Positions 1-64,000 of a DNA stretch of 64,000 bases are shown piece after piece. Below the pieces are notes generated by a model, which was not told the DNA's origin, made no database searches, and was given only the letters and a program-made list of their open reading frames with translations. The DNA is from Saccharibacillus sacchari DSM 19268 (GTDB taxonomy: Bacteria > Bacillota > Bacilli > Paenibacillales > Paenibacillaceae): contig NZ_KK073875.1 in the NCBI RefSeq assembly GCF_000585395.1, positions 5,508,274 through 5,572,273 of the forward strand. The letters run 5' to 3'. How positions within the stretch are numbered: the stretch's first letter is position 1; the number at the start of each line of letters is the position of its first letter. A program made the position numbers and the translations under genes.

Positions 1-7
1 ATTTCAT

Positions 8-76
8 AATACACATTCCTACCGTATTATTCACGAACTTCCCAATACACACCCATACCGTGTTATTCACGAACTC
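8..76. repeat. Two 33-bp direct repeats at the 3' end of the integrase gene
   Basis: Copies at 8-40 and 44-76 share an AATACAC start, an ACCGT.TTATTCAC core and a GAACT end, with a 36-bp period and few mismatches. The second copy ends inside the recombinase stop codon (75-77). They may be the edge of a longer array or recombinase arm/core sites; the window edge hides what lies to the left. Confidence 0.7.
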
Positions 77-1229
77 AATCTTCTTCCTCCATCCCTCCCA
101 GCCGATCCAAAGGACTTTGAATCCGCCCAATATCTCTTCTACTCACATGCGTATACCTTTCCGTAGTCCGCACGCTCTGATGCCCAAGCAGCTCTTGAAT
201 ATAACGAAGGTCAATCCCGTTCTCCAACAAATGCGTTGCAAACGAATGCCTCAACGAATGGATGCTGACTTCTTTTTGAATCCCCGCTTGAATCAGCGCT
301 TTTTCAAACACTTTCTGCGCGGAGCGTTCAGTCAGATGCCGCCCTTCTTTTTGCCCCGGAAACAACCACCCGTCTGGCTTTTCCTGTTGGATATACTGAT
401 CCAGTACCGCATTCGCTGTTTCGGACAATAACGTCTGGCGATCTTTCCGGCCTTTTCCTTGACGGACCTTCACGACGTTTCGCTCCCGATCACAGTCCTC
501 CGGCCGTAACCTCACCACTTCGCCGACACGCAGCCCCGACGTATACGTCACGATCAGCATCGCCCGATGCTTTAGGTTTTTCACGCTTTTTAATAGACGC
601 GCCACTTCACCGAGCGATAATACATCCGGTAGTTTACTTTCTTTTTTAGGACGCACATAACCGTTAGAGTTGGGACGTTTCAACACATGCCGAAAATAAA
701 ACTTCAAAGCACTGATTGCCTGATTCACATAAGCATGCGAAAGGTCTTTTTCCAGCAGTTTTAATGAGTACTTTTGCACGACAGCGTCATTAATTTCCTT
801 CTCGACAAGCAGCACCTCATCGAAAAAACGCTGTACCTGAAGCGTATAAGCTTTAACCGTTTTTCCGCTATAACCTCTCGCTCGAAGCGCGTCTTGCAGC
901 TCTTTCTTCCGATCTGAACTCCATACCTGCGCCTCGTCGACGGGAACGGATGTTAAGCCCTGCTGCCGCAGCTTATTATGATTGTCCACCTGCTGGCGTA
1001 AATACGGATCTGCGCTTTTCAAACGTTCATCACACTCAAAAAAATCTTTTGGATATGCATCCAACAAAGCGCTTACGCCTACAACCGTATATGGAATCGT
1101 CCAGACCTTTTCATCCGGAATAAATTTTCTGCCCGGCACGGAACGAACCCCTTTCAACTCCTCAGGCCCATAGCGTTCCAGCTTCACTCCAATCGCCTTC
1201 TCATCCCTATACGCCAACTCGATCTTCAT
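75..1229 (-). CDS. Tyrosine recombinase / integrase
   Basis: This 384-residue site-specific recombinase should cut and rejoin DNA through a 3'-phosphotyrosine. The C-terminal half shows the family residues: Arg in GLRVGE (about residue 234), the KGRKDRQT strand region, HSLRHSFATHLL (about 326), LGHQS, and the nucleophile Tyr in TERYTHV (about 357). Residues 100-190 look like a SAM-like core-binding domain. The first 70 residues form an extra N-terminal domain (PGRKFIPDEKVWTIPY) not found in XerC/XerD. The ATG at 1227-1229 has no ribosome site next to it, because a 110-bp palindrome (1230-1339) sits directly upstream; AGGAGG lies beyond it at 1344-1349. Expression may be reduced or may depend on folding of that palindrome. 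XerC/XerD themselves are unlikely given the length. Confidence 0.9.
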   Translation of the reverse strand: MKIELAYRDEKAIGVKLERYGPEELKGVRSVPGRKFIPDEKVWTIPYTVVGVSALLDAYPKDFFECDERLKSADPYLRQQVDNHNKLRQQGLTSVPVDEAQVWSSDRKKELQDALRARGYSGKTVKAYTLQVQRFFDEVLLVEKEINDAVVQKYSLKLLEKDLSHAYVNQAISALKFYFRHVLKRPNSNGYVRPKKESKLPDVLSLGEVARLLKSVKNLKHRAMLIVTYTSGLRVGEVVRLRPEDCDRERNVVKVRQGKGRKDRQTLLSETANAVLDQYIQQEKPDGWLFPGQKEGRHLTERSAQKVFEKALIQAGIQKEVSIHSLRHSFATHLLENGIDLRYIQELLGHQSVRTTERYTHVSRRDIGRIQSPLDRLGGMEEED

Positions 1230-1339
1230 CTAGTAGCTTGTCAACTCTTAATCATAGGGTTACGTTTGGCTGAAATGCACACGCTTTAGGTGCGTTTCAG
1301 CCAAACGTAACCTTACTTTTAGCGTTGACATGGTACCAG
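1230..1339. mobile_element. 110-bp palindromic MITE-like element, copy 1
   Basis: The element begins CTAG, ends CCAG and has 16-bp imperfect terminal inverted repeats containing TGTCAAC / GTTGACA. Around a CGCTTTAG loop is a 23-bp near-perfect stem with a single T/G wobble. It aligns without gaps over all 110 bp to 52088-52197. It lies exactly between the AGGAGG (1344-1349) and the start codon (1227-1229) of the recombinase gene. CTAG ends suggest insertion at a CTAG or TA target, as in IS630-type elements; that link is inference. Confidence 0.85.
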
Positions 1340-1343
1340 CTTG

Positions 1344-1349
1344 CCTCCT
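1344..1349 (-). promoter_or_regulatory. Displaced Shine-Dalgarno of the integrase gene
   Basis: On the minus strand this reads GAGGAGGCAAG followed by the palindrome and then ATG. Removing the element but keeping one CTAG gives AGGAGG-CAAGCTAG-ATG, an ideal 8-nt spacing, which argues that this was the original ribosome site. Confidence 0.7.
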
Positions 1350-1394
1350 CAAATTTTATCATCATCTGGAATTTTTGGAAATCTGGTTTTTACG

Positions 1395-1433
1395 CAAAAA
1401 AGGACCTCAAGATGGAATTCCATCCTGAGGCCC
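1395..1433 (-). terminator. Rho-independent terminator of the DUF3817 gene
   Basis: A hairpin with a CCTCA.GATGGAA stem around GGAATTCC is followed on the minus strand by TTTTTT. It lies about 95 bp past the stop codon at 1527. Confidence 0.85.
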
Positions 1434-1526
1434 GATTCTCTCGGTGCCGGTTTGCTTATATCGATTATAATAAAACGATTCTCAATCTTTTGTCCAGAAT
1501 CAACGGCTGCTTGACTAAAATGCGCC

Positions 1527-1874
1527 TTATCCGGCCCTTCTCGCTTGATTCGCTTCCTGCGTCGAACCGTACATCCGTCCCGCTTTGATCTCTTTGTTCA
1601 AATGCGCTTCGAACACGAACGTTCCGATTGGCAGTACTGAAGCGACAAGCGCCCAAAACAGCTTTTTCATACTCCATTTTAACGCGATAAACGCATGGAA
1701 AGCCGCCAAAATGTACAAGACGAATAATGCCCCATGCGCTGCTCCTACGATCGTCACGGCCATATCGACGCCCGCTGCGTATTTCAGCGGCATCGCGATC
1801 AGAAGCAGCAGCAGAAACGAGATCCCTTCCAGCACCCCGATCACTTTGAATCTCCCCAATACGGTCTTTAACAT
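1527..1874 (-). CDS. DUF3817 family membrane protein
   Basis: A 115-residue integral membrane protein with three hydrophobic segments: residues about 8-30 (IGVLEGISFLLLLLIAMPLK), 40-65 (AVTIVGAAHGALFVLYI) and 75-95. The GVLEG motif, the charge pattern, and the short polar tail fit DUF3817 (YdzA-like) proteins, whose function is unknown. The start at 1874 is chosen for the GGAGGG seven bases upstream; an in-frame start at 1940 exists but lacks a ribosome site. It stands alone, with its own terminator downstream. Confidence 0.8.
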   Translation of the reverse strand: MLKTVLGRFKVIGVLEGISFLLLLLIAMPLKYAAGVDMAVTIVGAAHGALFVLYILAAFHAFIALKWSMKKLFWALVASVLPIGTFVFEAHLNKEIKAGRMYGSTQEANQARRAG

Positions 1875-2077
1875 GACACCCTCCTCGAATTTGAAGGCGT
1901 TTGCGTAAACGGCGGTAAACGCACCGATTCGCTTGCGCAAGCGTCCTTAAATGGTCGTATCTTCCCTATTCTAACGGAACTTTCGTATACTTCTCAACTT
2001 TAAAGCAATACATATGTATGGTTAGATATAAGGAGAAACCATCAAGCATCCACCACCTTCGAATCGGAGTGAATCCC

Positions 2078-2830
2078 ATGAAAATGATCCCGCCGCAGCC
2101 TTTTACTTACCGAGCCGGAAAACGAGCTGTTTTGCTGCTGCACGGCTTTACCGGAAACACGGCGGACGTACGTAAATTAGGCCGTTATCTGCATGAAAAA
2201 GGCTACACCTGCCATGCTCCGCTGTACACGGGACACGGTGGTGCAGCCGAAGAACTGCTGGAGCTGTCGCCGGAAAACTGGTGGCGCGATGCCGAGGAAG
2301 GTTATCGTCGGCTGATCGCGGAAGGTCATACGCAAATCGCAGTAGCGGGCGTATCGCTGGGCGGCGTGTTCGCTTTGCGTCTCGGCGTAGAATATCCGGT
2401 TGGCGGAGTCGTATCGATGTGTGCGCCAATCGAAGGCAAAAGCGCCGAGGAATTGTTCGAGCGCATCGTCGGCTATGCCAAGCAGTACAAAAGATTCGAA
2501 GGCAAAACGACGGATACGGTGCAGACCGAAGTCGAAGCGCTTGAGTCTTTTCCGCGCGAGCAGCTTTCCGTGCTTCAGAACCTGATCTCGGAAACGGGCA
2601 AGCAGCTCAAATACATCGAAGCCCCTGTGGCGGTCATGCAGGGAGGATTGGATCAGCAGTTGTATCTGGATAGTGCGACGGTCATCTACGAGACGGTGCC
2701 GAATCCGCGAAAAAGTTACAAGGTGTACCCGGAGTCCGGGCATATTTTGACGTTGGGGGCGGAGCAGGCTGAGGTATTTGAAGACGTGTATCGCTTTCTT
2801 GAAGCATTAACGTGGGGAGAATCTGAGTAG
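2078..2830 (+). CDS. Carboxylesterase, alpha/beta hydrolase (Est30/YvaK type)
   Basis: A 250-residue cytoplasmic serine hydrolase of the Est30 family, which cleaves short-chain carboxyl esters. The fold shows VLLLHGFTGN (oxyanion-hole loop), the nucleophile elbow GVSLGG, GGLDQQ with the probable acidic residue, and ESGHIL with the catalytic His. Length matches Geobacillus Est30 (about 247). The start at 2078 has GGAGTGA eight bases upstream; a start at 2018 in the same frame lacks one. The gene converges on the mannosidase gene, with a nested-hairpin repeat between them that ends GCGTCTTTTTC on this strand and could act as its terminator. Confidence 0.9.
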   Translation: MKMIPPQPFTYRAGKRAVLLLHGFTGNTADVRKLGRYLHEKGYTCHAPLYTGHGGAAEELLELSPENWWRDAEEGYRRLIAEGHTQIAVAGVSLGGVFALRLGVEYPVGGVVSMCAPIEGKSAEELFERIVGYAKQYKRFEGKTTDTVQTEVEALESFPREQLSVLQNLISETGKQLKYIEAPVAVMQGGLDQQLYLDSATVIYETVPNPRKSYKVYPESGHILTLGAEQAEVFEDVYRFLEALTWGESE

Positions 2831-2842
2831 AATCCTGTTCGT

Positions 2843-2986
2843 AAAAGAAAGCTAAAGGCTGCGGGGAAAATTCGTTCAAGACGCTGTCTCACTCGGAAAG
2901 CTGAATGAAGTTTGTAGGTGAAGCTTTCCGAGTTCAAAGGCGTCTTTTTCTGAATTTTCCCCTTCGCCTGTTTGCTTAATTTCTTG
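2843..2986 (+). repeat. Nested-hairpin repeat, copy A
   Basis: The outer arms pair GGGGAAAATTC (2863-2873) with GAATTTTCCCC (2952-2962); the inner arms pair ACTCGGAAAGCT (2891-2902) with AGCTTTCCGAGT (2922-2933). Between the arms are motifs TTCGTTCAA..CGCTGTCTC and TTCAAAGGCG, shared with the copy at 32287-32555 although the paired arms differ. TTCAAAGGCG also occurs in the copies at 15251 and 28477 (opposite orientation). It fills the gap between two convergent genes. Confidence 0.8.
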
Positions 2987-3007
2987 AAAGATCGCTGTTT
3001 CTATTAC

Positions 3008-6000
3008 TTAAAATTTAAGACGCAAAGTCTTAATCTCAAAAGCACCGAAAATTAACGTCGTATCTGCCAGGCTGCCGCTGCCGCTTTCGCTAACTTGGAC
3101 GCTCTGCTCCTCCAGCACCTGCTCCATCAGATCCGTCTCCACGATTTCTTTGCACGGATGTCCGATTGTCAGAACGGCTTCCGCGCGCGTTCCGGCAGTC
3201 TCGTACAAGCGCACGATCAGATGATCCGAATCCTCGGCTTTTTTGACAGCTTCCACCATGATATGAGGATGATCGACCGTGATCAGCGAATGACTCGCAC
3301 CCTTCTTAGCCGCTTGATCGGAGACTTCTCCCTGATCGACGAACGCTGCGAAAGTACCGCCATCGGCCGAAGCGCCTCCCACCGTCAACGGGGTGTTCAG
3401 CTCATACCCTTTCCGATACGTCCGCGCCTGCACGAAGTCCCCGGCATGCGGGTACAGCGCGTAAACGAACTCATGCTCCGCGCGGTCCGCGACCGGGTCG
3501 GGATAGCCGGGGCTGCGCAGCAGGTTGATATCGAGCATATTTCCTTCCGCGCTGTAGCCGTACTTGCTGTCGCTCAGCAGCGATACGCCGTAATCCGGCT
3601 GCGACAAGTCGATGTATTGATGCGCGCAGATCTCGTCCCGGGCGAATTCAATCGCGTTGTTGCGGGTCGTCGGACGTTTCAAATAACCGAATTGAATCTC
3701 GCAGTTGACCTGATCCGCCGTCACCTGAACCGGGAACGACGCGCGCAGCATTTTGCCGGATTCCTGCCAGTCGACCTTGCTCTCGAAACGCAGCGTGTCC
3801 GCGCCCGCGTCCAACAGTATCCGCTGCGTCAGCGTCGATTGTCCGAACGCATACTGCTGCTCCAGCACCGCGCTTGTGCCTTCGACGGACGCACGGCTGC
3901 TGATCAGCTCGAACACTCCGGCGACCGTGTCGCGGTAATCGCGCGCGAAGTCCCAAGCGTCGCCGTCGTCATGATAGACCGTCAGCACGTTGCCTTCCAA
4001 GCCCGGCGCGATCGCTTCGCGTCCCGTATCGGCCTGTACCAACGAAACAAGCCCGCCTTTTTCATTGAACTCCGCGCGCAGATGTCGGTTGGCCAATAGC
4101 CGTTCTTCGGCGATCAGTCCGGCATTGTATGCGGCCAGCTTTTCCCCGTCCAACCGCTCTGCTCTCTTCAATGACGCAAAGCCCATCGGCGGCACGGTTA
4201 CCAAGTAACGACGGCCTTCCCGCTCCACGACCTCTTCCCGTTCCCACGGCAACGAGTTGAACGCCAAGCCTTCGCTGTCCTCGACTCCCGCAAGTTCGGC
4301 GACCCTCGCCTGAGCTTGCTGCAGCAGCGTCGTCGTCGTCTCGTCCAGCAGCACCGCATACCGCGCCAACGACTCGTCGAACACCCGCGTAATCGACGAT
4401 CCCGGCAAAATGTCGTGGAACTGGTACAGCAGCGTTTCTTTCCAAATCCGCTCCAACGCTTCCGACGGGTAATCGTCCGCCGTGCCGCCGAGACTCAAAG
4501 CCAGCGAAGCCGTGAATTCCAGCTGTCGCAGCGCTTTTTCCATCCGACGGTTGTAACGTTTGTTGCGGGCCTGCGAGGTCAGCGTGCCCTGATGCTTTTC
4601 CAGATACAGCTCGCCGCGGTACGTCTCGAAGCAATCCTGCTCGCGTTCCAACTTAAGGAAAAAGTCCAGCGAAGGCTCCTGCACCACAGGCGGCAATCCG
4701 AGCAGATTGTGTTCGCGCGTCAGACGTTCCAGATGTTCTTCGCCCGGTCCCCCGCCGCCGTCGCCGATTCCGAACAGCATCAGCGCGTGCTCGGATACGT
4801 TTTTGTCGAGGTAAGCCTGTTCGATCTTCGCCAGCGAACGCGGGGCGGCCGGGCCGTTGTACGTGTCTTCCGGCGGCAGATGCGTCAGCACCCGGCTCCC
4901 GTCGATGCCTTCCCAGTGGAAGCTGTGGTGCGGATGCGTGTTGTACACGCTCCACGACAGCTTTTGGGTCATCATGTAATCGACGCCGGATTTGCGCAGC
5001 AGCTGCGGCAGGCTGGCGCTGTATCCGAACACGTCCGGAAGCCACAACGTGGTAATGTCTTGACCGTACTCCTTTTTGAAAAAGCGTTTGCCGTACAAAA
5101 TCTGCCGCACCAGCGCTTCGCCGCCAGAGATATTGGTGTCCGGCTCGACCCACATCGCCCCCTGCAGCTCCCAACGCCCTTCGCGCACTCGCTCCCCGAT
5201 CTGCCCGTAGAGCTTCGGATAATGTTCTTTCATCCATTGATACAGCTGCGGTTGGCTCGCGCCGAACACGTAATCCGGATACTGCTCCATATTGCGCAGC
5301 ACGGTGGAAAAGGTTCTCGCGCCTTTGCGGATCGTTTCGCGGATCGGCCACAGCCACGCCAGATCGATATGCGCATGGCCGACGGCGCTGATCGTAAGCG
5401 TCGGATCGCCGCCTTTTTTCTCAAGTTCCGGACGCACCCGTTCGCTTGCCTGCCGCACGCTGTTTTCGTCGATGACCGACAGCTTGAGCGACGCTTCGTA
5501 CAGCGCTTGCAGAACCCGGGCGCGGCGGGCGCTTTTTTCCTCCGTCTGCTCCGCAAGCTCGATCAGCACTTCGAAATCGTAGTACAGCCGCCGCGTCTCT
5601 TCATGGCAGATCGCGATTTGCGCTTCTTTCATCGTGCCGCCGCTGAAGCCTCCGAACAGATCGTTGCAGCCACCGTCGGCCCAGAGATCGATCGACTGAC
5701 CGGAGGCGTCGCTGCCGAGCCGGACCACCCTTTTGCCCGGAAGCCCCAGCGCCGTCTCGAACCCGGAGTTGATATTCGTCAGTCCTTGGCGCGGCGAGCC
5801 TTGCTCGTCGACCAGACATAGTTCCCCGTTGATATCGATCAGCAGCACGGCTTGGCGGCCGGCAGCCGACTCCGGCACGACGCCTTCAAAATGAAACCAA
5901 GCGCAGTCCCAAAGTTTGCCCCAGGTGTCGCCCGGCTGAACGTCCAGACGCTTGCCGGAAGTGCGATTTTCGTAGGCAACCGGCTCCGGCGTCACCCAAG

Positions 6001-6103
6001 CGGTCGTTTTGAGGAATCCAATCGGTTCGTAGACGGCTTCTCGAAGTCGGTTCAGGATCTTTTTGGCGCGATTCAGCTTGATTTCGGTCGTTTCGTAAGG
6101 CAT
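3008..6103 (-). CDS. Alpha-mannosidase, glycoside hydrolase family 38
   Basis: A 1031-residue retaining alpha-mannosidase that releases mannose from oligosaccharides; there is no signal peptide, so it should act in the cytoplasm. GH38 marks: a Zn-binding HxD in HIDLAWLWP (about residue 248), the probable nucleophile Asp in WVEPD (about 318), LPDVFGYSASLP (about 354), then the mid-domain and a C-terminal beta-sandwich (last 350 residues) typical of the MngB/ManC branch. The start at 6103 has GGAG eight bases upstream; the in-frame GTG at 6112 overlaps that ribosome site and is rejected. It follows the GntR-type regulator on the same strand but has its own promoter (6183-6210), so that regulator probably controls it. 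Confidence 0.93.
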   Translation of the reverse strand: MPYETTEIKLNRAKKILNRLREAVYEPIGFLKTTAWVTPEPVAYENRTSGKRLDVQPGDTWGKLWDCAWFHFEGVVPESAAGRQAVLLIDINGELCLVDEQGSPRQGLTNINSGFETALGLPGKRVVRLGSDASGQSIDLWADGGCNDLFGGFSGGTMKEAQIAICHEETRRLYYDFEVLIELAEQTEEKSARRARVLQALYEASLKLSVIDENSVRQASERVRPELEKKGGDPTLTISAVGHAHIDLAWLWPIRETIRKGARTFSTVLRNMEQYPDYVFGASQPQLYQWMKEHYPKLYGQIGERVREGRWELQGAMWVEPDTNISGGEALVRQILYGKRFFKKEYGQDITTLWLPDVFGYSASLPQLLRKSGVDYMMTQKLSWSVYNTHPHHSFHWEGIDGSRVLTHLPPEDTYNGPAAPRSLAKIEQAYLDKNVSEHALMLFGIGDGGGGPGEEHLERLTREHNLLGLPPVVQEPSLDFFLKLEREQDCFETYRGELYLEKHQGTLTSQARNKRYNRRMEKALRQLEFTASLALSLGGTADDYPSEALERIWKETLLYQFHDILPGSSITRVFDESLARYAVLLDETTTTLLQQAQARVAELAGVEDSEGLAFNSLPWEREEVVEREGRRYLVTVPPMGFASLKRAERLDGEKLAAYNAGLIAEERLLANRHLRAEFNEKGGLVSLVQADTGREAIAPGLEGNVLTVYHDDGDAWDFARDYRDTVAGVFELISSRASVEGTSAVLEQQYAFGQSTLTQRILLDAGADTLRFESKVDWQESGKMLRASFPVQVTADQVNCEIQFGYLKRPTTRNNAIEFARDEICAHQYIDLSQPDYGVSLLSDSKYGYSAEGNMLDINLLRSPGYPDPVADRAEHEFVYALYPHAGDFVQARTYRKGYELNTPLTVGGASADGGTFAAFVDQGEVSDQAAKKGASHSLITVDHPHIMVEAVKKAEDSDHLIVRLYETAGTRAEAVLTIGHPCKEIVETDLMEQVLEEQSVQVSESGSGSLADTTLIFGAFEIKTLRLKF

Positions 6104-6182
6104 GGCTTCCACTCCTGTTCATGATTGAATTGAAAAAACGAAGGGCCCGGCTGACACTCTGCGATGCTGCATAACTGTAACC

Positions 6183-6210
6183 ATTATATTATTTATATCA
6201 AATAGGTCAA
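6183..6210 (-). promoter_or_regulatory. Promoter of the alpha-mannosidase gene
   Basis: On the minus strand the sequence shows TTGACC, a 16-bp A/T-rich spacer and TATAAT, about 80 bp before the start codon and just after the terminator of the upstream regulator gene. Confidence 0.75.
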
Positions 6211-6216
6211 ATATGC

Positions 6217-6268
6217 AAAACAAAAAGCCCGTTCTTTTCTTCACCGCAAAGGAGAAGACAAGACGGGC
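6217..6268 (-). terminator. Terminator of the GntR-type regulator gene
   Basis: A long hairpin pairs GCCCGTCTTGTCTTC with GAAGAAAAGAACGGGC (with bulges) and is followed by TTTTTGTTTTG on the minus strand. Confidence 0.85.
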
Positions 6269-6336
6269 CGATATTGTCGGATGTGGTCTATTCACAGAAA
6301 ACAGGCGATCGATCAAAAACCGATATTTTTCATCGC

Positions 6337-7527
6337 TCAAATCCGGCGGGCGGCAGGACCGGTCGATCGGCAAATCACCAAACGGGGATCAAGCCGGATT
6401 TGCTCAAACCCGTCCGGTTCGCCGGGCTCTTTTTCGATATGCCGCACCAGCAGCTTGACGGCTTCGACGCCGATCACGTATTCGGATTGGTCAATGTGCG
6501 TCAATAGGCCGGATTCGTTGTTCGCGGAAGTCGGATTATCGAAAGCAACGATCGAAAGATGTTCAGGAACGCTCAATCCGGCTTCTCGGGCCATTTCGCG
6601 AATCCGTATGCCCAGCGAGCTGTTCAGCGCGATATAGGCGGTGGCGGCGCGGCTTTCGATCATGCGGCGCAGCGGATGCCCGGCGTCGTTCGGTTCCGTC
6701 GGCTTGCCGTTTCCTTCAGCGTCGGGCGCAGCGGGATCGAGCCTCAGATCATTGAGGATCATCGCCGGATCGATCAAGGCTCCTTTTTGTTTGAGCGCAT
6801 CGAAATAGCCTTGAATCCGTTCGTCCACCGACGCCGTCATGAGCGGAGAGTCGCTGCAAACCGCGATGTTACGATGCCCCAGCTCCCATAAATGGTCCAC
6901 CGCAAGCTTCATCGCCTGTCTTCCGTCCGAGAATACGGCATTCGTCTCGACGCCCGGCAGCAGGCGGTCGATCAGCACGAACGGATAACGCTGCATTTTG
7001 AGCAAAATAATCTCTTCATTATAAACCTCGGCATCGACCGGAAAAATAACGAGACCGTCGACTCCCGATTTCAATTCGCGGATCGCTTCCTTTTCCTGCT
7101 CTTTGGAGTTATGCGTCAGTACCATGTGCAGCGCGTATCCCTGCTTCTGAAGTTGATCCGCGACGCCCCGAACCAAACGTACCGCGAATTCGTCCGCCAG
7201 ACTCGGAAACACCAGACCGACCTTCCGGCGATTTTCCGTTTTTTGCGCCGCTCCGACGTCCCGAGCCGATGCCGGAGCAGCGGAATCGTTCAACTGCGCT
7301 TCCGGGATGCCCCGCACATACGTCCCCCGTCCCGGAATCCGGTAGATCCATCCTTCCTTCGCAAGCTCCGTCAGCGCATTGACCACCGTGATCCGGCTGA
7401 CCCCGAACTGCCGCATCAGCTCTTTTTCGGTGGGGATTTTCTCGTCTTCGGTCAATTCCCGCGAAGCGATCCGATCTTTGAAATGGTTCCGAATCCGCAG
7501 ATATAACGGCTCCCGCTCCCCGCTCAC
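6337..7527 (-). CDS. GntR-HTH / LacI-type sugar-sensing regulator
   Basis: A 396-residue repressor-type protein. Residues 1-72 are a GntR winged helix (PLYLRIRNHFKDRI, KIPTEKELMRQFGVSRITVV, GRGTYVRG); residues 105-390 are a LacI/periplasmic-binding-like effector domain (VGLVFPSLADEF, ELKSGVDGLVIFPVD, FVLIDRLLPG). This architecture is that of AraR-like regulators. A low-complexity stretch (LDPAAPDAEGNGKPTEPND, about residues 248-266) is inserted in the sensor domain. The start is GTG at 7525-7527, overlapping the previous stop as GTGA, so the two genes are co-transcribed. The downstream mannosidase suggests a mannose-containing sugar as effector; that is inference. Confidence 0.88.
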   Translation of the reverse strand: MSGEREPLYLRIRNHFKDRIASRELTEDEKIPTEKELMRQFGVSRITVVNALTELAKEGWIYRIPGRGTYVRGIPEAQLNDSAAPASARDVGAAQKTENRRKVGLVFPSLADEFAVRLVRGVADQLQKQGYALHMVLTHNSKEQEKEAIRELKSGVDGLVIFPVDAEVYNEEIILLKMQRYPFVLIDRLLPGVETNAVFSDGRQAMKLAVDHLWELGHRNIAVCSDSPLMTASVDERIQGYFDALKQKGALIDPAMILNDLRLDPAAPDAEGNGKPTEPNDAGHPLRRMIESRAATAYIALNSSLGIRIREMAREAGLSVPEHLSIVAFDNPTSANNESGLLTHIDQSEYVIGVEAVKLLVRHIEKEPGEPDGFEQIRLDPRLVICRSTGPAARRI

Positions 7528-8120
7528 TTATCGGTCAATCCTTTGCCTTCCAAGATCCGCGGCGCGTGCTTGTCGATCCGTGCCTCGCGTGTTTTGGACT
7601 GCTTGGGTTCGGTGAAATGCATCAGATAAGCTCTTTGGCGGCCGGGGGTGAGGGCTTCGAAGGCTTCTTTCAGAATCGGGTCGCTTTCGAATCTTTCTTC
7701 AAGCTCCTGAGGAGCTGCATATTGTTCCACGGGCTTCATCTCGACTTTGAGTCCGGCTTTTTCCACCTCGATAGCGTCGCTCAGGTAAGCCGCGATCTGC
7801 TCGGACTTGGCTTCGATCTCGTCGGCGCTCGTAAAACGCAGCTGGCGCGCGGCCTGCACTTTTTGCGTCTGCTGAACCAGCAAACCTTCGTCGTCCTGCA
7901 TCAGCGCGCCTTTCATGAACAAGATCGCGCAGTATTCTTTGAAGCCGTGGATCAGGAACACATTGCTGCCGTCGATCGTATAACAAGGCTGGCCCCATTT
8001 CAAATCCTCGACGGCTCCGCTCGCCAAAGCCAGGCTTCTCAATTTGACGAACTCCGCCTTCCACTGCTCGGACCGTTCCATGAAAGCATCGACTTTGGGG
8101 TTGCTTGGATGTTGGGTCAT
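7524..8120 (-). CDS. YdeI/OmpD-associated family protein (DUF1801-like)
   Basis: A 198-residue protein with an N-terminal DUF1801-like domain (WKAEFVKLRSLALASG, LKWGQPCYTIDGSNVFLIHGFKEYCAILFMKGALM) and a C-terminal YdeI-type tail (FEALTPGRQRAYLMHFTEPKQSKTREARI). The biochemical role is not known; E. coli and Bacillus relatives are linked to peptide or bacteriocin protection. The start at 8120 has GGAGGA seven bases upstream; an in-frame start at 8162 does not. The stop overlaps the GTG of the regulator gene by four bases. Confidence 0.85.
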   Translation of the reverse strand: MTQHPSNPKVDAFMERSEQWKAEFVKLRSLALASGAVEDLKWGQPCYTIDGSNVFLIHGFKEYCAILFMKGALMQDDEGLLVQQTQKVQAARQLRFTSADEIEAKSEQIAAYLSDAIEVEKAGLKVEMKPVEQYAAPQELEERFESDPILKEAFEALTPGRQRAYLMHFTEPKQSKTREARIDKHAPRILEGKGLTDK

Positions 8121-8258
8121 TGTAGGTTCCTCCATGTTCTGCCGGATAAATGCTACCCTCATTATACATGCCCCGCTTGCGATTCACCCTATAAAAAGAA
8201 TGAAGAGAATGATAAGGGGACTTGTCCCGATTCGCTTTTTGGATTATTCTAAAACTAC

Positions 8259-8308
8259 AAAGAAAAATATTTTCATAATTTATAAATTATAAAGAAAAAT
8301 ATTTTCAT
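8259..8308 (+). promoter_or_regulatory. Paired operators in front of the RpiR gene
   Basis: The 18-bp sequence AAAGAAAAATATTTTCAT occurs twice, identically, at 8259-8276 and 8291-8308, centre to centre 32 bp (three helical turns). The GAAAA-TA-TTTTC core is a dyad of the kind bound by MurR/RpiR regulators. It lies between the divergent YdeI and rpiR genes, 38 bp from the rpiR start. Confidence 0.7.
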
Positions 8309-8346
8309 TCATAATCATAGTCTAATTCGGAAAAAGGAGGTTGCCG

Positions 8347-9207
8347 ATGTCTGCTCTCCTCTCGCTTTTACGGGAACAGATCGAGCACTTTTCTCCTCAA
8401 GAAAAGCGTCTCGCCGAACATATTTTAGAAAATCCCGAGCATGTGCAGCGTCTGGGCATTACGGAACTGGCGGCGGAATGCGGAACCAGTCCGGCGACGG
8501 TTACGCGGTTTTGCAAGTCTCTGCGGTTCAAGGGATTTCCTGATTTTAAAATGCGCCTGATCGGCGAGCTGTCGCGTCCGGCCGAAGCCGGAACGTACCA
8601 GGATATCGTCGCGGGAAGGCCGCTGAAGGAAATCGTTCGGGCGATCGAATCGAACCATCTCTCCTCGATTACGGATACGACACGGCTGCTGGATCCCGAA
8701 GCGTTGGAACGCGCCGTGACGGCACTGAGTTCCGCGCGGCGCATCGATCTGTACGGGATGGGCACATCGTCGATCGTGGCGCAGGACTTTTACCAAAAGC
8801 TGATCCGACTCGGCAAAAGCTGCACCGCGTTCGCGGATTCCCATATGCAGATCACGTCGGCTTCCACGCTGAACGAAGGCGACGTGGCGTTGGCAATCTC
8901 CTACTCGGGCGAGACGCCGGAAACGATCGCCGCGCTGCAATGCGCTAAAGATGCGGGTGCAATGACGCTATCGCTTACCCGCTATGGAACCAGTCCCTTG
9001 CCGGCTCTCGCGGATATTCCGCTATTCACTTCGTCGCTGGAAGAAGGCGTGCGGCGCGGAGCCATGGCTTCGCGGATCGCGCAGCTGCATGTTATCGATA
9101 TCCTGTTCACGGGAATTGTCAGCGAAGGCTTCGAAGAATACGTGCCGATGCTCGAGCAGTCCTATCACAATGTCCGCCAGTATCTCAAACCCTCCGGAGG
9201 TGCTTAA
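8347..9207 (+). CDS. MurR/RpiR family regulator of amino-sugar genes
   Basis: A 286-residue regulator. The N-terminal RpiR helix-turn-helix (EKRLAEHILENP, ITELAAECGTSPATVTRFCKSL) covers residues 1-75; a SIS phosphosugar-binding domain (IDLYGMGTSSIVAQDF, ALAISYSGETPETIAAL) covers 115-250. The SIS domain would sense an amino-sugar phosphate such as GlcNAc-6-P. The start ATG at 8347 has AGGAGG six bases upstream; TTG at 8341 is adjacent to that site and rejected. It is followed two bases later by nagB, so it heads the rpiR-nagB-nagA operon and probably controls it through the repeats at 8259-8308. Confidence 0.92.
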   Translation: MSALLSLLREQIEHFSPQEKRLAEHILENPEHVQRLGITELAAECGTSPATVTRFCKSLRFKGFPDFKMRLIGELSRPAEAGTYQDIVAGRPLKEIVRAIESNHLSSITDTTRLLDPEALERAVTALSSARRIDLYGMGTSSIVAQDFYQKLIRLGKSCTAFADSHMQITSASTLNEGDVALAISYSGETPETIAALQCAKDAGAMTLSLTRYGTSPLPALADIPLFTSSLEEGVRRGAMASRIAQLHVIDILFTGIVSEGFEEYVPMLEQSYHNVRQYLKPSGGA

Positions 9208-9209
9208 CC

Positions 9210-9935
9210 ATGAATTTGTTGACGTTTCGTACGGAAGAAGACCTGAACCGCGCCGGCGCCGGCCTGATCGCAAGCCTGCTGCAAATCAAGCCGAAAGCCG
9301 TGCTGGGACTTGCGACCGGCAGCACGCCGATCGGCATCTATGAAGAGCTGGTCAAGCTGCATCAAAACGGAAGCGTGAGCTTTGCCAGAGCCAGCTCTTA
9401 CAATCTCGACGAGTATGTCGGATTGTCGGGCAGCCACCCGGCCAGCTACCGCTGCTTCATGAATACGCACTTGTTCGATCTGGTCGACATTGATCCGGCG
9501 AATACGCATGTACCGAACGGGCTTGCGGTTGATCTGGAGCAGGAATGCGATTATTACGACGCCATGATCGAAGACGCCGGAATCGATTTGCAGCTGCTCG
9601 GTCTGGGGCATAACGGGCATATCGGATTCAACGAGCCGGACGATTCCCTGATCGCGGGCACGCATGCGGCGATGCTTCAGCGGCAAACGATCGAAGCGAA
9701 TGCGCGGTTTTTCGATTCGGAAAACGAAGTGCCGAAACAGGCGATCACGATGGGCGTCGCGGGCATCATGAAAGCGCGGCAGATCATGCTTGTCGTGCGC
9801 GGCGCGTCCAAAGCGAAGATTGCGCGGCAGGCATTGACCGGACCGATCACGACCCAGTGTCCGGCTTCGCTGCTTCAACTGCATCCGAATCTGGTCGTGC
9901 TGATGGATGAAGCGGCAGGAGCGTGGGCGAAATGA
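9210..9935 (+). CDS. nagB: Glucosamine-6-phosphate deaminase
   Basis: A 241-residue enzyme converting glucosamine-6-P to fructose-6-P and ammonia. Family marks: LGLATGSTPIGIYEEL (phosphate loop), SYNLDEYVGL with the catalytic Asp, LLGLGHNGHIGFNEP with the catalytic Asn/His/Glu region, and TMGVAGIMKARQIMLVVRGASKA. Length matches the Bacillus NagB type, which lacks the E. coli C-terminal allosteric extension. GGAGG precedes the ATG. The stop overlaps the nagA ATG as ATGA, so translation is coupled. Confidence 0.96.
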   Translation: MNLLTFRTEEDLNRAGAGLIASLLQIKPKAVLGLATGSTPIGIYEELVKLHQNGSVSFARASSYNLDEYVGLSGSHPASYRCFMNTHLFDLVDIDPANTHVPNGLAVDLEQECDYYDAMIEDAGIDLQLLGLGHNGHIGFNEPDDSLIAGTHAAMLQRQTIEANARFFDSENEVPKQAITMGVAGIMKARQIMLVVRGASKAKIARQALTGPITTQCPASLLQLHPNLVVLMDEAAGAWAK

Positions 9936-11326
9936 GCGGAGTTCTGCCGGATCGACAGTTTGCGGAGAAAAAAGGCGTGATCCGCTTCGTCAATGCGCGG
10001 ATCGTGACGCCGCAGGGCGTGATCGAAAACGGAACCTGCGAAGCGATCGACGGATGGATCGTGTCGGTATCGCCGTCGGGCGGGGAAGACGGCGAGGAAG
10101 CGGGCGAAGCGTATGGCGGCAGCGGCCAAGGGCAAGCGGCGGCCGGGGGCATAGAGGCTTCTGCGAAGAGAGATGCAGCCGACATCGTGGCGGCAGCGGA
10201 TTCTGCGCAGCAACATGCAGAAAGCGGCGGCTCGGCGATCCAGGCGGCAAAAGCCGGGACGCCAAACGGCAGTTCGGCGGTCGATGCCGGAACCGTTCGC
10301 GTGATCGACGCGCACGGCGGCTGGCTGCTGCCGGGCTTCGTGGACATCCATGTCCACGGAGGGATGGGCGAAGACTTTATGGACGCCGGGAAACCAGGCG
10401 TGCTGGATACCATCGCCAAGTTCCACGGCTCGCACGGTTCCACGTCGATGCTGGCGACGACGATGACGGCAACGCGCGAGATGATCGACGGCGTGCTGGA
10501 AGCCGTCTGGGCTTACCGTTTGAAAGGCGAGATGCCCGGCGCGAGCATCGAGGGCGTGCATTTGGAAGGGCCGTTTATCAGCCCGCAATGGCCGGGAGCG
10601 CAGAACCCGGAGCATATCTCCGAACCGCGCACGGATTGGCTGGAAGACTGGGAAGCCCGCTTCCCGGGCTTGATTCGCCAGCTTACGCTGGCACCGGAGC
10701 GCGAAGGCGCGTTGGACGTGATCGCGTGGCTTCGCGCGAACGGCATCACGGCGGCGTTGGGCCACACCGACGCCAGCTATGAAGAAGTGCTGGCTGCCGT
10801 GGAGGCCGGCTTGAACCACGCCGTGCACACGTTTAACGCGATGACGCCGCTGCATCATCGCAAGCCGGGAACGGCCGGAGCCGTGCTCGGCTGCGACGGC
10901 ATCGTCGCCGAAGTGATCGCGGACGGGATCCATGTGCATCCCGGCGCGGTCAAGCTGCTGGCAAAGGTGAAAACGGACGGCAATCTCGTCCTCGTCACCG
11001 ATGCCATGTCCGCCGCGGGTCTCGGCGACGGCGATTATTTCCTGGGCGACCTGCCCGTGGTCGTCAAAGACGGCGTCGCCCTCACGCAGGGCGGCGCGCT
11101 CGCAGGCAGCCGTCTCACGATGGCGGAAGGCTTCCGCTTCCTGGTTCGCGAGGCGGGCCTCAGCGTCGAACGCGCTTCCGACGCGGCCAGCGGCGCGCCG
11201 GCCCGCCAAGCCGGCATCTCCGAGACGACCGGCTCCATCGAGCCGGGCAAACGGGCGGACTTCGTCCTGATGGACGCCTCGCTGAACCTGCGCGGCGTGT
11301 GGGCCGAAGGGCGGAAAATCGGGTAA
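9932..11326 (+). CDS. nagA: N-acetylglucosamine-6-phosphate deacetylase with a low-complexity insertion
   Basis: An amidohydrolase that removes acetate from GlcNAc-6-P. Metal and catalytic motifs: GFVDIHVHGG, GVHLEGPFIS, LGHTDASYEEV, HTFNAMTPLHHR and the catalytic Asp in LVTDAMSAAG. It has 464 residues against roughly 380-395 for usual NagA. The excess is one block, about residues 50-115, rich in Ala, Gly, Glu, Ser and Gln (GGEDGEEAGEAYGGSGQGQ onward), in the N-terminal beta-sandwich just before the barrel starts at VIDAHGGWLLPG. All catalytic motifs are intact, so the enzyme is probably active with a disordered loop. The ATG at 9932 overlaps the nagB stop; a GTG at 9923 is also in frame but less likely. 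Confidence 0.94.
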   Translation: MSGVLPDRQFAEKKGVIRFVNARIVTPQGVIENGTCEAIDGWIVSVSPSGGEDGEEAGEAYGGSGQGQAAAGGIEASAKRDAADIVAAADSAQQHAESGGSAIQAAKAGTPNGSSAVDAGTVRVIDAHGGWLLPGFVDIHVHGGMGEDFMDAGKPGVLDTIAKFHGSHGSTSMLATTMTATREMIDGVLEAVWAYRLKGEMPGASIEGVHLEGPFISPQWPGAQNPEHISEPRTDWLEDWEARFPGLIRQLTLAPEREGALDVIAWLRANGITAALGHTDASYEEVLAAVEAGLNHAVHTFNAMTPLHHRKPGTAGAVLGCDGIVAEVIADGIHVHPGAVKLLAKVKTDGNLVLVTDAMSAAGLGDGDYFLGDLPVVVKDGVALTQGGALAGSRLTMAEGFRFLVREAGLSVERASDAASGAPARQAGISETTGSIEPGKRADFVLMDASLNLRGVWAEGRKIG

Positions 11327-11407
11327 AACTTGTATCCAGCCGTCCGGTTATGGAGACAAACAGTCAAAGAAGCATTCAATCTTCAAACGAATAACAAGCA
11401 ACAATTA

Positions 11408-11472
11408 GAGCGTGTACGCAAGCTCGGGCGCAGTGCATTTTGAGCTGCCGGTAGAGTTTACGTACACGCCCT
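11408..11472. repeat. Nested hairpin downstream of nagA
   Basis: An outer stem pairs GTGTACG with CGTACAC (extended to AG.GCGTGTACG / CGTACACGC.CT) and an inner stem pairs AGCTC with GAGCT. It lies about 80 bp past the nagA stop. It may terminate or protect the nag transcript; the following T-run is weak. Confidence 0.55.
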
Positions 11473-11500
11473 AACAAAAAATTAGTAAAAATAACCGTCG

Positions 11501-11693
11501 AACAAATAACGGCATATATCCACTTATTTTAATAAAAATCGTCGTTATGCACGAAATAAAGACATATATCCAGTTATTTCGGACTAAACCGGCTAATTGC
11601 TCACCATTGGTCTTAATTAAATGGATATTCGCAGTTATTTCAAAAAGCATATTCGACTCATCCGAAATAAATGGAGTTTTGCAGTTATTCAAC
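11501..11693. repeat. Array of four short AAATAA-TTATTT dyad repeats
   Basis: Units at about 11501-11532, 11550-11583, 11613-11645 and 11670-11693 each have AAATAA, a short body (ATATATCC.GTTATTT or TGGA.TT..GCAGTTATT) and TTATT(T). Spacing is 50-60 bp. No coding capacity is apparent. Confidence 0.6.
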
Positions 11694-11745
11694 CGCAATT
11701 CCTATCGTTCTTTCGCTTGAAGCTGAACGACATCTAGACACGCCA

Positions 11746-11781
11746 AAGCCCCCGGACTTCGTACCGTTCCCGGGGCTTTAT
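11746..11781. terminator. Possible terminator downstream of the TetR/SMR operon
   Basis: The arms AAAGCCCC(G)GG and CCCGGGGCTTT form a strong GC-rich hairpin. T-runs are short on both strands. It is 170 bp past the TetR stop, so the assignment is tentative. Confidence 0.45.
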
Positions 11782-11953
11782 GCTGGCTGTAAGGCGAACC
11801 CAAATATCGTCGCAGTTTTGTTTTCGAACTGTCGAAGCTTTGTTACGTTCACAACCGACTCAACGGATCTGGTCGCATTCGACCCTGCTCGCTTCAGTCA
11901 CGCCTCTTCATTTCCTCTGCGCTCTCGTTTGCTTTTTGCTTCCGCTTCATCTT

Positions 11954-12565
11954 TCATTCCTTTTTGCGTTTACGCGTGCTCTCGCTATCCGCATCGCTCA
12001 AATATTCGCCTTTCGCGACCTCCGTCCAACGCATTAGCTCATCCCGCACCTTCCGGCGAAGTTCCGCGTTAGGCGGTGCAAGCCGAAATAACTCGGCGTA
12101 CCACAACCCATCCACCGCCAAACGCAGAATCGTCGCCTTCACCGGATCAACGCCGTCGTTTTCGAGCAGTTTTTGCCATTCTTCGTATTGCACGCGTACC
12201 TGATCTAGCAGTTTCGGATCGGTGAACATCGCAGCCGGAAATGCAGCCAGCATATGGCTCCACTCCAACTCCTCTTCCGTCCCAAACGTCGCCCTAACAT
12301 ACGCCCTGCCCCATTTTCCCGCCTGATCGCCTTCCGATTCCGCTTCCCTGTTGAGCTGTACCGTAAAGCCGGTTGTCAGCGATTCGACCAACCCTTCGAT
12401 CAACTCCTGTTTGCCGGGAAAATGGTATAGCAATCCGCCTTTGCTGACACCTGCCTTTTTCGCCACTGCTTCAAGCGTCATCTTTTCCACGCCTTGCTCG
12501 TTGATCACGGCAGCAGCCGCTTCAAGAATCAGTTCTTTTTTTGAATTCTTGTTGGGTTTCTTCAT
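11954..12565 (-). CDS. TetR-family regulator of the SMR efflux pair
   Basis: A 203-residue repressor. The helix-turn-helix is at residues 10-55 (KELILEAAAAVINEQGVEKMT, VAKKAGVSKGGLLYHFPGKQEL), and the C-terminal half is of the TetR_C_37-like ligand type (WSHMLAAFPAAMF, ILRLAVDGLWYAELF). It is the third gene after the two SMR genes on the same strand, with short gaps, so it is probably autoregulated from the promoter at 13352-13381, whose spacer carries a perfect 14-bp dyad. The ligand is probably a hydrophobic cation, as in QacR-like systems; this is inference. Confidence 0.88.
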   Translation of the reverse strand: MKKPNKNSKKELILEAAAAVINEQGVEKMTLEAVAKKAGVSKGGLLYHFPGKQELIEGLVESLTTGFTVQLNREAESEGDQAGKWGRAYVRATFGTEEELEWSHMLAAFPAAMFTDPKLLDQVRVQYEEWQKLLENDGVDPVKATILRLAVDGLWYAELFRLAPPNAELRRKVRDELMRWTEVAKGEYLSDADSESTRKRKKE

Positions 12566-12596
12566 GACTCATCACCGTCCCTATCGCATACTCCCA

Positions 12597-12965
12597 TTAT
12601 ACGATTGCGCGGGACGCTCTGTCAGCCGTATCCTCTTTGCCCGATCCCGATGAAAAATTCAAGAACACCACCCCGCCGATGATCAACATCAAGCCCAACG
12701 CACTCAGCAAGCTGAAATCTTCTTTCCATAGCACGACCCCGACTACCGCCGTCAATGCTGTTCCCACGCCTGCCCAGATCGCATAAGCCAAACTCAGCGG
12801 CAAGTGGCGCAGCGTCATCGTCAAGAAGAAAAACGCGCTTCCCATTCCAATGATGAAAAAGAGAGCCGGAATCAAATTCGTAAACCCCTCCGTCAACTTC
12901 AACATGGTCGTCCCGAATACTTCAAACATAATCGCCAAGCTCAAAAACAAATAGCCCTTCTTCAT
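12597..12965 (-). CDS. Small multidrug resistance efflux subunit
   Basis: A 122-residue, four-helix SMR protein that exports cations by proton antiport. The membrane-embedded Glu is in IMFEVFGTTMLKL, and the helix-3 motif AYAIWAGVGTALTAVVG and the C-terminal IIGGVVFLNF helix are present. It has a longer polar tail (SSGSGKEDTADRASRAIV) than the usual 105-110 residues. It follows the other SMR gene after 18 bp; paired SMR genes of the EbrAB/YkkCD kind work as heterodimers. AGGAGG precedes the ATG. Confidence 0.9.
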   Translation of the reverse strand: MKKGYLFLSLAIMFEVFGTTMLKLTEGFTNLIPALFFIIGMGSAFFFLTMTLRHLPLSLAYAIWAGVGTALTAVVGVVLWKEDFSLLSALGLMLIIGGVVFLNFSSGSGKEDTADRASRAIV

Positions 12966-12983
12966 CTCCGCTTCGCCTCCTTT

Positions 12984-13304
12984 TTAGTTCGTAGCCAACT
13001 TCATGATCACAACGCCGCTGACAATGAGCATAATGCCCAGCGCTTTTTTGGCATTGATTTTTTCCTTATAAAGCAGTACGCCGACAAACGTCGTCAATAC
13101 CGTTCCCACGCCGGACCAGATCGCATAAGCCGTCCCCAGCGGTATCGTGTGCAGCGCAATCGACAGCATATAAAAGGACAAGCCCATCCCCGCAACCATC
13201 GCTATCGAAGGAGCCAGCCGCTTGAATCCGTTGGACAACTTCATCATCGAGCTGCCGAATACTTCAGACACAATCGCCACAGCCAAAAATACGTAAGCGT
13301 TCAA
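12984..13304 (-). CDS. Small multidrug resistance efflux subunit, TTG start
   Basis: A 106-residue SMR protein with four helices; the essential Glu lies in AIVSEVFGSSMMKL, the helix-3 signature is AYAIWSGVGTVLTTFVG, and the C-terminus is LGIMLIVSGVVIMKLATN. The start is TTG at 13302-13304, because GGAGG lies seven bases upstream and this gives the family length; an ATG at 13343 in frame would add 13 atypical charged residues and leave the ribosome site inside the gene. It is the first gene of the operon SMR-SMR-tetR. Confidence 0.88.
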   Translation of the reverse strand: MNAYVFLAVAIVSEVFGSSMMKLSNGFKRLAPSIAMVAGMGLSFYMLSIALHTIPLGTAYAIWSGVGTVLTTFVGVLLYKEKINAKKALGIMLIVSGVVIMKLATN

Positions 13305-13351
13305 TTCAGCACCTCCATTTTTATAAACAATTTTCTTTTTCAATTCAATTT

Positions 13352-13381
13352 AGTATACCGTCTGGACGGTTAACTTTTCAA
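13352..13381 (-). promoter_or_regulatory. Promoter and TetR operator of the SMR operon
   Basis: On the minus strand: TTGAAA, an 18-bp spacer, TATACT. The spacer carries a perfect dyad ACCGTCCAGACGGT (13357-13370), overlapping the -10 edge, where a bound TetR protein would block RNA polymerase. Confidence 0.75.
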
Positions 13382-13394
13382 GCCTAATTTATGA

Positions 13395-13436
13395 TTAAAA
13401 AAGTCGGAACCGAAGCTTTGCGCCTCAGATCCGACT
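13395..13436 (-). terminator. Terminator of the VOC-protein gene
   Basis: AGTCGGA (13402-13408) pairs with TCCGACT (13430-13436), followed by TTTTTT on the minus strand. Confidence 0.8.
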
Positions 13437-13490
13437 GGGTGACTCTTATTCAGTTTATTCGTTGATGTACATTGTCTGTTTGCATTTCCA

Positions 13491-13525
13491 CTTGTCTCTT
13501 ATCAACGCTAAAAGTAGGATTACGG
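13491..13525 (-). mobile_element. Fragment of the 110-bp palindromic element
   Basis: ATCAACGCTAAAAGTA.GGATTACG matches the right end of the copy at 1230-1339 read on its opposite strand, including the TCAAC terminal repeat. The sequence diverges after 13525, so only about a third of the element remains. It lies 18 bp after the VOC-protein stop. Confidence 0.65.
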
Positions 13526-13542
13526 GTTGCTAAGGGACTTAT

Positions 13543-14034
13543 TCAAAACGAATGCTGCGTCACCGTAAACTGAAATACCACGCCGAAAGGATCACGCACG
13601 ATGCCGTAACCGCTGCTGAATGAATTTGCGGTCAACGGAACCAATACCGTCGTCCGTTCATCCGAGGTTAATTGCTCATACAGATCTACAATCGTGTCAT
13701 GATCGCGGGATTGCAGACAAAGCGAAAAGTCGTTCCCTGCACTCCACGCTCTCGTCGTATCCATCTCTTCTTCCGCGATCATGATCTTATTGGCGCCGAT
13801 TTGCAGCACGGAATGCGTGATCCAATCCTCTTGGCCTGCCGCATGCTTGAAACTCTCGTCCCGCTTCGCCATATCCGCATAGCTGACCTTGAGCAGCACC
13901 GCCGCGCCCAGCTTTCGTTCGTAAAATTCGATAGCCTCCGCGGCCTGCCCATGGAGCGAAAGAAAAGGAATTACCTCCGCCTGCATCTCTGCCGCCTTTT
14001 TCGCTTGATCTTGGTTTTCGCTCGTATTCATCAT
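13543..14034 (-). CDS. VOC superfamily protein, PhnB-like
   Basis: A 163-residue protein of the glyoxalase/VOC fold, PhnB branch. Seen: a VIPFLSLHGQAAEAIEFYERKLGA start strand-helix, HSVLQIGANKIMIAEE in the first module, LCLQSRDHDTIVDLYEQL and SSGYGIVRDPFGVVFQFTV in the second. Family members bind metals or antibiotics or act as epimerases; nothing here decides which. GGAGG lies six bases before the first of two ATGs. It is divergent from the WYL regulator 138 bp away, which may control it. Confidence 0.85.
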   Translation of the reverse strand: MMNTSENQDQAKKAAEMQAEVIPFLSLHGQAAEAIEFYERKLGAAVLLKVSYADMAKRDESFKHAAGQEDWITHSVLQIGANKIMIAEEEMDTTRAWSAGNDFSLCLQSRDHDTIVDLYEQLTSDERTTVLVPLTANSFSSGYGIVRDPFGVVFQFTVTQHSF

Positions 14035-14172
14035 TTGTTCCTCCTTCGAATGTGGGTTACACTGGCATCATATCGATAAAAGGTTTCAATTTGTGACACC
14101 TATCTCCCGCATACTTTGCTCCATGTTTCGTATTTCTTCCTCTCAAGGAAGCCGACTTTGAAGGAGGTCATG

Positions 14173-15192
14173 ATGAAAAAAGCCGAGCGACTTAACGCCA
14201 TGCAGCGTTACGCCTACCGTAAACGACATTTTACTTTGCGCGAGCTAATGGACGAATTCGAGATTTCCCGAAGCACCGCCATACGCAGCATTCAATCGCT
14301 CGAAGAACTGGGCCTGCCGCTGTTCGCGGAACACGGACGGCTCGGCGGCTATCGGGTGCTCGACACCGCATCGCTACCGCCTGTCTCTTTTACAAACGAC
14401 GAAGTGCTTTCGCTGTACTTCGCTATGCAGGCGCTGCGCAGTCTTTCCGGCGATCCGTTCCGCGTCTCGTTCGCTTCGATCCACGCGAAATTTCTGGATG
14501 TCATATCGGAAGAACAACGAAAGCAGATCGAACATTTCGAGCATCGTATTGCCTTCTACCCCGACGAATCGGCCGAACCCGGCGATTATCTGGAGGAGTT
14601 GCTGCAAGCGGCAGTGCGTGGAGAAGTATTGAAGATCCGTTATGCGGCAAAAAAGAAAACCTTGGAACCAAGCGCAGATCGAGCAAAAAACAAACTTGAT
14701 TCCGCACGCGGTCCCCTGACTCATGTTCATTCTTCTACACGCCGCATCCAGCCGTTCGCCGTCTACGCCGCACGCGGCTACTGGTACTGCCGAGCCTACG
14801 ATTTGGACAAAAAGGAATACCGCGTTTTCCGCTGCGATCGCGTGTTATCCGCCGAACCAATAATCGACGAACCGATCCCGGACCTGCTTCCTTTCGACCT
14901 GCGCGACGCCCACACCTTGCGCCAAACGTCCCCCGAAGCCATCCCTTTTCGCTGCTCCGTCTCTCCCGATTCCGTCACTCGACTCCGTCGCAGCCTATAT
15001 CCGTCCATGAAACTCGACATCCCGGACGACCCGGCAGCCGATGCCTTACTGTCCGGCACCTATGAACCGCAGGAAACGGATTTCATGCTCGCCTTCTTGG
15101 CCGGCTTCGGCTCTACGATCCGCATTCTCGAACCCGATAATCTGCGCGAACAGCTTCGAGATTACTATCTACGATTAATCGAGCAATTATGA
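14173..15192 (+). CDS. YafY-type WYL-domain transcriptional regulator
   Basis: A 339-residue regulator. Residues 1-60 are an HTH_11 winged helix (LNAMQRYAYRKRHFTLRELMDEFEISRSTAIRSI); residues about 145-215 are the WYL domain (LKIRYAAKKK, STRRIQPFAVYAARGYWYCRAYDL), and the rest is the WCX tail. The WYL core is interrupted by a hydrophilic stretch (LEPSADRAKNKLDSARGP). The start is the second of two ATGs, five bases after GGAGG. Such proteins usually sense nucleotides or small ligands and control a neighbouring gene, here probably the divergent VOC gene. Confidence 0.88.
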   Translation: MKKAERLNAMQRYAYRKRHFTLRELMDEFEISRSTAIRSIQSLEELGLPLFAEHGRLGGYRVLDTASLPPVSFTNDEVLSLYFAMQALRSLSGDPFRVSFASIHAKFLDVISEEQRKQIEHFEHRIAFYPDESAEPGDYLEELLQAAVRGEVLKIRYAAKKKTLEPSADRAKNKLDSARGPLTHVHSSTRRIQPFAVYAARGYWYCRAYDLDKKEYRVFRCDRVLSAEPIIDEPIPDLLPFDLRDAHTLRQTSPEAIPFRCSVSPDSVTRLRRSLYPSMKLDIPDDPAADALLSGTYEPQETDFMLAFLAGFGSTIRILEPDNLREQLRDYYLRLIEQL

Positions 15193-15194
15193 AA

Positions 15195-15228
15195 ACAAAA
15201 AAACGTGCTCCGTAAAAGAGCACGTTCC
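15195..15228. terminator. Bidirectional terminator between convergent genes
   Basis: ACGTGCTC (15203-15210) pairs with GAGCACGT (15218-15225). A-rich sequence on the left gives TTTTTTGTTTTC on the minus strand. Confidence 0.75.
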
Positions 15229-15250
15229 GTCTTTGCCTTACCTACCCCAA

Positions 15251-15368
15251 GAAAAAGTAAAAGAGCAGAGGAAGGTTGTGTGTAGGAGCGGAGCATTCGC
15301 CTTTGAACTGGGGAAGCTTCAACACGCGACCGAAACACAACCTCCCGGCGCTCTCCAAACTTTTTCCC
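15251..15368 (-). repeat. Nested-hairpin repeat, copy B
   Basis: The outer arms pair GGAAGGTTGTGT with ACACAACCTCC and continue towards GAAAAAGT / ACTTTTTCC. The conserved unpaired motifs GTAGGAGCG.AGC.TTCGCC, TTTGAA and TTCAACACGCGACCGAAA flank a short inner stem. It shares these motifs with the copy at 28477-28645, whose arms are different but also self-complementary. Confidence 0.8.
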
Positions 15369-15373
15369 GTCCT

Positions 15374-16267
15374 CTAAACTTTCCCCTTCTCCTCCACCGT
15401 CATCGATCGAATGTAGAACGCCCCGAGTACCGAGCAGAGCAGGAACGAGAAGAACGCAATTGCCGCGGCCTGCTCTCTTTCCTGGAATACGCTGAACACC
15501 TGCTGCATCGATACGCCCAGCATTTGCGGGGAGTTCGCGCCGATCAGGAACGGTGCGGTGAATGAGCCGATCACGCCCATGAACACGAAGGTCACGGCAA
15601 CCATGAACGTTTTATACGACAGCGGCAAAATGAACTTCAGGAACAGCGTGAACCGTCCCACGCCTACATCCTTCGCGCTTTCGATCACCGAAGACGGAAT
15701 CGCGGACAGTGCGGAGCTGAGCAGCATCGTCGTAAACGGGATATTAAACCAGAGATTCGCGATAATGATCCCTTTTTCGTCAAAGATGATCCGCGGCAGC
15801 TCCACTCCGATCACTTCCAGCATCCGTGCCAGCCAGCCGTGATTGCCGAGCAGATTGATCAGGCCATAGGTTGCGATTACGCCGGGAATGAACAGCGGAA
15901 TCATGTACGTTTTTCGGATCAGATCGACCACCGGGCCTTGATTGAAACGCATATAGATCGCCAGCGAGTAGCTGACCAGCAGCACCAGCACGCACGTGAT
16001 GGCCGTGATGCGCAGCGTGAAGATAATGTTGCTGCGCATCCCTTTGTCGGTAAACAGATAGGCGTACCGGCTCAGATCGTATCCGCCCTCGCCGTTGCTC
16101 AGGCTCATGACGAACGATTGAACGATCGGGATAATGACGACGATCAGGAGGATGGCGAAGGAGGGGAGCACCATCGCCAGGCCCAGGATCGACTGCTTGG
16201 CTTCTTTGCTCATCGTTCGCGAGGCCCCCTTTCCTCTTCTTTGATCGATCGCGGTTTTCGTACTCAT
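15374..16267 (-). CDS. ABC transporter permease (PotB-like)
   Basis: A 297-residue inner-membrane permease with about six hydrophobic helices and the cytoplasmic EAA loop around SAKDVGVGRFTLFLKFILPL. Sequence type is the spermidine/putrescine-Fe(III)-phosphonate class (MetI-like fold). It pairs with the permease at 18519-19343, the ATPase at 17454-18500 and the lipoprotein at 16264-17439. Its ATG overlaps the stop of the binding-protein gene (ATGA). It is the last gene of the operon; the bidirectional terminator at 15195-15228 follows after the nested-hairpin repeat. Confidence 0.9.
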   Translation of the reverse strand: MSTKTAIDQRRGKGASRTMSKEAKQSILGLAMVLPSFAILLIVVIIPIVQSFVMSLSNGEGGYDLSRYAYLFTDKGMRSNIIFTLRITAITCVLVLLVSYSLAIYMRFNQGPVVDLIRKTYMIPLFIPGVIATYGLINLLGNHGWLARMLEVIGVELPRIIFDEKGIIIANLWFNIPFTTMLLSSALSAIPSSVIESAKDVGVGRFTLFLKFILPLSYKTFMVAVTFVFMGVIGSFTAPFLIGANSPQMLGVSMQQVFSVFQEREQAAAIAFFSFLLCSVLGAFYIRSMTVEEKGKV

Positions 16268-17439
16268 TGCGCGGCGACGTCGCTCTGCCAGCGTTTGTTG
16301 ATTTCCGTACCCAGATCCCCGATGTTGAACGTACGGAAGCCTTCGGATACGCCTGCGAATTTATCCTGCATGTCCTGCGACATATTCGACAGCTCGATCC
16401 CCGGGAAGCCGTTCATTTTATCCACGACAACGGCTTGCGCTTCCGGCGACAGAACGAAATCGAGGAAGGTATTGACCGCTTCTTTCTTGTCGGACTCTTG
16501 GTTGACCATCAGATAAGTTGGTCCGCCGTTGAAACCCGGGGTGATTTGCTGCATTTTGATGCTGTCCGGCAGCAGTCCTTCGTTCAACTGCTGAAGCACC
16601 ATATCCGACCAAGCCGGAATCAGCGATACTTCGCCGTTCATGAGCAGATCGAGCGTGCCTTGGTTCTTTTTCGGATAGATGCCTTCGCCGTACGTGAAAG
16701 GACCGATTTCTTTGAGCGTGTTGAAGCCGGCTTCCCACTTCTCCATGACGGACGGATCGGAGTTGTGGATGTCTTCTTCCGGCAGATCCTTGTACACGAT
16801 CGTTTGCACGAACGAGCTGCCCGAACCGCCTGTCGACGGATCATTGTAGGCGAATTGTTCCGGGTTGGCTTTGATCCAATCGATCAGCTCGTCCAGCATT
16901 GTCGGAGGGTTGCTGATCTTGCTGCTATCGTAAGCGAGCACGACGGCGGAAGAACGGTAAGGAATCGCGTAGTTGTCGACGTCCTTCATCACGTTCGCGT
17001 CGACTTTGCTCAAGTTCGGAATATCGGAGTCGCTGAGCTGCGTCCAGACGCCGTCTTTCGTTCCCTGCGCGACGGTCGTGATGCTGTCTTCGTACAGATC
17101 GATGCCGCCCGAGCCTTTACCGGCTTGTTTGGCTGCCATAATGCGATCGTAGGTCGGTTCCGCGCCTGTACCCGACGGAATATAGACCATCTTCACGTCG
17201 ATCTCCGGATGCTGTTCTTCGAACATCGGCTCCAGCGAATCCCACAGATCTTTGACGTTCTGGGAGCCTGTGAAGTAGAAGTTAAACGAAGTCGGCTCGC
17301 CCGATGCTGCAGCACCGCTGCCTTCCGCCGCCGCAGTCGCATTTTCACCGCTGCTTCCGTTTCCGCAACCTGCCAGCAAAGACATCGATACACCCGCAAC
17401 AGACAACAACGTCAACCAGGACTTCTTTTTCAACCGCAT
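16264..17439 (-). CDS. ABC transporter substrate-binding lipoprotein
   Basis: A 391-residue extracellular binding lipoprotein. The signal peptide ends in LLAGC, with Cys as the lipid-anchored residue, followed by a Ser/Gly/Ala linker and a PotD/Fe-type periplasmic-binding fold (FNFYFTGSQNVKDLW, YAIPYRSSAVVLAYDSSKI, AQAVVVDKMNGFPGIELS). The start at 17439 has AGGAGG nine bases upstream; earlier in-frame starts overlap that site. The ligand is not known; neighbouring GDPD and PHP enzymes suggest an organophosphate diester. Genes on both sides overlap or nearly touch. Confidence 0.9.
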   Translation of the reverse strand: MRLKKKSWLTLLSVAGVSMSLLAGCGNGSSGENATAAAEGSGAAASGEPTSFNFYFTGSQNVKDLWDSLEPMFEEQHPEIDVKMVYIPSGTGAEPTYDRIMAAKQAGKGSGGIDLYEDSITTVAQGTKDGVWTQLSDSDIPNLSKVDANVMKDVDNYAIPYRSSAVVLAYDSSKISNPPTMLDELIDWIKANPEQFAYNDPSTGGSGSSFVQTIVYKDLPEEDIHNSDPSVMEKWEAGFNTLKEIGPFTYGEGIYPKKNQGTLDLLMNGEVSLIPAWSDMVLQQLNEGLLPDSIKMQQITPGFNGGPTYLMVNQESDKKEAVNTFLDFVLSPEAQAVVVDKMNGFPGIELSNMSQDMQDKFAGVSEGFRTFNIGDLGTEINKRWQSDVAAQ

Positions 17440-17453
17440 GAATTTCATCCTCC

Positions 17454-18500
17454 TCAAATGGCTTTCGCTTCGTCGACCGGGAATCCGGCCGCTTTCGAGA
17501 TACAGACGCCGACATCTTGACCCGACTGCATATGCTGCACGACTTCTTTGCTTTGAAAAGCGCGAATGATGCCGAACTCGGCCAGCTCCACCGTAACTTC
17601 GGCGTAATGCCCCAAAATCATCACCTGCTTGATCTTGCCGGGCAGGATGTTCTCGCCGACGATTTGCTCCCCGAGCTGCACGTCTTCCGGACGAACGGCT
17701 GCCGTGATCCTGCCGCGCAGATCCTTATCGTTCGGCAAACGAAGTTTTCCGATTCTGACGCTTCCCTCTTCCGCCACCCCCTCCAGGAAATTCATCTTGC
17801 CGATAAAGCTTGCGACATATAGAGAAGCGGGAGCATCGTAAATCTCTTGCGGTTTGGCAATTTGTTCGATGCGCCCGTGATTCATGACGATGATGCGATC
17901 CGACAGCGACAGCGCTTCTTCCTGATCATGTGTGACGAAGACCATGGTCAGACCGGTTTTCATCTGGATCTCCCGCAGCTCTTCGCGCATTTCGTGCCTC
18001 AGCTTGGCATCGAGTGCGGAAAACGGCTCATCCAGCAGCAGCACCGCCGGTTTGAGCAGCAGCGACCGCGCCAAGGCTACGCGCTGCTGCTGACCGCCCG
18101 ACAGCTCGGCCGGATATTTTTTCTCGAATCCGGACAGGCGGACCAGCTTGAGCGCTTCGTCCACGGCTGCGCGAATTTCGGCTTTCGGCATTTTTCGGAT
18201 TTTCAGGCCGAAGGCGAGATTATCGTAGACGGACATATGCGACCACAGATTATAGCTTTGGAACACCATCGAAGTCGGGCGTTTTTCCGGCGGAAGCTGG
18301 ATGACGCTCTGTCCTTCGATCAGAATATCGCCGGAATCCGGTTCGAGAAATCCGCCGATACTGCGCAAAACGGTCGTTTTTCCGCAGCCCGAAGGCCCGA
18401 GCAAGGTGACCAGTTCCCCCTTCTCGATCTCGATGTTGATCCCGCTGACGCCGTCGCCCGTTTTGTAGCGCTTGGCCAGCTCTCGTATGGATAACTGCAT
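17454..18500 (-). CDS. ABC transporter ATP-binding protein (PotA-like)
   Basis: A 348-residue ATPase that powers the two permeases. Walker A is LLGPSGCGKTTVLRSIGG, the Q-loop region is MVFQSYNLWSHM, the signature is LSGGQQQRVALARSL, Walker B is VLLLDEPFSAL, and the switch His is in VFVTHDQEEAL. Residues about 240-348 form a TOBE-like domain (GRITAAVRPEDVQLGEQ). GGAGG lies six bases before the ATG. It belongs to the spermidine/iron/phosphonate class of importer ATPases. Confidence 0.93.
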   Translation of the reverse strand: MQLSIRELAKRYKTGDGVSGINIEIEKGELVTLLGPSGCGKTTVLRSIGGFLEPDSGDILIEGQSVIQLPPEKRPTSMVFQSYNLWSHMSVYDNLAFGLKIRKMPKAEIRAAVDEALKLVRLSGFEKKYPAELSGGQQQRVALARSLLLKPAVLLLDEPFSALDAKLRHEMREELREIQMKTGLTMVFVTHDQEEALSLSDRIIVMNHGRIEQIAKPQEIYDAPASLYVASFIGKMNFLEGVAEEGSVRIGKLRLPNDKDLRGRITAAVRPEDVQLGEQIVGENILPGKIKQVMILGHYAEVTVELAEFGIIRAFQSKEVVQHMQSGQDVGVCISKAAGFPVDEAKAI

Positions 18501-18518
18501 GATGAACCTCCTTTTCCT

Positions 18519-19343
18519 CTATTTCATCTGAAAACCGCTTGCCAGTACGTCCGCACTCACCAATCGCTGCGCCGCGACCAGCAGAATGATCGTCGGCAGC
18601 GTCAAAATGATCGAAAACACGGCGCCCGCGCTGCTCGGAAAGTCGGAGATGATTGAGTACATGACGATCGGCATCGTTTTGTAATCGGGAATGCCGACCA
18701 AGAACGTCCCCTGCGCTTCGTCGAGCGAATTCAGGAAAGTGAAGATTGAAGCAACCACGATGCCCGGCATCGCCATCGGCAGCGTGACGCTGCGGAACAC
18801 TTTGAACGGACTTGCGCCGACGTCGCGGGCCGATTCTTCCTGCGCGCGATGGATACTGCGGAATGCGGCCGTCGGAATCCAGGTCATGAACATCAAGACG
18901 TTGATCATGTGGATGAGCACGACGCCGAGCAAAGTGTTCATCAGTCCGATCTTGTAGAACAGCACCGCGATCGAGACGTACAGCCCCATTTTCGGAAACG
19001 CATTGGTCAACAGGAACGAGAACAGGAATATTTTTTTAAGCGGAAACTGGATTCGGGCAAAGGCATAAGCGGCCGGAATACAAACGACAATCGACAGGAT
19101 CGTGACCAGCGTGGCAATCAGGAAAGACAGCGAGATCGACGAAACGATATCATCCTTCGCCAGCACGAACTCCCACCATTTGAATCCCCAGACCTGAGGC
19201 AGGACGTCCGGGTAATTCCATTTCTCGCTGAACGCGAGTACCAGCAGATTGACCAGCGGGCCTGCGAAAAAGATCGCGAAGATCGTCAGCAAAACGAATT
19301 CGACGATCCGCCGCATCCCTACGTGTTTCCAATACCAGAGCAT
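18519..19343 (-). CDS. ABC transporter permease (PotC-like)
   Basis: A 274-residue permease with six predicted helices and an EAA loop around SARDVGASPFKVFRSVTLPM. It is the second membrane subunit of the importer. The chosen ATG at 19343 has GGGG eight bases upstream and overlaps the end of the LacI gene by 25 bp; an ATG at 19316 is possible. Confidence 0.9.
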   Translation of the reverse strand: MLWYWKHVGMRRIVEFVLLTIFAIFFAGPLVNLLVLAFSEKWNYPDVLPQVWGFKWWEFVLAKDDIVSSISLSFLIATLVTILSIVVCIPAAYAFARIQFPLKKIFLFSFLLTNAFPKMGLYVSIAVLFYKIGLMNTLLGVVLIHMINVLMFMTWIPTAAFRSIHRAQEESARDVGASPFKVFRSVTLPMAMPGIVVASIFTFLNSLDEAQGTFLVGIPDYKTMPIVMYSIISDFPSSAGAVFSIILTLPTIILLVAAQRLVSADVLASGFQMK

Positions 19344-20470
19344 GTGCCGTTCCCCTCTCCTCTCGTTGATCGACGGGCGATCACTTCGCTTTCGTATTCG
19401 ATCAGGCGCGGCACGTTCTCTTCCCCGCCGATCATCCGATCCAAAATCGCAACGGCGTCCCGACCCAGCCCGGCCGCGTCCACGCTGACGGTCGTAAGCG
19501 CCGGATGGTACATGCCGCCGAGATCCGTGTTGTCGTACCCCATGACGGATACGTCTTCCGGCACATGTACGCCATTTTCCAACAGTACCTTCATGGCGCC
19601 CAGCGCGAGCATATCGTTGGTGGCGAACAGTGCGGTATAGCTCCCGGAACGGAACTCTTCGTATCGTTCTTCCATCAGGCGCACGCCCGAGTCGAAGCTG
19701 GAGTCCGGCGATTCGGCAACTGTCACGATCGAGATCCGGCTAGCGTCCTCGGCTTTTGTCGAAGTTTCATCCACGATCCCATCACTGCCTTGGCCGCTTT
19801 GTTTATCCTCTTCGGTGATCATTCTTTTTCCGTCGTCCAGGCTTCCCAACTTGTTCAAAAAGCCCGACAACCGCAGCGAGTGGCTTCGATGTTCCACCGG
19901 ACCCGCGACGATAAAGAATCTGCGATGTCCTTGATCGTACAGATGCTCGGCCGCCCGCTCTCCGCCTGCTTCGTCATTGCTCACCAGATGCACGACGTCA
20001 GGATCTTCCGCCGAACCGTTGACCATAATGTATGGGATGTTGAATTTTTTTACGTAATCGATCACGTTCTTGCGCAAACGGCTGATCAAGATCAACCCGT
20101 CGACACGCTGTTCCAGCATATAGTCCATGGAACGTAGTGACATTTCCCGATCGGTTTTGAGAAAAATCGAGTAGCCGAGGTCTTCCGCCGCCATCAATAT
20201 TTCGTCCACGATCTTGCCGTATAACGTATGCGACACGATCGGAAGTTTGTCGCGGAACACGATCACCCCGATGTTGTAGGTGCGCTTGGCAACCATGGCC
20301 CGGGCCACCGCGTTAGGCTTATAGCGCAGTTCCTCGGCCGCTTTCAGCACGCGCTCCCGGACGTCGGGACTCGCGTAGCCGTTGCCGGAAATAACCCGTG
20401 AAGCGGTCGATTTCGATACGCCGGCCAACTGCGCGAGCTCCCGCAAACTGTAACTCAGCTTCGTGTCCAC
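19319..20470 (-). CDS. LacI-family regulator of the phosphodiester operon
   Basis: A 383-residue repressor. The helix-turn-helix is at residues 6-50 (SLRELAQLAGVSKSTASRVI, VRERVLKAAEELRYKPNAVAR), and the periplasmic-binding-like sensor domain follows (NIGVIVFRDKLP, VDGLILISRLRK, VMGYDNTDLGGMYHPALTTVSVD). A hydrophilic block of roughly 40 residues (DGKRMITEEDKQSGQGSDG and onward, about 222-262) is inserted in the sensor domain. It overlaps the upstream gdpD gene by 16 bp. Its probable operator is the 18-bp perfect-armed dyad at 22883-22900 at the head of the operon. Confidence 0.92.
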   Translation of the reverse strand: MDTKLSYSLRELAQLAGVSKSTASRVISGNGYASPDVRERVLKAAEELRYKPNAVARAMVAKRTYNIGVIVFRDKLPIVSHTLYGKIVDEILMAAEDLGYSIFLKTDREMSLRSMDYMLEQRVDGLILISRLRKNVIDYVKKFNIPYIMVNGSAEDPDVVHLVSNDEAGGERAAEHLYDQGHRRFFIVAGPVEHRSHSLRLSGFLNKLGSLDDGKRMITEEDKQSGQGSDGIVDETSTKAEDASRISIVTVAESPDSSFDSGVRLMEERYEEFRSGSYTALFATNDMLALGAMKVLLENGVHVPEDVSVMGYDNTDLGGMYHPALTTVSVDAAGLGRDAVAILDRMIGGEENVPRLIEYESEVIARRSTRGEGNGTCSGIGNT

Positions 20471-21207
20471 TCCGTTCTCTCCTCTGCGCCGTTCATCTCG
20501 TCACGCACCGCGATCAGCTTCTCCGGGTCGCGGGTCGTAATGGAATCGACGCCCCACTCCGCAAACCGCCGCATGTCTTCCGTCTCGGCAACGGTCCAGA
20601 CATACACGGCCAGATCGGCTTGTTTTGCCGCTTCCAAAAGTTCCGGCTTGACCGCCTGATGCGGAAGATTCAATCCGAAGCAGCGGGTCCGGCTCGCTTC
20701 TTGGCAAGCCTGCTGCACGGCTTCTGCATAGCTCAGGTTTCGGAAGCTGTCGACTTTGATATTGAGCAGCTTGCGAAGCGCGATACCGGAGCGTTCGGCC
20801 AGATCGGCACGTTCGTATCCGCACCCGCTGAGGAATACCCGATCCGTCATCTCCATTCGTTTGACCAAAGCTGCCGTAGGTTCCAGCGCATCATCCGTTT
20901 TGATATCGAGATTCATGGTGCGTCCTGCCGTACGAATCCAGTTCAAGATATCCGCTAATTCCAGCATCGGCGTATTCAATACTTCGTTGAGCTCTTCCAG
21001 CGTCATTGCCGCCAAACTTCCGCGTTTTCCGCCTGGCAGCGCAATCTCGTCGTCATGCGCCAGTACCGGAACTCCGTCTCGCGTCACGCGAATGTCGTCC
21101 TCGTATACGTCGGCTCCCACTTTCAATGCCGCGCAAAGCGATTCCAGCGAATGGGCGGCGTGTCCCATGCAGCCTGTATGAGCCGTGATTAACGGAAAAG
21201 CATTCAT
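20455..21207 (-). CDS. Glycerophosphodiester phosphodiesterase family protein
   Basis: A 250-residue GDPD TIM-barrel protein without signal peptide, so cytoplasmic. GDPD enzymes split glycerophosphodiesters to glycerol-3-P and an alcohol. The acidic and His motifs are present: ADVYEDDIRVTRDG and VLAHDDEIAL, then FGLNLPHQ and VYVWTVAETEDMRRF. The usual N-terminal HRG is HTG here and the usual ENT motif is HSLES, so the phosphate-contacting Arg is replaced; substrate or mechanism may differ. The ATG overlaps the preceding stop as TAATG. It acts with the importer and the PHP protein. Confidence 0.88.
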   Translation of the reverse strand: MNAFPLITAHTGCMGHAAHSLESLCAALKVGADVYEDDIRVTRDGVPVLAHDDEIALPGGKRGSLAAMTLEELNEVLNTPMLELADILNWIRTAGRTMNLDIKTDDALEPTAALVKRMEMTDRVFLSGCGYERADLAERSGIALRKLLNIKVDSFRNLSYAEAVQQACQEASRTRCFGLNLPHQAVKPELLEAAKQADLAVYVWTVAETEDMRRFAEWGVDSITTRDPEKLIAVRDEMNGAEERTEWTRS

Positions 21208-22364
21208 TAGTCAGCACCTCCTTCAGCCGTGGATTCGAAGTAAACGGCATTGGTAAAAGCGATTCGCGTATGTGCGCCCTGCACGGTTCCCCAAAGCTCG
21301 GCGCGCAGCCATTTGCGGGAAAGGTCGGTCGGAAGCACGGGAAGCTCGATAGACGTTTCGAACTTCGGATGAAGCGTGCCTGTATCGTTGGACTGTTGAG
21401 TCGAATCGATTACATTCATCACCATTTCTTCGCCCAGGTTGGAGCATAGCTTCAGCTTGAAGATTTGTTCAGCTAGCGACCATTGACCGGGACGAACCGA
21501 GAAATCGACCGATAACTTCGCAATGATCGTCGCAGTCACTTTTTCATCCCGTTCATTCATCTTCGTTACAGGCAGCACGGAACCGATTCGATACGAATCG
21601 CCTGCGGCCTCCAACACCATCGACAACAGCGGACCGATCGTGACCGAAGCGCGTCCTTCGCGCAGCGCTTGAATCAAGGCAACCTCCGGGATCGCAAAGC
21701 TTTCCTGTTCGCTCTCGGATGCGCCTTTTTCGATACCCGCCTGAATGTCCGATCCATCTTGCTTCGCGCAGACCGCATCTTCGACTTCCAAATACGTGAC
21801 CGAGATCGGCTCATCCGTATCGCTCTGAGCATGCCAGTCTCGACCCGAGGTCGCTGCGATGCGGTAGCCTTCGTTCAGCTTGTCCGTCCATAACCGGTAC
21901 GCCCGATGGTTGTCGGTCTGGATCGACGGGAAGGTGCCGGACCAGACTTCGATGTAATCCACCGCGTTCCAGTCCCCGATCTCATATTCCCAAAAGCATC
22001 CGGTACAAGCCGGGCTGCCGACTCGGAAGGGATGAGCAAGTCCCGCAATCCCTCCAAGGCGATGCACGCTCTCAATCCCCCGGTCGATATCCTGCTGCGT
22101 CGCCTGTCGCCAGTCCGCATATTCGCTCAATCCGATCGTCACCATATGCCCGTAAAAGGTCGTCCATTCCATCCCCGGCACAATGGTCAATCCGTACTCC
22201 CGCTCAACCTCTTCCTTGCCGACCAACCCGGACATCGTATTATGATCCGTTAGCGCAATGGCGTCGAAGCCCAACTTGGCCGCGCCTTCCGCCAATTCCT
22301 GAAGCGTCTGCCGCCCGTCGCTGTGCAGCGTATGGGTGTGCAGTTCGCAAGCGATCCACTTCAT
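21207..22364 (-). CDS. CehA/McbA-family PHP-domain metallohydrolase
   Basis: A 385-residue PHP phosphoesterase, cytoplasmic. Metal motifs: ELHTHTLHSDGR, DAIALTDHNTMSG, MEWTTFYGHM, LAHPFR and SGRDWHAQS. The C-terminal third (SVDFSVRPGQWSLAEQIFKL) is beta-rich and of unknown role. A hydrophilic loop (KQDGSDIQAGIEKGASESEQ) interrupts the region after the PHP core. GGAGG is seven bases before the ATG at 22364, which overlaps the upstream stop (ATGA). Relatives hydrolyse cyclic or linear phosphodiesters and esters, which fits a pathway with the GDPD. Confidence 0.88.
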   Translation of the reverse strand: MKWIACELHTHTLHSDGRQTLQELAEGAAKLGFDAIALTDHNTMSGLVGKEEVEREYGLTIVPGMEWTTFYGHMVTIGLSEYADWRQATQQDIDRGIESVHRLGGIAGLAHPFRVGSPACTGCFWEYEIGDWNAVDYIEVWSGTFPSIQTDNHRAYRLWTDKLNEGYRIAATSGRDWHAQSDTDEPISVTYLEVEDAVCAKQDGSDIQAGIEKGASESEQESFAIPEVALIQALREGRASVTIGPLLSMVLEAAGDSYRIGSVLPVTKMNERDEKVTATIIAKLSVDFSVRPGQWSLAEQIFKLKLCSNLGEEMVMNVIDSTQQSNDTGTLHPKFETSIELPVLPTDLSRKWLRAELWGTVQGAHTRIAFTNAVYFESTAEGGAD

Positions 22365-22837
22365 GCGTTGGCCTCCTCGGACGTCCAGATTTGCAAGCGG
22401 TAATCGCAGATATCGGTCACAATGCAGTGCAGGCTCAGCGTCACGTTCCACGATCCCGCAGCAACCTCGCCCGCTATTAACCCTGGAGAAGCCTCATGCT
22501 GCGACACAAAAAGTTCCTGCAAAGGATCATGACGATGGCAAGCTCCGCGATAACCTTGCGCATCATCGAGCGAAAGCGTAATTAGATTTTTCAAAGGCAG
22601 ATGCCTTTCCACCCGCGCGTTCGCTTGTTCTCTTTGCTCGGGCAATATGTAGATTTCATAACTATCCCGTAGCAGCTTCACCGCTTGTTCCCGATCTTCC
22701 AGCACCTTCGGCGCATACTCAAAACGGAAGTTCAACCGGCGGCAGCTTGTATTCAGTTCAAAAGGAATGCGAATATGCGTCCGTGATTCCTCCGGCGTTA
22801 CGCGCCCTTGCGTATCCAGCAGCTTCAATGCGTTCAC
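22361..22837 (-). CDS. Lectin-like N-terminal domain protein split from CehA/McbA hydrolases
   Basis: A 158-residue protein, first in the operon. The sequence (HIRIPFELNTSCRRLNFRFEY, YRGACHRHDPLQELFVSQHEA, SPGLIAGEVAAGSWNVTLSLH) resembles the beta-sandwich that precedes the PHP domain in longer CehA/McbA proteins of related bacteria. Here it is a separate gene overlapping the PHP gene by four bases (ATGA), so the two products probably form a complex. The GTG start at 22837 follows a purine-rich GGAAAGG; this start is less certain than others. The operator-like dyad is 46 bp upstream. Confidence 0.6.
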   Translation of the reverse strand: MNALKLLDTQGRVTPEESRTHIRIPFELNTSCRRLNFRFEYAPKVLEDREQAVKLLRDSYEIYILPEQREQANARVERHLPLKNLITLSLDDAQGYRGACHRHDPLQELFVSQHEASPGLIAGEVAAGSWNVTLSLHCIVTDICDYRLQIWTSEEANA

Positions 22838-22882
22838 CTTGCCTTTCCGCCTTCCGTGATTTGTTATGGATGAGACGCCTCT

Positions 22883-22900
22883 TTGTGGGAACGGTCCCAC
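22883..22900. promoter_or_regulatory. LacI-type operator at the head of the phosphodiester operon
   Basis: TGTGGGAACGGTCCCACA has perfect 7-bp arms (TGTGGGA / TCCCACA) and a central CG, the hallmark of LacI-family operators. It lies 46 bp before the first gene of an operon that encodes a LacI protein. Confidence 0.75.
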
Positions 22901-22970
22901 ATCACATCCCCCATGTTAAAGCCGAAGAATCAGCCCCGTATCAGCATCATGTTAATCTTCTGTAAATACG

Positions 22971-23010
22971 AAAAAGGCGGTTCTTCTATTTAAAGAAGAG
23001 CCGCCTTTTG
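22971..23010. terminator. Bidirectional-looking terminator
   Basis: AAAAAGGCGGTTCTTCT pairs with AGAAGAGCCGCCTTTT around a short loop. It ends the hypothetical gene at 23014-23634 before the operon promoter. Confidence 0.85.
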
Positions 23011-23013
23011 TGT

Positions 23014-23634
23014 TTAATTGTCAAACCAAAACACGATCCGCACCTCATCGTCGCTTACGATTCGCCGTTCTTTTTTCAACTGTTCCATCTTTTCGATCAT
23101 ATCAGTCAGGTTGAGATTGATATAGCCGTCCCACTCTTTGTATACTTTGCCTTCGCGTCTGTACTCATCTTCTTTGACGTCCACGAAATGCGACTGATGC
23201 TTTTCTCCACGCTGCACTTTGCTCCTGGCATACTCAAATTCATCCGGGTCGACCCACCCTTTGAGCCGCATCAAATCGCCGTATCCGCTTTCCTTCAACT
23301 CTCGCAGCGTCAAGTAGGAAGCATGATGGAAATTCACGTTGTTCGGCAAATCACCATAGTTATATTCTTTTTTCAGCAGCGCGTCACGCTCCTCCGGCAG
23401 ACCTTTCGGTGGAGAAATCGGCGGATAACTGTTATACTCCTCGCTTCCCCGTGCCCCTGCCAGCAGGTAAAACAACCCATAATCCCGACTCCCATCGATT
23501 AGATCGACATAATCAAAGCCTTCGGTATCCGTCACCATAATCTCCGGCCAATCATCTTTCCGGTACCAGCGATCGATATTGATCCATTTTTCTTTGATGT
23601 AGCCTTCGCAAAAAAGCGTAATATCGCAGCCCAT
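23014..23634 (-). CDS. Conserved hypothetical MGCDI protein
   Basis: A 206-residue soluble protein beginning MGCDITLFCEGYI, a start shared by a family of hypothetical proteins found in phages and bacteria. Further motifs: RDYGLFYLLAGARG, YPPISPPKGLPEER and FHHASYLTLREL. No catalytic motif is recognised, so no function is assigned. AAGGGG precedes the ATG at 23634; an in-frame start at 23676 is not supported. Single-gene unit between two terminators. Confidence 0.75.
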   Translation of the reverse strand: MGCDITLFCEGYIKEKWINIDRWYRKDDWPEIMVTDTEGFDYVDLIDGSRDYGLFYLLAGARGSEEYNSYPPISPPKGLPEERDALLKKEYNYGDLPNNVNFHHASYLTLRELKESGYGDLMRLKGWVDPDEFEYARSKVQRGEKHQSHFVDVKEDEYRREGKVYKEWDGYINLNLTDMIEKMEQLKKERRIVSDDEVRIVFWFDN

Positions 23635-23689
23635 TCGCTTGCCCCTTCCTTTCCTCATTAACGTTAACCCTCTCATTCCATTTTACACA

Positions 23690-23723
23690 AAAAAAATCCG
23701 CTCTCTGCGAAGAGAACGGATTT
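23690..23723 (-). terminator. Terminator of the coat-protein pair
   Basis: AAATCCG.TCTCT pairs with AGAGA.CGGATTT and is followed by TTTTTTTT on the minus strand. Confidence 0.85.
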
Positions 23724-23736
23724 CCGGCTTGCCCTT

Positions 23737-24054
23737 TTACTTATTTTCCACCAGGTTCCGCGCGATTTCCGATTTCTTCATATCGTGCTCGACCTGCTCG
23801 TCGATATCGTACGGATGGTACATTTCGTTCTCGATCATGTAATCGGCGATTTTCTGATGCGTCTTGATCGCCGTATCCAGTTGGGATTTCAGCACTTTGC
23901 GCACCTTCGGCGAAGCTGCTTCGGTGAGCGCCACCGCATACGAGCGCACCGCCGTTTTGGCGGACAACAGCATATCCGTCGCGATCGCCATATCGTCCAT
24001 CGGCGTGACCGCTTTGACCAGCGTTTCTTTCGTCATCGATTTTGGGGTAGCCAT
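23737..24054 (-). CDS. Spore coat protein, CotF family
   Basis: A 105-residue helical protein (MDDMAIATDMLLSAKTAVRSYAVALTEA, AIKTHQKIADYMIENEMYHPYD) matching the C-terminal half of CotF-like proteins, whose ferritin-like helices pack in the spore coat; the YHPYD motif near the end is typical. GAGGAGG precedes the ATG. It follows a 64-residue partner after 13 bp, as in yraG-yraD-type pairs. Probably expressed late in sporulation; no sigma-K promoter could be fixed by eye. Confidence 0.82.
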   Translation of the reverse strand: MATPKSMTKETLVKAVTPMDDMAIATDMLLSAKTAVRSYAVALTEAASPKVRKVLKSQLDTAIKTHQKIADYMIENEMYHPYDIDEQVEHDMKKSEIARNLVENK

Positions 24055-24067
24055 GTGTAATCCCTCC

Positions 24068-24262
24068 TCAGCTGATTAGAAGTGCTTTCAGTTCGTCGAC
24101 CGCCTGCGCCGAATTCTCGATGTCTTCTTCGATCAGTGCTTTCAATTTCTCGTCCTGCACCAACCCCGACATCGCGACCGCCTTCGTCACGCATGACGTT
24201 TTGAGAATCAACAATTCGTGGATTTCGAGTTTCTCGTGCAGAGCCAATTCCTTCGTTGCCAT
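24068..24262 (-). CDS. Small spore coat protein, CotF N-terminal-like
   Basis: A 64-residue two-helix protein (LALHEKLEIHELLILKTSCVTKAVAMSGLVQ, LIEEDIENSAQAVDELKALL) corresponding to the N-terminal half of CotF. It forms a two-gene unit with the downstream 105-residue protein; together they would make one four-helix ferritin-like unit. GGAGG precedes the ATG. Confidence 0.78.
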   Translation of the reverse strand: MATKELALHEKLEIHELLILKTSCVTKAVAMSGLVQDEKLKALIEEDIENSAQAVDELKALLIS

Positions 24263-24480
24263 CTCGACGCACCTCCGAAAATGTTTTGAATGCCTGTTGT
24301 TTGTTCTCTGTTTTTGTACCCGCCTGATTGCAAAATAAACAAAAATAAAATTAAACTTTTCCAGTTCTGGTTTCCCGTTTGAAGAAGATCATTCTGGGAT
24401 AAATATAACGTTTATGCTTTCTTATGTTTGTTCAATGCGGACACTGACCTATTCAAACATTCTACTCTTGCAAGTATTCA

Positions 24481-24514
24481 AAAAAGAGGTTTCTCGATGA
24501 GAAACCTCTTTTCG
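24481..24514 (-). terminator. Terminator of the large SLH protein gene
   Basis: AAAAGAGGTTTCTC pairs with GAGAAACCTCTTTT around GAT and is followed by a T-run on the minus strand, 20 bp past the stop. Confidence 0.85.
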
Positions 24515-24532
24515 CTAAACAACTAACTTTCA

Positions 24533-27500
24533 TTAAATCAAATCAGACTTGCTCAGCAAATTTCGTATCATTACAGCAATTTCTGCCCGAGTAACATTGG
24601 CTTTTGGTGCCAACATTTTACCACTCCGACCTGTTACAATTTCGGCATTCAGAATGTCAACCACGCCATTCTTTGCCCATGCTGATACATTTTCTGCATC
24701 AGCGAAAGGAACAATAAGAACATCTGCATCGGTTGCCTGAAGCTTTCCTTTCAATCCGCTAAGTTGCATGGCTCGAGCGATAATTTGCATGGCCTGCTCT
24801 CGAGTAATCTTATCCTGCGGACGGAAAGTTCCATCTTCAAACCCGCTAATAAGACCAAATTCGAAAGCAGTCAAGATCGAAGCGTTATACCAGTCGTTTT
24901 CCTGAATATCCTTGAACGGCGCTTTGCCTTCTTGTAGCTTAAGCCCCAGTCCACGTACCATAATCTCCGCGAATTCCGCACGCGTCATGTCTTGAGCCGG
25001 GCGGAACGTACCGTCTTCAAATCCATTCACAACCATTCGGGAACCCATGTCGTTGACCGCTTCCTCCGCCCAATGATTTGCGGCATCAGTAAATTGCAAT
25101 GGATGCCAAACGACCGAGTACGTGCTGTTCGTCAAGCTGTTGATTTCGGCATAGAATTTTCCGTCAATCCGCACAACCTTTGTAGGTACATGGCGTACGG
25201 TTCCGTCAGGATCAATGACAACTCCTGTCGTAATACGGCTTGGATCTACTCCGTCCGGAATCGCAATGGTACGTTTTACATATGCATTGAATCGTTCAAC
25301 GTCAATCGTACGATCTCCATAGGTTGCACGGACAGTAAATTCGATTGCCGGTGCAACGAGGTCAAAGCTCCCTTTCTTGCCGGATTGCTCGACAAGTTGC
25401 ATCGTATCGACTTTTGGCGTTGCGATTTCGATCTTGATTTTAATATCCTGCAGCTCTACGTTTTGGCCTATTTGAGCAGATATCGAATCCATATTGATCT
25501 GCCGTGCCGGTAACGTGTAAGCGGCACGCTCAGTCCGGAGCTCGACCACAGCCTGCGTGCTCTGCATGTTCTTAATCATTCGGCCGTTTAATTCACCAAT
25601 GACCACATCAGATGTGGCAGTGATCGGAATGGTAATTAAAGCTTCATTCCCTTCAGCGGCAAGACGCTGCTGAAGTTTTTGCTCGTCTACGGTAATTGTT
25701 GTAACGGATTGACCGTTACGTTCCGACTTTGCTGCTACACCTGCATTCTCTATCTTACCATTCACCAGAACCTCAACACCTGTAGTTGTTGAGGTTTGAG
25801 GAACTGGTGTTTGTGGCATTTGAGTTTGTGGTGTCGAGGTTTGCGGCAATGGTGTTTGTGGTGTCGGGGTTTGCGGCGACGGTATTTGCGGCGACGGAGC
25901 CGCGATCGTATAAGAAGCCCTGAATATCGAGCTGGTTAACATGTCATTTTTAACAGCTACAGCTTTAAGGGTCATTGCAGCACTTACAGTAATAGGCGTG
26001 CTATAAATCGGGCTGTTTGCTGTCGGCGTGCTTCCATCCAACGTATAATGAATAACTGCTCCATTGGTCAGGCTAGTCAAACTCACTTGAGTTCCTGCTG
26101 TCACAGAACCACCACCCGGACTAGCAAATGGAGCCGCTACCTGTCCCTGAGCGGTTACGACTTGCGTCACTGTGAACACTTCGTTAGCCAGGTTGTCTGC
26201 CGTAACGGTTACCGTGGCCGTATATATCCCGACCGTCAGTCCGTCTTTGGCCTTGACCGTGAACGTCGCCGACGGCGTCGTACTGTTCAGCGTTGTCGCC
26301 GACAGCGGCGACAATTCGAAAGCCGAGGCCTGTACCCCGTTCAGGTTGGCGGCTACGTTTGAAAGGGTGCCTGTACCCGTTCGGTTCACCGTAATGATGT
26401 TCGTATCCTGCGTGCCGGATGCATAACCTTCCGTCACCGCATCCAGCGTCTGATCGTCGATTATGCTGATCGTGTACGTTGGTGACGCTGTTACGGCCTG
26501 CGTTACCGTGAAGACTTCATCAGCCAGATTATCTGCCGTAACCGTTACCGTTGCCGTGTACGTCCCGGCTGTCAGCCCGTTTTTGGCTTTGACGGTGAAC
26601 GTCGCAGATGGCATCGTGTTGTTCAGTGTGGTTGCCGACAACGGCGACAGTTCGAACGCCGAAGCCTGGGCGCCGCTTAGATTGGCGGCTACGTTTAAAA
26701 GAGTACCTGTACCCGTTCGGTTTACTGTAATGGTGTTCGTATCCTGCATGCCGGATGCGTATCCTTCCGTCACCGCATCCAACGTCTGATCATCGATCGC
26801 GCTGATCGTGTACGTGGGTGCCTCTGTTACGACCTGCGCTACCGTGAAGACTTCATCAGCCAGATTATCTGCCGTAACCGTTACCGTTGCCGTGTACGTC
26901 CCGACAGCCAGACCATCTTTGGCTTTGACGGTGAACGTCGCAGATGGCATCGTGTTGTTTAGTGTCGTTACCGACAGCGGCGACAACTCGAACGCCGAAG
27001 CCTGTACGCCGCTCAAATTAGCAGCTACGTTCGAAAGAGTGCCCGTACCCGTGCGATTCACTGCGACAGTATTTGTATCCTGCGTACCGGATACGTATCC
27101 TTCCGTCACCGCATCCAGCGTCTGATCATCGATCGCGCTAATCGTGTACGTCGGTGCAGCCGTCACGACCTGCGTCACTGTAAAGACTTCATCAGTCATG
27201 TTAGTGGCCGAAACAGTCACGGTTGCCGTGTACGTCCCGACAGCCAGACCATCTTTGGCTTTGACCGTAAACGTGGCCGACGGCGTGGCAGCGTCCAGCG
27301 TCGTCGCCGACAGTGTCGACAATTCGAACGCCGAAGCCTGCACGCCGCTCAGGTTGGCCGCTACGTTCGAAAGTGTGCCTGTACCCGTTCGGTTCACCGT
27401 AATGGTGTTCGTATCCTGCGTGCCGGATGCATAACCTTCCGTCACCGCATCCAGCGTCTGATCATCGATTACGCTAATCGTGTACGTCGGCGCTTCCGTT

Positions 27501-28141
27501 GCATTACGGAAATTTATCGCGTTGATATTATCCACACCAATCGCATACACTCCAACAGAATCAGGCGGAGCTAAAACTCGAAAACCATCAACTCCTTGGA
27601 AAGCAGGTACTCCACTGACATTGAAGCTAACCAAGCCTTCGCCAGGAGGTAGATACGAAGCGGGATAAACTAATTTAGTAAGCGTGGCTCCCGCTACAGG
27701 AAGTCCTCCTTTGTAACCAAGAAGCTCAACGTTTTTTGCTCCCTCATTGACTCCGCTATCAAAAGTAATATCCACAGAATTGAGATCGAATAAAGTTCCG
27801 TCATTCGGAGACAATTGAATTGCAGTTACTTCGATCAATCCTCTATTGGAGGCTCCGTAGGCAAGTACTGTTTGTCCTGTGAAGGCTTCTACGTTTACAG
27901 CTGCGTCCAATGCATCATTATCCGCAAACATGCGAAAATCCCAACCGGAATTCACGATATTCGGTACGACATAGCCGTCAGGTTCACTTGCATCTACATT
28001 GTTGGCAGGATAATCATCAGTATTACCAAAATCAGTGATGCCGCTAACCGGTTGTGCCGCATATGCAGATGACGTGAACAAACTAAGCTGAACAGGCATG
28101 AATAATGCCAATGCTAAAAGAACAACCAAAGCCTTTTTCAT
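24533..28141 (-). CDS. Large SLH-anchored repeat surface protein
   Basis: A 1202-residue secreted protein held to the cell wall. Residues 1-28 are a signal peptide ending SSAYA. Residues about 29-216 form a beta-rich domain (NVEAFTGQTVLAYGASNRG). Residues about 217-664 are four 112-residue repeats, each YTIS.IDDQTLDAVTEGY to EVFTV.Q.VT. Residues 668-745 resemble a chitobiase C-terminal domain (IHYTLDGSTPTANSPIYSTP). A Pro/Gln/Thr linker (about 760-800) leads to a domain of unknown type, then three SLH domains (FTDAANHWAEEAVNDM, FEDGTFRPAQDMTRAEF; PFKDIQENDWYNAS; the third more divergent) to the C-terminus. AGGAGG precedes the ATG. Role probably structural or carbohydrate-binding; no catalytic domain was recognised. 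Confidence 0.9.
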   Translation of the reverse strand: MKKALVVLLALALFMPVQLSLFTSSAYAAQPVSGITDFGNTDDYPANNVDASEPDGYVVPNIVNSGWDFRMFADNDALDAAVNVEAFTGQTVLAYGASNRGLIEVTAIQLSPNDGTLFDLNSVDITFDSGVNEGAKNVELLGYKGGLPVAGATLTKLVYPASYLPPGEGLVSFNVSGVPAFQGVDGFRVLAPPDSVGVYAIGVDNINAINFRNATEAPTYTISVIDDQTLDAVTEGYASGTQDTNTITVNRTGTGTLSNVAANLSGVQASAFELSTLSATTLDAATPSATFTVKAKDGLAVGTYTATVTVSATNMTDEVFTVTQVVTAAPTYTISAIDDQTLDAVTEGYVSGTQDTNTVAVNRTGTGTLSNVAANLSGVQASAFELSPLSVTTLNNTMPSATFTVKAKDGLAVGTYTATVTVTADNLADEVFTVAQVVTEAPTYTISAIDDQTLDAVTEGYASGMQDTNTITVNRTGTGTLLNVAANLSGAQASAFELSPLSATTLNNTMPSATFTVKAKNGLTAGTYTATVTVTADNLADEVFTVTQAVTASPTYTISIIDDQTLDAVTEGYASGTQDTNIITVNRTGTGTLSNVAANLNGVQASAFELSPLSATTLNSTTPSATFTVKAKDGLTVGIYTATVTVTADNLANEVFTVTQVVTAQGQVAAPFASPGGGSVTAGTQVSLTSLTNGAVIHYTLDGSTPTANSPIYSTPITVSAAMTLKAVAVKNDMLTSSIFRASYTIAAPSPQIPSPQTPTPQTPLPQTSTPQTQMPQTPVPQTSTTTGVEVLVNGKIENAGVAAKSERNGQSVTTITVDEQKLQQRLAAEGNEALITIPITATSDVVIGELNGRMIKNMQSTQAVVELRTERAAYTLPARQINMDSISAQIGQNVELQDIKIKIEIATPKVDTMQLVEQSGKKGSFDLVAPAIEFTVRATYGDRTIDVERFNAYVKRTIAIPDGVDPSRITTGVVIDPDGTVRHVPTKVVRIDGKFYAEINSLTNSTYSVVWHPLQFTDAANHWAEEAVNDMGSRMVVNGFEDGTFRPAQDMTRAEFAEIMVRGLGLKLQEGKAPFKDIQENDWYNASILTAFEFGLISGFEDGTFRPQDKITREQAMQIIARAMQLSGLKGKLQATDADVLIVPFADAENVSAWAKNGVVDILNAEIVTGRSGKMLAPKANVTRAEIAVMIRNLLSKSDLI
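26149..27492 (-). repeat. Four tandem 336-bp coding repeats
   Basis: The anchor ATCGTGTACGT recurs at 27477, 27141, 26805 and 26469, exactly 336 bp apart, with high nucleotide identity between units. Each unit encodes one 112-residue domain of the SLH protein. Confidence 0.9.
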
Positions 28142-28399
28142 ACATTCCTCCTATATACCTAAAATGAATTCTTTATTGTCTATTTGTTTATCGTCTAGCG
28201 TTTCAACTATCTTTAGCAAATTCTTGTTTTATCACGATACAGCATTAATTTATTAAATGAAGCACTGCTCTTTCATATTAAAGTACATCTTTGAAAATTC
28301 TATACATATTCTTTCTCAAATTATTCACATTAGTCCACTACTTTAAAAATATCACCATTCATCGAAGCCGTTCTTCTTCACTCCATAAAATCCGGAAAC

Positions 28400-28430
28400 T
28401 AAAAAAAGCTGTCGAAAGTTTCTCGACAGC
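28400..28430 (-). terminator. Terminator of the sugar ABC operon
   Basis: GCTGTCGA (28408-28415) pairs with TCGACAGC (28423-28430), followed on the minus strand by TTTTTTT. The nested-hairpin repeat copy C lies between it and the last gene. Confidence 0.8.
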
Positions 28431-28476
28431 CTTCCTCCTCAGCTTAAAAGTGAAAAGAACCTTGCTCTTAATTTTG

Positions 28477-28645
28477 TATTCCCTTGAAAAACATAGGAAG
28501 GGAGGTGTGGAGTCGTGTAGGAGCGAAGCGTTCGCCTTTGAAAATGGGAAAACCCCTTATTAGAGTTCAATCAAAGTTTCCCATTTTCAACACGCGACCG
28601 AAACGACTCCACTCCGCACGCCCGCCCATGATTTCCCAAGGGACG
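28477..28645 (-). repeat. Nested-hairpin repeat, copy C
   Basis: The outer arms pair GGAGTCGT (28509-28516) with ACGACTCC (28603-28610); the inner arms pair AAAATGGGAAA with TTTCCCATTTT. The conserved segments GTGTAGGAGCGAAGCG, TTCGCCTTTGAA and CAACACGCGACCGAAA are nearly identical to copy B, while both pairs of arms differ in sequence. Confidence 0.85.
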
Positions 28646-28659
28646 CGACTTTAAAAGTT

Positions 28660-29484
28660 TTATTTTACCGACCCGACCATTCCAGCAACAAAGTGCTTCT
28701 GCATCAAGAAGAACACCAGTGCCGTCGGAACCGTCGAGATGACGATCGCCATCATAATCATGCCGTAGTCCGGCGCGTAGCCCGAACCCAGGTTCGAGAT
28801 CAACAGCGGAATCGTCTGGTTCTCAGGCGATTGCAGAATAACGAGCGGCCACATGTAGTTGTTCCAGCTCGACATGAACGTGATGATCGCGGCTGCCGCG
28901 TACGTCGTTTTCATCGTCGGCAGATAAATGCGGAAGAACAATCCCAGCTCCGACAATCCGTCCATCCGGCCTGCTTCCAGCAGTTCGCGCGGGAACATCT
29001 TGGTACTTTGCCGGAAGAAGAAGATCAGGAACGCCGTGGTGAACGTCGGGATGACGACCGCCGCAGGCGTATCGATCCCGAACGTCGGGAAGAAATTCGT
29101 GATTTTACCGAACATCCGGTACAGCGGTACCATCAAGGCTGCGAACGGAATCATCATCGACAGCAGCAGGATCGAGAAGACGATGTCTTTCGCTTTGCTG
29201 CGATAGATTTCGAAGCCGTAACCGGCCAGCGACGCGATCAGCATCGCCAGAATCGTCGTCGTGATCGAGATCTTGGCCGAGTTGCCCATGGCATTCCAGA
29301 TATCGACGCTGGCGGTCAAGTTGCGCAGGTTATCGAGCAGATGCGAACCCGGAATCAGACGCCCTTGCGTAACGTCGACCGATTTGTTCGTGGCGCTGAC
29401 GATCATCCAGAAGAACGGGAAGATCGACACGAACGCCGCGAGGCTGAGGAACAGATACATGGAGGCTCTTTTCGCCTTAAGCAT
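28660..29484 (-). CDS. Carbohydrate ABC transporter permease (MalG/GanQ type)
   Basis: A 274-residue permease with six hydrophobic helices. The EAA-loop region reads LLEAGRMDGLSELGLFFRIYLPTMK, and the C-terminus ends MQKHFVAGMVGSVK as in carbohydrate-uptake-1 family subunits. The start ATG at 29484 follows AGGTGA by five bases; an upstream in-frame GTG at 29493 is less likely. It overlaps the end of the partner permease gene. Confidence 0.92.
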   Translation of the reverse strand: MLKAKRASMYLFLSLAAFVSIFPFFWMIVSATNKSVDVTQGRLIPGSHLLDNLRNLTASVDIWNAMGNSAKISITTTILAMLIASLAGYGFEIYRSKAKDIVFSILLLSMMIPFAALMVPLYRMFGKITNFFPTFGIDTPAAVVIPTFTTAFLIFFFRQSTKMFPRELLEAGRMDGLSELGLFFRIYLPTMKTTYAAAAIITFMSSWNNYMWPLVILQSPENQTIPLLISNLGSGYAPDYGMIMMAIVISTVPTALVFFLMQKHFVAGMVGSVK

Positions 29485-30412
29485 TTCGATCACCTGCCAC
29501 TTTGAATTGGATGAACGACAGAATAATAATCATGATTACGATGGAATACGACACGGTTGCCGCATAGCCGAAGTCGGCCGAATATTCGAACGACAGATTG
29601 TAGATGTACTGCGAAATGGTGGTCGTCGCGTTACCCGGACCGCCCTTCGTGATGTTCATGACTTCGTCGAACAACTGGAGCGTACCGATCGTGGACGTGA
29701 TCGACGTGAACAGGATGATCGGTTTCAACAACGGAATCGTAATGCTGAAGAACTGGCGAATCGCCGAAGCACCATCGATCCGGGCTGCTTCATAGATCGA
29801 CTGGTCGATATTTTGCAGACCCGACAGATAGAAGATCATGTTGTAACCCGTCCAGCGCCACGTGATCGCGATAATGATCGTGACTTTCGCCCAGAACGGA
29901 TCGGAGATCCACTGAATCGGCGCGTTGATGATATGAATATTCATCAGCATGGAGTTGACCAGACCGTCCGGCGCGAACAGGTACTTGAAGACGATCGAGT
30001 ACGCAACGAGCGACGTGATCGCCGGCAGGAAGATCGCGGTCCGGAAAAATCCTTTGAACTTCAGATTCCGGTCGTTCAGCAGTACCGAGAAGAACATCGC
30101 CAGGATGATCATGATCGGAACTTGGAACAGCAGATAGATAAAGGTGTTGGTAACGGCGGTCAGGAACATTTTATCCGTAAACAGCCGCTGGTAGTTACCG
30201 AGGCCGTTAAATTTCATATTGATACCCGTTCCCGTCTGGAACGACAGGATCAAGGCCTGGATCATCGGATAGAAGTAAAAGGCAGCGATCAGGATTACGG
30301 CTGCGGCCACGAAGAGCCAGCCGACCAGTCCGCTCTTGAAACGACGACTGCGGCTTGATTGAAACGTATTGCTGTTTTTGCCCGGACCGGCTGCGGTATT
30401 TGCGGTCTTCAT
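29477..30412 (-). CDS. Carbohydrate ABC transporter permease (MalF/GanP type)
   Basis: A 311-residue permease with a basic N-terminus and six helices; the EAA loop reads YEAARIDGASAIRQFFSITIPLLKPI. It forms the membrane channel with the MalG-type protein. AGGAGG is eight bases before the ATG. It is separated from the upstream binding-protein gene by 295 bp holding a long hairpin. No dedicated ATPase is present; a shared MsmK-type ATPase elsewhere is usual for this class. Confidence 0.92.
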   Translation of the reverse strand: MKTANTAAGPGKNSNTFQSSRSRRFKSGLVGWLFVAAAVILIAAFYFYPMIQALILSFQTGTGINMKFNGLGNYQRLFTDKMFLTAVTNTFIYLLFQVPIMIILAMFFSVLLNDRNLKFKGFFRTAIFLPAITSLVAYSIVFKYLFAPDGLVNSMLMNIHIINAPIQWISDPFWAKVTIIIAITWRWTGYNMIFYLSGLQNIDQSIYEAARIDGASAIRQFFSITIPLLKPIILFTSITSTIGTLQLFDEVMNITKGGPGNATTTISQYIYNLSFEYSADFGYAATVSYSIVIMIIILSFIQFKVAGDRNA

Positions 30413-30460
30413 CCGGCATTCCTCCTTGAAGTTGACATAACAAGATATGGCGGAAGAAGC

Positions 30461-30516
30461 CCCCGCGCTCGCGTTATGTATTCAAACCCGGCTTGAATAC
30501 ATAACGCGCAGGCGGG
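30461..30516 (-). other. Long hairpin between binding-protein and permease genes
   Basis: CGCGTTATGTATTCAA (30470-30485) pairs perfectly with TTGAATACATAACGCG (30491-30506) around a 5-base loop; CCCGC/GCGGG extends the stem with small bulges. No T-run follows. Such hairpins stabilise the upstream mRNA, giving more binding protein than permease. Confidence 0.8.
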
Positions 30517-30707
30517 AGTTCGCCGCTTGCTTTGGATTGCATGAGAGTAAGTTCCGATAAGAAAGGCCCGGCAAAATTCCGTGTCCTCGAAGGGGTGGGA
30601 ACGAAATAGCGAAAGTCTGCCGGGCGCCGAAACCGATAAGGGAGAGACGCGGCGCATCGCGCTCAAGCGTTGCGTTCGCGTTCTCCTTAACGCCTGCCTG
30701 TTCTTTC

Positions 30708-32024
30708 TTATTTCAGTTGGGCTTCAGCCTGTGCTTGCGTATCGTTCATGACCGCGTCCACGTCTTTGCTTCCGTTCAGGTAGTTCTGAACTTCCGCGGA
30801 CAGGATGTCTTCGATTGCGTAAGTGTGCAGACCGAAGTTGACTTTAGGAACTTCCGTTGTCCATTTCGCGAAGTCGGAGTAGATCTTTTGACCGCCGAAG
30901 AACTCGTCAGGCTGCTCGTAAGCTTCGCCGCCGGAAGCTGCTTTAAGCGTGCCCAGTACGCCGATTTTGCTGAGCAAGTCTTGATACAGTTCGGCATCCG
31001 AACCGAAAGTCGCTGCCATGAAGTCGGCTGCCGCTTCTTGACCGTCGACGTTCATCACGTACCACGAGCTGCCGCCGGAGTTGGACGCGTTGATGGAATT
31101 CGCCGTGTCTTTCAGGCGAGGAATCGGAACGACTGCCCATTTGCCGGATTGCGAAGCTTCGGCTTTGACCGAAGGCGTGATCCAGTTGCCTGTAGGAACG
31201 GAAGCCACGTCGCCGCTGTTGAATGCTGCCACGAATTGGCTCCAGTCGGAATTCAGCTTCACGATGTCTGCGTCGAACATTGCTTTGTAGGTTTCAAGCG
31301 CTTCTTTGAAAGCCGCGTTGCCTGCGATGTTCGGAGTCACGCCGTCTTCTTTCAGGTACCACGAACCGGCCGATTGCAGCATCACGCGCAGCGTGCCGAG
31401 ATCGTTCGGATCTTGTGTCAGCATCGCTTTGCCTGTTGCTTCTTTGACTTTTTTACCGATTTCGATGAATTGATCCCAATCGATGTTCGTTACGTCTTCA
31501 ACCGTGTAACCGGCTTGTTCCAGGTAGTCGGTGCGTACATAGAAGCCGGTTACGCCGGAGTCGAACGGAATGCCGTATTGTTTGCCGTCAAAGCTTGTCG
31601 GGCCTGCTTTGTAGTCGGCGAAGTCTTCGGCTTTGATCTTGTCGGACATATCGCGGAAAGCATCCGGATACGATTGCAGGAAGTTCTGCGCGCGGTAGTC
31701 TTCGATCAAGACAACGTTAGGCAGACCTTTTGTCGTGCCGGAGTTCAGGCCGGTGTTCAGCTTTTGAACGATGTCCGCCTGCGCGTTCTCGACGATGTTA
31801 ATCGTCACGTCCGGGTGGTCTTTCGCATATTTTTCTTTGGCCAGGTTCAGTGCCGCGATGTTGAAGTTCGGGTCCCAAGCCCAAATGGTGATTTCTTTTT
31901 TCTCCGTGTCGCCGCTTCCTCCGCTGCTAGCTGTCGTAGCGTCGCCGCCTCCGCCGCCCGAGCAAGCCGAAAGCATCAATGCGGATGCCGCCAGAGGCAG
32001 CAAAATCTTTTTCCAATTTTTCAT
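30708..32024 (-). CDS. Sugar ABC transporter substrate-binding lipoprotein
   Basis: A 438-residue extracellular lipoprotein: signal peptide ending LMLSACSGGGGG with the lipidated Cys, then a family-1 (MalE-like) binding fold (ITIWAWDPNFNIAALNLAKEKYAKDHPDV, FDGKQYGIPFDSGVTGFYVRTDYLEQAG, AVVPIPRLKDTANSINASNSGGSSWYV). It delivers a sugar of unknown identity to the two permeases. GGGGAGATGAG precedes the ATG. A cre-like site lies at 32086-32101. The upstream YesM/YesN genes probably activate it in response to the same sugar. Confidence 0.92.
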   Translation of the reverse strand: MKNWKKILLPLAASALMLSACSGGGGGDATTASSGGSGDTEKKEITIWAWDPNFNIAALNLAKEKYAKDHPDVTINIVENAQADIVQKLNTGLNSGTTKGLPNVVLIEDYRAQNFLQSYPDAFRDMSDKIKAEDFADYKAGPTSFDGKQYGIPFDSGVTGFYVRTDYLEQAGYTVEDVTNIDWDQFIEIGKKVKEATGKAMLTQDPNDLGTLRVMLQSAGSWYLKEDGVTPNIAGNAAFKEALETYKAMFDADIVKLNSDWSQFVAAFNSGDVASVPTGNWITPSVKAEASQSGKWAVVPIPRLKDTANSINASNSGGSSWYVMNVDGQEAAADFMAATFGSDAELYQDLLSKIGVLGTLKAASGGEAYEQPDEFFGGQKIYSDFAKWTTEVPKVNFGLHTYAIEDILSAEVQNYLNGSKDVDAVMNDTQAQAEAQLK

Positions 32025-32085
32025 CTTTTTCTCATCTCCCCGTAGGTGATAGTGATATGACCCTCTTAATCTGTGAAAATCGATG

Positions 32086-32101
32086 ATGTAAGCGGTTGCT
32101 T
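32086..32101. promoter_or_regulatory. Cre-like site upstream of the sugar-binding protein
   Basis: ATGTAAGCGGTTGCTT matches the CcpA consensus WTGNNARCGNWWWCAW except near its 3' end. It lies 60 bp before the start codon. Confidence 0.5.
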
Positions 32102-32286
32102 TACGAGAATAATCTTAGCATCGAAAAGCAGGGTCCGGTTAGGAATATCTTTGCACGGAATAGGGAAATCATTGTGTGTCCCTAAAAATGATAGCGTTAT
32201 CATCGGTAAAAAATTTAGGTTTACGTAAAATTTAAAGTTTTGCTCTGTTGCTGATTTGTTTCATGATCATGTCGCAAAATCAGAAA

Positions 32287-32555
32287 AAGAGAGCATAAGC
32301 TCTCTTCGGGCTGTCGAGAAAGTGGCTTCGGCGCGAGAAGCGAGAAGACTGCGAAAGAAATTCGTTCAATCCGCTGTCTCACTTGGAAAACTAGAATTAA
32401 ATTTGATAGGGGTTTTCCAAGTTCAAAGGCGTCAACATATCGCTGAATGTTACCGCAGGCTTTCTTCGAAATCCTGTATTTCACTGAATTTCTCTCTCCG
32501 TCTTCTCGCTACGTTGGACTTTCTCAAATACGTAGAAGAGAGCATAGGCTCTCTT
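32287..32555 (+). repeat. Compound nested-hairpin repeat, copy D
   Basis: A core (32361-32433) with TTCGTTCAA..CGCTGTCTCACT, an inner stem GGAAAAC / GTTTTCC and AGTTCAAAGGCG matches copy A. It is framed by further inverted segments (GCGAGAAGAC / GTCTTCTCGC; GAGAAAGT / ACTTTCTC) and, at both ends, by GAGAGCATA.GCTCTC hairpins. The right end touches the kinase stop codon. Confidence 0.75.
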
Positions 32556-32557
32556 TT

Positions 32558-34363
32558 TTATGATTCCTCCGTGATCAGAGGAAGGGTGATTTTGATTTTG
32601 GTGCCCTCGCCTTTGCGGCTGTCGATCGACACGCCGTATTCTTCGCCGTACAGCAGCGTGATCCGGTTATGCACGTTGCGGACGCCGATGCCCGTGAACA
32701 GTTGCCGTTTGCTTTTCCGGTTCGGCAGCAAGGTTCCGCCTTCCGCTTTGCTCCACTCGCCCACGTCTTCCATGCCGTCGCCGTTGTCGCTGACTTCGCA
32801 GACCAATTGGCCGTCCGCTTGAGAAACGAGCACGTAGATCATGCCGTTTTGCTTCTCGTTGAACGCGTGGAAAAAGGCATTTTCGATAAACGGTTGGATG
32901 ATGAGTTTCGGTACCCGATAGTGCATGCAGTCGGGCGCGGCGAACACGTTGACGCGAATCCGGTCGCCGTAACGGGCATGGTTGATGAACACGTAGTTGC
33001 GCATGTTTTCCAATTCCTGCTCGATCGTGATCGTCTCGCTGACGTTGCTGATGGTATTTTGCAGCAAAGAAATCAGCGCGTTGATCGTCTCCGCGGCCGC
33101 TTCCTTGTCGCCTTTTTGCACCAAGATTTTGATCGAAGCGAGCGTATTGTACAAAAAGTGCGGATTGATCTGCCGCTGCAGCGCCGCCAGTTCCGCGTTG
33201 CGCCGTTCTTTTTGCGTTTCCAGCAGCCTTGCGATGTAGTTATTCAGCTCGTCCAACATATAGTTGTAGGCCCGACTCAGCTCCTGGACTTCGTAGCCTG
33301 CCGATTCGGTCACGCGAACGTAGTTGCCGAAGTCTTTTTCCGTGACCGTCGACATTTGGCGGACGAGCACGGTCAGCGAGCGCGTCTGGCGGCGCGTAAT
33401 AATGAACACGAGCAGCAGCGCCGCTCCGACGATCAAGCCGCCGACCAGCACTAGATCGCGCAAATTGACGATCTTGCCTGCGGCATAATCGCGATCGATC
33501 AAATTGACCAGATAAAAGTCGTATTCCGGGATATAGCTGGACAGCAAAATGGAACTGCGACCGAATACGTCGGCGTTCCGTCTGACCACCTCTTCGTTCT
33601 CTGCGGAAGGCTCGGCGTATTCCAACAGCTGCGTCGATACGGTCCCGATCTGTTCGGTGCGATTGCTGGACACGATCCGGCCGGAAGCATCCAATATGAT
33701 GACGTCGTTGCCCGCGCTCGTGAAATTGCCGTAGAAGCGCCGGAATTCGTCTTCGCGAATCGAAATATACAAATCCCCGTAGATAAAACCGGTCGTGCGC
33801 TCCATCAAAGCTTTGGAGGCGACGATATACGGAACGGCTTTGCCGTCTTCGCCGCGCTCCATGTCGTATTGATAAATCAACCGCTTCGGCTCGGCCCCCG
33901 TGCGCTGGGACAGCGGATGGCCGATCAGCCGATCCTCGGGCACGGGCCAGTAATTGCGATCCGTCGAATAGTTCCGACCGTTCACGCCGACCGCCGTTAC
34001 GCCGACGCTGTACGCGTCGACGTTGGACTTCACCCTTCTCATCTGTTGGTTCATCCCGAAATACGTCCCCGCCATACGGGTCGAATCCGATTCTCCTCCG
34101 CTCAAATACGTTTTGATCGTGCCGTTTTGCGCCGCATAAGCCGAAGCATTGACTACGGAGTCATTAAAAGATTCCATGCCGGTACGAATTTGGTTCAGCA
34201 CCTTGGAATTGGTGATCCCGAACGTCTCGGTGAACAGTCGCTCCGACATGCGGATGGTAACGAGCGAAGTGACCAGGCTTACGGTCACCGTGCTGACGAC
34301 CATGACCAGGAACAGCTTGACGAATAGCTGCTGCGCATGGAATCGGCGCCAGTATGCTTTCAT
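32558..34363 (-). CDS. YesM-type sensor histidine kinase
   Basis: A 601-residue membrane kinase. A TM helix near residues 14-36 (LFLVMVVSTVTVSLVTSLVT), an extracellular Cache-like sensor (about 37-300), a second TM (LVLVGGLIVGAALLLVFI), HAMP, the His_kinase motif NPHFLYNTLASI (phospho-acceptor His about 402) and a HATPase domain (IQPFIENAFFHAF, VSDNGDGMED, GIGVRNVHNRI). It phosphorylates the YesN-type regulator encoded 12 bp upstream. This pair next to a sugar importer is a common Paenibacillus arrangement. Confidence 0.93.
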   Translation of the reverse strand: MKAYWRRFHAQQLFVKLFLVMVVSTVTVSLVTSLVTIRMSERLFTETFGITNSKVLNQIRTGMESFNDSVVNASAYAAQNGTIKTYLSGGESDSTRMAGTYFGMNQQMRRVKSNVDAYSVGVTAVGVNGRNYSTDRNYWPVPEDRLIGHPLSQRTGAEPKRLIYQYDMERGEDGKAVPYIVASKALMERTTGFIYGDLYISIREDEFRRFYGNFTSAGNDVIILDASGRIVSSNRTEQIGTVSTQLLEYAEPSAENEEVVRRNADVFGRSSILLSSYIPEYDFYLVNLIDRDYAAGKIVNLRDLVLVGGLIVGAALLLVFIITRRQTRSLTVLVRQMSTVTEKDFGNYVRVTESAGYEVQELSRAYNYMLDELNNYIARLLETQKERRNAELAALQRQINPHFLYNTLASIKILVQKGDKEAAAETINALISLLQNTISNVSETITIEQELENMRNYVFINHARYGDRIRVNVFAAPDCMHYRVPKLIIQPFIENAFFHAFNEKQNGMIYVLVSQADGQLVCEVSDNGDGMEDVGEWSKAEGGTLLPNRKSKRQLFTGIGVRNVHNRITLLYGEEYGVSIDSRKGEGTKIKITLPLITEES

Positions 34364-34375
34364 GAACGTGCCTCC

Positions 34376-36058
34376 TTAGCGCCCTGCCGGATGCTGTCTG
34401 CGGTATTGACTCGGCGAGAAGCCGGTCTGCTTTTTGAATACTTTGGTAAAATAACCGGGGTCCGAATAACCGACCTGGCCGCTGATTTCGGAAATGCTCA
34501 ATCCGCCGTCCCGCAACAATTCTTCCGCTTTCGCGACTCGAATCTTGTTCAAGTATTCGCTGAAGCCTTCTTTGTTGTGCGCGGTAAAGTAGCTGGACAG
34601 ATACGACGGATTAAAATGAAAATGCTTGCCGAGGCCCGTCAGGCTCAACGCTTCGGCATAATGTTCGTCGATATAGGCGAGCAGCTTCTTCATGTTGGCT
34701 CCGCCCGGCTGATCGGTGCGTTCGGCCACCTTCGCCTCGGCGCGCCGTATGAAATGCTCCAGCAGCCGCACCGCGGACGGCGCGTCCTCCGCATCTTCGA
34801 TCTCCCGGAAAAAACCGTATTTGGCTTCGTCCAAATCGGAGGCGTCATACTCCATGTTGCCGAGCAGCGTGATCAGGTTGAAGACGATATTGCCCAGAAA
34901 CGATTTTAACCCGACGGCCGTGGAACGATGATCGTCTGCCATCTTGGCCGCATACTGCCGCAAATCGCGAAACGCTTCGTTAAAGTGCTCGCGCTTGATC
35001 TCTTCCGTAAACCTGCGCAGATCAAAAGCAGGCAGAACTTCGCTCGCAGGCGGCAGCTCTTCCGGCAGCATCAAAACGCGGTCCGGGAAAAAGAACCGCA
35101 GTTCCAACAGCTCCCGCATATTGCGATAAGAAGCGCTTAATTCGCGCAGCGAAGCAAAAGCTTCGCCGGCCGCCCAGAATGCGGGGCGCGAGGCTTCTCC
35201 TCGCGAATTCTCTTCGCGGCCGGAATCGTTCGACCCGTCTTCCGGCGGCGAAGCGGCGAACTCCGCTTCGGACTCCGCGTGCCGCCGCAGCGCGGCGACC
35301 AGTGCTTCGCGGCACCCGGCTTGCAGGCCGATCAGCGCGGCTTCGCTGCCGGTCGCGGCGCCGGAGGCCGCTATAGGCAATGCGTACACGCGCACCGGTC
35401 CGTACGGCGCCGCGAGAGGCGCGTCCGGCGTCAGCGCCTGCCGCAGCCGCTCCGCGAGCGGCTGCCCGGATTCGCCGGTGCTTGCGGCAGCACCGGCGGT
35501 TTTGCGGCGGGCCGGGCGCAGCCGTCCGACCAGCACGAAGGATTCGTGCGGGAACAGCTCCGCCAGCACGTCGGGCGGAGCGACTTCGTCGGCCTCGTAA
35601 CCGGACGCCAGCTTCTCCAGCAGCATTTCCGCGTCCGGTCCTTCGCCCAGCCCTTCGCCCGTATAGCGGATAGAAGGAATCCGTTTGGCCGTATTTTGCA
35701 AAACGCGCAGCAGCTCCTGGGTTTCCAGCTTCGGTTTTAAAATATAATCGGCAACGCCGTTTTGGAAAGTCGAACGCACGTAATCGAACTCGCCGTAACT
35801 GCTGAGCACGACGACCTCGATGCCCGGATGGTTCTTTTTAATCAGGCGGGTGAACTCCTCGCCTTCCATAATCGGCATCACGATATCGGTGAGCACGATA
35901 TGAGGCTGAAGGCGCTCGATCGCTTCCAACCCTTCACGTCCGTTGGACGCTTCGCCCACGATTCGGAATCCGTGCGCTTCCCAATCCAGATAATGTTTGA
36001 TGCCCTGACGAACCAATACCTCGTCGTCCACGATCAGAATTTTGCAAATCCGTTCCAT
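34376..36058 (-). CDS. YesN-type response regulator, AraC output
   Basis: A 560-residue regulator. The receiver is at residues 1-120 (ILIVDDEVLVRQG, phospho-acceptor Asp58 in LTDIVMP, Lys in YILKPK). The C-terminal AraC double helix-turn-helix (about 455-555) shows LTGLGKHFHFNPSYLSSYFT and GYSDPGYFTKVFKKQTGFSPSQYR. The middle part is long and contains Ala/Gly/Ser/Glu-rich stretches (KTAGAAASTGESGQ; ASPPEDGSNDSGREENSRGE) that look like low-complexity insertions. GGGGG lies seven bases before the ATG. A strong cre site (36142-36155) lies 84 bp upstream, so the pair is probably repressed by CcpA. Confidence 0.92.
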   Translation of the reverse strand: MERICKILIVDDEVLVRQGIKHYLDWEAHGFRIVGEASNGREGLEAIERLQPHIVLTDIVMPIMEGEEFTRLIKKNHPGIEVVVLSSYGEFDYVRSTFQNGVADYILKPKLETQELLRVLQNTAKRIPSIRYTGEGLGEGPDAEMLLEKLASGYEADEVAPPDVLAELFPHESFVLVGRLRPARRKTAGAAASTGESGQPLAERLRQALTPDAPLAAPYGPVRVYALPIAASGAATGSEAALIGLQAGCREALVAALRRHAESEAEFAASPPEDGSNDSGREENSRGEASRPAFWAAGEAFASLRELSASYRNMRELLELRFFFPDRVLMLPEELPPASEVLPAFDLRRFTEEIKREHFNEAFRDLRQYAAKMADDHRSTAVGLKSFLGNIVFNLITLLGNMEYDASDLDEAKYGFFREIEDAEDAPSAVRLLEHFIRRAEAKVAERTDQPGGANMKKLLAYIDEHYAEALSLTGLGKHFHFNPSYLSSYFTAHNKEGFSEYLNKIRVAKAEELLRDGGLSISEISGQVGYSDPGYFTKVFKKQTGFSPSQYRRQHPAGR

Positions 36059-36141
36059 TCATGAGCCCCCTTCTCTATGCGTCGACCGCTATAACCGTAT
36101 CCGTTGAACCTCGCGAGAACCGGTCGACGTGCCATGTTATC

Positions 36142-36155
36142 TGGTAACGTTTACA
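36142..36155. promoter_or_regulatory. Cre site upstream of yesN
   Basis: TGTAAACGTTACCA on the minus strand fits the TGNNANCGNNNNCA core of the CcpA consensus exactly, 84 bp before the start codon. Confidence 0.7.
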
Positions 36156-36194
36156 ACATCGTATCACAAATAATCGGTTCACCTCCAGCTAAAC

Positions 36195-36236
36195 GAAAAG
36201 GACTGCCCAAAGGGAAATTCTCCCTTTGCACAGTCC
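36195..36236 (-). terminator. Terminator of the 36.3-38.3 kb gene group
   Basis: GGACTG..CAAAGGGA pairs with TCCCTTTG..CAGTCC and is followed on the minus strand by CTTTTCG. Confidence 0.75.
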
Positions 36237-36257
36237 GTGCTCCAAAGACATTACCGA

Positions 36258-36998
36258 TTACGTTTTCGATCGCGAAGATTCCAACATCCCCATGCGTTCC
36301 GTAATTTTCATCTGAATAAACGGCTTGACGAACACCGATGCGAGGAAGATATACGACAGTGCCAGGAAGAGCGCGTACAGCCAGAACGTTCCGTCTTTGC
36401 CGTACAGCGCTTTGAGCCGATCCGTCGGCCCGCTGTATACCGGACGCCCGGCGGCTTCGTTGTAAGAAAACCAGTAATCATAGTAGATACTCGTCAAAGC
36501 CTGCACGTAAAAAACGATCAGCGTCGACACAAGATTAACAATCGGGATAAACGACAGGATCGAACTGGCGATGCCCACGATCAGCCCTACCGCAATCATG
36601 ACGAACAAAGTCGGGAAAAAGTGGCGCAGCCCAGTTCTCATGATCGTCCCCAGGTTCAACCTTCCGCTGCGCGCCAACGTCGGAAGGAAAAACAATCCCG
36701 CGGACACGACCCGAATCAGAATTCCCGCAATGGCGCCGAAAGCAAGCAGTTGGAAAAACCCGACCAGCACGGTCCCCCACTGCTCGCCTGTAATCTCGCT
36801 CCCCCCGCCGGCCATCGTTTGGAATCCGTAAATCATCATCACGACAAAATAAGACAGCTGCCCGTACAGCAAAATCAATGCGATGACTGTAGGTAAAGCC
36901 GTCAGCAGCAAGTGGTATTTCAAAAAGTCCCAATACCCCGGCATCTGCGCGTAAGTCTGTCTGCTGCGGTCGTAACCGTAAACGGATCGATCGTCCAT
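36258..36998 (-). CDS. Multi-pass membrane protein of unknown function
   Basis: A 246-residue protein with about six hydrophobic helices (YHLLLTALPTVIALILLYGQL, VLVGFFQLLAFGAIAGILIR, FFPTLFVMIAVGLIVGIASS, LVSTLIVFYVQALTSIYYDYW, TFWLYALFLALSYIFLASVF). The cytoplasmic N-terminus is rich in Tyr/Arg/Asp. It was not matched to a named family; a loose likeness to YesL/DUF624-type proteins is not convincing. It follows the gene at 37053-37634 by 54 bp and is last before a terminator. Confidence 0.75.
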   Translation of the reverse strand: MDDRSVYGYDRSRQTYAQMPGYWDFLKYHLLLTALPTVIALILLYGQLSYFVVMMIYGFQTMAGGGSEITGEQWGTVLVGFFQLLAFGAIAGILIRVVSAGLFFLPTLARSGRLNLGTIMRTGLRHFFPTLFVMIAVGLIVGIASSILSFIPIVNLVSTLIVFYVQALTSIYYDYWFSYNEAAGRPVYSGPTDRLKALYGKDGTFWLYALFLALSYIFLASVFVKPFIQMKITERMGMLESSRSKT

Positions 36999-37052
36999 TT
37001 TTGTACTTCCCCTCTGTTTTTGGATGTACTGCCCGACTCTCCGGATTGAACG

Positions 37053-37634
37053 TCACTTCAACTCTTTATGGACGAACGTATCCGGGTCTTCCTGAATGCG
37101 CTGCTCCATTGTAAGCTTCCATTGTTCGGAGAGTTCATTCATGTCGTAAGCGGATTTACTCGTTTGTTGACCCAAGCCAGCCAAAGCCGACAAATCCAGT
37201 TTCATGCTGCGCAGCTCGGCCAGAACCTGTTCGCGGGACGCATCGACTGCCGCATCGCCTTCAATCCATTTATTTTCCAATTCATTGGATAGATAATACT
37301 CGAAGGCATAGATCGTCCTTACCATTTCAAAAGACGCATACCGGTCCAATCCCTGCAACAAACCTTTCGCCTCGGCCAGCCTCGTTTGCACAATGCCGAT
37401 CGCGTATAGACTTTCCGGCGCGCCCGCTCCGTCCTCGATCGTATAAATCGCAGCGTTAAGCTGCGAGTCCGCGCTTTGAACGATAGACATCGTCCGGTTG
37501 ATCCCGTCTGCCACAGCCAATTTTCCTTCCCGATGTTCGGTAAACAACCTAAGATTCAAAGCCAGACTGCCCACCAATAGAATCAAAACCAGACCCAACC
37601 TTATATTTTTTCTGTCGCGAATTTGCCTCTTCAT
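37053..37634 (-). CDS. Membrane-anchored protein of unknown function
   Basis: A 193-residue protein: a basic start (MKRQIRDRKNIR), one TM helix (LGLVLILLVGSLALNLRLF) and an extracellular helical domain (TMSIVQSADSQLNAAIYTIED, LAEAKGLLQGLDRYASFEMV). The start at 37634 has AGGAGG six bases upstream. It lies 14 bp after the methyltransferase gene, so translation is probably coupled. The helical outer domain could be a sensor or scaffold; no family was recognised. Confidence 0.72.
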   Translation of the reverse strand: MKRQIRDRKNIRLGLVLILLVGSLALNLRLFTEHREGKLAVADGINRTMSIVQSADSQLNAAIYTIEDGAGAPESLYAIGIVQTRLAEAKGLLQGLDRYASFEMVRTIYAFEYYLSNELENKWIEGDAAVDASREQVLAELRSMKLDLSALAGLGQQTSKSAYDMNELSEQWKLTMEQRIQEDPDTFVHKELK

Positions 37635-37648
37635 GTTAAACCTCCTGT

Positions 37649-38281
37649 TCAGAACTTCTTCAGCCCCACTTCCCAAAAGCTTTTAAGCCGCCCGTATCGT
37701 TCAATCGCTCGTTCGCTCCGCTCCAACGTCTTCCAATCCTGATCCGAGAAAAATTGCCGCAGCTCGCTTTCATCAAAAAAGCGGCGCAAAATCCCTTCGC
37801 TTTGATACAAAAAAGGATCGTCTTGCGTCGCCACCGCCCCGTGCTTTACTGCAAGTTCAGCCACGGCATGCACTCGGCACAACAGCAAGCCTCCCGGTTG
37901 CAGCGCACGATGAATATCGCCGATAATCCGCAAGGTCGCGCTTCTCGAAAAATAATGCAGACTCAAATCGGCCACTACGGCTTGCAGCGACTCGTTGGCA
38001 AAAGGCAGGCCGTCCGCCATATCCAACTGGAGCGTCTTCATGTCCGGCTCCTCCCGCCTAAGCTGCTCCAGCGCTTTTTCCGACAAATCGCAGGCCAGCA
38101 CATCGAATCCTTGCGCATGCAGCGCTTTGGCGTTATGCCCCAACCCGCAGCCCAGATCGACGATTTTGCCTTTTTGCGGATCGAGCCATGCGGCGTACTT
38201 TTCCAGCCAACCGTCATGATTTTCGTGAAAAGGCAGGTCGGCATACGCGGTGTTCCAGTATTTTTTATCCGGCGTGTTCAT
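37649..38281 (-). CDS. SAM-dependent methyltransferase, TehB-like
   Basis: A 210-residue class I methyltransferase. Motif I is IVDLGCGLGHNAKAL, motif II VLACDLSEKALEQL, motif III LQLDMADGLPF, and HRALQPGGLLLCRVH follows. It resembles TehB/UbiE-type small-molecule methyltransferases; the substrate is unknown. Of two adjacent ATGs the second is five bases from AGGAGG and is preferred. Confidence 0.87.
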   Translation of the reverse strand: MNTPDKKYWNTAYADLPFHENHDGWLEKYAAWLDPQKGKIVDLGCGLGHNAKALHAQGFDVLACDLSEKALEQLRREEPDMKTLQLDMADGLPFANESLQAVVADLSLHYFSRSATLRIIGDIHRALQPGGLLLCRVHAVAELAVKHGAVATQDDPFLYQSEGILRRFFDESELRQFFSDQDWKTLERSERAIERYGRLKSFWEVGLKKF

Positions 38282-38314
38282 CATATCCTCCTCGTACTCG
38301 GCATCTATGTATCC

Positions 38315-38719
38315 TCAATCGCTCACCTTTTGCGCATTTTCCAGCAGTCCGTTTACCTCGATCACTTCCACCGCTCCGACGCGCCTCGGGCCTTCCATAA
38401 AAAAGCCTTGCACGCCTGCCGAGATCCGCTTCGCATGAACTTCTCGCCGCATGGCCGGAAACAAGACCCACATTCGAGCCGTACCTTGAGCGGGAACGCC
38501 AGATTCGGCTTCGAGCAGCACCGCGCCGTTCGCGTCTTCGAACTCGGGATAGATCGCATAAATGCCCGACTGCGAAATATCGTCTCCCGCATAGGAAAAA
38601 TCGCAGCGGTAGCCTTGAACCGGCAACGTCTTTCTTCCTCCTTCAGCCGCCGGGAAAAATCGATAGCTCACGCGAAAATCATGCGGATAACCGCGCTTTT
38701 GCTCATAAGGAATCCACAT
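38315..38719 (-). CDS. EF-Tu domain-like beta-barrel protein of unknown function
   Basis: A 134-residue protein with conserved-looking motifs PVQGYRCDFSYAGDD, IYAIYPEFEDANGAV and a C-terminal VHAKRISAGVQGFFMEGPRRVG. Such proteins are sometimes labelled as related to the EF-Tu C-terminal domain; there is no GTPase domain, so it is not a translation factor. Function unknown. GGAGG is eight bases before the ATG. Confidence 0.7.
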   Translation of the reverse strand: MWIPYEQKRGYPHDFRVSYRFFPAAEGGRKTLPVQGYRCDFSYAGDDISQSGIYAIYPEFEDANGAVLLEAESGVPAQGTARMWVLFPAMRREVHAKRISAGVQGFFMEGPRRVGAVEVIEVNGLLENAQKVSD

Positions 38720-38759
38720 TCCGGCAGCCTCCTCTCGCCTTCTCGTTTGCGCGTTCGTT

Positions 38760-39299
38760 TCATAACAACATCTTGCTCAGCACCAAATCGACCCTTTCTT
38801 CCACGCTATGTACGCCTTCAATCTTCAAAACGGGGCATTTCAAATCTTCCATCCAGCGTTCGTGAAGCTGCAAGCTGCGGACTTCCTCCCCGGCATGGTC
38901 ATACAGCGCCGCCCAGTCCAGAAAAGCAATCGACTCTTCGTGCATTTGACCTCCGGGCAGCGACTGTTCGCCATAGCGGTGATATTCCCGAGCTTTCAAT
39001 CGATTCAACCGCTCCGCTTCGGGCACGTACAGAAATACGACAAGATCGAATTCCGGCTTGAACGCATCGCCCCAACCGCAGACCGCTCCGCTGAGTATCC
39101 AGGAATCATGCCGTTTGAGGTCCGACTCCAGCAGCTTCACGCGTTCTTCAAGCGGTCTGACCTCATCGAATTTATGCGCCCAGAAATAATCATCCCCGTC
39201 CAAGACGGAATGCGGCAAACGCTCTCCCAGTGCCCGGCCCAACGTCGTGGCTCCCGAACCGGATGCGCCGAAGATATGGATATGGCGGTATGGATTCAT
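38760..39299 (-). CDS. P-loop adenylate-kinase-like ATPase
   Basis: A 179-residue nucleotide-binding protein. Walker A is FGASGSGATTLGRAL; LDGDDYFW, DSWILSGAVCGWGD and FDLVVFLYVPEAERLNRLKAREY resemble shikimate or adenylate kinase cores, as in small AAA_18/FLAP-type proteins. The natural substrate is not evident. AGGAGG is five bases before the ATG. Confidence 0.83.
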   Translation of the reverse strand: MNPYRHIHIFGASGSGATTLGRALGERLPHSVLDGDDYFWAHKFDEVRPLEERVKLLESDLKRHDSWILSGAVCGWGDAFKPEFDLVVFLYVPEAERLNRLKAREYHRYGEQSLPGGQMHEESIAFLDWAALYDHAGEEVRSLQLHERWMEDLKCPVLKIEGVHSVEERVDLVLSKMLL

Positions 39300-39309
39300 A
39301 GTCTCCTCC

Positions 39310-39744
39310 TTATTGATCTGCTTCGACTCCGAAATCCCATCGAAACTGCGCGAACATCAAGGTCATCAGCACGTAGATCGGATAAAAAAACATAACCATG
39401 AGCAGCAGCATACCCGCTCCGGGTCCCGGATCTTCGCCCGGATGCATCACCGGCAGCAGTCGTCCGATTGTTCCGGCAAACAAGAAAAAGTACGGAACCC
39501 ACAAAATCAACAACCATCCGTCCGCGCTATGTCGACCGAGATGCTTGCGAATATAAAAAGGAAACAGGATAAGTCCCAATACCGCCGCAATCAAAAAAGC
39601 AATCCAGGGCGCTTTGACGACGATGTCGAGATCAAGTCCCGTGACCCTTGAAATTCGGTACACATTAACTTCGAGCTGCGCGAAAACAACGAGCGGAATA
39701 CATGCAAGCAGCGCGAACACATTCATTTTGGCGAAGTATTTCAA
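39310..39744 (-). CDS. Four-helix membrane protein, TTG start
   Basis: A 144-residue protein with four hydrophobic segments (FALLACIPLVVFAQL, PWIAFLIAAVLGLILFPFYI, GWLLILWVPYFFLFAGTI, GMLLLMVMFFYPIYVLMTLMFAQF). The TTG start overlaps the previous stop as TTGA with GGGAG ten bases upstream, so translation is coupled to the 189-residue membrane protein. Family not recognised. Confidence 0.68.
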   Translation of the reverse strand: MKYFAKMNVFALLACIPLVVFAQLEVNVYRISRVTGLDLDIVVKAPWIAFLIAAVLGLILFPFYIRKHLGRHSADGWLLILWVPYFFLFAGTIGRLLPVMHPGEDPGPGAGMLLLMVMFFYPIYVLMTLMFAQFRWDFGVEADQ

Positions 39745-40310
39745 CTTGGCTCTTCTCCCTTCCTGCGACGCAGCAGCGTTTCGACCAGCAGCCAGACCAC
39801 CGCGACGATCGCGATCCATCCGACGAACAACAGATACGTATTGAGATGGAAAAAGTGGCCGTTCATATGCATGGACTCCCAATTCAAAGAAACCGGGTAT
39901 CCGCCTTGGGACGCGGTCGTTTGACGGTTAATGAGCGCGGCCTTTTCCTGCAAATGGCGATAACGCGCATGCTGAAGATCGAATCCCGCCGCTTGATGCG
40001 CAAACAGCCCAAGCAAAACGAAAGCGAGCGCTAGCGGCGTAAAACGTCTGAGCAAGCGCGCCGCATATAATTGATATAGCAGCACCAGACCTAACGCTGC
40101 GAGCGGGATCACCAAAAACCAGGCAAGATTTCCGTTTCCCGAAGGTCGACCGAGTTCGACGTTCATGAGCGACCCCAGCGTAAAAAACAGCCCGATGACG
40201 AACAAGTTGACCGCGATCGAGATCGGATGCTTGACCCGTTCGCCAAGAACGCCGACGATCATCCCGACCACGAATAGCGTGATTACACCCTCTATGACAA
40301 AAATAAGCAT
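39741..40310 (-). CDS. Membrane protein of unknown function
   Basis: A 189-residue protein with about five helices (LIFVIEGVITLFVVGMIVGV, ISIAVNLFVIGLFFTLGSL, WFLVIPLAALGLVLLYQLY, FTPLALAFVLLGLFAHQ, LLFVGWIAIVAVVWLLVETLL) and a polar loop before the last helix. It forms a two-gene unit with the overlapping downstream membrane protein. No recognised domain. Confidence 0.7.
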   Translation of the reverse strand: MLIFVIEGVITLFVVGMIVGVLGERVKHPISIAVNLFVIGLFFTLGSLMNVELGRPSGNGNLAWFLVIPLAALGLVLLYQLYAARLLRRFTPLALAFVLLGLFAHQAAGFDLQHARYRHLQEKAALINRQTTASQGGYPVSLNWESMHMNGHFFHLNTYLLFVGWIAIVAVVWLLVETLLRRRKGEEPS

Positions 40311-40481
40311 CTTTTCGACCTCGCCTTCCGACCATACGTGCCTCCGCGACAGGTTTCAGCTTCTTTTAATGAATGATTCTTTCTCATCACTTATTCTTCC
40401 CTGTTTCTTCCGTATTTCCTCTTTTCGTATTCCGGATCCGACTTCTGCTCTGCCGCGAAAGGTGATCCCGGTTACAAATTA

Positions 40482-40490
40482 TGTGATAAT
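40482..40490 (+). promoter_or_regulatory. Extended -10 element before the methyltransferase gene
   Basis: TGTGATAAT fits an extended -10 (TGnTATAAT-like) 65 bp before the start codon. No good -35 was found, as is usual for extended -10 promoters. Confidence 0.45.
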
Positions 40491-40555
40491 AGGGATCGAA
40501 AAGAAAGTCTATGCGAACGTCGAATTAATTCAATTAAAAAAGGAGCGGAACGCAC

Positions 40556-41374
40556 ATGTTGGAACATATCCGTAAAAATAACGTGGAGCGGTTTGCCGGG
40601 TTCGGCGAGCTGTACGACCGCAACCGTCCTGCGGCCCCGCAAGAGGTTATTCGTCTTTTGGAAACTTATCTCGAAGGAAAGCCGCGCCATGTAGCCGATG
40701 TCGGCTGCGGCACGGGACTTTCCACGTTTCTTTGGTTAGGCCGTGCAAAGCAGATTATCGGGATCGAACCGAGCACCGATATGCGGCAAGTTGCCGAAGC
40801 CAAACGCCTCGCGGCGGGCAGCCCTGAAGAATTGACGTTCCGCGAAGGCTTTTCGGACGACTTGAAGCTTGAAGACGGCTGGGCCGATCTGATCACGTGT
40901 TCGCAGTCGTTCCACTGGATGAATCCGCAGCCTACGTTGTCCGAATTCGCGCGCGTGCTGCGTCCCGGCGGCGTATTCGCGGCTTACGATTGCGATTGGC
41001 CTCCGGTGTTGAACGCGGACGTCGAAGCGGCTTATGAGCAGTTGTCCGCCCTCGCGGATCGTCGGGTTCAAGAGCTGTCGCACGAGACCGAACAAGCGCA
41101 CAAATGGCCGAAGGACGAGCATTTGCGGCAGATCCGGGATTCCGGTCGGTTCCGATACACTCGCGAAATCGTGTTCCATAATCGGGAGACTTGCGATGCG
41201 CAGCGATATACCCGCATTGCGCTTAGTCAAGGCGGTACCCAGGGAGCGATTAAGCGCGGCGCTGCAGATGTGCAAGCCGCCGCAGACGACTTCGGACGCC
41301 GGGTCGACATGTTTTTTGCAGGAGAAGAAAAAGAAGTGTTGTTCAGCTACCGGATGCGGCTTGGCGTGAAGTAA
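40556..41374 (+). CDS. SAM-dependent methyltransferase, type 11
   Basis: A 272-residue class I methyltransferase: motif I VADVGCGTGLSTFLW, motif II IIGIEPSTDMRQVAE, then ADLITCSQSFHWMNPQPTLSEFARVLRPGG. The YDRNRPAAPQEVI start and FHWM motif place it with the yeast Crg1-/Tam-like group acting on small carboxylates or toxins; the substrate is unknown. GGAGCGGAACGCAC precedes the ATG. It is monocistronic with a terminator at 41389-41420. Confidence 0.87.
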   Translation: MLEHIRKNNVERFAGFGELYDRNRPAAPQEVIRLLETYLEGKPRHVADVGCGTGLSTFLWLGRAKQIIGIEPSTDMRQVAEAKRLAAGSPEELTFREGFSDDLKLEDGWADLITCSQSFHWMNPQPTLSEFARVLRPGGVFAAYDCDWPPVLNADVEAAYEQLSALADRRVQELSHETEQAHKWPKDEHLRQIRDSGRFRYTREIVFHNRETCDAQRYTRIALSQGGTQGAIKRGAADVQAAADDFGRRVDMFFAGEEKEVLFSYRMRLGVK

Positions 41375-41388
41375 CTTCGCAAGGGGAA

Positions 41389-41420
41389 AAACCGGTTTCC
41401 GAAGATCCGGAAGCCGGTTT
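41389..41420. terminator. Terminator between convergent genes
   Basis: AAACCGGTTTCCG pairs with CGGAAGCCGGTTT; TTTTTCCCC follows on the minus strand. Confidence 0.75.
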
Positions 41421-41445
41421 GATAGGGGACAAGCCAACCCGGCAG

Positions 41446-41607
41446 CTACTCGACTCCATCCGAATCCAGCATCTTCACCTCGCCTGTTTGCCCGTCGATT
41501 TGCTGGTAGGTTCCCGATTTGGTGCTGGTCACGAATTGCATGCTGATCAGAAACACGATACCCAGGATCAATAAAATCCCAAGTCCTCTTTTCAATGTGC
41601 GGCCCAT
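41446..41607 (-). CDS. Small single-TM protein, 53 residues
   Basis: The ATG at 41605-41607 is preceded by AAAGGAGG at ideal distance, and the reading frame runs to TAG at 41446-41448. The product has a basic start (MGRTLKRGL), one TM helix (GILLILGIVFLISMQFV) and a short outer tail rich in Ser, Thr, Gln and Asp ending LDSDGVE. It sits between a terminator and the 222-residue membrane protein on the same strand, which has a similar layout (basic start, helix, outer tail). No known function. Confidence 0.72.
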   Translation of the reverse strand: MGRTLKRGLGILLILGIVFLISMQFVTSTKSGTYQQIDGQTGEVKMLDSDGVE

Positions 41608-41650
41608 CGTTCTCCTCCTTTTTTTACACTCTGAAATCGCTGTATGCCTT

Positions 41651-42319
41651 CTATAAAGGATACTTCGCGAATACCGATTGTCTTAGCTTAATATGCAAAG
41701 GCCGCTCATACTGCTGGATCTGCTCGATCTCTTCGGCTTGTTCCAAGTCGGGACTGAATTTTCCGCTATTGCTGTTGATGATCCCGTATTTCCCTCGTCC
41801 GTTATCCGCCAGAAATACGATATACCGCTTATTCGGTTCCACTTCATGATAACCGTTAATCGCCCAAATTTTCGGCTCCGCGCCTTTCTCTTCGACGATC
41901 GCTAACGGTTCGATAAACTCTACCGTTTGGCCTACCGGTCTCGGGCCTTCGTTTTTAATTACTTTTTCCACTTTGAATTCGGTATGGGTATAGAAGCTTT
42001 GAATGATTCCGTCATTGTATGAAGTAACATGATGTTCACGCTCTTCGAACGGAAGCAGCGGAGTGCCTACGACGATGACATCCGATCCTTGCTCCAGCGA
42101 ATCCAGCGTATCGTACATCATTTGATTGCCTTCCAAGACCGCTCGATCTAAGTTCGACTTCGATTCAGTTAATTCGATTGCAGGCAGCTGCTCAACTTTC
42201 TTTCCGTCCACAATAAAATAGCTTTTTTCTTCGCCCCTGCCGGGGAACTGTATGATGATCAAAAACACAAATCCCAGGACCAGTAAGATGACCAACCTTC
42301 TTTTTAAAATACGATTCAA
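41651..42319 (-). CDS. Membrane-anchored extracellular protein of unknown function, TTG start
   Basis: A 222-residue protein with one N-terminal helix (RRLVILLVLGFVFLIIIQF) and an outer beta-rich domain (GSDVIVVGTPLLPFEE, FKVEKVIKNEGPRPVGQTVEFIEPL, PNKRYIVFLADNGRGKYGIINSNSGKF). The outer domain resembles the DUF- or cardiolipin-type proteins annotated as hypothetical in Paenibacillus, whose role is unknown. The TTG start at 42319 has AGGAGG exactly six bases upstream; an ATG at 42382 gives 21 extra residues without a site. Confidence 0.72.
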   Translation of the reverse strand: MNRILKRRLVILLVLGFVFLIIIQFPGRGEEKSYFIVDGKKVEQLPAIELTESKSNLDRAVLEGNQMMYDTLDSLEQGSDVIVVGTPLLPFEEREHHVTSYNDGIIQSFYTHTEFKVEKVIKNEGPRPVGQTVEFIEPLAIVEEKGAEPKIWAINGYHEVEPNKRYIVFLADNGRGKYGIINSNSGKFSPDLEQAEEIEQIQQYERPLHIKLRQSVFAKYPL

Positions 42320-42383
42320 TTCCGTCCTCCTTTCGGCGGCGTACGTCTTATAGACGCGCCCAATCGAAGTTTCGTTGGACAAA

Positions 42384-42436
42384 AAAGACCGACTCTGCTC
42401 AAAGGCTTCATTCTCCCTTTCGCAAAATCGGTCTTT
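42384..42436 (-). terminator. Terminator downstream of the TauE gene and TetR remnant
   Basis: AAAGACCGA (42384-42392) pairs with TCGGTCTTT (42428-42436) and is followed on the minus strand by TTTTTTGTCC. Confidence 0.8.
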
Positions 42437-42465
42437 GCTATCATTTTCAATGACGCTTCAAGCCT

Positions 42466-42561
42466 TCACACAATCCCGTATTTCACCAACAGCTCCCCGA
42501 GCACGGTTCCTCAAGCCTTTTTGAGCGATGCGGCGAGTGCGCGTTTCGTCACCTGCGTCAT
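42466..42561 (-). pseudogene. Remnant of a TetR-family regulator gene
   Basis: After AAAGGAGG, the ATG at 42559-42561 starts MTQVTKRALAASLKKA and then meets TGA; the same frame continues GTVLGELLVKYGIV to a second TGA. The first 15 residues match the N-terminus of DhaS-like TetR regulators, and the second stretch would suit a C-terminus, so most of the gene appears deleted. It lies directly downstream of the TauE gene. A short leader peptide is an alternative. Confidence 0.55.
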
Positions 42562-42596
42562 GCGGGATTCCTCCTTTTTTACAACGTCAACGTCTT

Positions 42597-43340
42597 TCAA
42601 CCGACCCATCCCAAGCCGCTTAAGGCCGTCCAAAGCCCCGAAACGAGAATCAGCCAGAGCGAGACCTGCTTGAACAAGCGCTCGTCAAAACGGTGAACCG
42701 CTTTTGCTCCCAGCCAAGCTCCGACGAACATCGCCGGAATCGTCCATAGCAAAAAGCTGCCCGTTTCCCGATCCAATAAGCCGCCCGCCGCAAACGATAC
42801 GATACTGACCAGATTAAGCACGACGCCGTTCAGCGCAAGATTGGCACGAAACGCCTGCTTGCTCATTCCCTGATTGGACAAGATCAAGGCCAGCGGCGGC
42901 CCGCTGACCGAAATGCTTCCGTTCAACAACCCGCTCAGCAGTCCCGCAGTCAAGAACGCTACTCGTTCATTGCGGATCGGCAGCGATCTGCCAAACAGCA
43001 TGAGAGCGGCAAACAACGAAATCAGCAGTCCCGTGACTGTTTTCAAAACGTAAGCCTCGACCGCAATCAGCAAATACGTGCCAAACGGCGCCGCAACCAC
43101 CCCGGCCGCAATCAACAGCCATATTTGCTTGACGTTGATGTCTCGGCGATTCGGTATCGCAACAAGCAGACACACAAACAGGCTGAAAATGACGATGATC
43201 GGCACCGCTTGACGCAAAGGCAAAAACAGACTCAGCAGCGGCAACGCGATCAAAGCAAAGCCGAAGCTGGTCAAACTTTGAATAAAGCTCGCGGCGAGAA
43301 TGATCAACATCGCAAACGCGAGCACGCCGAGTTCGGTCAT
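42597..43340 (-). CDS. TauE/SafE family sulfite/anion exporter
   Basis: A 247-residue membrane protein with about eight helices and the two internal repeats of the family (AASFIQSLTSFGFALIALPLL; LLSGLLNGSISVSGPPLALIL). The QSLTSFG.G and GS...GPP motifs are typical. Family members export sulfite, sulfoacetate or related organic anions. GGAAGGAA precedes the ATG at 43340. It ends 35 bp before the TetR remnant. Confidence 0.87.
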   Translation of the reverse strand: MTELGVLAFAMLIILAASFIQSLTSFGFALIALPLLSLFLPLRQAVPIIVIFSLFVCLLVAIPNRRDINVKQIWLLIAAGVVAAPFGTYLLIAVEAYVLKTVTGLLISLFAALMLFGRSLPIRNERVAFLTAGLLSGLLNGSISVSGPPLALILSNQGMSKQAFRANLALNGVVLNLVSIVSFAAGGLLDRETGSFLLWTIPAMFVGAWLGAKAVHRFDERLFKQVSLWLILVSGLWTALSGLGWVG

Positions 43341-43380
43341 GACGTTCCTTCCTTCTTCTGGCGATTTACCTGATATCTCA

Positions 43381-44319
43381 TCATAGCGCATTTATCGCGG
43401 AAGAAGCACGGGCGGCAGGGGTCTCGGCTGTTTTCAAATCGTCCTGCTTCACGGCGTAGGCCCATTCGCTGCCTTGCGGAATGACCCAGACCAAAGTATC
43501 GATATCGGGATCTTTTTTGCCGGTGTAGGTTTGCGCGGTTTCTTTGCCGTCTGCGGTTGTGATTAGCTTCAAGGTGAAATCATCTTTTGCCGAAACCAAG
43601 GTCGAAGCTTTCACGGGCAGGCGGTCGCTTGCGATGTATTTCAGCGAACCGGATACGGTTGCGGCGTCGTTAGCTTCGATGGACTGGCCGTTCAGCGTCC
43701 AGACCGGAGAAGCGGCGTCGGAAGACGAGTTGGACAATGTCCATGCCGCCGAGCCGCGCTTGTACGTTAGTTCCTTTAGATCGGCGTCGTCCCACTCGAA
43801 CGGCGTCGTATCGACAAGCGTCGTAATGCTGGGAAGCAGGGAAGAAACCGCGTTGGAATCGATCTGTACCACCGAACCGCCGTCGATACGCGCATAATTC
43901 GCGTTTCCGGTCGGAAGATTGTCGCCGATCGCGATCGTGACGACGGTTCCGTTACCTTCCGTCAACGTGATTCCTTTTTTCGCAACGTCAAGGCCGTATC
44001 CGCTGACGTCTTCAGGCGCTTCCTCGACGACGCTGCCCTGTTCGGTCGCCGACAGCGTCTCCAGCCAAGAATCGACGGCGTATGGATTGATCGGATATTT
44101 TTCGGGTTCGGTAAAGCTCCATTCGTCGTCGTTTTTCACCAGCTGATACGTCAAGTCGCCGTTAGCGATACGAATGCCGGCCACCTTCGAAGTGTCGATC
44201 GTCGTTAACTTGGCGGCAGGCGCTTCCTCTTCCTTGCCGAAAATGTTTTGCGACAGCGCGTAGCCCAGACCTCCGGCGAATACCAAGACGAGAATCAAAG
44301 TCGGAATATACTTTTTCAT
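43381..44319 (-). CDS. DUF4340 domain protein of the Gld-type ABC system
   Basis: A 312-residue membrane-anchored protein: an N-terminal helix (YIPTLILVLVFAGGLGYAL) and an extracellular DUF4340 region (LTTIDTSKVAGIRIANGDLTYQLVKNDDEWSFTEPEKYPINPYAV) repeated once. Its ATG overlaps the previous stop (ATGA). Last gene of a four-gene ABC operon; probably an accessory subunit. Function in Firmicutes is not established. Confidence 0.85.
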   Translation of the reverse strand: MKKYIPTLILVLVFAGGLGYALSQNIFGKEEEAPAAKLTTIDTSKVAGIRIANGDLTYQLVKNDDEWSFTEPEKYPINPYAVDSWLETLSATEQGSVVEEAPEDVSGYGLDVAKKGITLTEGNGTVVTIAIGDNLPTGNANYARIDGGSVVQIDSNAVSSLLPSITTLVDTTPFEWDDADLKELTYKRGSAAWTLSNSSSDAASPVWTLNGQSIEANDAATVSGSLKYIASDRLPVKASTLVSAKDDFTLKLITTADGKETAQTYTGKKDPDIDTLVWVIPQGSEWAYAVKQDDLKTAETPAARASSAINAL

Positions 44320-45719
44320 ACGCGTCTCCGTCTCCACCAGAGCAGCACGCCCGCCAGAACGAAGAGCAGCGGGAACACGATCATCGTGCCGATCAAGATA
44401 TAGCGCGCCTGCGGCGCGGTCAGATAGGCGGTCTCGTATTGCTGCTGTTCGCGAGCCCGGATCGTCAGGTCGCTAACGTTGCCGCTCAGGTAGTTGATGC
44501 TGTTGAGCGCGAAGTCTTTGTTCCCCTGCTCCGCGATCTGATCGTCCGTCAGGAAGAAGGAAGTGCCGAGCAGCACGACTTTCGGATTCCCGTCGGCATC
44601 GTCTACCGCGTAACCCAGATACAGAGGTCCGTTCAAATCTTTGCCTTCCGCGTACTCGCTCGTGGATTGCAAAAGTCCAGCCAAATCCGTTTCCCCGTAG
44701 CTTTCGGTGGAAGTGCTGAGCAGCGGAGATACGGTCATGCCTTCCGGCGCTTCGGCGGTCGCGTTCAGCGCAACGGACAGATAGGTCATCGGGTAGACTT
44801 TGCTTTCGCGCAGCTTTTCGGTAATGGCATGATTTTCATAACTCGGCACGACCGTCAGCGGATCGTAGAGCTGCGTGTTGGTCTTGTCCACCGCGATCGC
44901 ATGCTGGTCGGTCACGCCGTACTTTTTCATCAGCGCATCGATATTTTTCCAATCGCTTTTCATGTCCGGATTGAAGCCCAGCGACAGGAACAGTTTGCCT
45001 TTGCCGTCCAGATACGTCTCGATCAGCTTCAACTCCTCGTCGCTCAAATCGGTTTCCGGCGCGACGATCATCAGCAGGTCCGCATCGTCCGGAATCGCTC
45101 CGGCTTGGTACAATTGCAGTTCCTCGACCTCGGTATTATCGGCTTTTAGTCCTGCGGTTAGTTGCGTCAGACGCGACAGCGGGAATTCGCCGTGTCCGGC
45201 CAGCACATAGGCTTTATGCGTCTCCGTTGCAATTAACGAATTGAGCGCGCCGGTCAGCTTCGACTCGCCGAGGAAGGTGTACGAACTGCTGTCGCCCGAG
45301 CCGAACATTTCCTGGAACGCGATCGTTTGCGTCTTCTCGCCGTACGTCAGCACGATCGAGCTGGAAGACAAATTGTACTGACGCGCCAGCTCCGGCTGCT
45401 GCACGAGGCTGTACGCATGCACGTCGAGCTTACTGCTTTTTTTCGCATACTCCCCGACCAGATCGGTAATCTCGCGGGTGACCAATTCGCCGTCGGCATC
45501 GTTGTTCGTGAATACCTCGACTTTGATATGATCCGGCAGTTTGCCCAGCACGGTAGTCGTCTGATCGGACAGCGTGTACTGCTTGTTCGTCGTAAGATCA
45601 AGTTGGAAGCCGGAGGCTTTGGTGAGGAAAAGAGTCAACAGCACGAACAAGCCGATCGAAGCCAGCGCCACGACGAGCGTATTCGCATGGTGCAACACGC
45701 GTTTGGATTTTTTATTCAT
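44316..45719 (-). CDS. GldG-like auxiliary protein of an ABC exporter
   Basis: A 467-residue protein with helices at both ends (TLVVALASIGLFVLLTLFL; RYILIGTMIVFPLLFVLAGVLLWW) and an outer ABC_transp_aux / DUF4350-like domain (YTLSDQTTTVLGKLPDHIKVEVFTNNDADGE, HKAYVLAGHGEFPLSRL, LMIVAPETDLSDEELKLIETYLDGKGKLFLSL). It matches GldG, which with GldA and GldF forms an ABC system needed for gliding in Bacteroidetes; in Firmicutes the role is unknown. Confidence 0.88.
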   Translation of the reverse strand: MNKKSKRVLHHANTLVVALASIGLFVLLTLFLTKASGFQLDLTTNKQYTLSDQTTTVLGKLPDHIKVEVFTNNDADGELVTREITDLVGEYAKKSSKLDVHAYSLVQQPELARQYNLSSSSIVLTYGEKTQTIAFQEMFGSGDSSSYTFLGESKLTGALNSLIATETHKAYVLAGHGEFPLSRLTQLTAGLKADNTEVEELQLYQAGAIPDDADLLMIVAPETDLSDEELKLIETYLDGKGKLFLSLGFNPDMKSDWKNIDALMKKYGVTDQHAIAVDKTNTQLYDPLTVVPSYENHAITEKLRESKVYPMTYLSVALNATAEAPEGMTVSPLLSTSTESYGETDLAGLLQSTSEYAEGKDLNGPLYLGYAVDDADGNPKVVLLGTSFFLTDDQIAEQGNKDFALNSINYLSGNVSDLTIRAREQQQYETAYLTAPQARYILIGTMIVFPLLFVLAGVLLWWRRRRV

Positions 45720-45722
45720 GAT

Positions 45723-46436
45723 TTACCTCCACCGTTTCCGTTCGATCACCTGAATGCTGAGCACGACGAACAGCACCGCGAGCGAGACATAGAAGATCAC
45801 GTCGGGGCCGTTGATCACGCCTTTGGTCAGGTTCGAAATGCGGTCCGGCAGCGAAAAAGGCTCGATCCACGCCGACAACGTTTCGTTTTGCGAAGTCATC
45901 GAGCCTGCCAACCAGAACAATAGCAGCAACACAAAACCCGCTACGGCGGACACCATTTGATGTTGGGACAACGATGAAGCGAACAAGCCGATCGCCATCA
46001 TGGACGCGCCCATCAGAAACACCCCGAGCACCGATAGCCAGAGCGTCGTCATATTCAGATTCCCGAACAGCGACATGACGGCCGGATAGGCCAGATTGCA
46101 AACCAGCAGCATCATCAGAACGCCGAGCGAAGCCAAATATTTGCCCAGCACGACTTCCGTCACGCTCGCCGGGGAAGTCAGCAGCAGCTCGTCCGTGCCT
46201 TGGCGAAATTCTTCGGAGACCAGCCGCATCGTAAGAACGGGGATCACGATCAGCAGCATGAACAGCATATCGCCCAGAATCAATCGGTAGTCGATGATGC
46301 TCGGCTGATACGTGACAAAGTCGACGTAGAACATGAAGCTGGACATCAGGATATAGATCGCGAAGGCGAAATACGAGGTCGGGGCCAAAAAATACAGCCG
46401 AAGCTCTTTGCCGGAAATGGCTAAAATGCGGTTCAC
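45723..46436 (-). CDS. GldF-like ABC transporter permease
   Basis: A 237-residue ABC-2 permease with six helices (RLYFLAPTSYFAFAIYILMSSF, LILGDMLFMLLIVIPVLTMRLVSEEFRQGTDELLLTSPAS). The EEFR.GT.ELL motif is the ABC-2 cytoplasmic signature. Its ATG overlaps the ATPase stop by four bases. Confidence 0.9.
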   Translation of the reverse strand: MNRILAISGKELRLYFLAPTSYFAFAIYILMSSFMFYVDFVTYQPSIIDYRLILGDMLFMLLIVIPVLTMRLVSEEFRQGTDELLLTSPASVTEVVLGKYLASLGVLMMLLVCNLAYPAVMSLFGNLNMTTLWLSVLGVFLMGASMMAIGLFASSLSQHQMVSAVAGFVLLLLFWLAGSMTSQNETLSAWIEPFSLPDRISNLTKGVINGPDVIFYVSLAVLFVVLSIQVIERKRWR

Positions 46437-47698
46437 TTCCGTTCACCTCCGATTTCGGCGCCGGACGAATCCGCCGTTTCCGAAGCAGCAGCGTCATCGG
46501 AACGATCGAGGGAAGCCGGCTTGTCGGCCAATATAGAATCCTCTGCTGCCGCAGTCGGTTCGGACGTCAGTTTCAAGAACACGTCTTCCAGCGTCAGATT
46601 CTCTTTGTGCAGCTCCAAAATCGGCAAATCCGTATCGGCCAGCAAACGGAACAATTCGACGCGGAAATCCTGTTGGTCGCTTGCGGTCAACAGGGCGCGG
46701 ACAGTGCCGGACATTCGGGTATCGGATAAAGCAAGACTCTCCGTGCTTTCAAGACCCGTCTGTTCAAGCGTCGGAATTTCCGGATCATCGGACGACGCTT
46801 TCGACTCCCCCTTTTCGGAAACGCGATCATGCTCCGGTGCTTCCGTGCTTGCAGCCGAGCTGTCCGTGTCCGATCCGTCGACCGCCGGGGAGAGCGCCGG
46901 ATTCCCGTCCGCTTCCAGCGTTTCCATCCGAATTTCAGCCGTAATGCCGCGCGCTTCCGCCCATCGGCCGAGCACCGTCTCCACGCGCTCGCGTTCGCCG
47001 CTTACTTCAAGCGTCACGGCAAAGCGATTCTCCATCCGGGCCCCGATCTCGTCCGGCGCTCCGTCCATCACCAGCTCGCCCCGGTTGATAATCAACACCC
47101 GATCGCATAAAGCTCCCACTTCCTGCAAAATATGCGTGCTGAGCAGCACCGTATGATTTTCGCCCAACTCCCGAATCAGACTGCGGATTTCGATGATCTG
47201 GTTCGGGTCCAGACCGGATGTCGGCTCGTCGAGCACGAGCAGATCCGGCTTATGGATGATCGCCTGCGCCAGCCCGAGACGCTGCTTGTAGCCTTTGGAC
47301 AAATGTCGAACCGACTGCCGTTCGCGCCCGTTCAATCCCAGTCGCGATACCATCTCCGCAACGCGAAGCTTTTGCTCCCGTGCCGGTACGCCGCGCAGCT
47401 TCGCTACGAATTTCAGATACGAATCGACCGTCAGGTCGGGATAGAGCGGCGGCGTTTCCGGCAGATACCCGATCTTGGAACGCGCTTTCCTCGCTTCATC
47501 GTGCACCGACAATCCGTCTACCGTGATAATGCCTTCCGTCGGATACAAATACCCGGTAATCATGCGCATGGTCGTCGTTTTCCCCGCGCCGTTCGGCCCG
47601 AGAAATCCGACGATCTCGCCGCGCTGCATCGAAAAGTCGATCTGCCGCACGCCGCGTCCGCCATCGTATGTCTTGCTCACCTGCTTCACTTCGAGCAC
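46433..47698 (-). CDS. GldA-like ABC ATPase with a long acidic insertion
   Basis: A 421-residue ATPase. Walker A is FLGPNGAGKTTTMRMITG, the signature is LSKGYKQRLGLAQAI, Walker B is LLVLDEPTSGLDP, followed by LLSTHILQEVGALCDRV. After residue about 255 comes a block of roughly 80 residues rich in Ser, Glu, Asp and Ala (DGSDTDSSAASTEAPEHD and onward) before the usual C-terminal piece (FRVELFRLLADTDLPILELHKENLTLEDVFLKLT); a second acidic Ala/Ser tail ends the protein. Usual length is about 310. The start is GTG at 47696-47698. Confidence 0.9.
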   Translation of the reverse strand: MLEVKQVSKTYDGGRGVRQIDFSMQRGEIVGFLGPNGAGKTTTMRMITGYLYPTEGIITVDGLSVHDEARKARSKIGYLPETPPLYPDLTVDSYLKFVAKLRGVPAREQKLRVAEMVSRLGLNGRERQSVRHLSKGYKQRLGLAQAIIHKPDLLVLDEPTSGLDPNQIIEIRSLIRELGENHTVLLSTHILQEVGALCDRVLIINRGELVMDGAPDEIGARMENRFAVTLEVSGERERVETVLGRWAEARGITAEIRMETLEADGNPALSPAVDGSDTDSSAASTEAPEHDRVSEKGESKASSDDPEIPTLEQTGLESTESLALSDTRMSGTVRALLTASDQQDFRVELFRLLADTDLPILELHKENLTLEDVFLKLTSEPTAAAEDSILADKPASLDRSDDAAASETADSSGAEIGGERK

Positions 47699-47925
47699 GC
47701 GTCTTCATCCCTTCTTCATTCATATGTACATCCGCCAGACATGCGTCAACACGACGATCGCACGCGTTCGCATCCATCATGCAACGAATTGCCGAATCGC
47801 CGTATTGAAGCAAAATATGGCCTTAAGCGGATGTTCAAACTGCTCTTACTATAGGCCGAAAAACATAAGCGAGGCTTAAGCGAAGTTTAGTCAAGGCTTA
47901 AAATAATATGTCTAAATTGTGAACA

Positions 47926-47968
47926 CAAAAAAAGCGAACGTCGGATTTATCCGATCGCCGCTTTTTTA
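47926..47968. terminator. Bidirectional-looking terminator after mntR
   Basis: AAAAAAAGCG pairs with CGCTTTTTT, with an inner CGGAT/ATCCG stem. It follows the mntR-like stop by 28 bp. Confidence 0.85.
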
Positions 47969-47995
47969 TATCCTGCTATCCCCTTGTACAAACTG

Positions 47996-48376
47996 CTACT
48001 CTTTGTTATTTTCTTCAGTTTGCTCGACAAATTCCCGAATCAAAACGATCGTTTCCCAACTGAAATGATGCTCCAGATTTGCACTCTCTGTCTCCACGCG
48101 CTGCTCGGGCACGCCGATCCGGCTCAAAAAACGTTCTAGCGTTTGTTTTCTTTCCTGCAACTGTTCCCCGGCCTGTTCGCCTTGCGGGGTCAGGAAGATC
48201 CAGCCGTATTTTTCATATTCGATATGTCCGGCTTCCGCTAATCGACGCGCCATCTTGGAAGCAGCAGACGGATTGATGGACAAGGCTTCGGCAACGTCCG
48301 TCACCCGCGTATACCCCTGCGCTTCGGACAGCCTATAGATCTGCTTCAAATGATCTTCCATTCCGCGTGTCGTCAT
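47996..48376 (-). CDS. MntR-like regulator with altered metal site
   Basis: A 126-residue DtxR-family protein. The N-terminal winged helix (MEDHLKQIYRLSEAQGYTRVTDVAEALSINPSAASKMARRL) and dimerisation helices (LEHHFSW) align without gaps to B. subtilis MntR over 110 residues. Of the six Mn ligands there (D8, E11, H77, E99, E102, H103), D8, E102 and H103 are kept, but position 11 is Lys, 77 is Lys and 99 is Ala. The C-terminus is about 16 residues shorter. It is last in the mnt-type operon, 12 bp after a permease gene. It may sense another signal or bind DNA without metal. The comparison is from memory of the B. subtilis sequence. Confidence 0.87.
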   Translation of the reverse strand: MTTRGMEDHLKQIYRLSEAQGYTRVTDVAEALSINPSAASKMARRLAEAGHIEYEKYGWIFLTPQGEQAGEQLQERKQTLERFLSRIGVPEQRVETESANLEHHFSWETIVLIREFVEQTEENNKE

Positions 48377-48388
48377 CTGCTCCCTCCC

Positions 48389-49264
48389 TTAGATCGAACT
48401 GGTCGTCGGCCGAAGTCGTTTTGCCAAAATTCCGTGTTTGGGCGAAACGATAAAGCTGAACATAAATACTACACCTGTCGCAAACGCCATCGAACCGGAG
48501 ATTGAGGTATCCAGCCATAACGCGATGTAGTAGCCAAATACCGCTGACAAGATACCGAACGCTCCGCTTAGCGCCATCATGACCGCCAGCCGATCGGTCC
48601 ACAGATAAGCGGAGGCCGCAGGCGTGATCAGCATCGCCACGACCATGATCGCGCCGACCGCGTCGAACGAAGCCACCGTCGTGATCGAGACCAGTCCCAT
48701 AAACGCGTAGTGCATCAATCCGGCGGGAATGCCCAGGCTGAGCGCCAACGCCGGATCGAACGAGGTGATTTTCCATTCTTTATAAAAAGCGATAATGGCA
48801 ATCAGCACGATAATCAGCACGATCGACAAGGTGACCACGGCCTCAGGCACTTCGCCGAGCAGCGGAAGCGTCGATTTTTCCCAAGGAATAAACGTGATTT
48901 CACCCATTAGCGTATGCTGAATATCGAGATGCGCGTTGCCGGCTTGAGTCGAGATCAATACCACGCCCAGTGCGAAAAACGAGGTGAACACGACGCCGAT
49001 CGACGCTTCCTGCTGCACGCCCAGCGAATGCAGCCATTGCACGAGCAGCGTCGTCAACAGTCCGGCCGCGACCGAACCGATCAGCATATGGATGCCGCTC
49101 AGCTCGCGCGTGACGAGGAACGCGGTCACGATGCCGAGCAGCACGGTATGGCTGATCGCGTCGGCCATCATCGCCATCCGGCGCAGAATCAGCAGCGTGC
49201 CGACCAAGCCGCACGAGACGCCGACGAGCGAAGCCGTAAGCAAAATCCATCCGGCGTAACTCAT
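48389..49264 (-). CDS. Mn/Zn ABC transporter permease
   Basis: A 291-residue ABC-3 family permease with eight to nine helices (GWILLTASLVGVSCGLVGTLLIL, MMADAISHTVLLGIV, VGAIMVVAMLITPAASAYLWTDRLAVMMALSGAFG). The ISH..LLG and ITPAA motifs are typical of MntC/MntD. Its ATG overlaps the stop of the other permease gene (ATGA). Confidence 0.92.
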   Translation of the reverse strand: MSYAGWILLTASLVGVSCGLVGTLLILRRMAMMADAISHTVLLGIVTAFLVTRELSGIHMLIGSVAAGLLTTLLVQWLHSLGVQQEASIGVVFTSFFALGVVLISTQAGNAHLDIQHTLMGEITFIPWEKSTLPLLGEVPEAVVTLSIVLIIVLIAIIAFYKEWKITSFDPALALSLGIPAGLMHYAFMGLVSITTVASFDAVGAIMVVAMLITPAASAYLWTDRLAVMMALSGAFGILSAVFGYYIALWLDTSISGSMAFATGVVFMFSFIVSPKHGILAKRLRPTTSSI

Positions 49265-50187
49265 ATCGCGTTCCCTCCTTCCGCCGCGCGACGCTCATGT
49301 TTCGGCTTCATTAACTCTTTACGCAAACGATGTTGTTGCACGGCTTGGATCACAATGCCTTTGCGGGCTCCGAACGCCAGCGAAATCACGAATAATGCCG
49401 CTGCCGACAATACGATAAAAGGTCCGGTCGGCCAGCCGCTTCCGTATGCGCTAAGCACCGTTCCCACAGCGCCGGATACGCCGCCGAATACCGCCGACAA
49501 GATCACCATGCGTCCGAACGAGTCCGTCCAATACCGCGCACTGACCGCCGGGGTAATGAGCAGCGCCGCCATCAAGATAACGCCGACCGCCTGAATGCCG
49601 ACCACGATCACCAGCACCAGACAGAACATGTACAGCGCGTTCATCAAGCGCCCGGACAGACCCAGACCTTTGGCAAACGCGGAGTCGAATAAAAAAAGCT
49701 TCCATTCCTTAAAAGCCACGATGGATACAATCAGCACCAGCAACGCAAGCCCTGACATTAACCAGACGTCGCGCTGCACCATCGAAGCGGCTTGGCCGAA
49801 AATAAAACTGTCCAAACCGCTTTGCGCCGCTCCCGCCATACGGTTGACCATTGTGAGCAGCATGATCCCGAAGCCGAAAAAGACCGACAATACAATGCCC
49901 ATCGCGGCGTCTTCCTTGATCCGGCTCGACGAGCGTATCCAATGGATCAGCAGCGCGCCGAGCAATGCCCCGGCTGCCGCGCCCGCCAGCATGACCGGAA
50001 GATTTTTTGAGCCGACCAGCGCGAAGCCGATAATGACGCCGGGCAGAGAAGCGTGCGACAGCGCGTCGCTCATTAGGCTTTGTCTTTTCCAATAGGCGAA
50101 GCAGCCGATGATTCCCGCCGCCGTACCGAGAATCAGCGTGCCGAGCAGTACCCACTGCGCGTTATGCGAAAGTCCGGCGATCATCAT
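49261..50187 (-). CDS. Mn/Zn ABC transporter permease
   Basis: A 308-residue ABC-3 permease (LLGTLILGTAAGIIGCFAYWKRQSLMSDALSHASLPGVIIGF, VGVILMAALLITPAVSARYW). It forms the membrane channel with the downstream permease. The start overlaps the ATPase stop. A polar C-terminal tail (RLRKELMKPKHERRAAEG) extends past the last helix. Confidence 0.92.
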   Translation of the reverse strand: MMIAGLSHNAQWVLLGTLILGTAAGIIGCFAYWKRQSLMSDALSHASLPGVIIGFALVGSKNLPVMLAGAAAGALLGALLIHWIRSSSRIKEDAAMGIVLSVFFGFGIMLLTMVNRMAGAAQSGLDSFIFGQAASMVQRDVWLMSGLALLVLIVSIVAFKEWKLFLFDSAFAKGLGLSGRLMNALYMFCLVLVIVVGIQAVGVILMAALLITPAVSARYWTDSFGRMVILSAVFGGVSGAVGTVLSAYGSGWPTGPFIVLSAAALFVISLAFGARKGIVIQAVQQHRLRKELMKPKHERRAAEGGNAI

Positions 50188-50921
50188 CCGGAAGCCACTC
50201 CTTTCCAGCGCAACGTGCCGCCGTAAGCCCGATGTACCTGGCTTTCCGTAAAGGTCTCCGCCGTCGGCCCATGAGCGATTACTGTCCGGTTCAGCAGCAG
50301 CACATGATCAAAATAGTCTTCGACCGTTTGCAGATCATGATGCACGACGAGTACCGTTTTGCCGCGGCTTTTGAGCAGGTCGAGCGTCGCCATAATCGCT
50401 TTTTCCGTTGCGGCGTCTACCCCGGCGAGCGGCTCGTCGAGCAAGTATAGATCGGCGTCCATCACGAGCGCGCGAGCGAGAAAGACCCGCTGCTGCTGCC
50501 CGCCGGACAACTGGCTGATTTGCCGGGAGGCGTACTCTTCCATGCCCATTTCCCGCAGCGCCTGCATAGCTTGTTCGCGATGTTTTTTGCCCGGACGACG
50601 CAGCCAGCCGATCCGGCCGTACAAGCCCATCAGCACAACGTCGAGCGCATCGGTCGGAAAATCCCAATCGACCGAACCGCGCTGAGGAACGTAGCCGACG
50701 CGAGATTTGACTTTGACGTAAGGAGCGCCGAAAAAAGACACGCTGCCTTCCAGACTCGGATGCAACTCCAATATCGTTTTGAGCAGCGTCGATTTGCCTG
50801 CGCCGTTAGGACCGACGATTGCAGTCAACGTACCGGGCTTAACGGTAAATGTCGCGTTATCCAGCACTTTGTTTTTCCGATACGAAGCCGATAATCCCTC
50901 TACTTGCAGTACCGATGTCAT
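50184..50921 (-). CDS. Mn/Zn ABC transporter ATP-binding protein
   Basis: A 245-residue ATPase: Walker A IVGPNGAGKSTLLKTIL, signature LSGGQQQRVFLARAL, Walker B LYLLDEPLAGVD and switch His in VVHHDLQTVEDYF. MntB/ZnuC type. It lies four bases after the binding-protein stop. Confidence 0.94.
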   Translation of the reverse strand: MTSVLQVEGLSASYRKNKVLDNATFTVKPGTLTAIVGPNGAGKSTLLKTILELHPSLEGSVSFFGAPYVKVKSRVGYVPQRGSVDWDFPTDALDVVLMGLYGRIGWLRRPGKKHREQAMQALREMGMEEYASRQISQLSGGQQQRVFLARALVMDADLYLLDEPLAGVDAATEKAIMATLDLLKSRGKTVLVVHHDLQTVEDYFDHVLLLNRTVIAHGPTAETFTESQVHRAYGGTLRWKGVASG

Positions 50922-50925
50922 GCGC

Positions 50926-51903
50926 TCACTTCCCTTCGGCGCTTAGTGCGTTATAGATCGTGTCGGCGTTGTGTCGGTACATGCCGATATAGGTGCCTTC
51001 CGGCGTTCCGGTATCGCCCATCGCGTCGGAGAACAGCTCGCCGCCGACTTTGACGTCGAGACCGCGTTTTTTCGCGCCTTCGATAACCGCGTTGATTGAC
51101 GCCGGATTGATGCTGCTTTCGACAAAGACGGCGGGTACTTGGTAATCGACCAACAAGTCTACCGTGTTATCGATGTCCGACAGACCGACTTCATCTTCCG
51201 TGCTCAAACCTTGCAGCCCGACGACATCAACCCCGTTCATGCGGCCGAAGTAGCCGAATGCGTCGTGGGCGGTAATGAGCACGCGCTTTTCTTGCGGGAT
51301 TTGCGAGAGCTTGGACTGGGCGTCCGTTTTGAGCGCGTCCAATTGTTCGAAATAAGCGGTTTTGTTGGTTTCGAAGTAGTCGGCGTTTTCCGGCGAAGCT
51401 TTTTTGAGCTCTTCCACGCCTGCGCTTAGCGCCTGCTTCCACAGCTCGATATCGAACCAGATATGCGGATCGGTTGCGCCTTCTTCATCGACCAACAGTT
51501 CTTTCTTCGGAACCGCTTCGCCGATCGCGGCTACCGGTTTGGTTTTGCCGATTTCTTCGAATACGCGCAGCATATTGGCTTCCAAATGCAGTCCGCTGTA
51601 TAAAATAACGTCGCCGCTTTCGAGCTTGGCGATATCGCCTTGCGTCGCTTGATACAAATGCGGATCAACGCCCGGTCCCATCAAGCTCTGTACGTTAACC
51701 CGATCGCCGCCGATGACCGAGATTGGCTCTGCAATTTGGGCGATGGTGGTAACGACGTTAAGTTTGCCTTCGTTATTTCCTGCGGCATTCGCGGTACTCG
51801 CGTTATTGGCATTTTCACCCGTTGCGCAGCCTGCCAGCCAGAGGGCAAGGGCGGTTACGATGAGGGCCATTCCCCATTTTCGGATTCCTTTTGTTTTTGT
51901 CAC
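50926..51903 (-). CDS. Mn/Zn ABC transporter substrate-binding lipoprotein
   Basis: A 325-residue cluster-9 binding lipoprotein: signal peptide ending LWLAGC (lipidated Cys), metal ligands in GVDPHLY, TDPHIWFD, FVESSINP and LFSDAMG (His, His, Glu, Asp), a set typical of Mn-binding MntA/TroA proteins; the His-rich loop of zinc-specific ZnuA is absent, which favours Mn. The start is GTG at 51901-51903 with GGGAGG seven bases upstream. First gene of the operon binding protein-ATPase-permease-permease-mntR. Confidence 0.92.
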   Translation of the reverse strand: MTKTKGIRKWGMALIVTALALWLAGCATGENANNASTANAAGNNEGKLNVVTTIAQIAEPISVIGGDRVNVQSLMGPGVDPHLYQATQGDIAKLESGDVILYSGLHLEANMLRVFEEIGKTKPVAAIGEAVPKKELLVDEEGATDPHIWFDIELWKQALSAGVEELKKASPENADYFETNKTAYFEQLDALKTDAQSKLSQIPQEKRVLITAHDAFGYFGRMNGVDVVGLQGLSTEDEVGLSDIDNTVDLLVDYQVPAVFVESSINPASINAVIEGAKKRGLDVKVGGELFSDAMGDTGTPEGTYIGMYRHNADTIYNALSAEGK

Positions 51904-51939
51904 GATTGATCCTCCCTTATCTTTTCTTCAACTAAAATT

Positions 51940-51956
51940 TTTTACCCAAGGCAAAA
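51940..51956. promoter_or_regulatory. MntR-box-like operator of the metal importer operon
   Basis: TTTTACCCAAGGCAAAA is an inverted repeat (TTTTACC / GGCAAAA, one mismatch), similar to MntR boxes (TTTGCC..GG.AAA). It lies just downstream of the -10 of the promoter at 51972-52000, in the leader of the operon. Confidence 0.65.
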
Positions 51957-51971
51957 CTTATGCTTATGTAT

Positions 51972-52000
51972 AAAATAATTTCCTGAGGTGAATTTGTCAA
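51972..52000 (-). promoter_or_regulatory. Promoter of the metal importer operon
   Basis: On the minus strand: TTGACA (52000-51995), a 17-bp spacer, TATTTT (51977-51972). Confidence 0.65.
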
Positions 52001-52087
52001 TGGCAGAAAAAGAGGGGAAAGTTTCCTCTCGGGAAACACTGTAAGTCCTATTCGGGGGGAAGCTGGGGGCGCTGCGGGAGAAATTCG

Positions 52088-52197
52088 CTAGTACCTTATC
52101 AACTCTTAATCATAGGATTAGGTTCGCCGGAAACCCACGCGCTTTAGGTGGGTTTCCGGCGGGCATAACTTTACCTTTAGTGTTGACAAGGTTCTAG
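52088..52197. mobile_element. 110-bp palindromic MITE-like element, copy 2
   Basis: The element begins and ends with CTAG; the 16-bp terminal repeats CTAGTACCTTATCAAC and GTTGACAAGGTTCTAG (inverted) match at 14 of 16. The central stem CGCCGGAAACCCAC / GTGGGTTTCCGGCG surrounds the same GCGCTTTAG loop as copy 1, but the arms have a different sequence. It lies in a non-coding region. Confidence 0.85.
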
Positions 52198-52359
52198 AGC
52201 TTCCGCTGTTCGAATCGAATTCCTGATTTCCAAAAGGGAACTTTTTTGGGGAAGGGGAAGAGAAGAAGAGAAAAAGAAAAGCAACGAAGCATGGGATGGC
52301 TTGGAATACAGCAAGGTGATTAGAGAGGAGAATCGAAAATGAAGATTCTGTGGGCTGGG

Positions 52360-52562
52360 CTAACGGATTCTATGTCCTTTAGAAGCCCGAATCAACCCCT
52401 GCTGCGATTTTAACGGATCGTAGATCGTATTACCGTTAGGCGTTCATTTTGCTGGTTTTCCTACCAAAATCAAGCCGAATTTCGTTCTAAGCGTCATCTG
52501 AATCCGTTAGAATATTCAAAAGCTCAAAAAGGGGCTTTAAGCGTCGGCTCGTTCCGTTAGAG
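52360..52562. repeat. Array of four TCCGTTAG/CTAACGGA dyad repeats
   Basis: Units at 52360-52384, 52409-52440, 52485-52512 and 52535-52562. Units 3 and 4 read TT(C/T)TAAGCGTC......TCCGTTAGA; units 1 and 2 carry TAACGGAT in the opposite orientation. Thus two inverted pairs of short repeats in about 200 bp. Confidence 0.65.
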
Positions 52563-52649
52563 TGCGAATTGGGTATTTGGGGGCCGCTTCAGACACAGGA
52601 ATATTCGCGGGACAGACAGGCACTTTCCCTGAAAAAATCTTGCTCCATG

Positions 52650-52691
52650 CAAAAATCCCCGATATTCGCTGGTCGGCGGAATCGGGGTTTT
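52650..52691 (-). terminator. Terminator of the tetR-nuclease operon
   Basis: AATCCCCGAT pairs with ATCGGGGTTTT and is followed on the minus strand by TTTTTGC. Confidence 0.75.
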
Positions 52692-52698
52692 ACAACTG

Positions 52699-53304
52699 TT
52701 ACGTTTGCAATTGTTTCGGTGCTTCTTCCGCTTCGCGTTCAATGGTTTCCATGGCGGCTTCGAGTTGTTTGCTTTTGAAGTAGTCCATGATCTGTTCCAA
52801 ATCCTCGCGGTCCAGCAGAACGACGCCGTTGTAGGCGGCGAGTTTGCGGCAGGCTGCGGTGTATCGGCCGGAGGTCAGAACGATTGCGCGCTGGGCGCCG
52901 TAGACACGCATGGAACCGTAGACTTCCTGGACGGCGGATAAGCCTACCGGATTGCTCGGGGAGTAGCGTTTGGCTTGAAGCACGGTGCGTTCGCCGTAGC
53001 GGTCGGCGAAAATCAGGTCAGCGCCGAAGTCGCCGCTGGTGTTCGTTTTATACACATCCTCGTAACCGAGTTCGGTGAACAGGCGATGCAGATAACGTTC
53101 GAAGTCCGATCCGTCGAGCATGCCGTCGATGTCCTTGATCGTAATTCGGCGCGGATCGAGCTGCTTGCGGATTCGGCGTTTGCGCAGAACGATCAGACGC
53201 CAGACGATAAGAATCAGCAGCAGCGCTGCCGCGCCGATCAACAGCAACAGTCCGAAGCCGCCTTCGAAGTCAAGGACTTGGGACGGCGTTTCCGAAGTGA
53301 TCAT
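52699..53304 (-). CDS. Membrane-anchored Mrr-like restriction endonuclease
   Basis: A 201-residue protein: one TM helix (FGLLLLIGAAALLLILIVWRLIVL) at residues 15-38, then an Mrr_cat nuclease domain (FERYLHRLFTELGYEDVYKTN). The catalytic pattern is SGDFGADLIF with the Asp, then VLQAKRY (QxK). Such membrane-bound Mrr proteins are common in Firmicutes; their role against foreign or modified DNA is presumed. The ATG at 53304 overlaps the tetR stop (ATGA). C-terminal helix rich in Glu. Confidence 0.85.
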   Translation of the reverse strand: MITSETPSQVLDFEGGFGLLLLIGAAALLLILIVWRLIVLRKRRIRKQLDPRRITIKDIDGMLDGSDFERYLHRLFTELGYEDVYKTNTSGDFGADLIFADRYGERTVLQAKRYSPSNPVGLSAVQEVYGSMRVYGAQRAIVLTSGRYTAACRKLAAYNGVVLLDREDLEQIMDYFKSKQLEAAMETIEREAEEAPKQLQT

Positions 53305-53969
53305 GAGTCTTCTTCCTGCCCCTCTTTCGCGCGTCGTATCAGCTCCGGCATGATCGGATCGCAAGCAAAGCGCGCTTCCCCCCGATAACCGATGCCGCCG
53401 AGCACAAAAGCCAGCACGTCCGCGACTTGATTGTCCGTATCCGGGAATTCTTCGACGATGATCGGAACCAAGCCGCTTTGATTGTCTCCGAACAATACGC
53501 ACCCGAGCAGTTGAACCATCGTCATGTCGAGCGAGCGGAAATGAAACTCTCCGCGGTTTCGTCCTTCCTCAAGAAACCCGCGAATGAGCTTCCAAGCAGG
53601 CATGATATGCTTTTGAACAAGTACCGTGCGCGGCGTTTGACGAACCATTTCCTGATGGACGATGCGCGAAATTCCCGAATCCGAACCGCGAAACAACACG
53701 ATCTCCCGCACCAGCGTGCACACGCCTTCGACCGGATCGAGATCGCGTTTTCCCAATATTTCGCTTGCTTCAATAATCGGGATAAAGGTCTCCAATACCG
53801 CTTCGAATACATGCTCCTTGCCGCCGTAATAATAAGACACCAGCGACAGGTTGGCATCGGCTTCCGCGCAGATCTCCCGTACCGTCGTGGACTCGAAACC
53901 TTTTTGCGCCATCAGTTTTTTGGCCGCTTTCACGATTCTCGTCTTCACGTGTTCTTCTTCCTTGCTCAT
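53301..53969 (-). CDS. TetR-family regulator, CecR-like
   Basis: A 222-residue repressor. The helix-turn-helix is at 10-55 (VKTRIVKAAKKLMAQKGFESTTVREICAEADANLSLVSYYYGGKEHVFEAVL), and the C-terminal domain is of the DUF1956/CecR kind (SRIVHQEMVRQTPRTVLVQKHIMPAWKLIRGFL). It lies downstream of the ABC-2 exporter gene, whose control region has a matching dyad, and is coupled to the nuclease gene. E. coli CecR controls an ABC exporter of the same class, which supports the link. Confidence 0.88.
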   Translation of the reverse strand: MSKEEEHVKTRIVKAAKKLMAQKGFESTTVREICAEADANLSLVSYYYGGKEHVFEAVLETFIPIIEASEILGKRDLDPVEGVCTLVREIVLFRGSDSGISRIVHQEMVRQTPRTVLVQKHIMPAWKLIRGFLEEGRNRGEFHFRSLDMTMVQLLGCVLFGDNQSGLVPIIVEEFPDTDNQVADVLAFVLGGIGYRGEARFACDPIMPELIRRAKEGQEEDS

Positions 53970-53988
53970 GCCCGCTTCCTCTCCCCGC

Positions 53989-54018
53989 TAAAAAGAACCG
54001 CCGCTTTCGCGGCGGCTC
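53989..54018 (-). terminator. Terminator of the ABC-2 exporter gene
   Basis: GAGCCGCCGC pairs with GCGGCGGTTC around GAAA, followed by TTTTTA on the minus strand. Confidence 0.85.
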
Positions 54019-54046
54019 TCTAATACCTTATGCGTGTATCATACCA

Positions 54047-55204
54047 TTATGCCTCGGCAGCCGCCACAATCGGAGGTACCGGAGCCTTGTCGCGGCGCAG
54101 TGCCGTGGAAGCAATAATCAGTACAAGCGATACGGCGATAATCAGCAGCAATGCGATAACGTCTCCCGAAGTTCCCGTTCCTCCGAACAAGACGTTCATC
54201 AAGCCATCCACCGCATACGTAGCCGGGAAAATGTTGCCGAGCGCCTGGTAGAACTCCGGCAGCAGCTCGCGCGGCATCATCGCGCCGGACGAGACCAGCT
54301 GCACCGACAAGACCAAAATGTTGAACAACATGCCTGCCATATCGAACACGAACAGGAACATTTGCGCCATGAACATGAACGTCAGCAGGAACAAGGCTTG
54401 GAAGCCCCACAGCGCCAAAAATCCATGAGCCATCTGGCCGCCGAACGCTGCCACGAGCGAGGTGCCCACGAGCGATACGACTACCGACGAAGCCGCCGTA
54501 ACGATCAGACGAACCGCCATGCGCTGCCAGCGTCCGAAACGAGCGCCCAGCGCTTTCGACGAGATCTGGAAGTTTTGACCCATAATCATCGCGCCGACAT
54601 ACGAAGCCAACACCATCATCATCGGCACCATTTGATTGTTCATGCCTTGCACGACGTTGACCGATTCAATATTGGAAACGACACGTTCGGACATTACGTT
54701 TGCTGCGGTCTGAGCGGCTTCTTCCGGCAATTTGGCCTGGCTCGACAGAATGCCTGCCATGCCGTTCGTTACCGCTTGTTTGTTGACCGTCGACGTAATG
54801 CTATCCGCGATCGACGTCATCATGTTCTTGATCATCACCGGATTGGATTCGTTGATGAAATAGTTGATCGAAGCCGATTCCTGCGACTGCGCCTTCGACG
54901 CGAAGTCCGACGGAATTTGCACGATCATCTGGATTTGACGATCTTGCAGCATGTCTTGCGCTTCAGCCAGACTCATGCCCGTTTGGACGCCGACAGGCAG
55001 ATTCTGCTGCAAGTTCTCTGCAATCGTTGCGCCCATGGCCTGATCTTCGTTCACGATGGCAATATTCAGACGATCGATCCGATCGTTAATCCCCTGATAT
55101 CCCGTCATCCACACCACCGTAAAAATCAATTGAAACAAGACAGCCGTGATAATGCCTACTTTCGTCGTCGGCAGCTTGAGGAACGCTTTAAAAATTTGAC
55201 CCAT
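54047..55204 (-). CDS. ABC-2 type exporter, YhgE/Pip-like
   Basis: A 385-residue membrane protein. One N-terminal helix (VGIITAVLFQLIFTVVWMTGY), a long extracellular loop with the YhgE/Pip motif (RLNIAIVNEDQAMGATIAENLQQNLPVGV, MIVQIPSDFASKAQ, SINYFINESNPVMIKNMM), then five C-terminal helices (MMMVLASYVGAMIMG, ALFLLTFMFMAQMFLFVFDMAGMLFNIL). DUF3533-type proteins of this kind export drugs or lipids. The start at 55204 has AAGGAG nine bases upstream; longer in-frame starts to 55321 lack a site. Confidence 0.87.
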   Translation of the reverse strand: MGQIFKAFLKLPTTKVGIITAVLFQLIFTVVWMTGYQGINDRIDRLNIAIVNEDQAMGATIAENLQQNLPVGVQTGMSLAEAQDMLQDRQIQMIVQIPSDFASKAQSQESASINYFINESNPVMIKNMMTSIADSITSTVNKQAVTNGMAGILSSQAKLPEEAAQTAANVMSERVVSNIESVNVVQGMNNQMVPMMMVLASYVGAMIMGQNFQISSKALGARFGRWQRMAVRLIVTAASSVVVSLVGTSLVAAFGGQMAHGFLALWGFQALFLLTFMFMAQMFLFVFDMAGMLFNILVLSVQLVSSGAMMPRELLPEFYQALGNIFPATYAVDGLMNVLFGGTGTSGDVIALLLIIAVSLVLIIASTALRRDKAPVPPIVAAAEA

Positions 55205-55243
55205 TCGATGATTCTCCTTTTCTCGGTTACGCTTTTCGCCACC

Positions 55244-55277
55244 GTTTAAACTACTGTTTAAAACAAACGTTTTAAAC
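55244..55277. promoter_or_regulatory. TetR-type operator before the ABC-2 exporter
   Basis: GTTTAAAA and TTTTAAAC form a perfect 8-bp inverted repeat with a 6-bp spacer (55256-55277); a further GTTTAAAC lies at 55244-55251. All are 40-75 bp before the start codon. Confidence 0.65.
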
Positions 55278-55380
55278 TTTGCTTTCGAATTATATATGAA
55301 AAAAGAGACAAAGGTCAACAATTATTTTCAATTTTAAATAAGTGAGTAAAACCCCCTCAGTTACGCGATTTTCACGCACA

Positions 55381-55421
55381 AAAAAAAGCCAGGAGGGACT
55401 CAAAACTCCAGACTTTTTTCA
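55381..55421 (-). terminator. Terminator of the 292-residue SLH protein gene
   Basis: AGTC.GGAG pairs imperfectly with CTCC.GGCT, followed by TTTTTTTT on the minus strand. Confidence 0.65.
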
Positions 55422-55473
55422 ATATTTTCTGTTAGACGTCATTATTTTCATTCCACCATTTACCTGCCAAACT

Positions 55474-56352
55474 TTACTCTGCTTTGACGGTAATATCGTA
55501 AATCACAGGCACATACGCGACCGCGTTTGCCGAATATGGATTCGCGGATTGCGGCTCCGTTGCCGCATACGTAATCACGGCTTCCGTATCGGATACGAAC
55601 TCAATGCTGCGAATCTTCAATCCATGTCCGGTTCCCGGCAAATTGGTGCGCGTAAGCGTGACTTTATTAAACTCCGGATCTATGTTTTCCACCTTGTAGG
55701 TGACGGTGACAGTTCCGGAAGAAGCATAACTTTTATTCACCATGCGTTCGGCATAATAGATCATTTCCGCCGCCTCCATACGCGTGATTGCGGCTGTCGG
55801 TCGGAAGTTTTTACCGGAGTCGAGCGAAGCTATTTTGGTCATTAACAAGTATTCGACGGCTACCCGATTTTTTGCAGCGATCTGCTTGGCATCGGTAATC
55901 GACGTGTATTTACTTACATTGGCGTAGTTTCCCTTTTGCAGCAATCCGAGATAGAGTAACTTAGCAAACTGCTGCCTCGTCGGATTGCCGTTCGCATTCC
56001 AGGTCCCGTCGATGACGATGCCCCGTTCCAACGCCGTCTTGAGCGCATCCGTGTACCAGGCAGTCTTCGGTACGGCTGAAAACCATGCGGGCGCATCCGA
56101 CTTCTTTTTGGCCGAATCCAATCCGATAGCATCCACGATCAACTGCACGGCCTGAGCGTTGGTCAACTTGGTGTTCGGAGCAAATTTGTCGGCACTCACT
56201 CCTTGAATCAGACCCTTTTGCTGCAAGGATTGCACGATAGCTGCCTGATTGGCGTCTTTGATATCCGAAAAAGCATACGTCGGTGCCACCCCCAGCACCA
56301 AGCTGGCCGCAACGGCTGCCGTCAGGACGCGAGTTCGAATTTCTTTTCCCAT
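55474..56352 (-). CDS. SLH-domain surface protein with PrcB-like tail
   Basis: A 292-residue secreted protein: signal peptide (TRVLTAAVAASLVLGVAPTYA), then two to three SLH-type modules (FSDIKDANQAAIVQSLQQKGLIQGVSADKFAPNTKLTNAQAVQLIV; WYTDALKTALERGIVIDGTWNANGNPTRQQFAKLL; IASLDSGKNFRPTAAITRMEAAEMI). The last 75 residues (TVTYKVENIDPEFNKVTLTRTN, GHGLKIRSIEFVSDTEAVITYAA) resemble a PrcB C-terminal domain; that match is tentative. GGAGG is eight bases before the ATG at 56352. Confidence 0.85.
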   Translation of the reverse strand: MGKEIRTRVLTAAVAASLVLGVAPTYAFSDIKDANQAAIVQSLQQKGLIQGVSADKFAPNTKLTNAQAVQLIVDAIGLDSAKKKSDAPAWFSAVPKTAWYTDALKTALERGIVIDGTWNANGNPTRQQFAKLLYLGLLQKGNYANVSKYTSITDAKQIAAKNRVAVEYLLMTKIASLDSGKNFRPTAAITRMEAAEMIYYAERMVNKSYASSGTVTVTYKVENIDPEFNKVTLTRTNLPGTGHGLKIRSIEFVSDTEAVITYAATEPQSANPYSANAVAYVPVIYDITVKAE

Positions 56353-56585
56353 GATGATTTCCTCCTCGGCATGGATTCGGCCAACGTCCCCTTCTGCGCG
56401 GATCGCATAGGACTGTGGTCCGTATCGCTCTTTTACAATCATACCATCCGAGAAGGCGTAGAATCATAATCCAATCGATTTTTCGGTAAAAAGACCTACG
56501 ACTCGAAAACGGGTATAATGAAAAAATCAAGCTGCATGTTCAGAGCCGAATCGCGTAATCCCCATTTCGAGAGGAGTTCACCACG

Positions 56586-56945
56586 ATGAAACCCAACTAT
56601 GTAGAGATCGACTCGATTGAACAATGGTCGACATTACTGGAGCAATCCGACGAGCGTGCCCTGCTGCTGCTCAAACACAGTACAGCCTGCCCGATCAGCG
56701 GTGCGGCGTTCAAAGAATTCAAAGTCTACACCCGCAAGCCGAAGCGTCCCATCGTATGCGCACTGGTCAAAGTCATTGAATCGCGTCCGCTCTCCAACGA
56801 GATCGAAACGAAGACGGGACTCAAGCACGAATCGCCTCAGGTTTTACTTATTCAGGACGGAGAGTTATTGTGGAGCGCTTCGCATTGGGACATCACGTTC
56901 GAGCGGATCGAGCAGCAGGTGAATGATCGGATCGCCAAAAGTTGA
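56586..56945 (+). CDS. ytxJ: Bacillithiol-system redox protein YtxJ
   Basis: A 119-residue monothiol thioredoxin-fold protein (DUF2847). The redox Cys35 is in HSTACPISGAAFKEF, and the cis-Pro loop is HESPQVLLIQDGELLW. It probably removes bacillithiol from proteins. GAGAGGAG precedes the ATG. It is followed by the alkyltransferase-like gene after 25 bp. Confidence 0.92.
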   Translation: MKPNYVEIDSIEQWSTLLEQSDERALLLLKHSTACPISGAAFKEFKVYTRKPKRPIVCALVKVIESRPLSNEIETKTGLKHESPQVLLIQDGELLWSASHWDITFERIEQQVNDRIAKS

Positions 56946-56970
56946 ATTTGAGAAAAGAAAGGACATATAC

Positions 56971-57408
56971 ATGAACGATCAGGAACGTTTGCGCGCGGAA
57001 TTTGACGCTGAATTTCTCAAAGACCTCGCAACTGCCGAAACCGAAGATGGATCGAAGCAATCGGAGAGTGAAAATGAGTTAGATGTTTTGGCGCCTTTCA
57101 CGCGATCTGTGATCGAGACCATTCGCAGCATTCCGGAAGGAAAAATCATGAGCTACGGGCAAGTAGCGGCCGTTGCAGGAAGTCCTCGCGGCGCGAGACA
57201 AGTCGTGCGCATTCTGCATTCGATGAGCCGCAAATACGGATTGCCCTGGCATCGGGTGGTCAATATTCGCGGCGAGATTGCTTTGGATGAACACGGCGGT
57301 GGCGGCGAGCAGCAGGAACGGCTTGAAGCTGAAGGCGTAGAGTTCGGCATTGGGGGTCGGATTGATCTGAATCGCTATCGGTATGAAGCCGATCATGACG
57401 CGGATTAA
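56971..57408 (+). CDS. Alkyltransferase-like (ATL/MGMT-family) DNA-repair protein
   Basis: A 145-residue protein with the MGMT DNA-binding fold (FTRSVIETIRSIPEGKIMSYGQVAAVAGSPRGARQVVRIL, including the Arg finger region). The active-site motif PCHRV is PWHRV here: Trp replaces the acceptor Cys, as in ATL proteins, which bind O6-alkylguanine and recruit nucleotide-excision repair instead of removing the alkyl group. An acidic N-terminal stretch (TAETEDGSKQSESENELD) is unusual. The start at 56971 follows AAAGGA. Confidence 0.9.
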   Translation: MNDQERLRAEFDAEFLKDLATAETEDGSKQSESENELDVLAPFTRSVIETIRSIPEGKIMSYGQVAAVAGSPRGARQVVRILHSMSRKYGLPWHRVVNIRGEIALDEHGGGGEQQERLEAEGVEFGIGGRIDLNRYRYEADHDAD

Positions 57409-57424
57409 AAAGGCACGGGATCGA

Positions 57425-57973
57425 TCAGGTTGGCGGTAGTATGATCGGCTGATACGCAAGTGCGCGATCCACAATATCTTCCGCCTCCAGATCATCCCAG
57501 AAGATGAGATCGGATATGCCGGGCAGCGATACATTAACGGTTAGCAGATCCAAATAATATTCCTGCAGGAAGGCTGCTTGATCTGCGGAAGAAACCTCCG
57601 ATTGCGCCGATTCCGACTGCTCGATATCATTCACGACGAGCGGAGCGACTAGCGCGGAGATCGCGTAGTCAGGGTCCTGAATCCGCCGAACCAACTCGAT
57701 CAACTCTGCGCGGGTTACGTGTTGGCTCGGACGCGGTTCAGGCTGTGACAGTCGAAGAGCCAGCTCCGTGCGCGACATGGAATCTTCGTAATTTTGAAAA
57801 AGATCCGCTTCTTCATTTCGACCGTAAGTCTCGTTGAGTACGCCGATCTGCTCGTCGGCCGCTTCGCTTGCTCCATCGGACAGCAAAGCTTCAATAGCGC
57901 AAATTGCCTGTTCGATCTCTTGCAGTTTCGACAGCGTTAGCGATCGGGGGGTCCATTCCGATCGAAATCTCAT
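57425..57973 (-). CDS. Hypothetical soluble protein
   Basis: A 182-residue acidic protein, mostly helical (SLTLSKLQEIEQAICAIEALLSDG, VTRAELIELVRRIQDP, QAAFLQEYYLDLLTVNVSLPGISDLIFWDDLEAEDIVDRALAYQP). Not assigned to a family. AAGGAGG is seven bases before the ATG at 57973, which lies 14 bp after the transporter stop, so the two genes are probably co-expressed. Confidence 0.7.
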   Translation of the reverse strand: MRFRSEWTPRSLTLSKLQEIEQAICAIEALLSDGASEAADEQIGVLNETYGRNEEADLFQNYEDSMSRTELALRLSQPEPRPSQHVTRAELIELVRRIQDPDYAISALVAPLVVNDIEQSESAQSEVSSADQAAFLQEYYLDLLTVNVSLPGISDLIFWDDLEAEDIVDRALAYQPIILPPT

Positions 57974-57986
57974 GCTGGCTTCCTCC

Positions 57987-59018
57987 TTATGCAGTTCCAT
58001 GATCCCGCCACAACAGCTTCGGCACCGCCCGTACATAAATCAACTCGCCGATCAGTTCGATCAGCGTCTGCGCAACGATTACCGCGGCAGCGATTCCCGC
58101 CGCTTCACCCGGCAAAGCGAGCGCCAAAGGCAATACCACCAGCGAGTTACGCGTAAATGAGCTAAAAATCAGCGCACGCCCGTCCCCCGCATCCAGACGC
58201 ATCAGCCGACCCACAACTCGCGCAAGCAGCGGCATAAGCAGCATAAACAGCGCGTAGATCGGCAGCACTCGCAGCACCGGAAGCGGGTCGTCGGCAATTC
58301 GTCCGATCTGCGAGGCTGTTACCGCAATCAAGACCAGCGCCATGAACGGCACCGGGATCCAAGCCGCCGCATCCTGCACGCGCGTTCCGATCGAACGACG
58401 CGTTCCTCTCCAGACCTCTTTCCCTGCCTTTTGAGCATCCACATCCTGCTTTCCCCGTTTGCCCCACAATTGCGTAAGTATCGCCGCAGCCAACGGCAAT
58501 ACGATAAGCAGCAGGAACGCTTCGACAAAAGGACCGACCTCCATCAGCCCGGCGGCCTTCTTGCCTGCGAACAATCGCAAATACACCGGCAGCAGCACCA
58601 TTTGCACGACGAACAATACAGGGGTAGCAGCCGTCATCGCTTGCTCGTTGCCTTTACCGAGCGCAGTAAACACGATGACATAATCAATGCAAGGCGTCAG
58701 CAGCACCAAGCAGACCCCGATCGTGATCGCTTCAGGTTGCGGGAAAAGAGCCAACAACCCCCATACCGTCAACGGAACAACCACAAAATTCGTCAGCAGC
58801 AGCGCAGCGATAAAACGTCCGTTCGCCAGCGCTTCGCGCAATTTCAGAAACGGAATCAAGGTAAACATCCCGTACAACAGCACGGCAAGCAGCGGAGAAA
58901 TCCAGGCTTCTATGCCTTGACCCCATTGCTCATTAAACAAACCGACCGCAAGACCGACAATCAGCGCGATTGCGTATACGAGGATTTGATTGCGTTCGAG
59001 CCATTCTCTTTTTCCCAT
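57987..59018 (-). CDS. Bile acid:sodium symporter / arsenic-resistance-type transporter
   Basis: A 343-residue membrane transporter with about ten helices in two halves (LVYAIALIVGLAVGLF, ISPLLAVLLYGMFTLIPF, IGVCLVLLTPCIDYVIVFTALGKGNEQAMTAATPVLFVVQMVLLPVYL). The TPCIDYVIVF segment with a Cys matches the family that includes ACR3 arsenite exporters and is commonly labelled arsenic resistance protein. No arsR, arsC or ACR3-type CTAMV motif is nearby, so arsenite is uncertain. A polar insert (GKRGKQDVDAQKAGKEVWRG) lies in the central loop. AAGGA precedes the ATG. Confidence 0.8.
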   Translation of the reverse strand: MGKREWLERNQILVYAIALIVGLAVGLFNEQWGQGIEAWISPLLAVLLYGMFTLIPFLKLREALANGRFIAALLLTNFVVVPLTVWGLLALFPQPEAITIGVCLVLLTPCIDYVIVFTALGKGNEQAMTAATPVLFVVQMVLLPVYLRLFAGKKAAGLMEVGPFVEAFLLLIVLPLAAAILTQLWGKRGKQDVDAQKAGKEVWRGTRRSIGTRVQDAAAWIPVPFMALVLIAVTASQIGRIADDPLPVLRVLPIYALFMLLMPLLARVVGRLMRLDAGDGRALIFSSFTRNSLVVLPLALALPGEAAGIAAAVIVAQTLIELIGELIYVRAVPKLLWRDHGTA

Positions 59019-59048
59019 GGCATTCCGTTCCTTTCATTTCGAGCCTGC

Positions 59049-60074
59049 TCAGAAAAAGCCGTCTTTTCTAAACGTTATATTTTTCGCATGATTCAGCTTT
59101 TTCAACACCGTCGGCTTCTCTTCGATCCGATGATTGACCAGACTCAAATATTCAAGTCGGCGCAAATTCGCGAGTTCATCCGGAAGTTCGGTTAAGCCGC
59201 TGTATGTAAGATCAAGGGAGCGAAGCTGTTCGAGTTGTCCGATTTCCGGCGGCAGCTTAGTCAACTTCAATTGTTCTTTCGAAGGGGCTTTCCAGTCCGG
59301 CTCGCCGTTCGGGTCAGGGTGGCATCCATTGTAAATCGTCAGGCTTTTCAACGCTTGCGCTTTACCGATCGAGGCTGGAATGCCATCTAAATTACCAGTC
59401 CAAATCTTTAATTCCTCCAGATGCGGCAGATCGAACAGGCTATCCGGCAAGTCGGTGATATGTGCGTCGAACAGGTCGATGATGCGCAGGCTGGGGATTT
59501 CGTGCAAACGTGCCAACACCCGATCACTGCCCAATTTTTCATAGACAAAGCGATCCGACTCGTGATATTTCGCCAGCTCAAACAGCTCTTCCGCCGAAAG
59601 CGGCGATTGACGCTCAACCAGCATGACGCCTCGGAGTGTTTCTTTTAATTCATCGGCTTCCTCCTGCGTTACCCGCAGTTCGCGATATCCTTCATGCGTC
59701 ACCGTCCAAAGCCAGTCTTCGCCGTCGGGATTTTGAAAACAAAGATCCTCCGGCATCCCTTCACCAATCCAGCCAAGCAGGTTGTCCGCATAAGTTTTGA
59801 CGATTGCCGCGGCTTGCGGACAGCATAGGCACACGTAAGTCGTTTGATCGAAGGGATAGAAACGATCTTCGGTCCCGATACCTGTCTCCACTCGCGTTTC
59901 ATAAATGATATAAGGGTCCAACTCTTCCACGATCCGCAGCGGCAACGGCGGTATCTCGTATTCGTCTCCTCCCGGCGGCCTTGTATCCACAAACGAAAAC
60001 GTCTCGCAATGCGCCATCGCGTAATCGATCAACCGACCATAAGCGTCCCCCGAAGGATTGTTGTAAATGTTCAT
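59049..60074 (-). CDS. Leucine-rich-repeat protein with a novel N-terminal domain (paralogue 2)
   Basis: A 341-residue soluble protein. Residues 1-165 are a conserved domain of unknown type: MNIYNNPSGDAYGRLIDY, a TYVCLCCPQAAAIVK Cys pair, LLGWIGEGMPEDLCFQN. Residues about 185-335 are six or so leucine-rich repeats (RIIDLFDAHITDLPDSLFDL, LPPEIGQLEQLRSLDLTYSGLTELPDELANL). Its start overlaps the stop of the paralogue (ATGA), with GGGGG eight bases upstream. No signal peptide. Function unknown; LRR proteins usually bind other proteins. Confidence 0.82.
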   Translation of the reverse strand: MNIYNNPSGDAYGRLIDYAMAHCETFSFVDTRPPGGDEYEIPPLPLRIVEELDPYIIYETRVETGIGTEDRFYPFDQTTYVCLCCPQAAAIVKTYADNLLGWIGEGMPEDLCFQNPDGEDWLWTVTHEGYRELRVTQEEADELKETLRGVMLVERQSPLSAEELFELAKYHESDRFVYEKLGSDRVLARLHEIPSLRIIDLFDAHITDLPDSLFDLPHLEELKIWTGNLDGIPASIGKAQALKSLTIYNGCHPDPNGEPDWKAPSKEQLKLTKLPPEIGQLEQLRSLDLTYSGLTELPDELANLRRLEYLSLVNHRIEEKPTVLKKLNHAKNITFRKDGFF

Positions 60075-61183
60075 TCGAAATACCCCCTACTGTGCGGACC
60101 GCTATACATTCCGCTGTCACGCACCGTATATACAGACTTCAACTTCGGTAACTTTTTTAATATATCGGGATTCTCGTTTTCCATCAAATTGTCCGACAAA
60201 TCCAGCCTGCGCAGATTGCGAAGTCCGGCAAAAGATTCAGGCAGTTCCCGCAAACCCGTATAGGTGATCGTCAAAGAACGCAGCCTTTTCAAAAGACCGA
60301 TCTCCGGGGGCAGCGACGTCAACGCCAGTTGTTCTTTCGGCAGCAGCTTCCATGCTTTCGAGCCTGCCGTGGATTTTTGAGTGTGGGCAACACCCTCCGG
60401 GAGTAAGGGAACATTGGTCATTTCGAGAGAACGCAAATTTTGCAAACGGGCGATACTCGCAGGAATACGCTGCAAGTTTCGTGTGCATAACGTTAAATAT
60501 CTTAATTTCTCTACCGCGAACAAATTTTCCGGGAGCTCTTCCAAAGTCTCGTCATGCACTTCCAGCACGCGGAGCCACGGAAGTTCATCGATCCGATCCA
60601 GCGCTTCCGCGGCTCCCGGCCCCATTAGCTCCAGTCGGTCATGCCGATGATGGCGGGTCAGTTCCAGCATATGCAGCGGATCGCGGAAAGCATTGTATTC
60701 GATAATAAAAAGGCCCGGTATTTCATGATACAGCTTCTCGACCTCCCCGGGAACGGTATGGATCGTGGCAATATCTTCATGCGAAGTCGCGCCCATCACA
60801 TACATTCGCTTCTCGTTCCAAAAGCACAAATCTTCCGGCAGCGCCGGATGATTCCAGCCGAACAGATGATTGGTCGTCTTTTTCAAAAACTCCGCCGTCT
60901 CCGGGCAGCAGCGGTAATGCCACAAAATATCGTCGTACGAGTAATCCTGATACACGCCGTGCTCATCGTCATGACCGTACTCGCAATGCTCGACCCGCTC
61001 CTCGACGAAATAAGGCCGGATCTCTTCGAGAATCGGCCATTCCGGAATCGGCGGCTCGTCCGGCTCCGGAAATCTGCGGATGCGCGGGCCCTTTAGCGAA
61101 AACGTGGCGGTGCGAGCCGTCATGTAATCGATCAGTTTACGGTAAGCTTCGCCGGACGGATCATTATAAATCAACATATGCAC
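60071..61183 (-). CDS. Leucine-rich-repeat protein with a novel N-terminal domain (paralogue 1)
   Basis: A 370-residue paralogue of the next gene. Shared N-terminal features: LIYNDPSGEAYRKLIDYMTARTATFSL, the HYRCCPETAEFLKK Cys pair, HLFGWNHPALPEDLCFWNEK. The LRR part is about residues 205-350 (LRVLEVHDETLEELPENLFAV, LPPEIGLLKRLRSLTITYTGLRELPESFAGLRNLRRLDLSDN). The start is given as GTG at 61183, because AGGGGG lies seven bases before it; ATG at 61177 is possible but its spacing is 13. First gene of a two-gene operon divergent from the iolR-like gene. Confidence 0.82.
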   Translation of the reverse strand: MHMLIYNDPSGEAYRKLIDYMTARTATFSLKGPRIRRFPEPDEPPIPEWPILEEIRPYFVEERVEHCEYGHDDEHGVYQDYSYDDILWHYRCCPETAEFLKKTTNHLFGWNHPALPEDLCFWNEKRMYVMGATSHEDIATIHTVPGEVEKLYHEIPGLFIIEYNAFRDPLHMLELTRHHRHDRLELMGPGAAEALDRIDELPWLRVLEVHDETLEELPENLFAVEKLRYLTLCTRNLQRIPASIARLQNLRSLEMTNVPLLPEGVAHTQKSTAGSKAWKLLPKEQLALTSLPPEIGLLKRLRSLTITYTGLRELPESFAGLRNLRRLDLSDNLMENENPDILKKLPKLKSVYTVRDSGMYSGPHSRGYFE

Positions 61184-61319
61184 GTCAATTCCCCCTTTGA
61201 AAAAAGAACGGTGGAAACGAAGATTTCGTTTTCCTTTTGGTTTGAATGATTTACATATAGAATAAGAAACAAAGAAGTTGATCAACACTTCACAAATTTC
61301 GTGCTTAGGAGAACCATCC

Positions 61320-62072
61320 ATGATTAAATCCCAACGTATCAATCAATTGAAAGAATACGTGTTCGAACACGAGTCCGTCTCGCTGGAAGAACTGGTTCGG
61401 CACTTCGACGTGTCGATGAATACCATCCGCCGAGACGTGAAAGACCTGGTCGATTCCGGCGTGTTTCGCAAAGTGTACGGCGGCGTATCGGTCAATCATT
61501 CCACGCTCGTCGTGTTCGACGAACGGAAAGACCGCAACTTGACCAAAAAACAGGAAATCGGACGCCTTGCGGCGCAGCATGTGGAAGACGGAGACGTTAT
61601 CTTCATCGACTCCGGCACGACGACGATCGAAATGTTGCCTTTTATTAGCCAAAAACAGATCACGGTGGTGACCAACAACTTCGACTTCATCCATCAGGCC
61701 AAGCCCTATCCGGGACTGAGCATTTTTTCTACGGGAGGCATGTTCGAACGCAAAACCGACTCCTTTGTCGGATTTCAAAGTATCGAGCTGCTCAAAAAAT
61801 ACAATATCAACAAAGCATTTGTCGCTTCCACGGGCGTCTCGCTGACCAACGGCGTGACCAATTCCTCGCCGCTGGAAACGGATATCAAAAGCACCGTCGT
61901 GCAAAAAAGCTTGAACGTGTTTCTTCTGATCGACGACAGCAAATTCGACAAGTACGCGCTGACGACCTACTGTTCGCTCAGCGAGATCGACGTGCTGGTC
62001 ACCAACAGTACGCCGAGCGAAGAGTACGTCAAATACGCCGAAGCGCATCAGGTGAAGATCGTGACGCCTTGA
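61320..62072 (+). CDS. iolR: DeoR-family regulator, IolR-like
   Basis: A 250-residue repressor. The DeoR helix-turn-helix is at residues 5-55 (RINQLKEYVFEHESVSLEELVRHFDVSMNTIRRDVKDLVDSG, then KVYGGVS), and the DeoRC sensor domain shows DGDVIFIDSGTTTIEML, YNINKAFVASTGVSLTNGVTNSSPLE and FLLIDDSKFDKYAL. The YNINKAF.A.T.VSLT.G.TNS.LE stretch is very close to B. subtilis IolR, and the convergent neighbour is iolD, so it probably represses inositol genes. The start ATG at 61320 has AGGAGA seven bases upstream. Confidence 0.82.
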   Translation: MIKSQRINQLKEYVFEHESVSLEELVRHFDVSMNTIRRDVKDLVDSGVFRKVYGGVSVNHSTLVVFDERKDRNLTKKQEIGRLAAQHVEDGDVIFIDSGTTTIEMLPFISQKQITVVTNNFDFIHQAKPYPGLSIFSTGGMFERKTDSFVGFQSIELLKKYNINKAFVASTGVSLTNGVTNSSPLETDIKSTVVQKSLNVFLLIDDSKFDKYALTTYCSLSEIDVLVTNSTPSEEYVKYAEAHQVKIVTP

Positions 62073-62148
62073 TCGGAGTTTATTTTCCGACCTGACGAAA
62101 TGCTCGTTTTCCGTCTTCAAGCATGGAGGATCACGCATTTGCACACGC

Positions 62149-62197
62149 AAAAAAAAGCAGACGGATACTTTCCTGCCTAGGAAAGAGTCCGTCCGCT
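62149..62197 (-). terminator. Terminator of the iol operon side
   Basis: AGC.GACGGA..CTTTCC pairs with GGAAAG..TCCGTC.GCT and is followed by TTTTTTTT on the minus strand. It separates convergent iolD and iolR. Confidence 0.85.
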
Positions 62198-62243
62198 TGA
62201 TTGGTGCGTTTATCAATAAACGATCCGCACTCTACGCTTTTTA

Positions 62244-64000
62244 TTAATACTGCTTCGCCGTCTTCAGCATCTCCGCCCGGCGCTCGTACGCCGCCTGCAC
62301 CGCTTGATTCTCCGACACTTCCGCGACGCCGACGTTCCACCAATTGTCATAACCTTCGCTCATCGTTTTCGGCAAAACTTTCATTTCGATCAGCGTCGAG
62401 ACGGTCTGATTTTTCGCGTCTTCGATCGCCGCTTTTACTTCCTCGGCTGTGTTGGCCCGATACACTTTCGCTCCGTATCCCTCCGCGATCTTCGCGTAAT
62501 CGATATTCATAACGTTTCCTTCATGGTTGCGGAATTCGCAGTGGAAGCTGCCGCCCCCGTTGCCCATCTGAAGGTTGTTGATGCAGCCGAAACCGGAATT
62601 ATCGAACAGCATGATATTGATCTTGTTGCCCGTCTGAAGCGCCGTTACCAGCTCCGAATGCAGCATCAAGAAGCTCCCGTCGCCAACCATCGCGTACACC
62701 TCGCGGTCCGGTTTGGCGAGACGGATGCCTAGCGCTCCCGCCACTTCGTAACCCATGCACGAATATCCGTATTCCAAATGGTACGTGTTCGGCGCTTCCA
62801 CATTCCACAGCCGTTGAAGATCGCCGGGAAGCGAGCCTGCCGAGCAGACAACCACGCTTTCTTTGTCCACCGCTTCGTTGATCGCGATCAGCGCCGCCGT
62901 TTGCGCAAACTCCGTACCCAGCGCGTCGGCGTATTCATTCAGAATCTCTTGGGAAAAGTGTCCTTTGATTTCTGGATCGAAGCCTTCCCGCTCGAAACGC
63001 ACGCCGCCCAAGCGATCCCGCTCGGCCTCCCAGGCAGCCTTCAGTTCGGAAATGCGCGTGCCAAACTCGCTTTGATAACCGTCCAACCGTTCATGCAGCG
63101 CAGTGATTGCAACTTTTGCATCGGCCACGACGGGTACGCCTTCCAACTTATACCCCTGCATCCGGCTTACGTTGATATTCAAGAACCGTGTCTTTTCAAA
63201 ATCAAACGCCGTTTTCGATGAAGTCGTAAAATCCGTATACCGCGTGCCGATGCCGATCACCAGATCCGCTTCGCGCGCGATCGCATTCGCAGCCGACGTT
63301 CCCAGCACGCCCGTTCCGCCCAAATGGTTGGCAAACGTATACTCGACCGTCGATTTCCCCGCATGCGTCTCGACCAACGGAATATGGTACGCCTGCGAAA
63401 AAGCGATCAGCTCTTCGCGCGCGCCGGAATACTTGGCCCCGCCGCCCACCAGCAGCAGCGGCTTTTTGCTTGCTCGAATTAGCTCCTCGGCCGCATCCAG
63501 CTCTCGAACGCTCGGCTGAAGTCGATCCATGTAATGCACGCGTTTACGGAAAAATCCCTCGTCGTAATCAAACGCTTCCCCTTCGGTATCCTGACAAATG
63601 CAGATCGTCGCCGGACCGCTGCGGGCCGGATCGGTCAGCACTTCGAACGCTCGCAGCAGGCTGCTCATCAACTGCTCCGGGCGAGTAATGCGATCCCAAT
63701 ATCGGGACACCGGCTTCAGCGCGTCGTTGGTCGTCACCGCGAAACTGTATTCCTGCTCGAACTGCTGAAGCACCGGATCGGGCTGGCGCGAAGCGAACGT
63801 ATCCGCAGGCAGCAGCAACACCGGAAGATTATTCGCCAGCGCCGTAGCCGCCGCCGTCACCAGATTGGCCGAGCCGGGACCTGACGAAGCCGTTACCGCA
63901 TAGATGCTGCGCCGCAGCTTCTCTTTCGCATACGCGATCGCGGAATGCGCCATGCCTTGCTCGTTTTTGCCCTGGAACACTTTCAAATGCCCCGGGTCCT
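62244..64000 (-). CDS. iolD: 3D-(3,5/4)-trihydroxycyclohexane-1,2-dione hydrolase, 5' end beyond the window
   Basis: A thiamine-diphosphate enzyme of inositol catabolism that opens the ring of the trihydroxycyclohexane-dione to 5-deoxy-glucuronate. At least 585 residues are visible; the coding frame runs off the right edge (about 640 in full). Seen: the TPP-enzyme N-domain end (SIYAVTASSGPGSANLVTAAATALANNLPVLLLPAD), a central domain with IGIGTRYTDF, and the TPP-binding motif VGDGSFLMLHSELVTALQTGNKINIMLFDNSGFGCINNLQM. It ends KTAKQY*. It is the last gene of its transcript, with a terminator 50 bp downstream. Confidence 0.94.
   Translation of the reverse strand, partial: DPGHLKVFQGKNEQGMAHSAIAYAKEKLRRSIYAVTASSGPGSANLVTAAATALANNLPVLLLPADTFASRQPDPVLQQFEQEYSFAVTTNDALKPVSRYWDRITRPEQLMSSLLRAFEVLTDPARSGPATICICQDTEGEAFDYDEGFFRKRVHYMDRLQPSVRELDAAEELIRASKKPLLLVGGGAKYSGAREELIAFSQAYHIPLVETHAGKSTVEYTFANHLGGTGVLGTSAANAIAREADLVIGIGTRYTDFTTSSKTAFDFEKTRFLNINVSRMQGYKLEGVPVVADAKVAITALHERLDGYQSEFGTRISELKAAWEAERDRLGGVRFEREGFDPEIKGHFSQEILNEYADALGTEFAQTAALIAINEAVDKESVVVCSAGSLPGDLQRLWNVEAPNTYHLEYGYSCMGYEVAGALGIRLAKPDREVYAMVGDGSFLMLHSELVTALQTGNKINIMLFDNSGFGCINNLQMGNGGGSFHCEFRNHEGNVMNIDYAKIAEGYGAKVYRANTAEEVKAAIEDAKNQTVSTLIEMKVLPKTMSEGYDNWWNVGVAEVSENQAVQAAYERRAEMLKTAKQY

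Follow-up and report, generated by a model that had tools for sequence, protein, structure and literature searches.

As judged from sequence comparison, the four repeats of the 64,000-nucleotide stretch that we analysed (the window) are members of a family of small, mobile, high-copy DNA elements folding as nested hairpins, and the family is a widespread miniature transposable element that keeps its shape rather than the sequence of its stems. We scanned the 6.08-Mb window genome with motifs of the two element types. With up to two mismatches, the type-A motif TTCAACACGCGACCGAAA gave 89 matches and the type-B motif TTCGTTCAANNCGCTGTCTCACT gave 180, and the reversed patterns of both types gave none genome-wide in the same scan. 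A covariance model of type B (R1) matched at least 150 places. The window genome holds well over 200 copies in total, not the four of the original prediction. Within the window, TTCAACACGCGACCGAAA occurred twice with no mismatch, where 0.09 occurrences were expected with up to three mismatches. It is the longer motifs that exceed chance there, unlike CGCTGTCTCACT alone (two mismatches; 3 found versus 4.7 expected) or TTCAAAGGCG (one mismatch; 11 found versus 7.6 expected), neither of which was above chance in the window.

The elements are about 120–200 bp long. Two subtypes had been proposed; we found the conserved segments of each, and types A and B share one common plan: an outer (P1), a short (P2) and an inner stem (P3), separated by fixed segments. 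The conserved segments were recovered at all four window places, both by the motifs and by covariance models R1 and R2 (type A). Copy 1 was among the 32 training rows of R1; copies 2 to 4 were non-training rows. The four copies are composed as follows.

2843..2986, plus strand: copy 1, type B, subfamily 2, no IS1182-type ends seen; core 2851-2972, R1 130.6 bits.
15251..15368, minus strand: copy 2, type A, inner hairpin without one arm and loop; core 15259-15359, R2 61.9 bits.
28477..28645, minus strand: copy 3, type A at an old insertion site; core 28494-28627, R2 105.8 bits.
32287..32306, no strand: left target duplication of copy 4, a host terminator hairpin AAGAGAGCATAAGCTCTCTT; it folds as a hairpin and is directly repeated at 32536-32555 (score 17).
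32309..32323, plus strand: copy 4, left end GGCTGTCGAGAAAGT, as in IS1182-family insertion sequences, by comparison with the end consensus.
32341..32506, plus strand: copy 4, type B core and an extra 3' hairpin module; R1 69 bits (32341-32464), R2 62.3 bits (32341-32506).
32520..32529, minus strand: copy 4, right end, decayed, TTTCTCAAAT versus TTTCTCGACA by sequence.
32536..32555, no strand: copy 4, right target duplication AAGAGAGCATAGGCTCTCTT, then the terminator T run; direct repeat and hairpin fold.

Copy 1 starts 13 bases 3' of the stop of frame 2018-2830, and an element also stands at the matching place in a sister strain (G015). Both stems had been said to pair in every copy. This fails for copy 2, whose inner hairpin is reduced to TTGAA/TTCAA and which is broken by a further element in G015. 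In copy 4, the outermost "stem" is host DNA: the duplicated terminator target pairs because it is a palindrome. Among nine genomes viewed, the copy 4 site was occupied only in the window genome and in G015, which has type A there instead of type B. At this place, G002 carries an extended series of short, related repeats (L123, ~12120-13840), for example AATAAGTGCGAGAACGCACTTATTTTCG. The copy 3 site is occupied in seven other Saccharibacillus species, whose elements keep the segments but have other stems; the element has lost an end in G007 and is absent from G013, and G001, G004, G005, G009 and G011 have other hairpins there. Three MITE-poor species (L125, L126 and L128, 3' of the gene matching window 28660-29493) have a hairpin AAGGGTCGGATAT...ATATCCGACCCTT in common at the copy 3 place. 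In L125, it sits within a nested hairpin (R2 47 bits).

We compared two syntenic 400-kb stretches of the window genome and G015. An element was present at the matching G015 place for 17 of the 24 window-genome elements with flank anchors, and at the matching window-genome place for 17 of the 19 anchored G015 elements; anchors were lacking for 5 of 29 and 8 of 27 elements, respectively. Among the 17 shared window-genome rows, the alignment shows 270516 to be a different insertion, located elsewhere and in the opposite orientation, and the three rows at 229600-229922 form a single rearranged cluster. The clearest empty site corresponds to G015 327199: the window genome has a single terminator, and G015 has an element between two terminator copies. 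Direct repeats scoring at least 12 flanked 15 of 110 copies (94 from the window genome and 16 from G015, a few sites being counted twice because the two sets were pooled) versus 0 of 110 re-paired flanks. Of these 15, 12 had repeats with the expected spacing, of which 8 fold as a simple hairpin. The other 95 copies had no long flank repeat, and we saw no hairpin duplications around copies in G078 and G108. The occupied and empty sites in sister strains, the target-hairpin duplications and the IS1182-type ends on one branch thus bear out the suggestion of a hairpin-DNA mobile element.

Copies also differ between strains by exchange of whole modules. Type A in one strain corresponds to type B in the other at three shared places, 100614 and 340014 by alignment and 322598 by model scores. 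At 197969 of the window genome, the inner hairpin is swapped as one unit relative to G015. The copies that we compared, a part of all copies, included no donor for the replaced inner hairpins. The claim that the stems change freely is right for P1 and P3, but in copy 4 the outermost layer belongs to the host, and some strain differences are whole-module exchanges.

The elements lie near the ends of genes. We called genes as long frames and set aside the 7 of 110 elements inside called frames. The median distance was 61 bases to gene 3' ends (n=94) versus 122 to 5' ends (n=63). Elements were over-represented between convergent genes (40/103 vs 44/192) and under-represented between divergent genes (9/103 vs 40/192). 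Closeness to 3' ends and the excess between convergent genes are the context that terminator targeting predicts. Orientation relative to genes showed no bias (25 same, 29 opposite).

One branch of the family shares its ends with an insertion sequence (IS) of the IS1182 family. The window genome has two IS copies of 1,560 bp (L170 and L171), whose transposase is in two frames. Against NF033551 (NCBIfam, IS1182), the second frame scored 287.7 bits, above the cut-off of 270; the first frame, being a part, scored 212 bits, below the cut-off alone. The transposase matches PF05598 (DUF772) and PF13751 (DDE_Tnp_1_6) in Pfam, and its nearest named relative is from Saccharibacillus qingshengii (97%), which makes Saccharibacillus the probable genus of the window genome. 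In both copies, a run of A lies where the two frames meet (L170, ~1291-1312), and we take the two-frame transposase to be a possible candidate for programmed frameshifting. Over 18 bases, the left-end consensus of 42 IS loci is the same as that of 26 elements, TCAGGCTGTCGAGAAAGT, and the window-genome IS copies match it at 17 of 18. L170 and L171 are each flanked by perfect hairpin copies. End motifs lay 1300-1800 bases apart at 50 of 75 loci of Saccharibacillus, Paenibacillus and Cohnella (some are not true IS ends, and L175 and L182 look like one locus); at 26 of the 50, the paired end motifs were between hairpin repeats 15-35 bases long, which were perfect at 25 of these loci. Among the 110 element copies, we found the left end motif in 26, the right in 33 and both in 21, versus 1 and 3 in control windows. 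Subfamily-1 elements thus look like MITEs of an IS1182-family IS, because they have their ends in common with the IS and show the same duplication of a hairpin or terminator target. This pairs an IS that duplicates whole terminators with small elements that share its ends and occupy places of the same type.

IS presence and element copies showed no clear association by genome. Full-length IS relatives are present in the window genome, G002 and G003, one with stops in G012 and a distant one in G010. No relative was found in the four genomes without R1 copies, but none was found in seven genomes with them either. It was not found in G015 despite many element copies there, where the draft assembly may lose IS copies. 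Two further IS1182-family IS were seen: one (453 aa) has long palindromic ends and is flanked by copies of AAAGATCGGGCTTCGGCCCGATCTTT (L172, ~422-1970), and the other (495 aa) has GGATGTCC at both sides (L173).

The family extends well beyond Saccharibacillus. In a survey that scored the best 22 candidates per genome, R2 matched at least 120 of 148 Paenibacillaceae genomes and at least 14 of 19 genera (E <=1e-5). In a survey of 59 genomes that scored the best 60 candidates per genome, R1 matched at least 12, all within Saccharibacillus (12 of 16 of the genus), and none of the 43 genomes outside it (20 of the family, 23 of the order). Type A probably came first, with type B derived from it in Saccharibacillus, since R2 is family-wide with shared segments and R1 is restricted to the genus. 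In 15 genomes of 11 other genera, picked because the R2 survey had already matched them, we counted 1 to 54 copies per genome (E <=1e-6). The other-genus copies written out largely share YTTCCGRTCGCTGTTR 5' of P3 and YAAAGGCGAACGCTnnCGCTYCTnCAG 3' of P3, and their P1 and P3 vary. The repeat had been thought not to belong to a described family, and this agrees with what we found: the core matched no family of Rfam 15 at gathering or permissive thresholds, and the open-licence literature that we searched, like Rfam, held no description of it. Some Rfam matches nearby are separate RNAs (T-box, FMN, c-di-AMP, PyrR), and long hairpins also draw weak matches to miRNA and sRNA models. An IS1182-family partner was found for one branch of the family. 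A repeat without a name is thus present in most Paenibacillaceae genomes sampled, with hundreds of copies in one.

The IS1182-type ends do not extend so far. At 87 element-like places in other genera, the left end was found 4 times and the right end once, versus 3 and 3 in the control. For other genera we therefore have to assume another mover, or ends that can no longer be recognised. We rejected two candidate movers. A Y1 transposase (PF01797) had 0 matches in the window genome, and 5 of 14 control genomes were positive. For a gene shared between neighbourhoods in other genera, we compared 79 neighbour frames, open from stop to stop; few pairs were similar and no family recurred.

We measured pairing and covariation in MAFFT alignments that were not fitted to the structure. 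Alignment A1 took 32 of 40 extracted copies and A2 took 19 of 24, copies with added modules or cut inner hairpins being left out. In A1, 95.8% of cells were paired, with 80 both-side cells; in A2, 96.7%, with 81. The covariation score of A1 and A2 was reached by 0 of 500 shuffles, so the covariation expected of a wider set of copies is significant. When the structure was slid along A1 or A2, pairing dropped to 33-61%. Counts of further pair types were not above shuffles in A1 (23 vs 25.2; 486 of 500 shuffles as high) or in A3 (119 of 500 as high). A3, from other genera, was fitted to the model, and among its 44 matches are overlapping loci and three weak matches on the opposite strand; its 37 distinct rows were 94.2% paired, with 403 both-side cells.

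Inner stems change almost only between Watson-Crick pairs. G.T and A.C made up 18 and 35 of the 1,237 cells of A3, and the measured stems of Saccharibacillus copies gave 26 and 48, with 244 both-side cells. One-sided wobble was rare, with one such cell in A2. P3 of 13 G078 copies (A4) had no G.T in 195 cells, and P1 there had a few. In single-sequence folds of elements, G.U made up 3.6-6.9% of pairs. The share was 11.5% for T-box leaders (20, from the same genome), 10.2% for tRNAs (16; a small control, of 15-16 tRNAs) and 14.4% for shuffled elements. Together with the lack of orientation bias, the Watson-Crick-to-Watson-Crick changes and the scarcity of G.T and G.U point to DNA pairing, that is, to a hairpin kept at the DNA level. 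A.C mismatches outnumbered G.T about twofold (83 vs 44, p 7e-4), which makes RNA from the opposite strand a possible source. The best-kept part of the elements is the unpaired segments, across genera too. If the DNA reading is true, covariation, usually regarded as proof of RNA structure, can come from DNA folding, and its signature would be Watson-Crick changes without wobble intermediates.

Taken together, these results suggest that the repeats are non-autonomous, MITE-like DNA elements, that IS1182 moves subfamily 1 in trans into terminators, and that folded DNA is what is kept, an explanation that we hold to be fairly probable. In Saccharibacillus subfamily 1, an IS1182-family transposase would act in trans on the ends GGCTGTCGAGAAAGT / ACTTTCTCGACA. 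The element would enter a terminator hairpin and the whole hairpin would be duplicated, so the terminator would survive on both sides. Whenever one arm of the folded strand changed, the other would soon follow, either because the DNA hairpin is under selection or because template switching corrects the palindrome; copies would swap whole modules, and the fixed segments may be a signal read in the folded DNA. IS1182-type ends alone leave these fixed internal segments unexplained. A wider reading, which we put forward tentatively as a plausible minority view, is that of a family-wide mobile class that inherits a folded DNA shape, whose lineages gained different transposase ends around a shape-coded core. 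Some protein would then read the fixed segments in extruded or single-stranded DNA, the stems would drift freely while they stay Watson-Crick, and the Saccharibacillus ends would be those of a terminator-targeting IS1182.

The same folds could belong to a structured RNA (a ribozyme, small RNA or regulatory element) made from strand GTGTAGGAGCG... and spread by transposition, with selection on the RNA keeping helices and segments. Such an RNA would fit with helices that covary and internal segments that stay fixed in 11 genera, and with the added hairpin modules, which resemble peripheral RNA domains; the excess of A.C over G.T would be wobble on the opposite strand. However, G.U pairs are rarer than in T-box leaders and tRNAs, P3 in G078 has no G.T at all, orientation is unbiased, no Rfam family matches, and the site 3 element has been lost in G013 and partly in G007; we consider an RNA unlikely. 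Complementary arms might also persist in a decaying passenger whose shape is not under selection, through template-switch correction of the palindrome and gene conversion. Watson-Crick changes without intermediates, the type A/type B swaps at orthologous places and the inner hairpin swapped as a unit at 197969 are consistent with this, but neutral correction does not predict that unpaired segments are the best kept, even across genera, which makes the passenger improbable. That the host keeps the elements as a device, a bidirectional terminator or a protector of transcript ends, would account for their closeness to gene 3' ends, their excess between convergent genes and the occupation of one site (copy 3) in eight species. 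Yet sister strains differ in which sites are occupied, the host's own terminators persist next to the element, and site 3 is dispensable, so a host device seems very improbable.

In PMC4923244 and PMC5678879, IS1272 (IS1182 family, IS1272 / TnSha1 of staphylococci) is described as targeting hairpins and terminators, with no target duplication and with the stem-loop deleted or replaced. The elements here resemble the IS1182 family so described in their hairpin and terminator targets, and L170, L171 and subfamily-1 elements carry the same end motif; unlike IS1272 in that description, whole hairpins are duplicated here, and unlike IS1182-family IS, the elements have no transposase gene.

Bacterial MITEs are small, non-autonomous and present in many copies with IS-like ends, and their copies usually share sequence. 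The present elements are like MITEs in size, non-autonomy and copy number and, on one branch, in IS-like ends and target duplication; unlike in MITEs, the stems differ, the internal segments are fixed and the ends differ between lineages. ERIC, Correia and BOX repeats are intergenic, palindromic and present in many copies, BOX being modular. Compared by description only, the elements here are likewise intergenic, palindromic and high-copy, and we know of no variable stems around fixed loops in those repeats. Folded DNA hairpins are the signal in REP/RAYT and IS200/IS605-type elements; unlike those systems, the window genome has no Y1 transposase. Integron attC sites are folded DNA of conserved shape and variable sequence in cassette arrays. 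The elements are like attC in their conserved folded shape and unlike attC in being dispersed.

Some copies have other repeats within or beside them. The window genome has inverted pairs of copies about 200-250 bases apart, for example 2381302(+)/2381520(-), 3348590(+)/3348797(-) and 4325471(+)/4325706(-), and L329 (G063:C43:254300-255900) has three copies in a tandem array with a spacing of ~260 bases. A different palindromic repeat (ends AGGGCGTGTCTTCAAACC...) is inserted into family elements at L011 (~1521-1721) and L040 (~1301-1470). At L059 (~1538-1553), the P3 loop contains only a short hairpin, AGGGCGTGTACGCCCT, perhaps a remnant of that repeat. A further insert, with ends TACCTTGACCGC / GCGGTCAAGGTA, breaks an element at its inner hairpin (L161, 12414-12642).
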